A stretch of 36,486 bases of DNA from a virus, in IMG/VR virus record IMGVR_UViG_3300042475_000754, positions 1 through 36,486 of that record; one strand, 5' to 3'. The notes below the pieces were generated by a model. The model did not search any database. It was not told where the DNA came from and worked only from the letters and a program-made list of their open reading frames with translations. Positions within the stretch are counted from its first letter, which is position 1, and each line of letters starts with the position of its first letter. Shown in pieces: positions 1 through 36,486 of this stretch. Both the position numbers and the translations under genes were made by a program.

Positions 1-2149
1 TTGCTAATTCATTTAAAATATCTTCTGCTTCCTCTGTATCTATTTTACCATCAGATAATGCGTCATCAACAGATTCTTCTACTGCTTCTTCTGATCCCGT
101 CACAGGCTCTGTGTCAATTGGTTCTGTCTCCACAGGCTCTGTGTCAATTGGTTCTGTCTCCACAGGCTCTGTGTCAATTGGTTCTGTTTCCACAGGCTCT
201 GTGTCAATTGGTTCTGTCTCCACAGGCTCTGTGTCAATTGGTTCTGTCTCCACAGGCTCTGTGTCAATTGGTTCTGTCTCCACAGGCTCTGTGTCAATTG
301 GTTCTGTCTCCACAGGCTCTGTGTCAATTGGTTCTGTTTCCACAGGTGTTGTATCAACTGGCTCTGTTTCCACAGGTGTTGTATCAACTGGTGTGGTAGT
401 TACTGGTGTAGTGTCTACAGGTGGCACGACTACGGGTGTAGTGTCTACAGGTGGCACGACTACGGGTGTAGTGTCTACAGGTGGCACGACTACGGGTGTA
501 GTGTCTACAGGTGGCACGACTACTGGTGGTTCAACTGGTGCAGGTGGAGCAGGGGCTGGCAAGGGCGCTGGTGCAGGAACTGCATCAATTACTGTTTGTG
601 CTGCTGCTACTATTGTAGGTGCGGTAGTTACTTTTTCTACGGCTGTAGAAACAATTGCAAGGTCTGCCACCTTTTCAGTTAATGTTGTGCTTGCTGCTGC
701 TAGTGCCGTTACAGTATTTTGAGAAACAGTTGCAATAGGTGCAATAACTGTATTTGTATTTGCTGTATTTGTTGCAACAATAGCAGTAACTGCTGAGTTT
801 AATGTAGCAATTTGTGCATTTGCTGTATCAATTGCTGCCAAGACTGTCGCATTGTCTGGATCAGGAGTGGGAGTAAATGCAGCGCCTTGACTAATTGTTC
901 CAGTAAATCCCGTAGTAGTGCTTGTATTACTAATATTTGTTACGGGACCATTAGTAGTCTCTCTTACATTAAACCTAGCACCATTTGGTATTGGTCCAGT
1001 CACGCTTACATCTGCTTGCCATGCTCCATCTGCTGGATTAACATCGGCATTAAATCTAACTTGAGTCATTTGTGTCTCTGCTGTTTGCAAAGGATAAACT
1101 CTAAGATCCCAAGCAACGCTAAGAGTGTTTGTAGTTGTTGAATATGTAATTCCAGATCCATTACTCCAGGTGGTCCAGTCATACCCTGCTATAGAAATTG
1201 AAGGCGCATTCGGAGTAGAATAATAGTTTCCACCTTCATTTACCCCAAAGGTAATAGTGGCATTAGACCCAACGTAAACATTGTTGTATGTTACTCCGCC
1301 CATCTGTAAATTAAATGGAAGATTCATTCGGACACCAGCGTCATCTACATTAGATAAAACGTTTGTGGTAGTGCCAATGGTTGCCACTAGAGCATTGACT
1401 GCATCTTGAGCGTTATTAATTGCTACGTTTGCTTGAGTTAATTGTGTTTGAGCTTCTGTCCGTGCAGGTGTTACTGCTGCCACCGCAGTATTTGCTGCAG
1501 CTACTGTTACAGTAGCCGTATCTACTGCTGTCTGTGCTGATTGAACTAAAACTGTGGCTGTCTCTGATTGGGCAACTTCTGTTGCAATTGCTGTAGCTAC
1601 TTGTGCAACTGTGGTTGGTGTTTCTGTCATTAATGGAGTTGCTGTTGATATTACTGTGGCTACCGCAGAATCTACGGTAGTAACGGCTTGCGTTACTACT
1701 GCTTGTGCCGCTACAACCTCTGGTGATTGAGTTGTCGCTGCTACTGGTATTGCAGCTACGGCTTGTGTAACTGCCGCTACTGTTGAAGTAATTGCTTGAA
1801 CAACTGTTGTTGCAGTTTCTACGGCTGAGGATACATTTGATACTTCTGCTACCGCAGCCGTTGCTGCTGCTACCGCTGTATTTGCTGCTGCTACAGCAGT
1901 GTTAGACGTTGTTACTGATTCAACCGCAGTGGCTATAGTCACTGTTGCTGTATCTGATGCGGCTGCTGCCTGAGCAACTTCTGTAGTTGCGGTTGCAATG
2001 GCTGTGTTTACTGCCTGTTGTGCAGGGCTTACCACAACTTGTTCTGCAGGAGCAGGAGGCTCATTAGCATTAGCAAAGTTAGGGCTAAAAAGGAAAAGCC
2101 AGCCAATTATAAAAAGGCTGGTTAAAAAATACTGTAACTTTCTAGTCAA
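1..2149 (-). CDS. Secreted repeat protein with signal peptide (3' end beyond window)
   Basis: An open minus-strand frame runs without a stop from a TTG at 2149 to the left edge (716 codons visible). The TTG directly follows an in-frame TAG and has an AGGAG Shine-Dalgarno 8 nt upstream, which fixes the start. Residues 1-28 form a classical signal peptide: RK n-region, hydrophobic core LFIIGWLFLF, and an ANA cleavage site before NEPPAPAE. Residues about 40-265 are Ala/Val/Thr-rich. Residues about 275-400 look like a beta-rich extracellular domain (NVYVGSNATITFG, then YDWTTWSNGSGITY), resembling the NIDO-type pattern. A Pro-rich linker follows, then four TTPVVVPPVD units (about 540-580) and eight ETEPIDTEPV units (about 604-683). 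The visible end, DALSDGKIDTEE, resembles an EF-hand loop. It could be a surface adhesin, a decoration protein or a host-modifying exported protein. Export by the host Sec system is likely; the function is unknown. Confidence 0.82.
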   Translation of the reverse strand, partial: MTRKLQYFLTSLFIIGWLFLFSPNFANANEPPAPAEQVVVSPAQQAVNTAIATATTEVAQAAAASDTATVTIATAVESVTTSNTAVAAANTAVAAATAAVAEVSNVSSAVETATTVVQAITSTVAAVTQAVAAIPVAATTQSPEVVAAQAVVTQAVTTVDSAVATVISTATPLMTETPTTVAQVATAIATEVAQSETATVLVQSAQTAVDTATVTVAAANTAVAAVTPARTEAQTQLTQANVAINNAQDAVNALVATIGTTTNVLSNVDDAGVRMNLPFNLQMGGVTYNNVYVGSNATITFGVNEGGNYYSTPNAPSISIAGYDWTTWSNGSGITYSTTTNTLSVAWDLRVYPLQTAETQMTQVRFNADVNPADGAWQADVSVTGPIPNGARFNVRETTNGPVTNISNTSTTTGFTGTISQGAAFTPTPDPDNATVLAAIDTANAQIATLNSAVTAIVATNTANTNTVIAPIATVSQNTVTALAAASTTLTEKVADLAIVSTAVEKVTTAPTIVAAAQTVIDAVPAPAPLPAPAPPAPVEPPVVVPPVDTTPVVVPPVDTTPVVVPPVDTTPVVVPPVDTTPVTTTPVDTTPVETEPVDTTPVETEPIDTEPVETEPIDTEPVETEPIDTEPVETEPIDTEPVETEPIDTEPVETEPIDTEPVETEPIDTEPVETEPIDTEPVTGSEEAVEESVDDALSDGKIDTEEAEDILNELA
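101..370 (-). repeat. 30-bp tandem repeat array (ETEPIDTEPV), 8 near-perfect copies plus 1 degenerate
   Basis: Copies start at 101, 131, 161, 191, 221, 251, 281 and 311 and differ only by an occasional C/T. A ninth, diverged copy spans 341-370. The unit is a whole number of codons, so copy number can change without a frameshift. On the minus strand it encodes an acidic Thr/Pro-rich decapeptide in the secreted protein. There are no spacers, so this is not a CRISPR array. Confidence 0.95.
411..530 (-). repeat. 30-bp tandem repeat array (TTPVVVPPVD), 4 copies
   Basis: Four head-to-tail copies start at 411, 441, 471 and 501, the last diverging at its end. The unit differs in sequence from the neighbouring 101-370 array but has the same 30-bp period and lies in the same reading frame. 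It forms a Pro/Val-rich stalk between the Pro-rich linker and the acidic repeat. Confidence 0.93.
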
Positions 2150-2160
2150 CTAGGTATCTC

Positions 2161-2190
2161 CTAAGTAATGCAATATCTTTGCTTACTTAG
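2161..2190 (-). promoter_or_regulatory. Leader hairpin abutting the Shine-Dalgarno of the secreted-protein gene
   Basis: On the minus strand CTAAGTAA pairs perfectly with TTACTTAG, and inside it GCAA pairs with TTGC around a 5-nt loop with one bulged base. The right arm ends at the first bases of the AGGAG ribosome-binding site (2160-2156). No U-tract follows, so it is not a simple terminator. It may modulate translation or be a protein-binding operator. Confidence 0.6.
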
Positions 2191-2192
2191 TA

Positions 2193-2201
2193 ATTATAGC
2201 A
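2193..2201 (-). promoter_or_regulatory. Extended -10 promoter TGCTATAAT for the secreted-protein gene
   Basis: A perfect TATAAT with the extended TGC element lies between the stop of the FmdB-like gene and the TTG start. The predicted transcript starts near 2186, just upstream of the leader hairpin. No convincing -35 element is present, as is usual for extended -10 promoters. The same TGCTATA(A/C)T element recurs upstream of three other genes in this window. Confidence 0.6.
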
Positions 2202-2216
2202 GAAGGCTAATTTAAA

Positions 2217-2405
2217 TTACTTAGGATTATCTGTTTTATAAAAACCGTTACCTTTAAACTGTATACCAAATGGTGTAAAGTGTCTAGTCATTGGAGACTC
2301 ACATTCAACACAAGTGTATCCTGGATCATTTTCTGTTATTGATCTGTTAACTGACATTGTTGCATGTGCATCATCGTATGAGCACTTGTATTCGTACACT
2401 GGCAT
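2217..2405 (-). CDS. FmdB-like small zinc-ribbon protein
   Basis: This 62-aa protein begins MPVYEYKC and continues to a CVEC knuckle followed by a Phe/Gly-rich tail (GIQFKGNGFYKTD). That is the layout of the FmdB/CxxC_CxxC_SSSS zinc-ribbon family, whose members usually bind zinc and are annotated as putative regulators. The first knuckle is incomplete: only Cys8 is present, where CxxC is expected, and a His seven residues on may substitute. The ATG has an AAGGG ribosome-binding site 7 nt upstream. It is the first gene after a strong promoter and a structured leader RNA (2426-2504), so it is the likely target of any regulation by that RNA. The molecular function is unknown. Confidence 0.75.
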   Translation of the reverse strand: MPVYEYKCSYDDAHATMSVNRSITENDPGYTCVECESPMTRHFTPFGIQFKGNGFYKTDNPK

Positions 2406-2425
2406 TTTTTATCCCTTAATTATAA

Positions 2426-2504
2426 TGAGCAGTTTGAGGACATGCTCAGGTCCATCCTGCGGGTAACGGCCCGCTATCTGCGACTCCCCGATGAAGGGGT
2501 GCAG
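2426..2504 (-). ncRNA. Candidate structured leader RNA with two hairpins and an H-type pseudoknot
   Basis: Read on the minus strand from the predicted start near 2505, the RNA contains three elements. Hairpin A pairs CUGC (2504-2501) with GCAG (2481-2478) and CCCC with GGGG around a 6-nt loop. Hairpin B pairs CCCGC's partner strands GCGGG/CCCGC (2474-2470 with 2463-2459). Hairpin C pairs GGAC (2453-2450) with GUCC (2441-2438). The hairpin C loop contains UGAGCA, which is exactly complementary to UGCUCA at 2431-2426, giving a textbook H-type pseudoknot with 1-, 1- and 6-nt connectors. The segment is clearly richer in G+C than its surroundings. An AAGGG ribosome-binding site and the FmdB-like ATG follow within about 20 nt. 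This suggests a cis-regulatory RNA or riboswitch, but a free-standing small RNA is possible. I do not recognise a known class. Confidence 0.5.
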
Positions 2505-2510
2505 AGTTCC

Positions 2511-2539
2511 ATTATACTATTTCTTTCTCTTTCTCTCAA
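2511..2539 (-). promoter_or_regulatory. Sigma70-like promoter TTGAGA-17-TATAAT
   Basis: The -35 TTGAGA (2539-2534) matches 5 of 6 consensus bases. A 17-bp spacer separates it from a perfect -10 TATAAT (2516-2511). The -35 lies inside the last codons of the Hsp20 gene and the -10 begins right after its TAG stop. Transcription would start around 2504-2507, at the foot of the structured leader RNA. Confidence 0.75.
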
Positions 2540-2987
2540 CAGGAGATGCTACTACTTCTTCTGGTGTAAATGAATCGAGAATTTCAAATGTTTTTGGCTT
2601 TGCCTCTTCAGGAACATTTCTAATAACTAATACCTTTAGAATGCCATCAGACATTGCTACTGCTGCAACCTCCATAAATTCAGATAAAGAGAAGGTTCTT
2701 GCAAAAGACCTTGCACCGATACCCTTATGAATATATGTAGTTTCATTTTCAGATTCCGATGAACCCTTAATTGTTAGAACATTTTTTTCCTGTTCAACAG
2801 AGATATCTTCACGCTTGAATCCAGCCAAAGCCAGCTCAATCATATAGCTATCTTCACCTACCTGGGCCAAGTTGTATGGCGGATAGTTTGTTGAATTATG
2901 CATTACCTTTTCGAGATCTTTGAATTGGCGATCCCAGCCAATAAAAAATGGATCCTTAAAAAGATCCAATGTAAATGAGTTTACCAT
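2517..2987 (-). CDS. Hsp20/alpha-crystallin small heat shock protein
   Basis: This 156-aa protein has the small heat shock protein layout: an N-terminal segment starting FKDPFFIGWDRQF, then the alpha-crystallin domain from about residue 37 (YPPYNLAQ, YMIELALAGFKREDISV, LTIKG, FARTFSLSE) and a basic C-terminal tail. The GI(L) stretch near VAMSDGILKVLVIRNVPEE matches the conserved end of the domain. Family members are ATP-independent holdases. Phage copies are known, notably in cyanophages, and may protect virion or host proteins during infection. The ATG is preceded by AAGGGG and by its own promoter at 3078-3050. Confidence 0.92.
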   Translation of the reverse strand: MVNSFTLDLFKDPFFIGWDRQFKDLEKVMHNSTNYPPYNLAQVGEDSYMIELALAGFKREDISVEQEKNVLTIKGSSESENETTYIHKGIGARSFARTFSLSEFMEVAAVAMSDGILKVLVIRNVPEEAKPKTFEILDSFTPEEVVASPVERKRKK

Positions 2988-3015
2988 GTTATTCCCCTTT
3001 CAAGCGAATAAATTA

Positions 3016-3048
3016 ATATACGGACCCTCTATTGAGCAGTCCGTATAT
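3016..3048 (-). promoter_or_regulatory. 10-bp inverted repeat at the predicted 5' end of the hsp20 mRNA
   Basis: ATATACGGAC (3016-3025) and GTCCGTATAT (3039-3048) are perfect inverted repeats around a 13-nt loop. The predicted hsp20 transcription start (about 3043) falls inside the promoter-proximal arm, so the RNA would begin with a hairpin of about 6 bp. The DNA palindrome could instead be an operator overlapping the start site. The trailing sequence is TAATTTATT, a weak U-tract, so a minor terminator role for the upstream nuclease operon cannot be excluded. Confidence 0.5.
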
Positions 3049-3049
3049 T

Positions 3050-3078
3050 ATTATAGCAAAATATTTATATCTTGTCTA
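3050..3078 (-). promoter_or_regulatory. Promoter TAGACA-17-TATAAT with extended TGC, upstream of hsp20
   Basis: A perfect TATAAT (3055-3050) is preceded by TGC (extended -10). A TAGACA -35 (3078-3073) lies 17 bp further upstream and includes the TAG stop of the nuclease gene. It should drive hsp20. Confidence 0.7.
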
Positions 3079-3480
3079 CTTCTTCTTAGCCCTTACTTTA
3101 GCAAGTGCTTCAAAGTCCTTTACCTTGGTATCCCCTAGGTATCCCCAAGCATATCCATCGGCAATCATTTGTTCATTGACCGATACTTTAGATCCGTCTA
3201 GGAATAGCCATCCAAGGATACGCCCGTATTTTTCTGATGAGTCCATTTTTTCTGTTTTAATAACAACAGTCTTAGATGCATCAATTGCCTTCTTTAAATA
3301 CTCTTTAGACTCAAGGCCAAGTGCTTTTTCCATTTTGTCTGTAGTACGGCTTTCAGGAGTATCTATTCCCGCCAACCTAACTCGTGAGCTAAATGAGATA
3401 TCGAATCCGAGATCGATTTCTACATCAATTGTATCTCCGTCTACAACCTTTGTAACCTTTTTAACGTAATACTCAAACAT
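3076..3480 (-). CDS. Staphylococcal nuclease-like (SNase/TNase) thermonuclease
   Basis: This 134-aa single-domain protein belongs to the SNase family, calcium-dependent phosphodiesterases that cut DNA and RNA. The OB-fold signature VVDGDTIDV (residues 12-20) is followed by RLAGIDTPES (35-44) and KYGRILGWLF (84-93). The residues aligning with the catalytic Arg, Asp, Glu and Arg of the S. aureus enzyme fall at R35, D40, E43 and R87, so the active site looks intact. There is no signal peptide, unlike many bacterial SNases, so it should act inside the infected cell, perhaps on host DNA. Its ATG overlaps the TAA of the upstream H1-like gene (TAATG), implying coupled translation. Confidence 0.93.
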   Translation of the reverse strand: MFEYYVKKVTKVVDGDTIDVEIDLGFDISFSSRVRLAGIDTPESRTTDKMEKALGLESKEYLKKAIDASKTVVIKTEKMDSSEKYGRILGWLFLDGSKVSVNEQMIADGYAWGYLGDTKVKDFEALAKVRAKKK

Positions 3481-3716
3481 TACTTAGCCTTCTTGGTTGG
3501 CGCTTTCTTAGCCACTTTCTTTGCTGGTGCTTTCTTGGCCACCTTTTTTGCAGGAGCTTTCTTGGCCACCTTTTTTGCAGGAGCTTTCTTGGCCACCTTT
3601 TTTGCAGGAGCTTTCTTAGCAGCCTTCTTGGCTGGTGCTAAAATCTCATCTATGTTTACAGAATAGACATCTTCTTTAACTCCGAAAAAGTCCTTAAGCT
3701 TTTTTAAAACGTTCAT
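3480..3716 (-). CDS. Histone H1-like lysine/alanine-rich DNA-binding protein
   Basis: This 78-aa protein has a short N-terminal segment (MNVLKKLKDFFGVKED) and a C-terminal tail made of the 9-residue unit KKAPAKKVA, repeated with minor variation. The tail is encoded by 27-bp direct repeats, with near-identical copies starting at 3541, 3568 and 3595 and diverged flanking copies. Such tails occur in bacterial H1-like proteins and in the C-terminus of mycobacterial HupB, where they bind DNA non-specifically by charge. Here there is no HU domain, so it is a minimal tail protein. It may compact phage DNA or displace host nucleoid proteins. It has an AAGGAG site and its own extended -10 promoter, and is translationally coupled to the SNase gene. 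Confidence 0.8.
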   Translation of the reverse strand: MNVLKKLKDFFGVKEDVYSVNIDEILAPAKKAAKKAPAKKVAKKAPAKKVAKKAPAKKVAKKAPAKKVAKKAPTKKAK

Positions 3717-3749
3717 TTTATTCTCCTTGTTTTTGTACTGCTTATGATT

Positions 3750-3758
3750 AGTATAGCA
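3750..3758 (-). promoter_or_regulatory. Extended -10 promoter TGCTATACT upstream of the H1-like gene
   Basis: TGC plus TATACT lies between the tRNA-Gly 3' end and the H1-like ATG, giving a predicted leader of about 27 nt that carries an AAGGAG ribosome-binding site. No good -35 is seen; that position falls inside the tRNA. Confidence 0.55.
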
Positions 3759-3770
3759 TTTTTTTATTTG

Positions 3771-3841
3771 AGCGGATGATGAGAATCGAACTCACCCCTT
3801 CTGCTTGGAAGGCAGAGGCACTACCAATATGCAACATCCGC
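3771..3841 (-). tRNA. tRNA-Gly (anticodon UCC)
   Basis: This 71-nt cloverleaf has acceptor GCGGATG pairing with CATCCGC and discriminator U. The anticodon loop CTTCCAA gives UCC, and the T-arm reads GGTGAGTTCGATTCTCATC. CCA is not encoded. It reads GGA codons, which are common in this AT-rich genome. Confidence 0.93.
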
Positions 3842-3845
3842 ATTG

Positions 3846-3918
3846 TGCCGTCGGCAGGAGTCGAACCTGCGACCAAGACCTTAGAAGAGTCCTGCTCTAT
3901 CCTCTGAGCTACGAAGGC
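3846..3918 (-). tRNA. tRNA-Arg (anticodon UCU)
   Basis: A 73-nt tRNA. The anticodon loop CTTCTAA gives UCU, which reads AGA/AGG. The D-arm (TAGCTCAGAGGATAGAGCA) and the T-arm (GCAGGTTCGACTCCTGC) are canonical, and the discriminator is A. The acceptor stem has one U-C mismatch at pair 4-69. AGA is the preferred Arg codon here, so the tRNA probably supports late translation. Confidence 0.93.
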
Positions 3919-3924
3919 ATTTCA

Positions 3925-4245
3925 TTAATCGTTTGGTATGTCTGGATTGAGATCCATTTCAATTAATCCCTTTTCTCTTGCAATCTTTTGTCCTTCAGGG
4001 GTAAGATGAATAGTTGCCTCTAGCTTTTCATTGTATTCAATTTCTACTAGGCCCTGCTCATACAACTCAATGAGTGACTTGTCTACATACTCTATGTGAG
4101 ATTGCCACAACTCTGGTGCTAACTCTTTTGCTCTATCGCTAATTGAATAAATTATCTCGCCGCTTTCGTCAACGCCCTCAAAACTTATTGCACCTATTTC
4201 TAAGTAGTACGCAATCCTTGCATCATTTGCTTCTTCTTCGTTCAT
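3925..4245 (-). CDS. Hypothetical protein, possible winged-helix fold
   Basis: This 106-aa acidic protein sits between tRNA-Met and tRNA-Arg. I do not recognise a named family. The pattern of helices (residues about 1-20 and 35-65), then a LIELYEQGLVEIEY helix-strand, then IHLTPEGQKIAREKGLI, resembles the C-terminal half of winged-helix domains, where 'LTpeG' commonly follows the wing. A DNA-binding role is possible but unproven. The ATG has a GGGAG site 5 nt upstream, directly after the tRNA-Met 3' end. It must therefore be co-transcribed with the tRNAs and released by tRNA processing. Confidence 0.7.
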   Translation of the reverse strand: MNEEEANDARIAYYLEIGAISFEGVDESGEIIYSISDRAKELAPELWQSHIEYVDKSLIELYEQGLVEIEYNEKLEATIHLTPEGQKIAREKGLIEMDLNPDIPND

Positions 4246-4257
4246 TTAGTCTCCCTG

Positions 4258-4331
4258 TGCAACATGTAGGACTTGAACCTACGATTACCGAATTATGAGT
4301 TCGGGGCTTTAACCAACTAAGCTAATGTTGC
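4258..4331 (-). tRNA. tRNA with CAU anticodon (elongator Met, or Ile2)
   Basis: This 74-nt cloverleaf has a perfect acceptor stem GCAACAT/ATGTTGC with discriminator A. The anticodon stem is CCGAA/TTCGG with loop CTCATAA, giving CAU. The G1-C72 pair rules out an initiator tRNA. CAU could be elongator Met, or Ile if lysidine-modified; sequence alone does not decide. Confidence 0.92.
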
Positions 4332-4341
4332 TTAGGTGTCT

Positions 4342-4371
4342 ATTATAACGTGCCGTCTTCATTTTTGTCAA
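4342..4371 (-). promoter_or_regulatory. Consensus promoter TTGACA-18-TATAAT for the tRNA operon
   Basis: A perfect -35 (4371-4366) and a perfect -10 (4347-4342) are separated by 18 bp and embedded in the last codons of the 82-aa gene. The predicted start, about 4335, is only a few nt before the tRNA-Met 5' end at 4331. It should drive tRNA-Met, the 106-aa gene, tRNA-Arg and tRNA-Gly. Confidence 0.8.
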
Positions 4372-4591
4372 TAGTTTCTTCTACTATCTGCTGTACATAT
4401 TCTGAAAAATGTTTTCTTATATTTCCCATTGGTCTGTGGCCAGCGAGTTTCCATATTCTTTTATATTCAATTACGTTAGAGAATGTAGTGGGACAAAGAA
4501 CTGTTCCATTATATTCTTTTAATACAGTTGGAAGTGGAACATGTTTGCCACAACATTTACATTCTTTTGCTTTTTCTTGATACGTGCTCAT
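4343..4591 (-). CDS. Hypothetical protein with N-terminal Cys cluster
   Basis: This 82-aa protein has an N-terminal CKCC followed about 20 residues later by a single VLCP, which suggests a three- or four-Cys metal site (a CKCCGKHV knuckle with a later Cys). The C-terminal half is basic and helical (IEYKRIWKLAGHRPMGNIRKHF) and then acidic. The ATG overlaps the terminase TGA by 4 nt (ATGA), so it is translationally coupled to the large terminase gene and may relate to packaging. No family recognised. Its 3' end contains the tRNA operon promoter. Confidence 0.75.
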   Translation of the reverse strand: MSTYQEKAKECKCCGKHVPLPTVLKEYNGTVLCPTTFSNVIEYKRIWKLAGHRPMGNIRKHFSEYVQQIVEETIDKNEDGTL

Positions 4592-6390
4592 ATTATTTGC
4601 ATCCTGTCCATTGCGTCTTTTAAGTTTTCTGGCATTCTTGGAGCCCTAATCATATTATAGGAACTTGTTTCTCCGTCTGCTTCTTTTCCAAAATCATTGT
4701 CATAGCTCATTGATTCATAGGTATGAATGTTTACTTCTTCGTTTGTATCAAACTTACTTCTACTTATTGAGTTATAGATTGCTCCACATACAGCATCCGC
4801 CAAGTCTTTGGATCCCTTTCTAGGGTGGTCTACTCGATCTCTCATAATTCTTAACTGTAGTAGTTCATCAATTAACAAAGGTATATGTGGTCCGACCACT
4901 CTTTCTTCTGCAACCACCATAGCCATATCATCATAATGCTTTTTAGCGACAGATAGAATTTCAGTATTGATGCCATATTGTTTTAGTTGTTGCATCATAT
5001 CATGTGAATTCCATCTGTCAAAGGTACATACACGAATCTTAAATCCTCGTGTCTTCAATGAAAGAATATAATCTTTAACTTCTGTAAAGTCTACAGACTT
5101 ATCTTTTGTTGGGGTCCAGAATCTAACAGCGTCTATCTCAACAATTGGTGCTGGCTGAGAATAAGTGTCTGTTACTTTTACATTAACCCATCTGTTAACG
5201 TGTGCCATTGCAACTGCACAATGGTCATGCTTTTGAGCAAGGTCAACGTGTATAAAGTATTCTTTGTCTGGATCTGGTATAAACCATTCTTCTAGTCTAC
5301 CAAAATTATCCACAGCTAGGTGCGCTTTGTTAAATGCTTTTTCAACCTTCTCTTTTGATTTAAAGAATGCGTCTATAGCATCTGGTGGCATACACGCAAA
5401 GCGTGACAATGCATCCTGTGGATTTGTAAAGAATGCTACCTTAAAGTCATCAATCTTTCTAACTGGATTAACTTCCCACGTTGGCCTTCTTAATGCATAA
5501 ACTTTTGGTATCTTGTATGAGACTATATGGTCTTCTTCCCACTGGATCTCAAACTCATTGCCTACTGTTCCGTCTGGAAGTTCTTCATCCATCTTAAACT
5601 TGTGATCACGGACTACCGTCTCTACCTCTGCAACAACAGCGTTGTATCTCTGTTGGATGTAGTCATTTTTATATCTAGGGAATGAGAGCAGAATAACTTT
5701 ACCAAAGTCTGGGAAACGAGAGTCTACTGATGCACGATACATATCATATATAGCCGCACCTGTTTTTGCTTGGTCATGGCCTGTTGTGTTTTCAATTGCA
5801 AAGCCCGAGATCTCATCAAGGATAACAACTATAACGTTATACCCTTCCCAGGCTTCACGCTCAGAGTGGCCAGAGTGTACTGTTATTGCTTTATCAAACT
5901 TAACTTCCGAGGCCTTGTCGGTATACTTACCAGCAAACCAAGGTGACTTTTCAATTCTTGTTTTAAATCCTTTAAAGAATACGTTGCTTGCTTGCTGTGA
6001 GTTAATAGCAATGTTAATAATATCAATGCTATCCCCTGGAGGCTTTCCGTAATATGTAGCTGGATCTTTTAAGCACAATAGTAAATATACTATATAGGCA
6101 ACTGCAATTGTTGAGCAGTAATCTTTTCCTGAACCTTTGCCAAGCTGAGCAACTACTTCATTAGCAGTTTGCTTAAATCTTATTCTTCCTTCTTCTTCTC
6201 CGAATAATTTGATAAGGGTTGAGTCTTTATAGATCTGCGAACTTTTTTCGATAAGCGTGTATTGATAGTCGGAAAGTTCTGGAAGCCCAAGGTATTCTGG
6301 ACTTCTAACAAACGTTTTAAGATCGACTGGTTTTTCATCGAATTCCTCTCCGTCAAGCATATCGATAAGGTCACTGAAATCAAACGACAT
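4588..6390 (-). CDS. terL: Terminase large subunit (ATPase and nuclease)
   Basis: This 600-aa protein is the packaging motor that translocates DNA into the prohead and cuts it. The N-terminal ATPase domain carries Walker A GKGSGKD (residues 84-90), Walker B VIVVILDE (186-193) with the catalytic Glu, and a coupling region LLSFPRYK. The C-terminal RNase H-like nuclease domain has the first acidic motif IHVDLAQKHDH (near 380), a central TFDRWNSHD, and the last motif KDLADAVCGA. All expected catalytic acids are present. The ATG overlaps the small subunit by 11 nt, and the stop overlaps the 82-aa gene by 4 nt. Confidence 0.96.
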   Translation of the reverse strand: MSFDFSDLIDMLDGEEFDEKPVDLKTFVRSPEYLGLPELSDYQYTLIEKSSQIYKDSTLIKLFGEEEGRIRFKQTANEVVAQLGKGSGKDYCSTIAVAYIVYLLLCLKDPATYYGKPPGDSIDIINIAINSQQASNVFFKGFKTRIEKSPWFAGKYTDKASEVKFDKAITVHSGHSEREAWEGYNVIVVILDEISGFAIENTTGHDQAKTGAAIYDMYRASVDSRFPDFGKVILLSFPRYKNDYIQQRYNAVVAEVETVVRDHKFKMDEELPDGTVGNEFEIQWEEDHIVSYKIPKVYALRRPTWEVNPVRKIDDFKVAFFTNPQDALSRFACMPPDAIDAFFKSKEKVEKAFNKAHLAVDNFGRLEEWFIPDPDKEYFIHVDLAQKHDHCAVAMAHVNRWVNVKVTDTYSQPAPIVEIDAVRFWTPTKDKSVDFTEVKDYILSLKTRGFKIRVCTFDRWNSHDMMQQLKQYGINTEILSVAKKHYDDMAMVVAEERVVGPHIPLLIDELLQLRIMRDRVDHPRKGSKDLADAVCGAIYNSISRSKFDTNEEVNIHTYESMSYDNDFGKEADGETSSYNMIRAPRMPENLKDAMDRMQII

Positions 6391-6916
6391 CGGCTTCCTC
6401 TACTGGGACTGACTCGATTATTCCAGTTATTTGGGACAATCTCTTTGCAACTTCCATCTTACACTTAGGACATGTTGATGTAGTCTCTTTTAAAATTTTA
6501 ACAAGAAGATCTTGTTTGCGTTCTGTCTCTGCAATCTGTGATGCAATTTCATTATTCTCAAGTACGCCGATTGATTGAAGCATTGCAATTCTTTTAGTCT
6601 CTATGTCTGCAATAAGCTTTAATGCGCCAGACTTTATTCCAAGTTGGCCAGATTGATCTGCATCTTCTACAGTCTTCCACGCCTCTTTGATAAGCATGGC
6701 ATAGTGTTGATCCGCCCCTGAGATAGCCTCTCGGGCACGATCTCTGATGTTGCTATCATTATGTACAACGTCTTTCCAATCATCGATTAGCTCGACAACC
6801 TCTTTGCGCTGTATTCCTGTAGTGGTGGCAATCTGTGTGGGTGTGCTTCCTTTTAGAAGTTCTTCGACAACCCTGTTCATTCTGTCAAAATGATCTGACA
6901 ATTCTATTTCGCTCAT
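6380..6916 (-). CDS. terS: Putative terminase small subunit
   Basis: This 178-aa protein lies immediately upstream of, and overlaps by 11 nt, the large terminase gene. It has a helix-turn-helix in TPTQIATTTGIQRKEVVELI (residues about 26-45), the DNA-recognition element typical of small terminases, then a long helical region for oligomerisation. A CPKC motif near residue 147 is unusual and could bind metal. The assignment rests on the HTH and synteny. The ATG lacks an upstream Shine-Dalgarno and lies 6 nt after a strong -10 element, so its mRNA is predicted to be leaderless. Confidence 0.8.
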   Translation of the reverse strand: MSEIELSDHFDRMNRVVEELLKGSTPTQIATTTGIQRKEVVELIDDWKDVVHNDSNIRDRAREAISGADQHYAMLIKEAWKTVEDADQSGQLGIKSGALKLIADIETKRIAMLQSIGVLENNEIASQIAETERKQDLLVKILKETTSTCPKCKMEVAKRLSQITGIIESVPVEEADVV

Positions 6917-6922
6917 TAATAC

Positions 6923-6951
6923 AGTATACTTTCAGTCGACTAAAATGTCAA
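6923..6951 (-). promoter_or_regulatory. Promoter TTGACA-17-TATACT producing a probable leaderless terS mRNA
   Basis: A perfect -35 (6951-6946), a 17-bp spacer, and TATACT (6928-6923) are present. The terS ATG is at 6916-6914, with only GTATTA between the -10 and the start codon. The expected +1 therefore coincides with the A of the ATG or lies within a base or two of it. The -35 overlaps the end of the DUF1599 gene. Confidence 0.78.
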
Positions 6952-7277
6952 TCAGAATCAGCCCTAGCAATCTTATATAGGACTAAGTATCCAATTAAAT
7001 CGTCAATATCGTTATCTCCAGCAAAGCCTTGGTTGTTCTTTACCCTATTTAATTTATCATCAATACGAACTTTTAATTGCTCTGTTGAATCCGCCGTTGA
7101 AAATATCCTTGCTGGCTCAAGGGCAGAGTTGCCGTACGAGATATTCTTTTCAATTAACATATGTGCAATTTCATGGCATGCTCCCCAGATCTTATTACCT
7201 GCTGGTGCACCTACTGATCTTAAATATAAATCACTACAATTAAAATTGTTGACATCCCCAAATACCGCCTTTAGCAT
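6948..7277 (-). CDS. DUF1599 / nucleotide modification-associated domain 1 protein
   Basis: This 109-aa protein has the family pattern HEIAHMLIEKNISYGNSAL (residues 35-53), an IDDKLNRVKN motif (72-81) and DDLIGYLVLYKIA near the C-terminus. These match the DUF1599/Nmad1 family, which is often found beside phage nucleotide-metabolism and DNA-modification genes. Its biochemical role is not firmly established; a nucleotide-binding MazG-like helical fold is suspected. It starts in a TAATG overlap with the 48-aa HTH gene and has AGGAG in the end of that gene. Confidence 0.7.
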   Translation of the reverse strand: MLKAVFGDVNNFNCSDLYLRSVGAPAGNKIWGACHEIAHMLIEKNISYGNSALEPARIFSTADSTEQLKVRIDDKLNRVKNNQGFAGDNDIDDLIGYLVLYKIARADSD

Positions 7278-7423
7278 TACCTTCTCCTAATCAATTTAAA
7301 CTGTTCTAGGTATCTCTGTATGGTCATAGCAGAGACTTTACACTCTTCGGCAATTTCTGTTACCGTTTTCTTTTGAACCACATATCTTCTATGCAGCCAT
7401 TCTTTACTTTGATATAGCTTCAT
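7277..7423 (-). CDS. Small helix-turn-helix protein (48 aa)
   Basis: Direct translation gives MKLYQSKEWLHRRYVVQKK, then an HTH (VTEIAEECKVSAMTIQRYL, residues 21-39), ending FKLIRRR. This is the compact HTH of resolvases and of phage homing or regulatory proteins. Its ATG overlaps the TGA of the RuvC-like gene (ATGA) and its TAA overlaps the DUF1599 ATG (TAATG), so it fills the gap exactly and is clearly a gene. It probably binds DNA; the target is unknown. Confidence 0.85.
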   Translation of the reverse strand: MKLYQSKEWLHRRYVVQKKTVTEIAEECKVSAMTIQRYLEQFKLIRRR

Positions 7424-7986
7424 CGTTCCGTCAATATACTATTAGAATAATGTGCGATCCCGAATGAATCTGCAACATCAAAATCTGTTAATGATAAGTT
7501 ATACTTCTTATTAAAGTAGTCAACCGTTCTTTGCTTACGCATATTGCGTAATTGATTTTGATACCAAGAGTCTGCGTATCCTGGATTCTTAAATCTAATA
7601 GCCGCCTTCTCTTCTTTAGTGGGGTTCTTGTTGCCTATGTAAGCCTGCCAAGAGGAAGGGGATATAGTTATAACCTTCGCACCTGTAGACATTAGTTCTG
7701 CAATAACAACTCCATAAACATATGATAGTTTAATTACAGCATCTGCAGACTTTACAAATACTGCACCTTCAACAACAATATAATCTGACTTAAGTTCATC
7801 TAGCATTAAAGACATCTTGACCTTTGCATTATGAATCTTATCATATATATCCTCGCCTGACAAGTTAATCTTACCCCACTTTAATGGGACATCGTTTTCC
7901 ATCAAGCAAAAAGCAATAGAGTTAGTGGATGCATCTATCCCAAGAACTCTGCTTGCCTGTGTCTTCTTTAAACTAGCTAACGTCAT
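7420..7986 (-). CDS. RuvC-like Holliday junction resolvase (RNase H fold)
   Basis: This 188-aa protein has the RuvC arrangement of acidic residues: VLGIDAST with D18, YIVVEGAVF with E73, and a C-terminal FDVADSFGIAHY with two Asp (near 170). This fold resolves four-way junctions, and in phages it can also trim packaging intermediates. The insertion KNPTKEEK...RFKNPGY lies in the substrate-binding region and is typical of long phage forms. It starts 14 nt inside the upstream zinc-finger gene, with AGGA upstream, and ends in ATGA with the HTH gene. Confidence 0.88.
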   Translation of the reverse strand: MTLASLKKTQASRVLGIDASTNSIAFCLMENDVPLKWGKINLSGEDIYDKIHNAKVKMSLMLDELKSDYIVVEGAVFVKSADAVIKLSYVYGVVIAELMSTGAKVITISPSSWQAYIGNKNPTKEEKAAIRFKNPGYADSWYQNQLRNMRKQRTVDYFNKKYNLSLTDFDVADSFGIAHYSNSILTER

Positions 7987-8251
7987 TGATCATCCTAAAT
8001 AATTTATTCTTTGTATCCGCATTTACAGTCTTCTCGCATGTTGAGCATAGATCAGTATTATTATATCTACTTAGCTGTGCCTTACACCTTGAACAAGGTC
8101 TTGCTGCACCATTTCTAATTGCCTTCTTCTCGTAATACTTTTCCATAATTCTTCTGTTTGTTGCAACACGGCAACACTCATCAGTACAGTATTTTTGATT
8201 ATGAGTCTTTGGCTCAAAGTCTTTCTTGCATTCAGAATTAGCACAGATCAT
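7973..8251 (-). CDS. Small double zinc-finger protein
   Basis: This 92-aa protein has two Cys clusters: CANSEC with YCTDECC (residues 3-26), a pattern of HNH-associated or MYM-like treble clefts, and CSRC with CSTC (about 53-72), a zinc ribbon. The basic stretch RRIMEKYYEKKAIRN between them suits nucleic-acid binding. It lies between a Cas4-like nuclease (ATGA overlap) and the RuvC-like resolvase (14-nt overlap), so a recombination-related role is plausible. No catalytic motif is seen. Confidence 0.8.
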   Translation of the reverse strand: MICANSECKKDFEPKTHNQKYCTDECCRVATNRRIMEKYYEKKAIRNGAARPCSRCKAQLSRYNNTDLCSTCEKTVNADTKNKLFRMINDVS

Positions 8252-9039
8252 TTATTAAATACCGAAAACAAATCAATATCGACAGTGCCTACTGGACCGC
8301 CCTTTGCATAACACTCTTTCTTAACTGGGCAGTAAGTACAAGGCATCTTTGATTTAGTTGCACCTTCTGGTCTCTTGGGAAGATCTCCATTTTTAAAATT
8401 ATCCCAGACTTCGCACATCCAGGCAAAGGTCTCCTCAATAATCCTTGTATTTTTTTCGTTCATAGAAATTGGAATAACTAGGATTTCTTGAGTATTCTTA
8501 TTCTCATACAGGAAGAATCCTTCTTTAGCATTCTTTAGCTTCATGTAGGTAAGAAGTTGTAGCATGTGGTTGTCTGTAGGCTTCATCTCTGATTGTCTAG
8601 TATCCCACACCTCTTGCTTTGCCGTTTTAATTTCACCAATTACTGTCTCGCCATCGTACTCCATAATAAGATCTATGAAGCCTCTGATAGGAGGATACTC
8701 ATTAATAATCTCTTCTTCTTCCGCTCTCCACTCTGGCATAGTAGAAATAAGCTTCTGTAGTCGCTCATGCGCCTGAGTTCCCTGTGCCATATTAGCAACA
8801 GCAACTGCATCGTTGTCATCAATAAAGACTGCGCCAGAGAATGCCATGTACCAGTATCTAGGGCACTTACCATGACCATAACCTAATGAACTTGGACTAA
8901 ATGATTTCTTGGTCATCTCTCCGTCTGCTCGTTTAGTATTACGATATGACTCATCAAGCAACTGAGCAAACAACTCAGGATCAAAGAACTTTCCTGTGTG
9001 CTTTTTAAATTTAAGGTTCTTTACAATTTCTCTAGCCAT
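8248..9039 (-). CDS. Cas4/RecB-like PD-(D/E)XK exonuclease with Fe-S cysteines
   Basis: This 263-aa protein contains the PD-(D/E)XK core: GFIDLIM (about 117) and GEIKTAKQ (about 133), with a QLLTYM helix (near 160) matching the QxxxY motif of RecB-family nucleases. It has Cys59 (CPRYW) and a C-terminal CTYCPVKKEC cluster, the four cysteines that ligate a 4Fe-4S cluster in Cas4/AddB-type enzymes. It probably degrades DNA ends 5'-3' to make recombinogenic ssDNA for the phage RecA encoded upstream. Confidence 0.92.
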   Translation of the reverse strand: MAREIVKNLKFKKHTGKFFDPELFAQLLDESYRNTKRADGEMTKKSFSPSSLGYGHGKCPRYWYMAFSGAVFIDDNDAVAVANMAQGTQAHERLQKLISTMPEWRAEEEEIINEYPPIRGFIDLIMEYDGETVIGEIKTAKQEVWDTRQSEMKPTDNHMLQLLTYMKLKNAKEGFFLYENKNTQEILVIPISMNEKNTRIIEETFAWMCEVWDNFKNGDLPKRPEGATKSKMPCTYCPVKKECYAKGGPVGTVDIDLFSVFNK

Positions 9040-9378
9040 TTATGAATTATACCTAACGACATACTTAAGTGCATCTACAAGTTTGTCTATGGACTCCTTT
9101 ACTGAATAATATACGTTCTTTTTATTGTTATTTACCGTGCCTGCTTTATCCTTAGCAATAGTTGAATAGATAGAAGACATTACTGCAAACTTAGTTGACA
9201 TTGCCTGTAGTTCCATAATAAGCATAGGAGCTTTTGCTGAAGGGACATCGGGGTTCATAAGAAGCTTTACAACAATGGCCAAAGCCTTATCCAGGTGCTC
9301 ATCTTTCATAAACTCATGAAGGTCATTGAACTCTGTTATGTCGCTGATTAGCTCAAGAGTATTTTTATCTTGCGTCAT
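9040..9378 (-). CDS. Hypothetical helical protein
   Basis: This 112-aa, largely helical protein has no recognisable motif. It starts with MTQDKNTLELISDITEF, has a central amphipathic stretch (ALAIVVKLL...APMLIMELQAMSTKF) and a basic C-terminal VYYSVKESIDKLVDALKYVVRYN. Its TAA is immediately followed by the ATG of the Cas4-like gene, so they are likely translated together and it may be a nuclease partner. The start lies inside the last codons of the 35-aa membrane gene. Confidence 0.75.
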   Translation of the reverse strand: MTQDKNTLELISDITEFNDLHEFMKDEHLDKALAIVVKLLMNPDVPSAKAPMLIMELQAMSTKFAVMSSIYSTIAKDKAGTVNNNKKNVYYSVKESIDKLVDALKYVVRYNS

Positions 9379-9472
9379 TTTTAATATCCTTATCTAGTTT
9401 GTCTATAAATAAACCCAACGGGTATCCGATCAAAAACCCTATTGCAATACCGCAAATCAAAAACAATTCCAT
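9365..9472 (-). CDS. Small single-pass membrane protein (35 aa)
   Basis: The translation is MELFLICGIAIGFLIGYPLG followed by LFIDKLDKDIKNDAR. One hydrophobic segment (residues 2-23) with a Gly-rich face is followed by a charged tail. The ATG overlaps the TAA of the XapX gene (TAATG), and the end overlaps the next gene by 14 nt. The gapless tiling argues that it is real. It may pair with the XapX protein in the membrane; a lysis-related role cannot be excluded. Confidence 0.72.
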   Translation of the reverse strand: MELFLICGIAIGFLIGYPLGLFIDKLDKDIKNDAR

Positions 9473-9630
9473 TATGCAAACCTTCCAACTAAACCATATC
9501 CCAGCCATAATCCAAAAATTCCCATGAGTCCAGCAAATACTGGTGGCGCTGGTACTGGCAACTTAAACAAAGCAAAAACAATGCCTACTCCTGCGCCTGT
9601 AAGTGTTGTTAGAAATACTTCTTTAATCAT
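9472..9630 (-). CDS. XapX domain membrane protein (52 aa)
   Basis: The translation contains two hydrophobic helices separated by the signature LPVPAPPVFAGLMGIFG. This matches the XapX domain (DUF1427; 'PiPAPp.laG..Gi.G'), a roughly 50-aa two-helix membrane family whose function is unknown. Residues 4-22 and 31-49 are the membrane segments. The ATG lies 8 nt inside the end of the upstream nuclease-like gene, with GAGGA upstream, and the TAA overlaps the following membrane gene. XapX proteins are mainly known from cellular bacteria, so a phage copy is unusual. Confidence 0.85.
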   Translation of the reverse strand: MIKEVFLTTLTGAGVGIVFALFKLPVPAPPVFAGLMGIFGLWLGYGLVGRFA

Positions 9631-9928
9631 GGTTCTCCTCATAAAACTGAATCAGCTCTTCAAGAACTGACCACTCAATAATGCCTAGTCTAACCTTAGA
9701 CTCTGCCCCGATAATAATCTTTAATGCTGGATGCATATCTCTATTTACCTTAAAGGTGTCTGTACAAATCTTTGCCCAGTTATCTTTATTTAAAGTAAAA
9801 GATGTTCCTGCTTCTTTGTAATCAACAAGAAACTGTTTCCATTGAGCATCACCTTTCTGGTAATCCCCTCTTCCGCTATTCTTCTGAGCTTTAGCCCCGT
9901 CACGTTTTACTTCTGATCTTTCTGACAT
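9623..9928 (-). CDS. Putative Hjc-like PD-(D/E)XK nuclease family protein
   Basis: This 101-aa protein contains NSGRGDYQKGDAQWKQFLVD followed by YKEA. GRG...KGD and the FLVDYK strand resemble the start and the D-x-K core of archaeal Hjc-like and phage restriction-endonuclease-fold proteins, while HPALKIIIGAESKVRLGII fits the next strands. I assign it tentatively to this fold. A conserved acidic residue N-terminal to GRG could complete the site (E5). If active it could process branched DNA alongside the RuvC-like enzyme. It overlaps the zinc-ribbon gene by 1 nt (TAATG). Confidence 0.6.
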   Translation of the reverse strand: MSERSEVKRDGAKAQKNSGRGDYQKGDAQWKQFLVDYKEAGTSFTLNKDNWAKICTDTFKVNRDMHPALKIIIGAESKVRLGIIEWSVLEELIQFYEENHD

Positions 9929-10116
9929 TATCCGACCACATAAGAATTCTTATGTCCATCTGGGCATTCCCACGATATGGTCAAAGTAGATGCATCCCAA
10001 AAATATTCTGTAGAATCTTTTTCACACTTGTTGCAAGGCTTTGTTCCGCCTATTTTCTCAAGCTCTGGAGAAAAGATACGCTCTGGTTGATTAAGAAACT
10101 CATTAATGTTTGGCAT
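9928..10116 (-). CDS. Small zinc-ribbon protein
   Basis: This 62-aa protein has CNKC (residues 28-31) and a later WECPDGH, giving a C2-C-H type ribbon. The N-terminus (MPNINEFLNQPERIFSPE) is a short helical lead. It overlaps the end of recA by 14 nt and the Hjc-like gene by 1 nt, so it belongs to the recombination operon. It may be an adaptor or a DNA-binding ribbon. No family name recognised. Confidence 0.75.
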   Translation of the reverse strand: MPNINEFLNQPERIFSPELEKIGGTKPCNKCEKDSTEYFWDASTLTISWECPDGHKNSYVVG

Positions 10117-11107
10117 TTATCTCGCCTATTAATTTGTCTACAACATCTGGATTTTCCTTTAAATACGCTACAGCCTTTGCACGTCCTTGAAAACGTTCTC
10201 CATTTACTGTATACCATGCTCCACCCTTTTCTACTATGCCGCACATTTCAGCAACATCTAAAGTTTCTCCAACACTGTCTACACCAAGAACGTTCCCTTG
10301 ATAGTAGAAGTCGTATTGTCCCGATAGATTTGGGGGGCCGAGTTTGTTGTAATCAACAATCCAGTTAACTGGTCGTCCAACCCTTTGTTCAATGATCTTG
10401 TCGCCAACTTTAACCCCAGCCTTAATAGCATTCGCCTCAGCTTCAGACGACCAGAGTTTAATGACTGTGGAAGAGAAGAACTTGACTGCCATGCCACCTG
10501 TGGGGATGTGACTAGCATGCATAGATCCAAATTGATTTCGTTGTTGTGAGATGAGAACAAGTAGTGTGTTTTTGTTTGCATAGTTTAACATCTTGACTGC
10601 GTGGGTCATATCCTTTGCTTCAGCGCCGATTTGCTTAGTATCTTGCAAATCCTTCATTTCGTTTCCGTCTTTTTCAAAATAGATAGCAGGAAGCAAGGCT
10701 GAGATTGAATCTACTACAATCATATCAACTCCTGCGTCCATTAACTTGGTAGCAACATCAACCATATCATTAACAGTTTTTGCTGGTGAGTAAATAAGGG
10801 AAGAGGAATCTACTCCAAGTTGCTCTGCCCAAGATTGGTCGTAGGAAGCTTCTGCATCAATCCAAGCGCATGTCTTGCCTTCTTTTTGTGCAAGAGCAAT
10901 CATCTGTAGGCAGAAAGAAGATTTACCAGCAGACTTATTACCCCATACGAGTACTTGTCTTCCGTAGCCTAGCCCTCCACGCAACGCAAAGTTTAATCCG
11001 ATACTAGGAGTAAGTTGCTTTTCAACTTGGACATCCTGTGCAGACTGAACTCGTGCTCTTGTTTTTGGATCTAGCTTAGCTAAAATGCTGTCTATTTCTA
11101 TTGTCAT
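10103..11107 (-). CDS. recA: RecA recombinase
   Basis: This 334-aa protein is a RecA-family ATPase. Walker A is GNKSAGKS (residues 56-63), Walker B lies in MIVVDSISALLP, and the AEASYD region and the LVLISQQRNQFG strand are conserved. The mobile loop after MASK-like HASHIPTGG and the GGMAVKFF stretch match RecA loop L2 and its flank. It forms filaments on ssDNA and catalyses strand exchange. It is closer to bacterial RecA in layout than to T4 UvsX, though shorter at the C-terminus. A dedicated promoter lies at 11156-11128. The downstream nuclease, resolvase and zinc-finger genes form one recombination operon with it. Confidence 0.95.
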   Translation of the reverse strand: MTIEIDSILAKLDPKTRARVQSAQDVQVEKQLTPSIGLNFALRGGLGYGRQVLVWGNKSAGKSSFCLQMIALAQKEGKTCAWIDAEASYDQSWAEQLGVDSSSLIYSPAKTVNDMVDVATKLMDAGVDMIVVDSISALLPAIYFEKDGNEMKDLQDTKQIGAEAKDMTHAVKMLNYANKNTLLVLISQQRNQFGSMHASHIPTGGMAVKFFSSTVIKLWSSEAEANAIKAGVKVGDKIIEQRVGRPVNWIVDYNKLGPPNLSGQYDFYYQGNVLGVDSVGETLDVAEMCGIVEKGGAWYTVNGERFQGRAKAVAYLKENPDVVDKLIGEINAKH

Positions 11108-11127
11108 TTAAACTCTTTCTTTCCTAT

Positions 11128-11156
11128 AGTATAGCATTAAAATAAATTTCCGTGAA
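11128..11156 (-). promoter_or_regulatory. Extended -10 promoter upstream of recA
   Basis: TGC plus TATACT (11136-11128) has a TTCACG -35-like element (11156-11151) 17 bp upstream. The predicted start near 11121 leaves a short purine-rich leader (GGAAAGAAAGAG) before the recA ATG at 11107. The -35 lies in the 3' end of the MazG gene. Confidence 0.62.
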
Positions 11157-11484
11157 GCCTTTGGCGTTCCTTATTTATATTCATTTTCTTTTCTAGAATT
11201 TCATCTAGGCTATGTAATACCTGTTCTTCATTTCTCATTGCAGCATAAATATCAAGTAGTCTAATTATTACATCGACCATTTCTTCTACAATGCTTTCGC
11301 TTCCTTTTGACTTTCTAATAGCCTCCAACACTTCAGTTACTTCCGAATGTACTAGGGCTAACTTATTACCGATCTTGTCATGGTTATATTCTCCATCCCA
11401 AAATCCTTTTTCTCTTGCGGTTTCATGAAGAATGGCAGACAAAGCGTCTAGACCATACTCAGTCAGAATCTGATTCGACTCCAT
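11137..11484 (-). CDS. MazG-like nucleotide pyrophosphohydrolase
   Basis: This 115-aa single-domain protein carries the MazG/all-alpha NTP-PPase signature: EVTEVLEA (residues about 48-55) and EEMVDVIIRLLD (67-78), giving the EExxE...ExxD metal-binding helices. These enzymes hydrolyse NTPs or dNTPs to monophosphates. Phage copies are proposed to clean or rebalance nucleotide pools, or to affect the stringent alarmone. The ATG has AAGGGAG 4 nt upstream and lies 26 nt inside the preceding 71-aa gene. Confidence 0.9.
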   Translation of the reverse strand: MESNQILTEYGLDALSAILHETAREKGFWDGEYNHDKIGNKLALVHSEVTEVLEAIRKSKGSESIVEEMVDVIIRLLDIYAAMRNEEQVLHSLDEILEKKMNINKERQRLHGNLF

Positions 11485-11674
11485 TTTTCTCCCTTAAACT
11501 GAAAGTAAATGACGGGCCTTCCTCGTCATAATCTATAACTAAATCCTTATTACTCACATTGACATCCAAGAATCTAAGGGTCGGAACCGTTAGCTTTCCA
11601 TGTTCTTCAAGTAGTGCAACTAGAACTTGATTCATACTAATTGAAGTAATTAAACCATCAACATCTTCTGTCAT
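11459..11674 (-). CDS. Hypothetical acidic small protein
   Basis: This 71-aa protein is linked to the polymerase gene by an ATGA overlap and to MazG by a 26-nt overlap. A helical N-terminus (GLITSISMNQVLVALLEEHG) is followed by beta-like strands (LTVPTLRFLDV, KDLVIDYDEEGPSFTFSL) and an acidic end. No family recognised. Its position suggests a replication accessory role. Confidence 0.75.
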   Translation of the reverse strand: MTEDVDGLITSISMNQVLVALLEEHGKLTVPTLRFLDVNVSNKDLVIDYDEEGPSFTFSLREKNGVESDSD

Positions 11675-14600
11675 TTTATTTCCTTTACCATTAAGGTTCC
11701 ATCATCCAAAGTCGATAGAACAACATTACACTTCATACCTTCTCGCATCTTAGCAAGAGACATCTTATACATTGTTGGGAAAGCAATTACTCTAGTCAAT
11801 TCTTTTTGTGCATTTGAAAGAATTATATGGCTCATTGTCTTGCCAGCCTTTGTTACGTATGGAGTAAAGTCTACTACAATATACTCGTCTTCGTCAAGGT
11901 CATACTGCTTCTTATATAGATAGTCTACAAATGAGTTGGACCCTGTTGGGTCAATCTCGCTAACCTTTACATAACGTGCAATTCTATTATCTCCTACAAG
12001 AATAAAATACATTTGGCCAGTCTCGATTTGAGTTTGCTCTGTATGGAATAGGCCAATCGATCCTGTTTCATCTACCAACTCAATACGTGCCCATCCATTA
12101 CCACGCTTGATTGATTTAACCATGCCAAACATAACGAATGAACCTAAGTCCTCGAACTCTTCAATCGGTCTTGCTTGTGACTTAATACGTGGTGGAATTC
12201 CCTCTAGGTTGAATGTAGGTATGCCTAGATACTCGTAGTAACTATCTTTTTCATTTCCGCTTCTAGGGTTATCTGGGAATGCCGCCGCTCCGATTGCATT
12301 TAAAGCAGAGATGGCACGACTATTAATTCCGCTACCTTTCTTGGAAGCTTTATCGATAAACTCTGAATAAGAATTAAAGGGTCTCTGATCAATGATCTTG
12401 TTAGCAATGCTATCTGAAATAAACTTTACTTCTCCAAGACCAAATCGAATCGAGTCTTCCTTTAAAGAAAAGAATACATCTGATTCATTAATGTGCGGAA
12501 GTTTAATGCTAAGCTTTAGTCGCTTTGCTTCAATTAAATATTCCGTTCTCGCATCTTTGTCATTTTCGTTTTTAAGAATCGAGAACATAAATTCCAAAGG
12601 ATAATAAGTCTTGAGCCAAGCAGTATAATAAGAAAGCATAGAGTAAGCAACAGCATGGGAACGGTTAAAAGAATACCCAGCATGAGCCTCGAAAGTATGC
12701 CAGAGCGTTTCGGCTTGCTTCTTAGAAATGTGTTTTGAAGCCCCAGCAATAAACCTATCTTTGAATTGGTCGAACTCTTTTGCATCTTTCTTCTTTCCAA
12801 TAATCTTGCGGACCTTATCAGCCTCTGACCAAGTCATACCGCCCAGGTGTACGCATGCCTGCATAACCTGCTCCTGATATATAATAACACCATATGTATT
12901 CTCGGTAAAAGGCTTCATAATTGGATGAATAAACTGGACCGCTTCATCTCCGTGCTTACGTTTAATATAGGAAGCACCTACTGTATTCATAGCACCTGGA
13001 CGAACCAACGCATTAGAAGCAGCAAGATCTTCAAATTTATCTACGCCCATCTTGATTAGCAAATTAGTATATGGGGTTGCTTCTGCTTGGAACACTCCCT
13101 TTGTATAGCCTTCACTTAGAACCTTATAAACATCTGGATCGTCAAGTGTTAACTCGGAAAGATTAATGTCTTTACCTGAACGCTTTTTAATTGAAGCAAG
13201 GGTATCTGAAATTACAGACAAGGTCTTAAGTCCTAGTGCATCTAGTTTGATAAGACCTATATCCGCAACCGTATCCATATCGTATGCAACGACAGGAATT
13301 CTACCTGATACTAAATCACTTGCATCAGCTCTTGATTCAACAGGAGCATACTTTCTCAAATCATCTTTTGCAACTACAACACCTGCAGCGTGTACGCCTA
13401 CAGATCTAATTCTTCCACGCAGTCTATCTGCAAGCCATAGGACTTCAGGATACTTAGTTCTAAACTCTTTAGTGTTTGGTGAATCAACAAAGTCTTCGAA
13501 GGTATCAATAGACTTCATTGCACGGTTAACATCTGAAAGAGGAACCATAAATACACGAGCAGCATCTCTGATTACACCCTTATCCTTAAAATAAGTATAT
13601 GTTGAAATAGATGCAACGTGCTTAAACTTCTTCTTTAAATAATCTTTAACTTCTTTACGACGACGGTCTTCAAAGTCTGTATCAATATCAGGGAAGTCAT
13701 TACGTTCTGGGTTAATAAAACGGAAGAACAGAAGGTCATATTTAATTGGGTCTACATCTGTAATACCAAGCGCATAGCAGACCAATGAGCCTGCAGCGGA
13801 TCCACGACCTGGACCTACCTTAATATCATTACCCTTTGCCCAGTTAATCATATCTGCTACAACTAGGAAGTATGATGCAAATGACTTATCTTTAATTACA
13901 GATAGCTCTTCATTAAGCCTGTCAATGTAGACTTGAGAGTCTGACATACCTAGCCTTTTAAGGCCCTCAGAGGCCATCTGAGCCAACTTCTGGTCGGCAT
14001 CGGTCTTGGGTACAGGGAGCAGGTCTAAACCCCTGTTAAAATCGTATTCCTGAACTTTATCTGCAATCTCCATAGTATTCTCATATATATCTGTACGAGT
14101 AATTCCAGCCTTATTGAAATCAGCCTCAATTTCATCTCTTGATTGAATGAATAGATTGTAGTCTTGAAAGGATATTCTACGGTCTGGATATAGGTAATTT
14201 AGTCTTTCATTAATATCTTTAATCTGTCTAGACATTTCAAAATCAGCATCTTTATCCATCTTAGGAGATGTCGACAATATGAGCATTGCCTCTTCTAGGA
14301 CCCTATCTTCTTCTTTAGCAAAGTGAGCATCTCCTGTTGCCACCGCCTTAATTTTAAGTTCATCCGCTAATTCTAATAGGGCAGAGTTAATTGGTTCAGG
14401 GTTATGGGATTGAACCTCAACATAAAAGTCTGGGCCGAATGTCTTCTTAAATCCTTCAAGTAAAGTTCTGGCCTCATCTAGACTGCCTCTATCAATAGCC
14501 TTACTAATTAATCCATTAAGACATCCGCTCAAAACAATAATGCCTTCGCTATATAGATCTAATACTTCTCTATCAATTCTAGGCTTATGATAAAAGCCTT

Positions 14601-14940
14601 CGTTCCAAGCAAGCTCTTGGAGAGTATTGATATTCTCTAATCCCTTTTTATTCTTTGCTAACAGGATGATATGGTTATACGCTTGAATAGATTTGTCTGT
14701 CTTTGAAGCCTTGTCGAATCTATCTGTTGGAGATATGTAGGCTTCTACTCCAAGGATTGGCTTGATGCCTTCTTCTTTACACGCAATTTGCATTTCACGG
14801 TGTGATGATAATGTTCCATGATCTGTAATTGCTATTGCTGTTTGTCCCGCCGCTTTTGCTGCTTGAACAAGTTCGAGGGGAGAGTTAAGTCCATCCATTA
14901 AAGAATAGTAGGAATGCACATGTAGATGTGTAAATTTCAT
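11671..14940 (-). CDS. dnaE: DNA polymerase III alpha subunit (DnaE type, C family)
   Basis: This 1089-aa protein is full length for DnaE. The N-terminal PHP domain keeps its metal ligands (HLHVHSYYS, ITDHGT, YNHIILLAKN, TGDAHF), so it may be an active proofreading exonuclease. The palm has GPGRGSAAGSLVCYALG, the catalytic pair in FPDIDTDFED (near 417) and the third Asp in LIKLDALGLKTL (near 568). Fingers and thumb follow (HPIMKPF, AGYSFNRSHAVAYS). A C-terminal OB-like segment (FVMFGMVKSIKR..) ends the protein. There is no sliding-clamp gene in the window, so it may use the host beta clamp. GGAG precedes the ATG. Confidence 0.97.
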   Translation of the reverse strand: MKFTHLHVHSYYSLMDGLNSPLELVQAAKAAGQTAIAITDHGTLSSHREMQIACKEEGIKPILGVEAYISPTDRFDKASKTDKSIQAYNHIILLAKNKKGLENINTLQELAWNEGFYHKPRIDREVLDLYSEGIIVLSGCLNGLISKAIDRGSLDEARTLLEGFKKTFGPDFYVEVQSHNPEPINSALLELADELKIKAVATGDAHFAKEEDRVLEEAMLILSTSPKMDKDADFEMSRQIKDINERLNYLYPDRRISFQDYNLFIQSRDEIEADFNKAGITRTDIYENTMEIADKVQEYDFNRGLDLLPVPKTDADQKLAQMASEGLKRLGMSDSQVYIDRLNEELSVIKDKSFASYFLVVADMINWAKGNDIKVGPGRGSAAGSLVCYALGITDVDPIKYDLLFFRFINPERNDFPDIDTDFEDRRRKEVKDYLKKKFKHVASISTYTYFKDKGVIRDAARVFMVPLSDVNRAMKSIDTFEDFVDSPNTKEFRTKYPEVLWLADRLRGRIRSVGVHAAGVVVAKDDLRKYAPVESRADASDLVSGRIPVVAYDMDTVADIGLIKLDALGLKTLSVISDTLASIKKRSGKDINLSELTLDDPDVYKVLSEGYTKGVFQAEATPYTNLLIKMGVDKFEDLAASNALVRPGAMNTVGASYIKRKHGDEAVQFIHPIMKPFTENTYGVIIYQEQVMQACVHLGGMTWSEADKVRKIIGKKKDAKEFDQFKDRFIAGASKHISKKQAETLWHTFEAHAGYSFNRSHAVAYSMLSYYTAWLKTYYPLEFMFSILKNENDKDARTEYLIEAKRLKLSIKLPHINESDVFFSLKEDSIRFGLGEVKFISDSIANKIIDQRPFNSYSEFIDKASKKGSGINSRAISALNAIGAAAFPDNPRSGNEKDSYYEYLGIPTFNLEGIPPRIKSQARPIEEFEDLGSFVMFGMVKSIKRGNGWARIELVDETGSIGLFHTEQTQIETGQMYFILVGDNRIARYVKVSEIDPTGSNSFVDYLYKKQYDLDEDEYIVVDFTPYVTKAGKTMSHIILSNAQKELTRVIAFPTMYKMSLAKMREGMKCNVVLSTLDDGTLMVKEIK

Positions 14941-14963
14941 TTAACTCTCCGCCTCTTAACCTA

Positions 14964-15632
14964 TTACCAGTCTACGCTACTTGATGAGGTAGACTCTTCG
15001 CCACTATTATTTTCACCAGCAAAAAATGCTTCTTGCTCTGTGTATGGCATGTCACGCACTGCTGTATCCTCAAGCTGATAAAGCTCAAGTGATGAACCAT
15101 CAAATGGTGTTTCATCTTTTGCAAGCGGGATAATTGTGTAACTTGTGTCTGTCTTTGTACCAGTACGCTTGATGCGCCACATTAGGTTAGTAATGCTTCC
15201 CATCTCTCCAGCATACTCAATAAGTGTTGGTGTGATTGTCTTACCACTCGAACCCTGAGACAAGATTCCTACATAAGGATCTTCCTTGCCATCATCTACA
15301 AGAACATTAATGTAAAGTCGTGAACGACCCTTCCATCCTGCCTTGTAATCCTTGCGGTGTTGTTCGCAACCGTAGCACTTACCTTGGTCTTCCATTGTGC
15401 ATAGGGCCTTACGGCGATAGTCTTTTGGATTTGTGTGTTCTACTGCAATAAATCCAAGACCTAGTTTTTCATTGTAGGTAGGTGAGTCTGGATCAAGTTC
15501 TTGAAGAAAACGAACTTTAACGCTTTCTGCATCCTCTAACTTAACCCAACGAGCCTTTGTACCGTCTCCACCTGAAGACTGTGGCTTGTCCATTACTTTG
15601 TTAAGGTCTTTCAACCCTCTTACTATTCCCAC
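14964..15632 (-). CDS. Single-stranded DNA-binding protein, T4 gp32-like
   Basis: This 222-aa protein starts with GTG behind GAGG. It has a Lys/Gly-rich N-terminus, a core with strands VKVRFLQEL and FIAVEHTNP, a zinc cluster ALCTMEDQGKCYGCEQHR (near 76-93; C-C-C-H as in gp32), then an OB-like half (SRLYINVLVDDG, PYVGILSQG, MWRIKRTGT). The tail (NNSGEESTSSSS) is acidic/serine-rich like SSB tails that recruit partners. It coats ssDNA at the replication fork and lies directly between primase and polymerase. Confidence 0.85.
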   Translation of the reverse strand: MGIVRGLKDLNKVMDKPQSSGGDGTKARWVKLEDAESVKVRFLQELDPDSPTYNEKLGLGFIAVEHTNPKDYRRKALCTMEDQGKCYGCEQHRKDYKAGWKGRSRLYINVLVDDGKEDPYVGILSQGSSGKTITPTLIEYAGEMGSITNLMWRIKRTGTKTDTSYTIIPLAKDETPFDGSSLELYQLEDTAVRDMPYTEQEAFFAGENNSGEESTSSSSVDW

Positions 15633-15685
15633 GTTTCCTCATTTCATATAGTTGATGGTGTATATCCATCTTTAGTTTGTTTTTA
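15633..15685 (-). other. Untranslated leader of the SSB gene with a small hairpin
   Basis: The 53-nt gap between primase and SSB contains GATGG/CCATC (5-bp stem, 7-nt loop) at about 15652-15668, then a GAGG site. No convincing promoter is seen. gp32-type proteins are known to repress their own mRNA leader, so this gap is noted for that reason only. Confidence 0.35.
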
Positions 15686-16684
15686 TTATGGGGTCCAAGA
15701 TCTGTATTCTATGTCTGACACTGCATTTTTAATACAGCTTTTAATTTCTTCGTCAGTCATATCACCAGCATCTTTTGCATCATGTGGATATATCTTACCA
15801 TATTCATGGGAAGCCCACAAGAGGTCTTTATTTTTTAATCTATTGGCTATGCTCAAGCCTAGCTCTCTGCCAGCCAAATCTGCGTCTGTCATTACAGTTA
15901 TTTTATTAAAATATCTATTTAAAAGCTTTTGCTGTTCTGTGGACAATATACCGCCAAGGACGGCTACTACATTTGGAAACCCAGCTTGATGTATTCTAAT
16001 TGCATCAAAGTTGGATTCAACCACAATAACATTCTCACCAATTTTCTTTGCACGATGAACGTTAAATAATGTTTTGCTCTTAGGCAGGTTGGTGCTATTT
16101 TTAAATGACTTGCCCTCGATTGATCTTCCCACTAAACCTATTGGTGTTCCGTCTGGACTATGCACAGGAGTAATAACCATATTCATTGAAGTAGAATATC
16201 CTAATCCAAAATGGTTCATAGAATCCTCATTAATACTTCTTGATTTAAGATAGTCTTTTGCGCTTTGGCTTGCTAGAAGATCTGTATGAAGTCTATCTAA
16301 AGTCTCTTGGGAAAATTCTTCGAAGTCTGGCTTCTCTTCAAACATATTTGCCATAATCTCATCAAAATTATTAAGAGCGGCTTGCTCTTGTGTTGCAATA
16401 AATCTAATTGCTTCAAAGTCATTCTTGTGTAGCACACGTCTAACTAACTCAGTTAATGTTCCAGACTCTCCACATGATGGGTTAAAGCATAACCATGCAC
16501 CTGATGATTTGTTTATGCAACAGCTTGCAGTGTGTCTATTAGAATGAAAAGGGCAGTAGAACATAACCTCATTGCCTGGTTCCGCAACTACATCTAAGCC
16601 TAAAGCTTTTATTACTGACTTGATATGGTTGGGCGCATATTGCGTGGAATCAATTTTCCTTGCGTTATACCCTCTGATAGCCAT
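15686..16684 (-). CDS. DNA primase with CHC2 zinc finger and TOPRIM domain
   Basis: This 332-aa protein starts MAIRGYNARK, using the ATG at 16684 with AGGA upstream. The frame is open to a GTG at 16735, so a 349-aa form is possible. The CHC2 finger is CPFH (residues 44-47) with CFNPSC (66-71). The TOPRIM domain has VVESNFDAIRI with the catalytic Glu (near 213), AVLGG and VMTDADLAGRELG. It makes RNA primers for the fork together with the adjacent DnaB-like helicase. It is short compared with bacterial DnaG and lacks a helicase-binding C-terminal domain. Its 5' end overlaps the 99-aa gene. Confidence 0.93.
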   Translation of the reverse strand: MAIRGYNARKIDSTQYAPNHIKSVIKALGLDVVAEPGNEVMFYCPFHSNRHTASCCINKSSGAWLCFNPSCGESGTLTELVRRVLHKNDFEAIRFIATQEQAALNNFDEIMANMFEEKPDFEEFSQETLDRLHTDLLASQSAKDYLKSRSINEDSMNHFGLGYSTSMNMVITPVHSPDGTPIGLVGRSIEGKSFKNSTNLPKSKTLFNVHRAKKIGENVIVVESNFDAIRIHQAGFPNVVAVLGGILSTEQQKLLNRYFNKITVMTDADLAGRELGLSIANRLKNKDLLWASHEYGKIYPHDAKDAGDMTDEEIKSCIKNAVSDIEYRSWTP

Positions 16685-16911
16685 GCCTTCTTCTTTCCTA
16701 CATATACCCCGTAGAGTGTCATTAAGAACACCCACGTTTGTCCGTCAAATTCTATCGAAAAACTAGTGTCTATGTCAAGCACTCTGACATAACCTTTGCT
16801 TCTCATATCGTGAGTAAGCATGCTTTCGTACTGGTATTTTAATCTAGGTATACCAGAGTCGTCAGCAAACTCAACCCTTACTTGAAATCTTTTTATCTGT
16901 TTGTGGTTCAT
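16612..16911 (-). CDS. Hypothetical protein between helicase and primase
   Basis: From the ATG at 16911 this is a 99-aa protein, MNHKQIKRFQVRVEFADDSG; the frame is open to a GTG at 16953. It has alternating beta strands (FQVRVEFADD, YVRVLDIDTSFSIEFDGQ, TWVFLMTLYGVYVGKK) and a basic tail. It overlaps the helicase 3' end and the primase 5' end in different frames, which is more overlap than usual here. The well-formed strand pattern argues for a real product. No family recognised; position implies a replisome role. Confidence 0.65.
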   Translation of the reverse strand: MNHKQIKRFQVRVEFADDSGIPRLKYQYESMLTHDMRSKGYVRVLDIDTSFSIEFDGQTWVFLMTLYGVYVGKKKAWLSEGITQGKLIPRNMRPTISSQ

Positions 16912-18139
16912 CTTTTTGGAATGGATTCTCGTAAATTTCCTTGACGATACCACGGTTGATATCCCAGTCTAGATAGAAATTAAAATCGTGACCATGTCTA
17001 TTCTTGCGAGAGACAATCTCAATCATATTAGTTTGTGGGTATCTGTGAACGGCTAAGGCCATATCAGCATCATACTCAATTGCCTTTGACCAAGCCACTT
17101 GGCTCATCATTGGCGGATTATCTTGATCAGAGATATCGTCTGCTGTTGCAGCGGTGATATCAATAATAGGAATGTTGTTAGAAACTGCAAGCATCTTAAA
17201 CTCACGAGAAACGTTTCTATTTCTTTCTACTTCAGAGTTAGAGCGCTTGTTGTCATTAAATAGCTGGTGGTAATCTAAGATAACTAAGTCTGGCTTATGC
17301 TGATCTATCTTTCCTTGAATTGTTGCAGGAGTAACTTCTGATGCACCCTCATTAGAGATAAGAACAAAACTATTCTTACCCTCAAACTTTTTGTTTCCCC
17401 AGTTACGGAAATCATCAATGTTAATATCACCCTTTGACAAATCACTTGCACGGAAGATACCCGAGCCAAGCATTGTAAAGATACGGTCACGCATATTCTC
17501 TGGAGACATTTCAAGGGATACAATCATTGGTTTAAAGCCTTGCTCCCAAGCTTTGCATGCTAGGTAGGCAGTAAACCATGTCTTTCCTTTTCCTGGCCAA
17601 CCAATTGCTACAATCAAATGTCCTGGTGCCATACCTGTTGGGTATGCTTTATCTATGGCTTCAAATCCTGTAAGGATTCCTGGGGCTCCGCCCATTACAG
17701 ATGAACGCTCTTTAACTGCCTCATAGTGTCGTGCAGCACTTTCAACATCAATAATATCTAAGTCTCTTACATTGTTTGTGTATCTGCTTAGGCCAGCAAG
17801 GTCACTTTGCATTTGTGCAAGAACTCTAGATGCTGCATCTTCTTTGAGTGCAGATCCTCCACGCAAGATAATAGTTTTTAGTTTGTTTGAAATAAACTCA
17901 TTCTTTAATATGTCTAGGTAATATCCAGTCTCCGCCTTAGATTCTACTGGCTCAAAGTCTTTATGACGTTCCATAAGAACGCCTGCTTCTGGCACTGCCT
18001 TAAACTTATAGTAGTATGACTTTAGGCTTTCCCATATGTCTCTATGTGATGTAAATAGCTCATCAACGTTATCTGCAAGTAGTGTACTAATGTCTTTATT
18101 CTTACACACCGCAGAGATTAAGGTTGCTTCTGTATTCAC
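16871..18139 (-). CDS. DnaB-like replicative helicase (RecA-fold ATPase)
   Basis: This 422-aa protein has an N-terminal helical DnaB-N-like domain (residues 1-120) and a C-terminal RecA-fold motor. Walker A is GWPGKGKT (180-187), followed by VSLEMSPENMRDRI, the DnaB H1a/H2 region. Walker B lies in LVILDYHQLF, and motif H4 in QVAWSKAIEYDADMALAVHR. It unwinds DNA at the fork as a hexamer. The start is GTG, overlapping the upstream gene in GTGA. Synteny with primase, SSB and polymerase is a complete replisome core. Confidence 0.94.
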   Translation of the reverse strand: MNTEATLISAVCKNKDISTLLADNVDELFTSHRDIWESLKSYYYKFKAVPEAGVLMERHKDFEPVESKAETGYYLDILKNEFISNKLKTIILRGGSALKEDAASRVLAQMQSDLAGLSRYTNNVRDLDIIDVESAARHYEAVKERSSVMGGAPGILTGFEAIDKAYPTGMAPGHLIVAIGWPGKGKTWFTAYLACKAWEQGFKPMIVSLEMSPENMRDRIFTMLGSGIFRASDLSKGDINIDDFRNWGNKKFEGKNSFVLISNEGASEVTPATIQGKIDQHKPDLVILDYHQLFNDNKRSNSEVERNRNVSREFKMLAVSNNIPIIDITAATADDISDQDNPPMMSQVAWSKAIEYDADMALAVHRYPQTNMIEIVSRKNRHGHDFNFYLDWDINRGIVKEIYENPFQKDEPQTDKKISSKG

Positions 18140-18453
18140 TCTTCGCCCTCTACCATCTTTTTTGTTTCTTCTAAAAGGATACTGCGTACTGCCCTATCCT
18201 TCTTAATCTCTTTTTCTAGGCTGTCTATCCTGTCAAAGTTGTTGTAAAAAAAGTTTAGCGGATGACCAGACTTCGATGTTTTAAAGTAATACTTTAACAA
18301 CTCAACTGCACGGTCATATCCTACACTATCAATGACATCTTGCATAGCCCACTTCTCACGAAACTTGTTTATTGTTACAACCTTGTTGTATCTTTCTTTA
18401 TATAGGGAAAGGTAAAGGCTTATAAGAATATATGGCTGTTTCTCATTTGCCAC
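18136..18453 (-). CDS. Hypothetical helicase-adjacent protein
   Basis: This 105-aa basic helical protein is coupled to the helicase by GTGA. Segment YNKVVTINKFREKWAMQDVI resembles a small DNA-binding helix bundle, followed by YDRAVELLKYYFKTSKSGHP and an acidic/basic C-terminus. Its position directly ahead of a DnaB-like helicase suggests a helicase loader or replisome organiser, but no diagnostic motif is visible. Confidence 0.72.
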   Translation of the reverse strand: MANEKQPYILISLYLSLYKERYNKVVTINKFREKWAMQDVIDSVGYDRAVELLKYYFKTSKSGHPLNFFYNNFDRIDSLEKEIKKDRAVRSILLEETKKMVEGEE

Positions 18454-18646
18454 TCTTGAGCTCTTCTTCTACCTCACGAGTCTTTTGAATAAGCTTGTTT
18501 TCAACAAACTTATAAACTCTTTCTGTTGCCGCATCAACACTTTCTCCAGAGCGGAGATCATCTTCAACGCCAACACCTATCTTGATGCTTTCGTAATTGC
18601 CTAAATTGCGTGTGAACGAGAGGTCCACCTTAACTCTAGTTGTCAC
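18443..18646 (-). CDS. Hypothetical small protein
   Basis: This 67-aa protein starts with a GTG overlapping the preceding zinc-finger stop in GTGA, behind AAGGAG. An N-terminal beta stretch (VKVDLSFTRNLGNYESIKIG, VGVEDD) is followed by an amphipathic helix (AATERVYKFVENKLIQKTREV). The layout looks like a compact two-strand plus helix fold. No named family. It overlaps the 105-aa gene by 11 nt. Confidence 0.72.
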   Translation of the reverse strand: MTTRVKVDLSFTRNLGNYESIKIGVGVEDDLRSGESVDAATERVYKFVENKLIQKTREVEEELKSGK

Positions 18647-18747
18647 TTGTGCTCCTTCATATGCCTAGATAAACTATCATGGGCGAATATGCCCCATCGC
18701 AATTCCCATTCTTTTCCACACGTAGGGCAAGTAATACTTCTGTTCAT
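18643..18747 (-). CDS. Mini zinc-finger protein (34 aa)
   Basis: The translation contains CPTCGKEWEL and, after an aromatic stretch, HDSLSRHMKEHK. CxxC plus the spaced histidines forms a C2H2-like finger. The ATG overlaps the TAA of the upstream gene (TAATG) and the TGA overlaps the downstream GTG (GTGA), so both ends tile exactly with neighbours, which strongly supports it. It is probably a nucleic-acid-binding or regulatory microprotein in the replication operon. Confidence 0.82.
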   Translation of the reverse strand: MNRSITCPTCGKEWELRWGIFAHDSLSRHMKEHK

Positions 18748-19229
18748 TACTCCGCCTTCCATACTGGTACGAATCCCGAGTCAGTCTTAGTATACAATAT
18801 AATGTTGTGTTTGAAAAGACCTAGCAATTCAGCCCTTGAAGGAACATTTTTAGAATGCCCTGAGTCTAATATAAACTCGTGCACCTGCAATACATCCTTC
18901 TGACTAAACATATACTTAGACCAGTTTTTATTTTCTGGATCTCCTATCGGATATATCTTTGAAGGAGCCTTAATCTTTCCCTCTAAAATATAATCGTGAA
19001 GAGTTACTGTGTGCTTATTTAAAAGCCCAGAGACATCTTTCATGCTGTAAGCATTTTCCATATGCTTTTCAACTTGAGAGTAAGAGTACATAACTCTTTT
19101 ATGATCAGGGTAGCACCAAGCAACTAATTCATCTTTAGATCTAGATGACCTCAAAACCTTATGTACTTTATCGTTTAAGAAGAAATACCGTAGTTTTTTG
19201 AGTTTGCTGTTTCTCTTTTTTCTAACCAT
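18747..19229 (-). CDS. Putative DNA-binding protein with MerR/excisionase-like HTH
   Basis: This 160-aa protein has a strongly basic N-terminus (MVRKKRNSKLKKLRYF). Its middle reads AYSMKDVSGLLNKHTVTLHD, then YILEGKIKAPSKIYPIGD and SKYMFSQKDVLQVHEFIL. That is the helix-turn-helix, wing, and Y-F-s-q-dv-l pattern of MerR/Xis-type winged helices (residues about 62-123). It probably binds DNA specifically as a regulator or origin factor. It overlaps the zinc-ribbon gene upstream by 55 nt and the mini zinc finger by 3 nt. Confidence 0.75.
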   Translation of the reverse strand: MVRKKRNSKLKKLRYFFLNDKVHKVLRSSRSKDELVAWCYPDHKRVMYSYSQVEKHMENAYSMKDVSGLLNKHTVTLHDYILEGKIKAPSKIYPIGDPENKNWSKYMFSQKDVLQVHEFILDSGHSKNVPSRAELLGLFKHNIILYTKTDSGFVPVWKAE

Positions 19230-19360
19230 TTCCCGAAAGCACTCGTCTCTTTATTAATCATATTTCTTTTCCCGCATAGAATGCAGAACAACTCTACGTG
19301 TAGCTTTTGTGAGAATACTCTGTCTACAAAAACTCTACCACCACATTTTCCGCACCACAT
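19175..19360 (-). CDS. Small zinc-ribbon protein
   Basis: This 61-aa protein has CGKC at residues 3-6 and CILC at 26-29, a classical CxxC-x19-CxxC ribbon. FVDRVFSQKLHVELF lies between the knuckles and a polar C-terminus follows. The ATG overlaps the metallophosphoesterase TAA (TAATG). Its 3' end overlaps the HTH gene by 55 nt. It may be a transcription or DNA-binding accessory. Confidence 0.75.
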   Translation of the reverse strand: MWCGKCGGRVFVDRVFSQKLHVELFCILCGKRNMINKETSAFGKWLEKRETANSKNYGISS

Positions 19361-20160
19361 TATAGTGTAAACAACTTCCCGTCAACAACGCATGAATAAT
19401 CAGGCGCTACGTGGATCATCTGTATATGCGGATAATCATTGACAATGTGAGCGATAGCAAATCCCTTTTGCCAGTCGTGGTGTTGCATGTACTTCATTCC
19501 TGGACCCTTTTCGTCACACATATGCCCAAGCTCGTAGCCTCGAAGTGTTTCTCCTTCTCCGCCGTTTCGTAATTCATAAGTAACTAGGTGAGATGCAATT
19601 CTGTGAGAGTGACCTCTAATTAAAGATACCTGTAGGTCTTCCATGTCCTTGCGAACAGAACCAGTTGCTGCAATTGAGAGTCCATGGTGTACGTGGATAT
19701 CTCCGAAGCGGCGCTTAGGCAATTCGTTATAGTGAATATATTCATAACCCAAAGAGTCTAATCCCCAAAGTGCTTCTGGAGTTACCTCATTAATATAGTC
19801 AGGAAGCTTTGCATCTACATAATTAAAAATTCTAACATCGTGGTTTCCTAGTGCTGAAAACAGTTGCGCTTCTGGCAACATCTCTCGTGTCTTTGTATAA
19901 AAATCTCTTGCGCCCTTTGCCTCATGTCGCATCATTGGAACAATAAGATCTCTACTATCAGTCTTGTGAAGGTTTAAAAACTCTGCTGATCTTCCTTCTG
20001 TATACTTGCTATAGCAGGCTTGATCGTCTGTATCACCAAGGTAGTCAACAACGTCTGGCTTAAACCACTTCATTACCTTAAACCAAAGGGCAATCATCTT
20101 GTCATCTTGATATGGGAATTGCTGGTCGGATGATATCATCCATTTTAAATCGTTACTCAT
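19360..20160 (-). CDS. Calcineurin-like metallophosphoesterase
   Basis: This 266-aa protein has the metallophosphoesterase motifs in order: SSDQQFPYQ with D12 (Gln replaces the usual His of DxH), LGDTDDQ (near 41), GNHD (near 105), HVHHG, and RGHSHR (near 182). The family cleaves phosphoester bonds with two metals. Phage members may act on DNA (SbcD/Mre11-like), on nucleotides or on proteins. It is the first gene of the replication operon, after the terminator/promoter gap, with an AAGG site 6 nt upstream. Confidence 0.88.
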   Translation of the reverse strand: MSNDLKWMISSDQQFPYQDDKMIALWFKVMKWFKPDVVDYLGDTDDQACYSKYTEGRSAEFLNLHKTDSRDLIVPMMRHEAKGARDFYTKTREMLPEAQLFSALGNHDVRIFNYVDAKLPDYINEVTPEALWGLDSLGYEYIHYNELPKRRFGDIHVHHGLSIAATGSVRKDMEDLQVSLIRGHSHRIASHLVTYELRNGGEGETLRGYELGHMCDEKGPGMKYMQHHDWQKGFAIAHIVNDYPHIQMIHVAPDYSCVVDGKLFTL

Positions 20161-20173
20161 TGTCTACCTTAAT

Positions 20174-20202
20174 ATGTAAAAAAGTCACGGGTACGTGACT
20201 TT
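20174..20202 (-). terminator. Intrinsic terminator (or attenuator) between tail and replication modules
   Basis: On the minus strand a 9-bp perfect stem, AAAGTCACG/CGTGACTTT, encloses a 4-nt loop and runs into six Ts. It stands 14 nt before the metallophosphoesterase ATG and about 50 nt after the tail gene stop. Because a promoter (20242-20215) lies just upstream of it, it may act as an attenuator as well as terminating tail transcripts. Confidence 0.8.
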
Positions 20203-20204
20203 GG

Positions 20205-20223
20205 TGTTACAGTAATTGTAACA
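20205..20223. promoter_or_regulatory. Palindrome TGTTACA-N5-TGTAACA overlapping the -10 element
   Basis: This perfect 7-bp inverted repeat with a 5-bp centre covers the -10 and predicted start site of the promoter at 20242-20215. That is the usual place for a repressor operator. It could also form a small RNA hairpin ahead of the terminator. Confidence 0.55.
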
Positions 20224-20242
20224 TATTGGTTTAGCTTGTCAA
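20215..20242 (-). promoter_or_regulatory. Promoter TTGACA-16-TACAAT for the replication operon
   Basis: A perfect -35 (20242-20237) is separated by a 16-bp spacer from TACAAT (5 of 6; 20220-20215). The start would be near 20208, inside the palindrome and just ahead of the terminator hairpin. It is the only promoter candidate seen directly before the metallophosphoesterase-helicase-primase run. Confidence 0.6.
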
Positions 20243-20248
20243 TAGGGT

Positions 20249-20686
20249 TTATGCGTCTGCTGCAAAGCAAACAAAATCGTGTGTTCCCTCTGTAAAATTG
20301 CCTCTTACCTGAAACGTCATAGATTTTGTGCTAACTGCAGTTATAACCACAGTAAAGTTAAATGCGGTGGCTGGAAGAGATGTATTTGAATTTTGAACTT
20401 GAACCCAGCATCTTGGAGTGGTGGCAAACTTAATATTAGATTTTGTAAAATCCCATGTGCCCCCTGTTTTGCTACTGTTCTTTATTGGTTTAGTTATAAC
20501 TGTGCTGTATACCTTTTGAGATACGGCTGCGCCATCTGGGACCTTATTTCCAGTGCTATCCAGTGTCAACTTAAATGTCGGCGCAGTAGCTTGATTTAAT
20601 TTATTTAAATCTAATACTAGATTATTTATAATTTCTGCTGTTACTGGGTCTCCAGAATTAATAGGTCTTGATATGATCTCTGCCAC
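20249..20686 (-). CDS. Putative tail/receptor-binding structural protein
   Basis: This 145-aa protein begins with GTG behind GGAG. The N-terminal helix (PVTAEIINNLVLDLNKLNQ) is followed by a beta-rich domain with a repeating strand pattern (CWVQVQNSNTSLPATAFNFT, VVITAVSTKSMTFQVRG) ending DFVCFAAD. This resembles H-type lectin-like or fibre-tip beta sandwiches used for receptor binding. It is the last gene of the tail module, after the S74 fibre, and has its own promoter with the 52-aa gene. The assignment is from context and fold pattern. Confidence 0.65.
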   Translation of the reverse strand: MAEIISRPINSGDPVTAEIINNLVLDLNKLNQATAPTFKLTLDSTGNKVPDGAAVSQKVYSTVITKPIKNSSKTGGTWDFTKSNIKFATTPRCWVQVQNSNTSLPATAFNFTVVITAVSTKSMTFQVRGNFTEGTHDFVCFAADA

Positions 20687-20689
20687 GAT

Positions 20690-20848
20690 CTACTCCTTTG
20701 TTTGTTCCGCTGGAACTTCTTCTGATTTAACTTGCTCAGATAGTTGGGTTATTTCCGCTCTAAGAATTGCTACATGCGTCTCATATTGTGAGACAATTTC
20801 GCCAATGCGCTGTTGCAATGCTTGTATTACGAGTTCTGCTTTTTCCAT
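20690..20848 (-). CDS. Small coiled-coil protein (52 aa)
   Basis: Translation gives MEKAELVIQALQQRIGEIVS followed by QYETHVAILRAEITQLSEQV and an acidic tail. It is a continuous heptad helix. The ATG has AGGAG 5 nt upstream and the TAG lies inside the ribosome-binding site region of the next gene. Similar short coiled coils occur next to phage fibre genes as trimerisation or assembly helpers, which is plausible here. Confidence 0.82.
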   Translation of the reverse strand: MEKAELVIQALQQRIGEIVSQYETHVAILRAEITQLSEQVKSEEVPAEQTKE

Positions 20849-20870
20849 TATATCTCCTTGATAGATTTAC

Positions 20871-20899
20871 AGTATACCATTATGACTCTAGGGCGTCAA
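20871..20899 (-). promoter_or_regulatory. Promoter TTGACG-17-TATACT for the last two tail genes
   Basis: The -35 TTGACG (20899-20894) and -10 TATACT (20876-20871) are exactly 17 bp apart and lie over the 3' end of the fibre gene. The predicted start is near 20864, giving a short leader with AGGAG before the 52-aa gene. Confidence 0.75.
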
Positions 20900-23828
20900 G
20901 CCTAGAAGAAATAGAGTCAACTTTATCTGAAAGCTCCTGAATAGCTAAAATTACAGAGGCCACCAATCTATCATATGCTATACCGTCGGGCTGGTTATCT
21001 TGATCATAGTTTACAACAGTTCTAAGTTGTGGTATTTCATGAAGATCTTCCGCAATTAAACCCGATAGCTTTCTTGGGTTTCCGTTGTACCCCGTATCTC
21101 CAATGTAGTTGTAGTTTACTGGACTTAAAGAATTAATTATATTTAAGTATCCAGATTTATCTATTGGTGCGACATTCTCCTTATATTTTAAGCTAGAAAC
21201 CTGTACATTTAAATAACCGCCATCCTGGACTATATTGTTTCCCGAACCTGTTCCTAAAGTATTTGCAAATATTCTACCATCACTAAAAATTCTTATTCTA
21301 GGTCTAGTTGCAGCAAGGCTTGTGCTAGTTGAAGGAGTATCATTAGATCCATCTCCACCAAGCATGATGCTTCCAGTTAGTCTTAAGTTTCTCCATCTAA
21401 AAGTGCTTGTAGTAGAACTTGATTTAACTCCGAGATCTCCAGAGCCATCATAGTATGGATACCAGGAGCTTGTTACACCTGCAGTGTTTGTTGATATTAA
21501 AGCTATTGCATTTACACCGACAGACTTGACTGCAGAAAACCCTCCTATTGGAGTTCTTTCATAGAATGTAGAAAAAGCATTAGATGCGGACGATATATTT
21601 CCATATGTTCCAGAATCAGAATCAAAGGTTCCAGTTCCTAATGTTTCACCAGTTACATTTATGTCTCGTCCTTGTAGGGTTCCTGCATTAATTTTATCTG
21701 CTGATATAAATCCTGCATAAACATATGTTGAAACTACGTTATCTGCAACTACTGTGCCCGCCTCGAGAACTCCACCATTTAATTTTGTTCCATTTGAAGA
21801 GGCATTAATTGCTTGAAGAATTGCTGACTTGCTGAAGTTGGCAGCAGGGTATGCATTGTTTGCAGTGTTTACTGCTGCTGTAGCTTTTGCCAGAGCATCG
21901 TCTGCTGTAGCTACTGCTGCTGCAATAGATGCATCTCTAGATAATACCCAGTTATTTACTCCTGCAGCTTCGGCAACATATAACTTATTTTGGTCATTAA
22001 AATTGATCCATATATCTCCTGCTTTTAATGCTGTTGGGGTTGAGCCTGTTCTAAAAATTGAGTTTTTACCATTAGCGGTTGTTAACGCTGCTGTTGCATT
22101 TGTACTTGCAGTTCCTGCTGTTGAATTTGCAGCAGCTGCAGCTGCTTGTGCGGCAACAATTGAGTCATACGTACTACCTGAAGTTATCTGAACGTTTCCA
22201 GTTATCACAGCACCTCTGGCATACATAACCCCTTCTCTACTCACAGCAAAATAATTATCTCTTGCAACGGCAGAATCTTGTGATCCAACCCAAATTCTGA
22301 ATGGATCTGTTGCGCTTAATCTTATAATAGAGCCAAGTGTTCCAGTAATGTCTCCTAAAGTTATTGTTCCATTACTTTCAATTTTTGTATTGGTAGAAGA
22401 CAGACCTGTTGTAGCTAGAGTCCAGCCTCCGACAGTTCCTTCTCTTGCGTCTATCTGACCGTTTGACTGCTGCAAAGAAAATGTTAAACCTGTTGTATTA
22501 TTTGTACTTGAAGAGTTATATGCAAAGATTCCTGCATTACTTAATCTTACTCTTGCTCCTGAATTTGGATTTGATCCCGCATACAGCGTTCCGCTTGCAA
22601 GTTGAATGTCACCCGTAAATGATCCTCCAGTTGCATTAATTTTTCCAGTTGTATATATATCTGCTCCATCCCAATATAGGAATGAGCTTGAGCTTCCGAC
22701 TCTAAACTGGCCAGTATTTAACCAATAGTTGTGTCCAAAATTTGTTGTCGATCTATCTAGAATAATTCCGTTGTATGTTCCAGACACTAGCGATGGCGTA
22801 ATTGTTGTAGATGTATTGATTGACTGTGTAATTCCAGTTCCTATTTTAAATAGGTCTGCCGTTTTTCCGCCTATAGACAAGATAGATCTTAATTGAATGT
22901 TTCCGTCTGGAGCATTCGGATCTGATATTGGGCCAAAGGTTCCAGATACCACCTGTCCTGTTACTGAAGTATTCCATGAGATTGCATTGAATGGGCTTTT
23001 TGCTGTAACCTGCCAGTAGTACACTGTGTTTGGAGTCAATCCTGTTATAGAAAAAGTGTTTGTTGCTCTTCCATCTACCTGTCCGTATTCCCATACGGGG
23101 TTTGTAACAACTGCAGGATTATTTGGAGACCATCTAATTACATAGCCATTAGTATTAGCATCTGTACTTGCAGTCCAAGATACATTCATCTTTATGCTAA
23201 ACCCGCTCTTGTCTTCGGTATCTATTGCTGCATTTACTGATACACCTACTGGAGCCTTTGGAGGAGTTGAAGTATCAACATCTGCACTAAATGGCGTAAC
23301 TGGCCCAGCAGTAGCTTCTGATATGTTTAGGTCGTCCCATTTATCTCTAGATCTAACTTTTATCCAGCGTGGGGTAAATGCATTTGCTCCCGTAGTAAGT
23401 ATTGAAACGTTAGTAGAGGTGCCAGCATAAACTATTGTTTGAGAAGCAAAATCGCTTGTAAAGCTTTCAAATATAACAACATCTTCTTGTACGCTTGTTG
23501 GATCAAGATTAAACTTAACTCCGTAAGACTGTGAACCTGCTGTTAATGTTAAATTCTGTACCGCTTTAGTTAAATTAGGAATAGTAAAAGATTCAGTCCA
23601 GACTGGGGACTTATCACTTTCTTTTACCTCTTGAGTATCAGGATCCTGATGAAAGTATGTAAAGAAAAACTTATACTGTTTAGCTTTAACTAGGGGCAGG
23701 CTAATCTTTTTTGTATAAGAATCTTTAGATGTCTGAGAAGCTACGGCAGCGGAGGCAGTATTTGTTTTTTCTAAATCTGCAGGCTTAGTTTGCTCCCACC
23801 ATCTATCCCCATAACCCCTTGTAGTCAT
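20880..23828 (-). CDS. Tail fibre with Fn3 domain and C-terminal S74 self-cleaving chaperone
   Basis: This is a 982-aa protein. Residues about 195-295 form a fibronectin type III domain (MNVSWTASTDANTNGYVIRW, then TNTFSITGLTPNTVYYWQV). The middle is a long repetitive shaft of Gly/Thr/Ser beta segments and Ala-rich helical linkers. The C-terminus (about 873-982) is an intramolecular chaperone of the peptidase S74 family: SSLKYKENV with a Ser and Lys five residues apart, LNIINSLSPVNYNYIG, KLSGLIAEDLHEIP, and a terminal coiled coil. The chaperone trimerises the fibre and cleaves itself off. It probably recognises the host surface. Confidence 0.92.
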   Translation of the reverse strand: MTTRGYGDRWWEQTKPADLEKTNTASAAVASQTSKDSYTKKISLPLVKAKQYKFFFTYFHQDPDTQEVKESDKSPVWTESFTIPNLTKAVQNLTLTAGSQSYGVKFNLDPTSVQEDVVIFESFTSDFASQTIVYAGTSTNVSILTTGANAFTPRWIKVRSRDKWDDLNISEATAGPVTPFSADVDTSTPPKAPVGVSVNAAIDTEDKSGFSIKMNVSWTASTDANTNGYVIRWSPNNPAVVTNPVWEYGQVDGRATNTFSITGLTPNTVYYWQVTAKSPFNAISWNTSVTGQVVSGTFGPISDPNAPDGNIQLRSILSIGGKTADLFKIGTGITQSINTSTTITPSLVSGTYNGIILDRSTTNFGHNYWLNTGQFRVGSSSSFLYWDGADIYTTGKINATGGSFTGDIQLASGTLYAGSNPNSGARVRLSNAGIFAYNSSSTNNTTGLTFSLQQSNGQIDAREGTVGGWTLATTGLSSTNTKIESNGTITLGDITGTLGSIIRLSATDPFRIWVGSQDSAVARDNYFAVSREGVMYARGAVITGNVQITSGSTYDSIVAAQAAAAAANSTAGTASTNATAALTTANGKNSIFRTGSTPTALKAGDIWINFNDQNKLYVAEAAGVNNWVLSRDASIAAAVATADDALAKATAAVNTANNAYPAANFSKSAILQAINASSNGTKLNGGVLEAGTVVADNVVSTYVYAGFISADKINAGTLQGRDINVTGETLGTGTFDSDSGTYGNISSASNAFSTFYERTPIGGFSAVKSVGVNAIALISTNTAGVTSSWYPYYDGSGDLGVKSSSTTSTFRWRNLRLTGSIMLGGDGSNDTPSTSTSLAATRPRIRIFSDGRIFANTLGTGSGNNIVQDGGYLNVQVSSLKYKENVAPIDKSGYLNIINSLSPVNYNYIGDTGYNGNPRKLSGLIAEDLHEIPQLRTVVNYDQDNQPDGIAYDRLVASVILAIQELSDKVDSISSRLDALES

Positions 23829-24784
23829 TAGAAGTTTAATCCAATTCTATACTCTATGACCATCTGCTTTCCTAATGATTTTGTTATAGGATTTGTAAGA
23901 ACTGATCTACTAATCATTCCATAGTCTGTTCTAAATGAATCTTCATCATTAATTCTCATTCCGTCAAATAAAGTTGTTGTTGCGCCAGAGGACTTAGCCT
24001 TTACCCCACAAGATATCTTAACGATAGATGTTTGGTCTGGTGTTCCCGATCCAAATCCGCTGCTATACAGGTTGTTTAAAGTTAACGATTTAATTTTGTA
24101 ACCTATTGATAAATCTCCTGCATATCTAATTTCATAATAACGATTACTTGAATCATACATTCTTACAAATACGTAGTCTAAGTTTGTATCACTCTGATAG
24201 TATGCAAGAGTTAGGCTATCCAGTGCGCTGTATCCTGATATATCTAAATTAAAATTATAAAAATATTCCTTTGATTGAGAGGCGCCTGCTCCTATTGAAA
24301 GATACGACGCACCAATTTTTGGGAAAGGAGTGGTAGTCATTGTAGGAGATAAGCCTGCAGAGTCTAGCCAACTCTGATTATCTTCAAATGTAGAAATAGA
24401 ATTACTTGCATAGTCGGTACTTCCTAAAGCTACGCTTGGGAAAAGGCCAACTTCATTAATTATTCCAGCTACGTCTACTGGAATTGTTGTTTTATGAACA
24501 ACTCCATATGTGGTAATACCTGTTAATGGGCTTGTCTGTATATCAATACTATTCATTGATACTGGAGATTTATAGAATTCAAATCCGAGTTGGGTATCAT
24601 TATCTGTTGCTGCTACCGATCCGATGCCGAGGGCTATGTCTTTAAGGCTAGCACTAGATTGCCCAGCTAGATACTGGGTTAAATATCTTTTACCAAATTT
24701 AGTTAATAGGTTTTTGCTACGAAAGATCTCTTTATTGTCTTCATAGAATACATACTCTCCAAATACATTTACATTATTGTCCAT
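23828..24784 (-). CDS. Minor tail / baseplate protein
   Basis: This 318-aa protein has an N-terminus NVNVFGEYVFYEDNKEIF that looks like a phage tail assembly domain, with LTKFGKRYLTQYLAG and IALGIGSVAATDNDTQLGFE. The last resembles the fibre-attachment domains that carry 'iaiGtG...d.t.L..E'. The second half (YYNFNLDISG through IEYRIGLNF) is a beta-sandwich, possibly a carbohydrate-binding module. It overlaps the fibre by 1 nt (TAATG) and the upstream 119-aa gene by 11 nt. A role linking baseplate to fibre is inferred. Confidence 0.75.
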   Translation of the reverse strand: MDNNVNVFGEYVFYEDNKEIFRSKNLLTKFGKRYLTQYLAGQSSASLKDIALGIGSVAATDNDTQLGFEFYKSPVSMNSIDIQTSPLTGITTYGVVHKTTIPVDVAGIINEVGLFPSVALGSTDYASNSISTFEDNQSWLDSAGLSPTMTTTPFPKIGASYLSIGAGASQSKEYFYNFNLDISGYSALDSLTLAYYQSDTNLDYVFVRMYDSSNRYYEIRYAGDLSIGYKIKSLTLNNLYSSGFGSGTPDQTSIVKISCGVKAKSSGATTTLFDGMRINDEDSFRTDYGMISRSVLTNPITKSLGKQMVIEYRIGLNF

Positions 24785-25133
24785 AAATTTCTGCCCCTAT
24801 CACTGTGTCTCCACCGCTATTTTTAACATTAAATACAAATTCAATAAACTGATTTTTATTTTTATCAGTAACCATTGTTTTGCTAACTAAAGTAATATCA
24901 GATAAAGAAGGAGCCTTTAGATTATTAACATAAGGATCTTCTGGGTCATCTTCTGGATCATCTGGATCCCCTTCGCTAGCATCCGCCGATGAATCAAATA
25001 TGACTTCAAGACTGCCTGGGTCTACAATAACATAGTAGTCTGGCTTCAATGTCTTGATTAAAGGGTCGCCAGGGAAAAGCATTAGTTTCTTTTCTTTTGC
25101 TGTTGCCGAGGCGGGCTTCTGTATATTACTCAT
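24774..25133 (-). CDS. Small minor tail protein
   Basis: This 119-aa protein has a charged N-terminus, a middle very acidic stretch (ADASEGDPDDPEDDPEDPYV) and a beta-like C-terminus (FIEFVFNVKNSGGDTVIGAE). Its position between the hub-like protein and a fibre-attachment protein makes it a likely structural connector. The Shine-Dalgarno is weak, and a TGGTAGAAT element ends 6 nt before the ATG, so it may have a leaderless transcript. No family recognised. Confidence 0.7.
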   Translation of the reverse strand: MSNIQKPASATAKEKKLMLFPGDPLIKTLKPDYYVIVDPGSLEVIFDSSADASEGDPDDPEDDPEDPYVNNLKAPSLSDITLVSKTMVTDKNKNQFIEFVFNVKNSGGDTVIGAEIYGQ

Positions 25134-25139
25134 ATTTAC

Positions 25140-25148
25140 ATTCTACCA
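25140..25148 (-). promoter_or_regulatory. Weak extended -10 element TGGTAGAAT before the 119-aa tail gene
   Basis: TAGAAT matches 5 of 6 bases and is preceded by TGG. The ATG follows after 6 nt, the same geometry as the terS promoter. No -35 is apparent, so this is tentative. Confidence 0.35.
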
Positions 25149-25152
25149 TTTC

Positions 25153-28100
25153 TTATATATGAACCGATCTACAGGCTAGCGATGTTGTAGGCGGTGAATC
25201 CTTATCAAATGCGCTATTTATAGATAGCACAACAAACTTATTAGCGGCAGAACCAGCGGGGATAGAGGAATCTTCCGAAGAATATAAATCGTTGGCTGGA
25301 TAAGATACCTCAATAACATCTCCGATTTGAATCAGAGGGTTTAAGAAAGTTTCCAAAGATATAACCTTTTGTTGCTTAGACCATTGATCTCTCATCCATT
25401 CAGACAAAGCCTTTGCTTCAGTTTCCCTTTGAATCCAGGTCGAGTCAAATCCTATCTGTTCTTGCTTGTCAGCATCAGTAAGAGTTGGATCAATATATTC
25501 AAAAGAGTCTGCAGGAACAATTGAGTTTCCGATAATAGCAAATTGTTTTTCTTGGTCATTTGCCAAAGCGGTAAATGATCCTGTATTGTTTAAAACATAT
25601 ACGTCCATAGTAAATGAATCTAGGGATGCTCCAGCAATTGTAACATCTGTATTGTTTACCAAGCTAGGGTATAAAGGGAATCCTGGAGTTGTATACCTAG
25701 ACTGAATTCTTCTAAGCTCTCTGGCTACTGGCCCAAACTCTTTAAGCCACGTAGAGTTAGTTTGCTGTGACTTTTGATTAAATATAAAATCGCCGAAAGT
25801 TTTGGTTATTGATGACTCCGCCCCAAGGAATCCCTTATAAGGATCGAAAGAGTTATTTGAAGTAAACTCTTCAATAGTTATTGGTGCGGTATATATATAA
25901 TCAAATGCCGAAACTCCTTGAAGTGAAATTAATCCTACTTTTTGAGTTAGGGTAGAAAGAGGGGACTGATCAACAACTAAGAACGATTTATTATTGATAG
26001 ACACTCTTAAAGTCAAAACCTTGTTTGTTCCTCCAGATGGTACCGAATAGTTTGCACGTATATCTACTCTATACATCTTACCGCCGCTGATTCCAGTAAT
26101 AATAGAACTGTCGCCTTCTTTTTGCTCGTCGGCTAGTTTAACTGGTATTCCGTTTACAATTTTATAAAAGTTAATTTCTCTAAAGCTTTTATCTGCGTTA
26201 GAGTTTTGAGAACTTGCGATAGATAAAAAGTATCCGCTCTTATTATCTGCGCTTAAAGAAAACGCTATTCCAGATATAGTTCTTTGCTCTCCCGTGGATC
26301 TATTATCTTTAGGATTTATTAGCAAAGGGAAATACATATTAGTTCCAATAATAAAATTATCAATTACATTTCCGTTTGCTTGAGAATACTTTGCATTCAT
26401 TGTTGCCATGCTGTATTCTGTATTTTTTGTATACTTAGTTAATGTTTCTCCCGCTTCTACGTAGCTTTCACTTTTAACAACTGGTGCAAAAACCGTCATC
26501 ATAGATCTAGGTATAGGAAAGAAAAGATTATTTGGATTTGCAACATCTTTGCCGTCTGCAGACTTAGTAGGCACTTCTTGTAAGGTAAATATACCTGTGG
26601 CTGGGGTAGTAAAGTCTCCAGTTACGGAATTCCATTTGCTTCCAGTCCACTCATTCTGCAATGATGTTGTATCTGATTTGTGAACTAGGTCGGCATTGTC
26701 CTTGACAACATCAAAAACATTTCTTTTTTTAATTCTATATTGTCCTGTTGCCTTAAATGTATTTGGCTTTGCAAGTGCTTGACTTGCCTGTATATCTGAA
26801 TCAGATGTTATCCACTTTTCAACAGTAGGCTGTCCAGGTATTGCAATAGAAGGTTCATAAATATACTTGATAGCATCGTATTCTATAATTTCTTTTTCTA
26901 ATACTAAGTATCCCGTGTACGAATAAAGCTTAGTTGCAGAACCACTAATCTGAACTGGGGAAAGTTTTATTACTCCAAGGTCTGGGTTTGGCACTGCTAC
27001 TGTTGGTGTTGGCGGGACTCCCAAATCTTCAAGCAATGCTGCTGCTCCAAGCAAAACAACGGGAGACGTATAAATTTTATCTCCATCACCATCATAATTA
27101 GATGTTGTTTGAGGACTATACATAACCTTAATAGCTTTTACTGTAGGTATATTTTCAATTCCAATTGATGCTATGTTAGCAAGCTTGCCATCTGAAGTAT
27201 TATTATATCTAAAAGAAAATGCGGGGCTTTTTGTTTTATCAAACACATAGCCTCTAGGATAGAATTGTAAGATGTCATTGTTGTCAAACACTGCAATCAT
27301 CTGTGTATCTTTACATAAGTCTTGAATATGTTGCCATACTGTCTTTTTGGGATCAGTGTACCAATAGAATGGAGTTACAACTGAGTTATCGCTTGCTACT
27401 AAATTAAACTTATAGTTTGTAAATCCGACAGAGTCTAAAAGTCTTCTGATGATTGCAACTGAGGACATGTCTTTTGTCACGATATCAGGCGGTTTGATAT
27501 ACTGCAGTTCTCGTGCACCATCTAATGCATTTATTGAGACATCCCCAAACTCGTCTATTTCATAAGAATCAATGTAGAAAACTCCAAGGTTTACCTTTTC
27601 TGATTCAATATTAACAAAAGGTCTAACCATAACATTCTTATATAGATTTAGTTTTGCTTTATTAAAAGCATTAGTTTTATCATAATATTGATAGGATCTA
27701 TCATATGCATTTAAATTCATTCTTAATGAGTTTGCTGTGACATCCCCTACTGGAACTAGTCCATTTATGGAGTCTGATGAGTTTTGAGATATATCAAATG
27801 ATTCTAGTACGCTTGTAACATCCTTTACTAGTCTTGCTGATATTTCAATTATTCCTAGGTACCCGCCTGAAGTATCAATAGAGTTTATCTGTAACTTTAA
27901 TCCGCTTAAATTTACTCCTTCAGATACCGTAGCAGGCTCTGTAGTTGACCAAGAAGTTCCATTGTAATATAAATTAACTACTCCAGAATCTGGACAAGTT
28001 GTTCCAGTATATATTAATGACTCTGCTCCAGCTAGATTTACCAGCTTAACCGTCCAAGAGCTAGGCTTAGAATGTGATGTTTCAAACTTAACAACAATTT

Positions 28101-28578
28101 TATTTGTAGCAGCAGTTTTTTCTGCTGGATAAGATACGGATAAAATACAATTAGACAAAAGCATTCCTGATGCCTTTGGCGTTACCCAATACTTATACGC
28201 CGTCTTTGTGCTAGAAAAATAAAGTCTTTTGCCAAACTCTTTGCTAGATGCATAAGTATTTGCGCTTCCTACTCCAGTCTGTGCCAGGGTTACTGGGACG
28301 CTTGGATCCCCCAAAATCATATACTGAACTCCTGCCACCTTTGGGCGACGTGGGTCAATTATGCTGGTTATTGGAAATAGCTTCTCAAATGGTCTATATG
28401 TATATCCTCCCTGGCTTGCAGGGGCAGTCAGGGTTGCCGTTATAACGCCTTCAGGAGCCGTTACAGCCGTGTTTAGGATCAAGTCGTTCATATTGTACTC
28501 AATGTGACATCCATTGACCATAGAGACATTTACTGATTTATTTAATGCGGTAGCGGTATTTGTAGATACTGATATCAC
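25153..28578 (-). CDS. Baseplate hub-like / tail-associated protein
   Basis: This 1141-aa protein starts with GTG behind GAGG. Residues about 290-480 (VTANSLRMNLNAYDRSYQYY, NVMVRPFVNIESEKVNLGVF, YIDSYEIDEFGDVSINALDG, VWQHIQDLCKDTQMIAVFDN) match the tail hub pattern of siphophage proteins that follow the distal tail protein (gp27/ReqiPepy6 Gp37-like). The flanking parts are beta-rich, and a C-terminal VISLETFLNPLIQIGDVIEV segment is typical of the hub end. It is probably the trimeric hub plugging the tail tip and carrying extra carbohydrate-binding modules. No peptidase motif is obvious. Confidence 0.82.
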   Translation of the reverse strand: MISVSTNTATALNKSVNVSMVNGCHIEYNMNDLILNTAVTAPEGVITATLTAPASQGGYTYRPFEKLFPITSIIDPRRPKVAGVQYMILGDPSVPVTLAQTGVGSANTYASSKEFGKRLYFSSTKTAYKYWVTPKASGMLLSNCILSVSYPAEKTAATNKIVVKFETSHSKPSSWTVKLVNLAGAESLIYTGTTCPDSGVVNLYYNGTSWSTTEPATVSEGVNLSGLKLQINSIDTSGGYLGIIEISARLVKDVTSVLESFDISQNSSDSINGLVPVGDVTANSLRMNLNAYDRSYQYYDKTNAFNKAKLNLYKNVMVRPFVNIESEKVNLGVFYIDSYEIDEFGDVSINALDGARELQYIKPPDIVTKDMSSVAIIRRLLDSVGFTNYKFNLVASDNSVVTPFYWYTDPKKTVWQHIQDLCKDTQMIAVFDNNDILQFYPRGYVFDKTKSPAFSFRYNNTSDGKLANIASIGIENIPTVKAIKVMYSPQTTSNYDGDGDKIYTSPVVLLGAAALLEDLGVPPTPTVAVPNPDLGVIKLSPVQISGSATKLYSYTGYLVLEKEIIEYDAIKYIYEPSIAIPGQPTVEKWITSDSDIQASQALAKPNTFKATGQYRIKKRNVFDVVKDNADLVHKSDTTSLQNEWTGSKWNSVTGDFTTPATGIFTLQEVPTKSADGKDVANPNNLFFPIPRSMMTVFAPVVKSESYVEAGETLTKYTKNTEYSMATMNAKYSQANGNVIDNFIIGTNMYFPLLINPKDNRSTGEQRTISGIAFSLSADNKSGYFLSIASSQNSNADKSFREINFYKIVNGIPVKLADEQKEGDSSIITGISGGKMYRVDIRANYSVPSGGTNKVLTLRVSINNKSFLVVDQSPLSTLTQKVGLISLQGVSAFDYIYTAPITIEEFTSNNSFDPYKGFLGAESSITKTFGDFIFNQKSQQTNSTWLKEFGPVARELRRIQSRYTTPGFPLYPSLVNNTDVTIAGASLDSFTMDVYVLNNTGSFTALANDQEKQFAIIGNSIVPADSFEYIDPTLTDADKQEQIGFDSTWIQRETEAKALSEWMRDQWSKQQKVISLETFLNPLIQIGDVIEVSYPANDLYSSEDSSIPAGSAANKFVVLSINSAFDKDSPPTTSLACRSVHI

Positions 28579-28579
28579 T

Positions 28580-29047
28580 TTATACCTCTTCTAAAGAAAG
28601 AGATACATCCCAAAATTCTTGCGGGATTGCTGTGGCCGAAGACCTAACATTTCTTTTAGATATAGAGAATGTACATGATGTAAAGGAGGCTGTCATGATT
28701 TCATCTCTTGCTGAGACAGCGTTATATGATATTTTAATTTTAAATGTTCCCTTACCTTTATTTAAATAGAATGCTCTTATATCTTCTGCACCCATTCCGC
28801 CGTCTACTGTTAGGGTGCTATATGTAGGAAGATTACTCCAAGATGAAGATATGTTTTTCTTGTCCGCAATCCATATTTTTCTTAAAGATCCATTTGACAT
28901 TCTTTGAGTTTTTTCAAATCTGTCTACATCGATATTAATTGATGACCTGTTGTGCTCAGATACCTTTGTCCAAGTAGGGGTTACGGCATCTGTTCCTGTA
29001 TCAAAATATAGTATTGAGCCTACTGGCAGAGTTAGTGGATATCCCAT
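28580..29047 (-). CDS. Distal tail / tail-tube-like protein
   Basis: This 155-aa protein is beta-rich (GSILYFDTGTDAVTPTWTKV, INIDVDRFEKTQRMSNGSLR, GTFKIKISYNAV, SCTFSISKRNV), the pattern of tail-tube-fold proteins. Its place between the tape measure and the hub is that of Dit. At this size it would be a minimal Dit or a second tube-like ring. Its ATG overlaps the tape measure TAA (TAATG). Confidence 0.72.
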   Translation of the reverse strand: MGYPLTLPVGSILYFDTGTDAVTPTWTKVSEHNRSSINIDVDRFEKTQRMSNGSLRKIWIADKKNISSSWSNLPTYSTLTVDGGMGAEDIRAFYLNKGKGTFKIKISYNAVSARDEIMTASFTSCTFSISKRNVRSSATAIPQEFWDVSLSLEEV

Positions 29048-32000
29048 TAGTTAATCCCTACATTCATTTTAGGACCTAGAGTAGATGCTGCTCGGCTATC
29101 CATGCTCTTAATAGCTGTTACTGTTTGTTGAGTTACCAGTCTTGACAATTGATTTATATCCCCATCGAAGCCGTTAATATTATTTGTAATATTAATTGTT
29201 GCTCCACCCATTGTAGCATTATTGGCGTTTGTATTAAAGGCCCCTGCAGTAACAACTTGTCCACCTGTCTCATATCTAGGCATATTTACCATGCCGCCGA
29301 ATGCGAACTTCTGTGCATTTACCTTATCAAAGAATGGCACACCATACTGGCTTACCGCAGAAGCTCTTACTACATACTCTCCATTTGAAAGCATTGCTGG
29401 AATTGAATCAGATGTAGAAGTTCCTGCTCCTCTTACTTTACCGCCTGAACCTTCTGAATATCCAGGTATGTATCCTCCCATTGCTCTGTTGTACGGATTA
29501 CCAGTTCTTGTTATGTTGCCGTCATCATTAACTTTAAAAGTAGAAATTTTTCCATCTTTATCTGTTACAGAAAAATATTCTCCCGCATTTATTCCTTTTT
29601 CTGCTGCAAGCTTTTTAAGCTTTTGTCCTGCTCCAAAGGGACCAAAATCCATAGCTGAGCCATATTTGCTAATGTCAACATTTGAAAGTGTTTCTGTGCC
29701 AACTCCCGCCTTACCTAGACTATATGGATCAGACCTAGTCCCGCTTCCAGAGTCTGGACCGATGTTTAATTTCTTTCCGTCTATGTTTATAACTACATTT
29801 CCGTTAACATCTATGCTGCTGACTGCACCCAGCTTATCTTCAAGTCCCTTTACAAGAGCTTTTCCTAAATCAAGATCTTTAAGACCATTAAGTTTAACTC
29901 CTGCTTTTTGTGCAGCATCCGCAACTGCAGATAGCATTGTCTCTGATTCTTTGCTTGCCTTCCAGGCAGCTCTTTCTGCTTCTGGCTTTTTAAGAAGTTC
30001 AATTTGCCAATTAGTCATTGCTGTATTTACTTCATCTAAAGCGGCTTCTTGTGTTGCAATTGATTTTGTAAGGTCGCCTAATTTTTCTCCTGCAAGGGCA
30101 GCATTATCAGAAAGCTTTTGCTGTTTTCTTTGCATTGCCTCTAGCTGTTTTAGCAGAGGTGCATTCTTTAAGTCTCTTGCATTCTCTTCATTCTTTACTT
30201 GAGAATTAAATTGTTGTTGTGCTACAAGGCCTTCCATATCAAGGCTTGCTTGCTGCATTCCTGCTGTATTGCCCGTTGCCTCTGCTGCAGTGTATGCTGC
30301 CTGAGCCTTAGCAATCTCTCTTGCAACGTCGCCTTCTTCTTTAGCGGCTGTTAAAGCCTTAATTCTAGAATCAGCAAGTTTATTATTAGCATCAATTTGT
30401 TTTTGAATTGAAGACATCTTTTCTCTATCAGAGATTTGGTCTTTAACTTTTTGCCCCTTGACTGCTCTTTCATATTCAGCTTGAAGTTTTTTATCTCTTT
30501 CTAGTTTAGAATATTGTTTTTCTAGAGCCCCACCCTTAGCCCTGTTAGCAGATTCAATTGCTTTGCCCAATGACATTTGAAGCTGGTAAAGATCATTTGT
30601 TTGTGCTGCAGTTAATTGCTTAAGGTCGCCTGTATATCCCTTAACCTGAATTCTTGTTTTCTGCCATAGAGAAAGAGCGGTGTCTTGTGAGTTGACTATC
30701 TGCTTAATAGAAGGATCTATCTTAGCCATTTCGCTTATGAGCTCTTTAGTCAGAACCTTTTGTGTTCCGACCTTGCTATTAATAGCGTCAAGTGCTATTT
30801 GCTCTTGGTCAAACTTAATTTTCTTTTCATCGCCGCTTGAAAAGTATCTTCCCTCTTTAGTTGCCAGGGCACGTTCTTTTTTAATAGCATCGGCTTGTCT
30901 TTTTTCTACATCTGTAGAGAGAGCCATCATAGCTGTATTTAATTGGTTAGCCTGTTCTGTAGGATCTAGGTTACTGTCCATGGCGGTATTTAAACTTTGT
31001 ATTGCAGAAACTGCAGCAGATGCTGAATCCTTAATTGCGTTAAAGGCATCTGATCTAACTGTATACCCAGCAGCATTGCCCTTAAAATCAGAAGCTGCAT
31101 ACATTGTGTATATTTTTTCAGCGGCTTCTTCTGCTGAAAGGCCCATAGCAATTAGCTGCTCTTTAAGTCTTATTGCTAAAGCTGCTTGATCATCAGCATC
31201 AGTCTTATTAATTAAAAGAACTTGGTCAGAATAGTTATCTTTAACTTCCTTCTTTAACTTCTTGTATTCTTCAATAGTAATATTAAGAGGAGTTCCAGAG
31301 CCTTTCATGCTTTCATACAAAAGAGTATTTCTTTCTTTAAGAGCCTTTGCGTTATCAATTGCTTCTTTAATTTTATCGTTAAAGTTTGTAAATTTAAGTC
31401 CTGCTTTTTCTGCACCCTCTGCAGTCATTCCATAGCCGAGTGCATTTAAGCGCATGCTTTCTTGATGTTCTCTATACTTCTTGATTGCAAAACCTATTGC
31501 TAGGGTAGCTGCGCCGACTCCAAGATTTAATCTTGTTACTGCCTTTAATGCAAAGCCAGCAGACTTAGCGAATATGTTTTTGCTTGCGGAAAGACCATTA
31601 AGTCTTTCTCCATACTGTGTAAGTATTTTAATATCTTTTCCAGTGATAAGCTCTTTAACTTGTTTTGTTGCACCTAGTGGGGCGGTAAATTTGCCCTTAG
31701 ATTCCATTGGAACCTTTGAACCGCCGCCTCCCATTCCGCCCATACCTAGCATTGATCCTAAAGTTGCACCAATCATTCCCCCGCCAGGTAGTCCGCTCAT
31801 ATTTCCTAAAGCTTGTCCCCCTTGCATTCCAAGTATGCTCATGATCATCATCTTGATCATACCGCCCATATTATATCCTTGAGCAATTCCATACTTGTTA
31901 TGAGGCACAATTCCTCCAGAGTTTCTTGGAACAAATAGTTCTGGTCCTTTTTCTCCTACAACGTATGGCTGTCCTGAATTAACTGGGCCGCCCATTTCTC

Positions 32001-35000
32001 TTTTTTCTAAACCAAATATAATTTTCTTTAAAGATTCTGTAAGCGGGGTATCTTTTTTAGAATCCCAATTTAAATATTTGTTTCGCAAAATGTCTTTATC
32101 AATTGGAGAAAGTTGTTTAATTATGTTTCTGTCTCCAACAAGATCCGAAGCAGCAGATCTTATTACTGAATCTAATACATCTGGCTCAAGAGCATTCTTT
32201 AAAGACCCTTGTGCATCCTTAACATATCCGTAAGGCTTTTCTTTTGCTAATGCCGCCGCAAACTTATCGTAGAATAATTTTTGAGTGTGCTTCCTTAGAC
32301 CTGTATTTGCAAATAGCTTGTCAGCCATTTCAATAGATAATGAATTTACTCCCCAAGGAGCTGACTCATACATGCTTGGCTTAGGTGCGCCAGTAGGTCC
32401 AAATCCTGCTCCGATACGATGCATTGCTCTGCCCTTAAGAACATTACCAATCATTCCGCCAATATTAAATCCATTTTCTGCAGTTTTAAATGCGTTATCT
32501 GATAGGCTAACAGAGTGACCCTTTTGTCTGCGCTTTAATTCATCTGCTGCAATCATTTTAGCAATAGCTGCTGGAGTCATTGTTTTTTCTGGAGATATCT
32601 TTATTGATGAATGAACTCCATGCAAGTCTCCATAGGTCTGTCTTCTTGCGTCGGAGAGCCTCTGAATCATTGCATTATAAACAACCTTCTCTTCTGCATT
32701 TAAATCAAATCTACTTATTGTTTGTTTTAGCTTAGGCAGAGCATCATTAATCTCCTTAAGCATACGATCATTATATTGATCTGCCGTCATTCCCTTTGGA
32801 ATATCTGCAGTTGCTTCAGCAAAGAACTTCTTTGTGCTGCTTCCCTTTACTCCTAACAAATTAACCATTGCTTGATGCTTAAATGATGGCATCATTCCAG
32901 AGTAATCTCTTGGTCCAGAAGCTGCTCCAAACACCCCTGCTGGTCCTACATCTGCAAGGATATTGCCTGATAGATTTCCTCTGCCTAAGTCTTTATCTCC
33001 ACGCAATGCTGACGCTACTAGTTGTCTAAAGTATTGATCGGATGTAAACTTGCCATCTTGATTTGCTATAGCTGGATTATACTTTGACTCCAAAGCAAGA
33101 AGTGTTCTGGCACCCTTTGGATCGGTTGGGTCTCTCATTACAACAATTCTCTGGTTAGGAGTTTGTAGTCCATGTACATCACGAGCAATCTCTGTTGCTC
33201 TTATTTCAGCAAGTGCCGCTTTTTCATCTAGTACTGGCTTAACAAAAACTTTGTCTCCGCCCTTATTGTAAATTCCACCAATTCCAGCAACTGGGAAACT
33301 TCTTCCAGATGTCGGCTCTAATAATCCATCATAGTCAGTTATTGGAGTCTTGCTAAATCTAGAATCCTTAACCGCTTGACTTGCTTTTTCCATAGCAGCC
33401 TTTGCTGCTCTTTGTGCCTCTACCTGCTTAATAGATCTAGGCATTCCTAAGAACATTGCTTTACCGCCACCAAATAATCTTTGTGCAAATTTTCCTGGAA
33501 CAGTTCCACCAGCATTTAGACCCTTTGGTAATCCCGCAAAAGAAACTCTTCCACGATTAAATGCTCTTAGCCATTGGACTCCACCCTTTGGCATTGCTGC
33601 AGCACTTAGTACGGCTTGGAATTGAGCAGGAGTTTTACTAAGCCTTGCAGCCTTTTTAACTTCTTCTAGGGTATCTACATTTAAACCCATTCTTCTTAAA
33701 AATAGCTTTGCTTCTCTTTTTGCTTCTGGACTAAATGTTGGCAACCAATTTTTTGTTAATCCATACTGCTCAAACTGAAACATGTCTTTATTAATACGTG
33801 ATGGCAGTGTTACTGCTTGTCCAGCGTAACCAACTGCATGTCTACTTTGTGAACCAATCGGAATTCCGTGAGCTCTGTCCACAGCCTTTGGAGAAAATGG
33901 ATCAATTTCTAGTAATGCTTTTTGATCTATGCCACTTCTGCCTTTCATTAAATCCCAGATTTCTGATCTTTCTTTTGGATTTAATATAGGACTCTTTTCT
34001 CTAATCTTATCTACTGCTTTTGTTTTTGCTGCAGCATCTTTTGCATTGATAACAGCATCTGAAAGTCTTTTATCTAATAATAATTTAAAGCCTGGATGAT
34101 CTTTTCTAAGCCTATCTTGCATTGCTTTCTGTATAGGACCCTGAGCTAAATCATCAAATCTAGCTTGTCTTCCGCCAGACATCTTGACATGCTTTTCAAA
34201 CATCTCTTCTGCATATTGAACTGCTTGTTCATTTGTTATTGGATTTTTAGATTTGGCTCCACCTTGCTTGATACCCCATGCAGCATTTAATATATATCTA
34301 GTTCTATTTTCTTCATAATAATTTGGTGAGTTAAGCATATCTGCAATGTTAACTAATGCTATCTTCTTGGCCTCTAGTGTTTCTTTTAGATCTCCACCGC
34401 CAGTTACTCTTCCGATTCCAGAGGTGTTACCTGGTCCGCCATTTAATTGAAGCATTAAGCCTGGATCACGTTGAGCAATATCTGCTGGAATGACAGCCTC
34501 TCCTGGTGTCAATACAACAGGAACCTGTCCGCCCCTATTCCTATATACTGGTCTTCCACCAAGTAGGTTTTGAATAATTGGCATATTTGCTTCTGTTCCT
34601 GCTTTGTTAATTACAAATGATCCTTCTTCAGCCGTTGTATGATAAGTGTCTGTATTTCCTGTTCCAGGTACGATGCCACCTTTTGCAAATTTAGGTTTTG
34701 TTGTTTGAATGCTATATCCTGCACCTGAAGTTCTAACTCCACCAAGTGCTCTTGCAATTCTATCTACAAGGTTTTTTGTTGAGCCTTTGTGGAACATCTC
34801 TTTCATATTTGATTTACCGCTTACTGGATCAACCACTGGTTGAGATGTAAATGGAACTGTAGTTAGATTTGCCGTTCTTCCCATTGCCGTTGCAGTTGCA
34901 GCAGTTGTTTCTGCAAGCATTGCCTCAACTGTTGCATTTAGCTGTATTACTTTTGCTCTTGCTTGATCTACTGTTATCTTGCTTGCCTGAAGCTGCTTAA

Positions 35001-36486
35001 CAATTGCTTCGGTTTCTAATGCAGCAAGTTGAGTAATTTCAGAAAATTGTGGTAGCAATGCCTGATATGAATCTGCTAGGCCAGAGGTAATTGTGCCTGT
35101 TGCCATAACCTCAGCCTTTAATACTTTAATTTCTGCTTCCGATTGCATTGCAATTGCCGCTGTCATTGCATGCCACTTTGCTGCTTCTTGTGCAACAACA
35201 CCTGTTGATATTCCATTTACAGATGTAACACCTGGAATCTTTGGAAGATCTTGATTCATGTAAGCCTGTGGATTTTTACCAATTCTAATATTTACTGGAG
35301 ACGCTCCTGGCACTGTTCCAAATATAGTTCCTGGCTGTTGTGTCTGAGCTGGAATCATATGAGACATATCTCTTGTGTATGCTTCGCCAACTAGTGGGTT
35401 ATTCTTATCTACAAATCTTTGCCCGCCTGGAGTTCCCGCTGCTATTACTCCTCCTGCAACTGTTGAAATTGCTGGCTGCACAGAAACTTTAGCTGCATCT
35501 GCTTTTATCTGCAGAGTATCAAATGATGCCGCAAGTGTATTTACTGCATTTGTTAAAACTACTGCTGCTTCTGTATCTGAATAAAATGATGTTGCAAGAC
35601 CCTTTGCTGCAGCATCTGCTGCCATGATCTCTGGGGTAAGAAGTTTAAAACCTTGGCCGCCTCGAACTAATTGTCTTAGATGAAAAATTCCCTTGATAAC
35701 ATATCCAATGAAGTTACCCATTACACCAGCCAACATAATGATTGGCCCTGATACTGCTGTTATTCCTCCTAAAACATTTAAGAAAGTTTTAACTGGCTCT
35801 GGAAGTTTTTGGAAAAATTTAATAATGCCATCTACTACTTCTAAAATCTTTGTGCTAATTCTTAAAAATTGTTCTCCAACAACCGCAAGGTCTGCTTGAA
35901 CAGAAGCAAGCGCTCTTTTGAATTTTCCAGATGCTGACTCTGTTAGCATTCCTAATTCTCGTTCAGCAATACCTGCTAGATCTGTTGCGCTAGCTCCCAT
36001 CAACTCCATAACCTGTAAAGTTTGAGAACCTTCTCTGCCTATGTTTTCAAAAAGCGCCGAGAGTCTTGCATACTGAAACTTACCAAATAGCTGTTCTATT
36101 GCTCTTGATTTACTTAAAGGATCTAGCTTATCTAGAGCTCCCTGAAGCTCTATAATAGTTCCTGTTAAATTTCCTGCGTTAGAAGTTACAATGCTATCTA
36201 GATCAATTCCAAATCCTAGGAAAAGTTCTTTTGCAACTTTTGTTGGGTTGATAAGAGATGCCATTGCAGACTTAATTGCGTTAGCACCTTCAGATGCATT
36301 TACTCCGCCTTCCTTCATGGCTGTAAGATAAAGTGCTAGGTCTTGTACGTCTCCTCCTAGAGATTTTACAACTGGACCAGCTTTTGGAATAGCTTCAGTT
36401 AGATCCTGTAGGGTGGTAGATGTTTGGTTTTCAACTGCGTTAAGAAAGTTAATTGATTCTGATAGCTCATCTGTGTTTTGCTTAAA
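29047..36486 (-). CDS. Tail tape measure protein with embedded domains (5' end beyond window)
   Basis: The frame is open to the right edge: 56 codons upstream of the internal ATG at 36318 are coding, so 2479 residues are visible and the true start lies outside. The N-terminal part is a TP901-1-like tape measure domain (ALYLTAMKEGGVNASEGANA; FQYARLSALFENIGREGSQT), with a hydrophobic segment near residues 232-262. Gly-rich 'GGxVPG...GEfvi' modules occur near residues 605, 650, 1505 and 2350. Between them, residues about 640-1500 form a large insert with a candidate kinase-like fold (about 1065-1250). A Met/Gly-rich segment (about 1540-1600) and a long coiled coil (about 1950-2160) follow. The protein sets tail length, and the insert may do something else. 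Confidence 0.93.
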   Translation of the reverse strand, partial: FKQNTDELSESINFLNAVENQTSTTLQDLTEAIPKAGPVVKSLGGDVQDLALYLTAMKEGGVNASEGANAIKSAMASLINPTKVAKELFLGFGIDLDSIVTSNAGNLTGTIIELQGALDKLDPLSKSRAIEQLFGKFQYARLSALFENIGREGSQTLQVMELMGASATDLAGIAERELGMLTESASGKFKRALASVQADLAVVGEQFLRISTKILEVVDGIIKFFQKLPEPVKTFLNVLGGITAVSGPIIMLAGVMGNFIGYVIKGIFHLRQLVRGGQGFKLLTPEIMAADAAAKGLATSFYSDTEAAVVLTNAVNTLAASFDTLQIKADAAKVSVQPAISTVAGGVIAAGTPGGQRFVDKNNPLVGEAYTRDMSHMIPAQTQQPGTIFGTVPGASPVNIRIGKNPQAYMNQDLPKIPGVTSVNGISTGVVAQEAAKWHAMTAAIAMQSEAEIKVLKAEVMATGTITSGLADSYQALLPQFSEITQLAALETEAIVKQLQASKITVDQARAKVIQLNATVEAMLAETTAATATAMGRTANLTTVPFTSQPVVDPVSGKSNMKEMFHKGSTKNLVDRIARALGGVRTSGAGYSIQTTKPKFAKGGIVPGTGNTDTYHTTAEEGSFVINKAGTEANMPIIQNLLGGRPVYRNRGGQVPVVLTPGEAVIPADIAQRDPGLMLQLNGGPGNTSGIGRVTGGGDLKETLEAKKIALVNIADMLNSPNYYEENRTRYILNAAWGIKQGGAKSKNPITNEQAVQYAEEMFEKHVKMSGGRQARFDDLAQGPIQKAMQDRLRKDHPGFKLLLDKRLSDAVINAKDAAAKTKAVDKIREKSPILNPKERSEIWDLMKGRSGIDQKALLEIDPFSPKAVDRAHGIPIGSQSRHAVGYAGQAVTLPSRINKDMFQFEQYGLTKNWLPTFSPEAKREAKLFLRRMGLNVDTLEEVKKAARLSKTPAQFQAVLSAAAMPKGGVQWLRAFNRGRVSFAGLPKGLNAGGTVPGKFAQRLFGGGKAMFLGMPRSIKQVEAQRAAKAAMEKASQAVKDSRFSKTPITDYDGLLEPTSGRSFPVAGIGGIYNKGGDKVFVKPVLDEKAALAEIRATEIARDVHGLQTPNQRIVVMRDPTDPKGARTLLALESKYNPAIANQDGKFTSDQYFRQLVASALRGDKDLGRGNLSGNILADVGPAGVFGAASGPRDYSGMMPSFKHQAMVNLLGVKGSSTKKFFAEATADIPKGMTADQYNDRMLKEINDALPKLKQTISRFDLNAEEKVVYNAMIQRLSDARRQTYGDLHGVHSSIKISPEKTMTPAAIAKMIAADELKRRQKGHSVSLSDNAFKTAENGFNIGGMIGNVLKGRAMHRIGAGFGPTGAPKPSMYESAPWGVNSLSIEMADKLFANTGLRKHTQKLFYDKFAAALAKEKPYGYVKDAQGSLKNALEPDVLDSVIRSAASDLVGDRNIIKQLSPIDKDILRNKYLNWDSKKDTPLTESLKKIIFGLEKREMGGPVNSGQPYVVGEKGPELFVPRNSGGIVPHNKYGIAQGYNMGGMIKMMIMSILGMQGGQALGNMSGLPGGGMIGATLGSMLGMGGMGGGGSKVPMESKGKFTAPLGATKQVKELITGKDIKILTQYGERLNGLSASKNIFAKSAGFALKAVTRLNLGVGAATLAIGFAIKKYREHQESMRLNALGYGMTAEGAEKAGLKFTNFNDKIKEAIDNAKALKERNTLLYESMKGSGTPLNITIEEYKKLKKEVKDNYSDQVLLINKTDADDQAALAIRLKEQLIAMGLSAEEAAEKIYTMYAASDFKGNAAGYTVRSDAFNAIKDSASAAVSAIQSLNTAMDSNLDPTEQANQLNTAMMALSTDVEKRQADAIKKERALATKEGRYFSSGDEKKIKFDQEQIALDAINSKVGTQKVLTKELISEMAKIDPSIKQIVNSQDTALSLWQKTRIQVKGYTGDLKQLTAAQTNDLYQLQMSLGKAIESANRAKGGALEKQYSKLERDKKLQAEYERAVKGQKVKDQISDREKMSSIQKQIDANNKLADSRIKALTAAKEEGDVAREIAKAQAAYTAAEATGNTAGMQQASLDMEGLVAQQQFNSQVKNEENARDLKNAPLLKQLEAMQRKQQKLSDNAALAGEKLGDLTKSIATQEAALDEVNTAMTNWQIELLKKPEAERAAWKASKESETMLSAVADAAQKAGVKLNGLKDLDLGKALVKGLEDKLGAVSSIDVNGNVVINIDGKKLNIGPDSGSGTRSDPYSLGKAGVGTETLSNVDISKYGSAMDFGPFGAGQKLKKLAAEKGINAGEYFSVTDKDGKISTFKVNDDGNITRTGNPYNRAMGGYIPGYSEGSGGKVRGAGTSTSDSIPAMLSNGEYVVRASAVSQYGVPFFDKVNAQKFAFGGMVNMPRYETGGQVVTAGAFNTNANNATMGGATINITNNINGFDGDINQLSRLVTQQTVTAIKSMDSRAASTLGPKMNVGIN

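Follow-up and report, generated by a model that had tools for sequence, protein, structure and literature searches.

The locus described here raises the question of what a compact RNA fold, placed between a small heat-shock gene and a short zinc-ribbon gene of a virus, is and what it might do. It lies on the minus strand of an IMG/VR virus record (IMGVR_UViG_3300042475_000754), all 36,486 nucleotides of which were analysed and are referred to below as the window.

Architecture of the locus

The 5' neighbour of the leader is hsp20 (2517..2987, minus strand, as are all features below; Hsp20 small heat-shock protein, HSP20 E 8.9e-17), whose stop codon occupies 2519-2517. It is followed by a TATAAT -10 box at 2511..2516, conserved at about 1.9-2.0 bits per position and constantly 12 nt 5' of hairpin 1. 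The latter, UCUGCACCCC-UUCAUC-GGGGAGUCGCAGA at 2477..2505, is strongly conserved in 92 distinct loci and lies at, or within a few nucleotides of, the 5' terminus predicted for the transcript. A second hairpin, GCGGG/CCCGC (2459..2474), constitutes a middle module that is variable among 91 leaders, and an H-type pseudoknot at 2426..2453 completes the leader; the knot matches our covariance model R1 with 43.6 bits (E 6e-11), and both of its helices covary (see below). The two hairpins and the knot, as given in the preliminary description, can thus be read directly on the minus strand. Stem S1 is formed by GGAC/GUCC (2453-2450 with 2441-2438) and stem S2 by GAGCA/UGCUC (2447-2443 with 2431-2427), connected by loop L1 (C-U, 2449-2448), a single spacer U (2442) and loop L3 (UCAAAC, 2437-2432). 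With the U-A pair added to S2, UGAGCA (2448-2443) stands opposite UGCUCA (2431-2426), and the connector lengths are then the 1, 1 and 6 originally reported. The full six-base complementarity holds here; the conserved S2 of the family comprises 5 bp, the sixth pair (U-A) being present in only about 60% of copies.

Downstream, a Shine-Dalgarno-like AAGGG (2413..2417) is found 8 nt 3' of the pseudoknot and outside it, ahead of a 62-residue zinc-ribbon (FmdB-like) gene (2217..2405, AUG at 2405; Zn_ribbon_8 E 1.8e-5, under the Pfam cut-off). The ribosome-binding site is thus where it had been placed; the proposed control of translation through it is unsupported, with the site outside the knot and the distance to the start codon very variable across the family.

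The richness in G+C that had been pointed out in this AT-rich genome was borne out, positions 2426-2505 reaching 60% against 39% for the window, a level attained by 0.14% of 80-nt segments. The folding energy of the leader, calculated with pseudoknots disallowed, is unremarkable (z -1.4). Since plain folding energy is not unusual, the single sequence is weak evidence and the case is built on comparison.

A family of pseudoknots with two covarying helices

The exact 28-mer of the pseudoknot is present in 16 viral contigs. When S1 was freed (pattern CTGAGCAN5TCAAACTGCTCA), at least 119 viral contigs in IMG/VR matched (totals from this collection are lower bounds) and nearly all the sites proved to have a self-pairing S1 of differing sequence; the reversed pattern gave no match in IMG/VR. 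A generalised scan of the viral loci examined returned 269 knots as against two in reversed sequence, and an enlarged scan 804 matches as against 14, of which 481 of the former have distinct flanks. With the reversed-pattern and reversed-sequence controls near empty, chance can be rejected.

The family consensus is S1-C-U-RRGCA-N-S1'-NN-AAACU-GCYY, where S1 has 4-7 bp with an inner C-G pair and S2 pairs RRGCA with UGCYY. The sequence of S1 is nearly free across the family; the unpaired C-U, the AAAC and the C-G pair closing S1 are near-absolutely conserved. The length of the third loop is mostly constant, such that 436 of 467 copies outside the hsp20 group span 27 nt. A subtype ending in AAAGGCUC occurs at loci L019, L035 and L129 and in Rhizobium phage RHph_TM30. 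All 33 whole records behind the loci hold the knot, with up to 8 copies per record; a single copy is present in 433 of 553 loci. The strand of the knot is mostly that of the flanking genes.

Pairing was assessed without presupposing the helix in question. When the loop alone is fixed, 135 of 157 sites pair S1 at all four positions; when S1 is fixed together with the unpaired bases, S2 forms all four of its pairs in 138 of 140, its variants including AAGC/GCUU, UAGC/GCUA, GGGC/GCCC, GGCC/GGCC and AGGC/GCCU. Among 56 distinct cores every cell pairs, two-sided changes affect seven of nine pairs and the covariation score is 0.529, compared with 0.130 for shuffled and at most 0.08 for slid alignments; because these cores were pre-selected for pairing, the score is supportive and not independent. 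The cleanest test is provided by variant counts over all of IMG/VR. The compensated AAGC/GCTT occurs at least 120 times and its one-sided counterpart AAGC/GCTC 82 times, while for GGGC/GCCC the figures are at least 120 and, for one-sided GAGC/GCCC, 10. The outermost pair of S2 is therefore tolerant and the next pair is not. In the same four sets, about 70% of sites have all three of the free outer S1 pairs, and each helix admits G-U pairs, as expected of RNA. A signal acting at the DNA level was rejected, given those G-U pairs and a strand that mostly follows the flanking genes.

Comparison of the copies thus shows the core to be a conserved RNA structure in which both helices covary: the compensatory changes that the preliminary description had named as support for its proposed selection on RNA structure are found in both stems, among the unconditioned sites as well as in the IMG/VR counts. 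We regard the structure and the distribution of the knot as nearly certain.

The leader of the hsp20-linked phages

A viral scan with the hairpin 1 pattern yielded at least about 90 distinct leaders downstream of hsp20. In 88 of 91 of these, TATAAT is near-invariant at its distance from hairpin 1, which supports a promoter; the region at the corresponding -35 spacing matches TTGACA no better than random sequence in the 91 leaders. The TTGAGA formerly read as a -35 element (2539-2534, with a 17-nt spacer to TATAAT) lies inside the final codons of hsp20 and is not conserved. Given a random-like -35 zone that is here coding sequence, the -10 assignment is retained and the -35 dropped. Transcription is expected to begin in the opening bases of hairpin 1.

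In 56 of the 91 leaders a CGGG/CCCG hairpin forms the middle module; 22 have a different module there, and 13 something else or nothing. The alternative module reads GUCGG..ACAGCGAC..UAAAUA.CUG. In its conserved form GUCGG(N4-6)ACAGCGACNNUAAAUANCUG, it separates hairpin 1 from the pseudoknot in these 22 of 91 leaders (L044, L075, L052, L084 and 18 other hsp20 leaders) and was not found elsewhere in the viral loci examined; it could be another small pseudoknot, pairing GUCG with CGAC and CAG with CUG.

The pseudoknot itself was found in 86 of the 91. Of the remaining five, L039, L061 and L110 are cut by the end of the contig or locus, and L040 and L122 have diverged. The distance from the end of the knot to the start codon is held to 17-22 nt (n=40), a tightness seen only in hsp20-linked leaders; that from the upstream stop codon to the knot varies between 43 and 99 nt. 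The gene that follows also varies, encoding an FmdB-like zinc ribbon, an SNase, a luciferase-like protein or a 2OG-Fe(II) oxygenase (relatives including L115, L120 and L084). Since cargo genes are swapped in the slot after hsp20 while promoter and leader stay, the leader behaves like a cassette for cargo expression. Hairpins 1 and 2, which make up most of the leader, are particular to this one phage group; the pseudoknot, a module in its own right, is far more widely spread.

Distribution among phages and bacteria

Phages carrying the knot have hosts among the Firmicutes, Alpha- and Gammaproteobacteria, cyanobacteria and actinobacteria, and crAss-like phages carry it too. Copies were checked by sequence in Roseobacter SIO1, Lentibacter ICBM1, Celeribacter P12053L and Paracoccus ParMal1 (the last of the Autographiviridae); in Lactobacillus KC5a, phiEF-1.1, Staphylococcus StB12, the S. 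aureus phages 80 and B166 and the thermophilic phage D6E; in Bacillus Page (with an imperfect S2), Mycobacterium Labelle and crAss-like cr7_1 and cr124_1; and in the cyanophages Synechococcus S-EIVl, Planktothrix PaV-LD and Nostoc NMeng1. EE36phi1 (Schitoviridae) has an imperfect copy, and phiETA, phiNM4 and further S. aureus phages match by BLAST only. The collection of annotated phages was searched by BLAST, which is blind to copies with another S1, and so gives no host-range proportions.

Two copies flank tRNA-Lys in Pasteurella PMP-GADVASU-IND (L270, 1201-1229 and 1462-1490); their S2 strands differ, GAGCA in one and GGGCA in the other. The E. coli Chaseviridae flopper and SA91KD have a knot with a mismatched S1. 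In Chaseviridae of E. coli (L271 885-1560; L261) the imperfect-S1 knot is contained in non-coding sequence, several hundred bases long, that precedes a tRNA and in which Rfam models found nothing above threshold except the tRNA.

Bacterial genomes are essentially without the knot and the family is virus-specific. Scanning the GTDB collection gave eight matches, none with an S1, and in a sample of 1,155 genomes, drawn from the classes to which a Blautia, a Gilvimarinus and a Flavobacterium genome belong, the count was at background, two against one for the reversed pattern. These figures come from a pattern with a built-in control, the whole-genome covariance model search, with 150 candidates scored, being insensitive.

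The family was not found catalogued and is absent from Rfam, the public RNA family library. No Rfam family matches the knot, whether at gathering score in the window or at E up to 10 over 2350-2600, and further Rfam scans of the loci yielded none for it, in keeping with the earlier failure to match the leader to a known class. In the open literature, of which our search had partial coverage, we found no paper with the motif in context.

Placement relative to genes, tRNAs and promoters

Placement was assessed on flank-distinct copies outside the hsp20 group, with genes called on contigs as mechanical open reading frames, so that individual distances are approximate. For 326 copies a same-strand gene ends within 300 nt upstream (median distance 11), and 135 of these start 3-9 nt past its stop codon. 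In intergenic regions of at least 90 nt, 103 of 143 knots are closer to the upstream stop (p 1.4e-7); the distance to the next start codon is broad, with a median of about 60 nt. Among the 33 tRNAs that begin on the same strand no more than 100 nt downstream, 20 do so 2-7 nt after the knot; a single nearby tRNA is on the opposite strand. The isotypes are Trp, Cys, Thr, Asp, Tyr, Lys, Glu, Ser, Met, Leu and Asn. The families of the flanking genes are diverse, including tail fibre, glycosyltransferase, polymerase, primase and capsid as well as tRNA.

The immediate flanks have characteristics of their own. G is scarce in the ten bases 3' of the knot, at 9% compared with 19% beyond them (7% and 21%, respectively, in a stricter set), and a hairpin abuts the 5' side in 31% of cases, against 19% in shuffled sequence. 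TATAAT occurs within 100 nt after the knot in 35 of 461 copies in the sense orientation, compared with 13 in antisense and 11 upstream, which is what one would see if the transcript before the knot is, in many cases, closed by it. Runs of U are not enriched, TTTTTT being found within 100 nt downstream in 51 of 461 copies in sense and 55 of 461 in antisense, and for this reason an intrinsic terminator was rejected. Stimulation of frameshifting or readthrough, suggested by copies 3-9 nt after stops, was set aside, as stops and preceding codons vary and there are copies far from stops. Also set aside was a tRNA-like 3' end (CCA), since C makes up just some 40% of the bases at the first positions of the flank.

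In the Firmicutes phages 80, KC5a and D6E the knot lies between portal or other head genes and the scaffold and capsid genes, and in phiEF-1.1 a knot directly precedes scaffold and capsid. A terminator-like hairpin with a U-run adjoins the knot, on its 5' side, in D6E and phiEF-1.1. Comparison of 80alpha (L267 2380-2520) and phi11 (L268 2770-3125) with the S. aureus phages 80 and B166 (L262, L266), where a knot is present before the scaffold gene, reveals a natural swap in which a terminator-like hairpin with a U-run replaces the knot.

Some copies are placed otherwise: 22 lie between divergent genes and others in long non-coding arrays (L144, L136). In L136, a 70-kb phage record, a stretch of 73 nt located 94 nt after a knot (11486-11558) scores just above the tmRNA gathering threshold and is probably a tRNA-like element.

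Comparison with known systems

The likeness to preQ1-I and SAM-II riboswitches noted in the preliminary description extends to the compact H-type topology with an A-rich third loop. However, the Rfam covariance models of these switches have no match in the window, queuosine and SAM genes are lacking beside the knots (the neighbours being FmdB-like, SNase, LLM, 2OG oxygenase, tail, capsid, polymerase and tRNA genes) and the Shine-Dalgarno sequence here is 8 nt outside the knot, not sequestered. The present family is placed at gene ends and before tRNAs, and since the same knot follows stops and precedes tRNAs and unrelated genes, the proposal of a switch of that kind finds no support.

STAXI elements consist of small pseudoknots, which can be arranged in tandem with hairpins between them, and are linked to mobile-element genes (PMC2864571). 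STAXI (RF01728) is enterobacterial, usually with three tandem units, and its model has 153 positions, whereas the present family is mostly single-copy, found in phages and placed by stops and tRNAs. A search with RF01728 gave no match in nine records including plasmid F, where the control genomes were silent too, and other Rfam scans of the loci likewise gave no STAXI match.

The xrRNAs of eukaryotic RNA viruses are compact viral pseudoknots at which an exonuclease is halted, so that a protected RNA remains. A conserved viral pseudoknot with covarying helices is common to both, and the exonuclease stop is what we propose here; by contrast, the present family is found in DNA phages, measures 28 nt and lies after stops and before tRNAs. 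No bacterial equivalent of xrRNAs was found in the literature searched. The REP/BIME elements of enterobacteria are intergenic structures that shield upstream mRNA from 3' exonucleases, but they are simple palindromes in bacterial chromosomes and not a pseudoknot family in viruses. The translational operator of T4 gene 32 is an H-type pseudoknot in a phage mRNA, serving one gene and one autoregulator, unlike the hundreds of unrelated gene contexts seen here. Rfam models of the phage RNAs GOLLD and ROOL have no match in the window or the tRNA-adjacent loci. For a ToxI-like type III antitoxin, tandem repeats by a toxin gene would be expected, whereas here mostly single copies are found and no toxin gene is among the family matches listed for knot-flanking genes.

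Possible functions of the knot

The positions of the knot, behind stops, in front of tRNAs and upstream of new promoters, argue that it marks one border of an RNA segment. Its indifference to the neighbouring genes, the free S1 and the invariance of the bases that would pack into grooves further argue that the fold matters, rather than a gene-specific signal. The reading that we favour, tentatively, is a virus-specific block acting in cis to protect RNA segments at operon and tRNA-processing boundaries, which would account for most of these observations; we infer its mechanism as follows. The C-U of L1 would dock into the deep groove of S2, and the AAAC of L3 would line the minor groove of S1, resulting in a small knot that exonucleases would unwind poorly and that may act as a mechanical block to host ribonucleases. 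Separation of the segments by RNase P, by another endonuclease or through a new promoter would leave the knot at the exposed end, and where a knot lies behind a gene, removal of the tRNA or mRNA that follows would leave a protected 3' end. In the window, the knot would close a short leader transcribed from TATAAT, with the 5' end buried in hairpin 1, and would lie just beyond the expected footprint of an initiating ribosome. Such a leader might stabilise the mRNA of the cargo gene after hsp20, here FmdB-like, or might instead build up as a stable transcript some 80 nt long. A model confined to RNase J is weakened by the copies in Pasteurella and E. coli phages (those of E. coli with a mismatched S1). 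Ribonuclease resistance, processing and transcript stability are, in all this, roles that the knot may have, as judged from sequence comparison.

The same invariant C-U, AAAC and S1-closing C-G could instead mark a binding site. A riboswitch-like or gp32-operator-like site for a ligand or protein, its aptamer controlling translation or stability of the next gene, fits these unpaired bases, the very constant loop lengths, the 17-22 nt spacing in hsp20-linked leaders and the precedent of T4 gene 32; we nevertheless consider it unlikely, as the neighbouring genes have no common function, a gene start is often not near, the Shine-Dalgarno sequence is outside the knot and no Rfam riboswitch matches. 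The knots 2-7 nt ahead of tRNA 5' ends, the G-depleted 3' flank and the intergenic positions between unrelated genes are also what a processing signal would produce, with a host endonuclease recognising the knot or its flank, cutting polycistronic phage mRNA at that point and isolating tRNAs for RNase P. Yet the factor would have to be common to hosts of at least five phyla and to tolerate a nearly free S1, and on the sequences available such a signal seems distinctly improbable. Slightly more doubtful again is an antitermination or pausing RNA resembling HK022 put, in which the nascent knot would modify RNA polymerase and allow terminator read-through: the conserved promoter just upstream in hsp20 leaders and the terminator-like hairpins with U-runs adjoining the knot in D6E and phiEF-1.1 could suggest it, but in these two phages the hairpin comes before the knot, copies occur at gene ends and before tRNAs, not near promoters, and the carriers use different polymerases (ParMal1, EE36phi1 and many host-polymerase phages). 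Hardly probable at all is a decoy acting in trans to titrate a host factor, for example a ribonuclease or, by mimicry of ToxI, a type III toxin. It would suit a virus-specific element of which some genomes have more than one copy (up to 8), and ToxI antitoxins are also small H-type pseudoknots; it sits poorly with the preponderance of single-copy loci and has no need of precise placement by stops and tRNAs.

The proposed ribonuclease block, if taken as a pure 3'-end function, leaves unexplained the copies in 5' leaders, between divergent genes and in non-coding arrays. Similarly, the hairpin found at the same spot in 80alpha and phi11 implies that the knot is replaceable there or has another role.

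Implications

More broadly, and with less assurance than we attach to the block itself, the knot may represent a new virus-confined class of structured RNA: one 28-nt design, shared by phages of hosts in at least five phyla, that would engage a universal host component (an exonuclease, RNase P and tRNA processing, or the ribosome) and would correspond in bacteria to the xrRNAs of eukaryotic viruses, marking sites of cutting and protection in polycistronic transcripts. That hundreds of unrelated phages, and not bacteria, have kept the knot points to a common problem of their transcripts and a shared solution. The knot belongs in RNA family libraries and in phage annotation, where the regions concerned are now blank or called promoters. 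It occurs in model phages of S. aureus, Lactobacillus, Bacillus and Roseobacter, which opens its function to direct testing. If the ribonuclease block is true, it would explain how adjacent operon segments are held at different levels, and the knot would offer a portable part for stabilising RNA.
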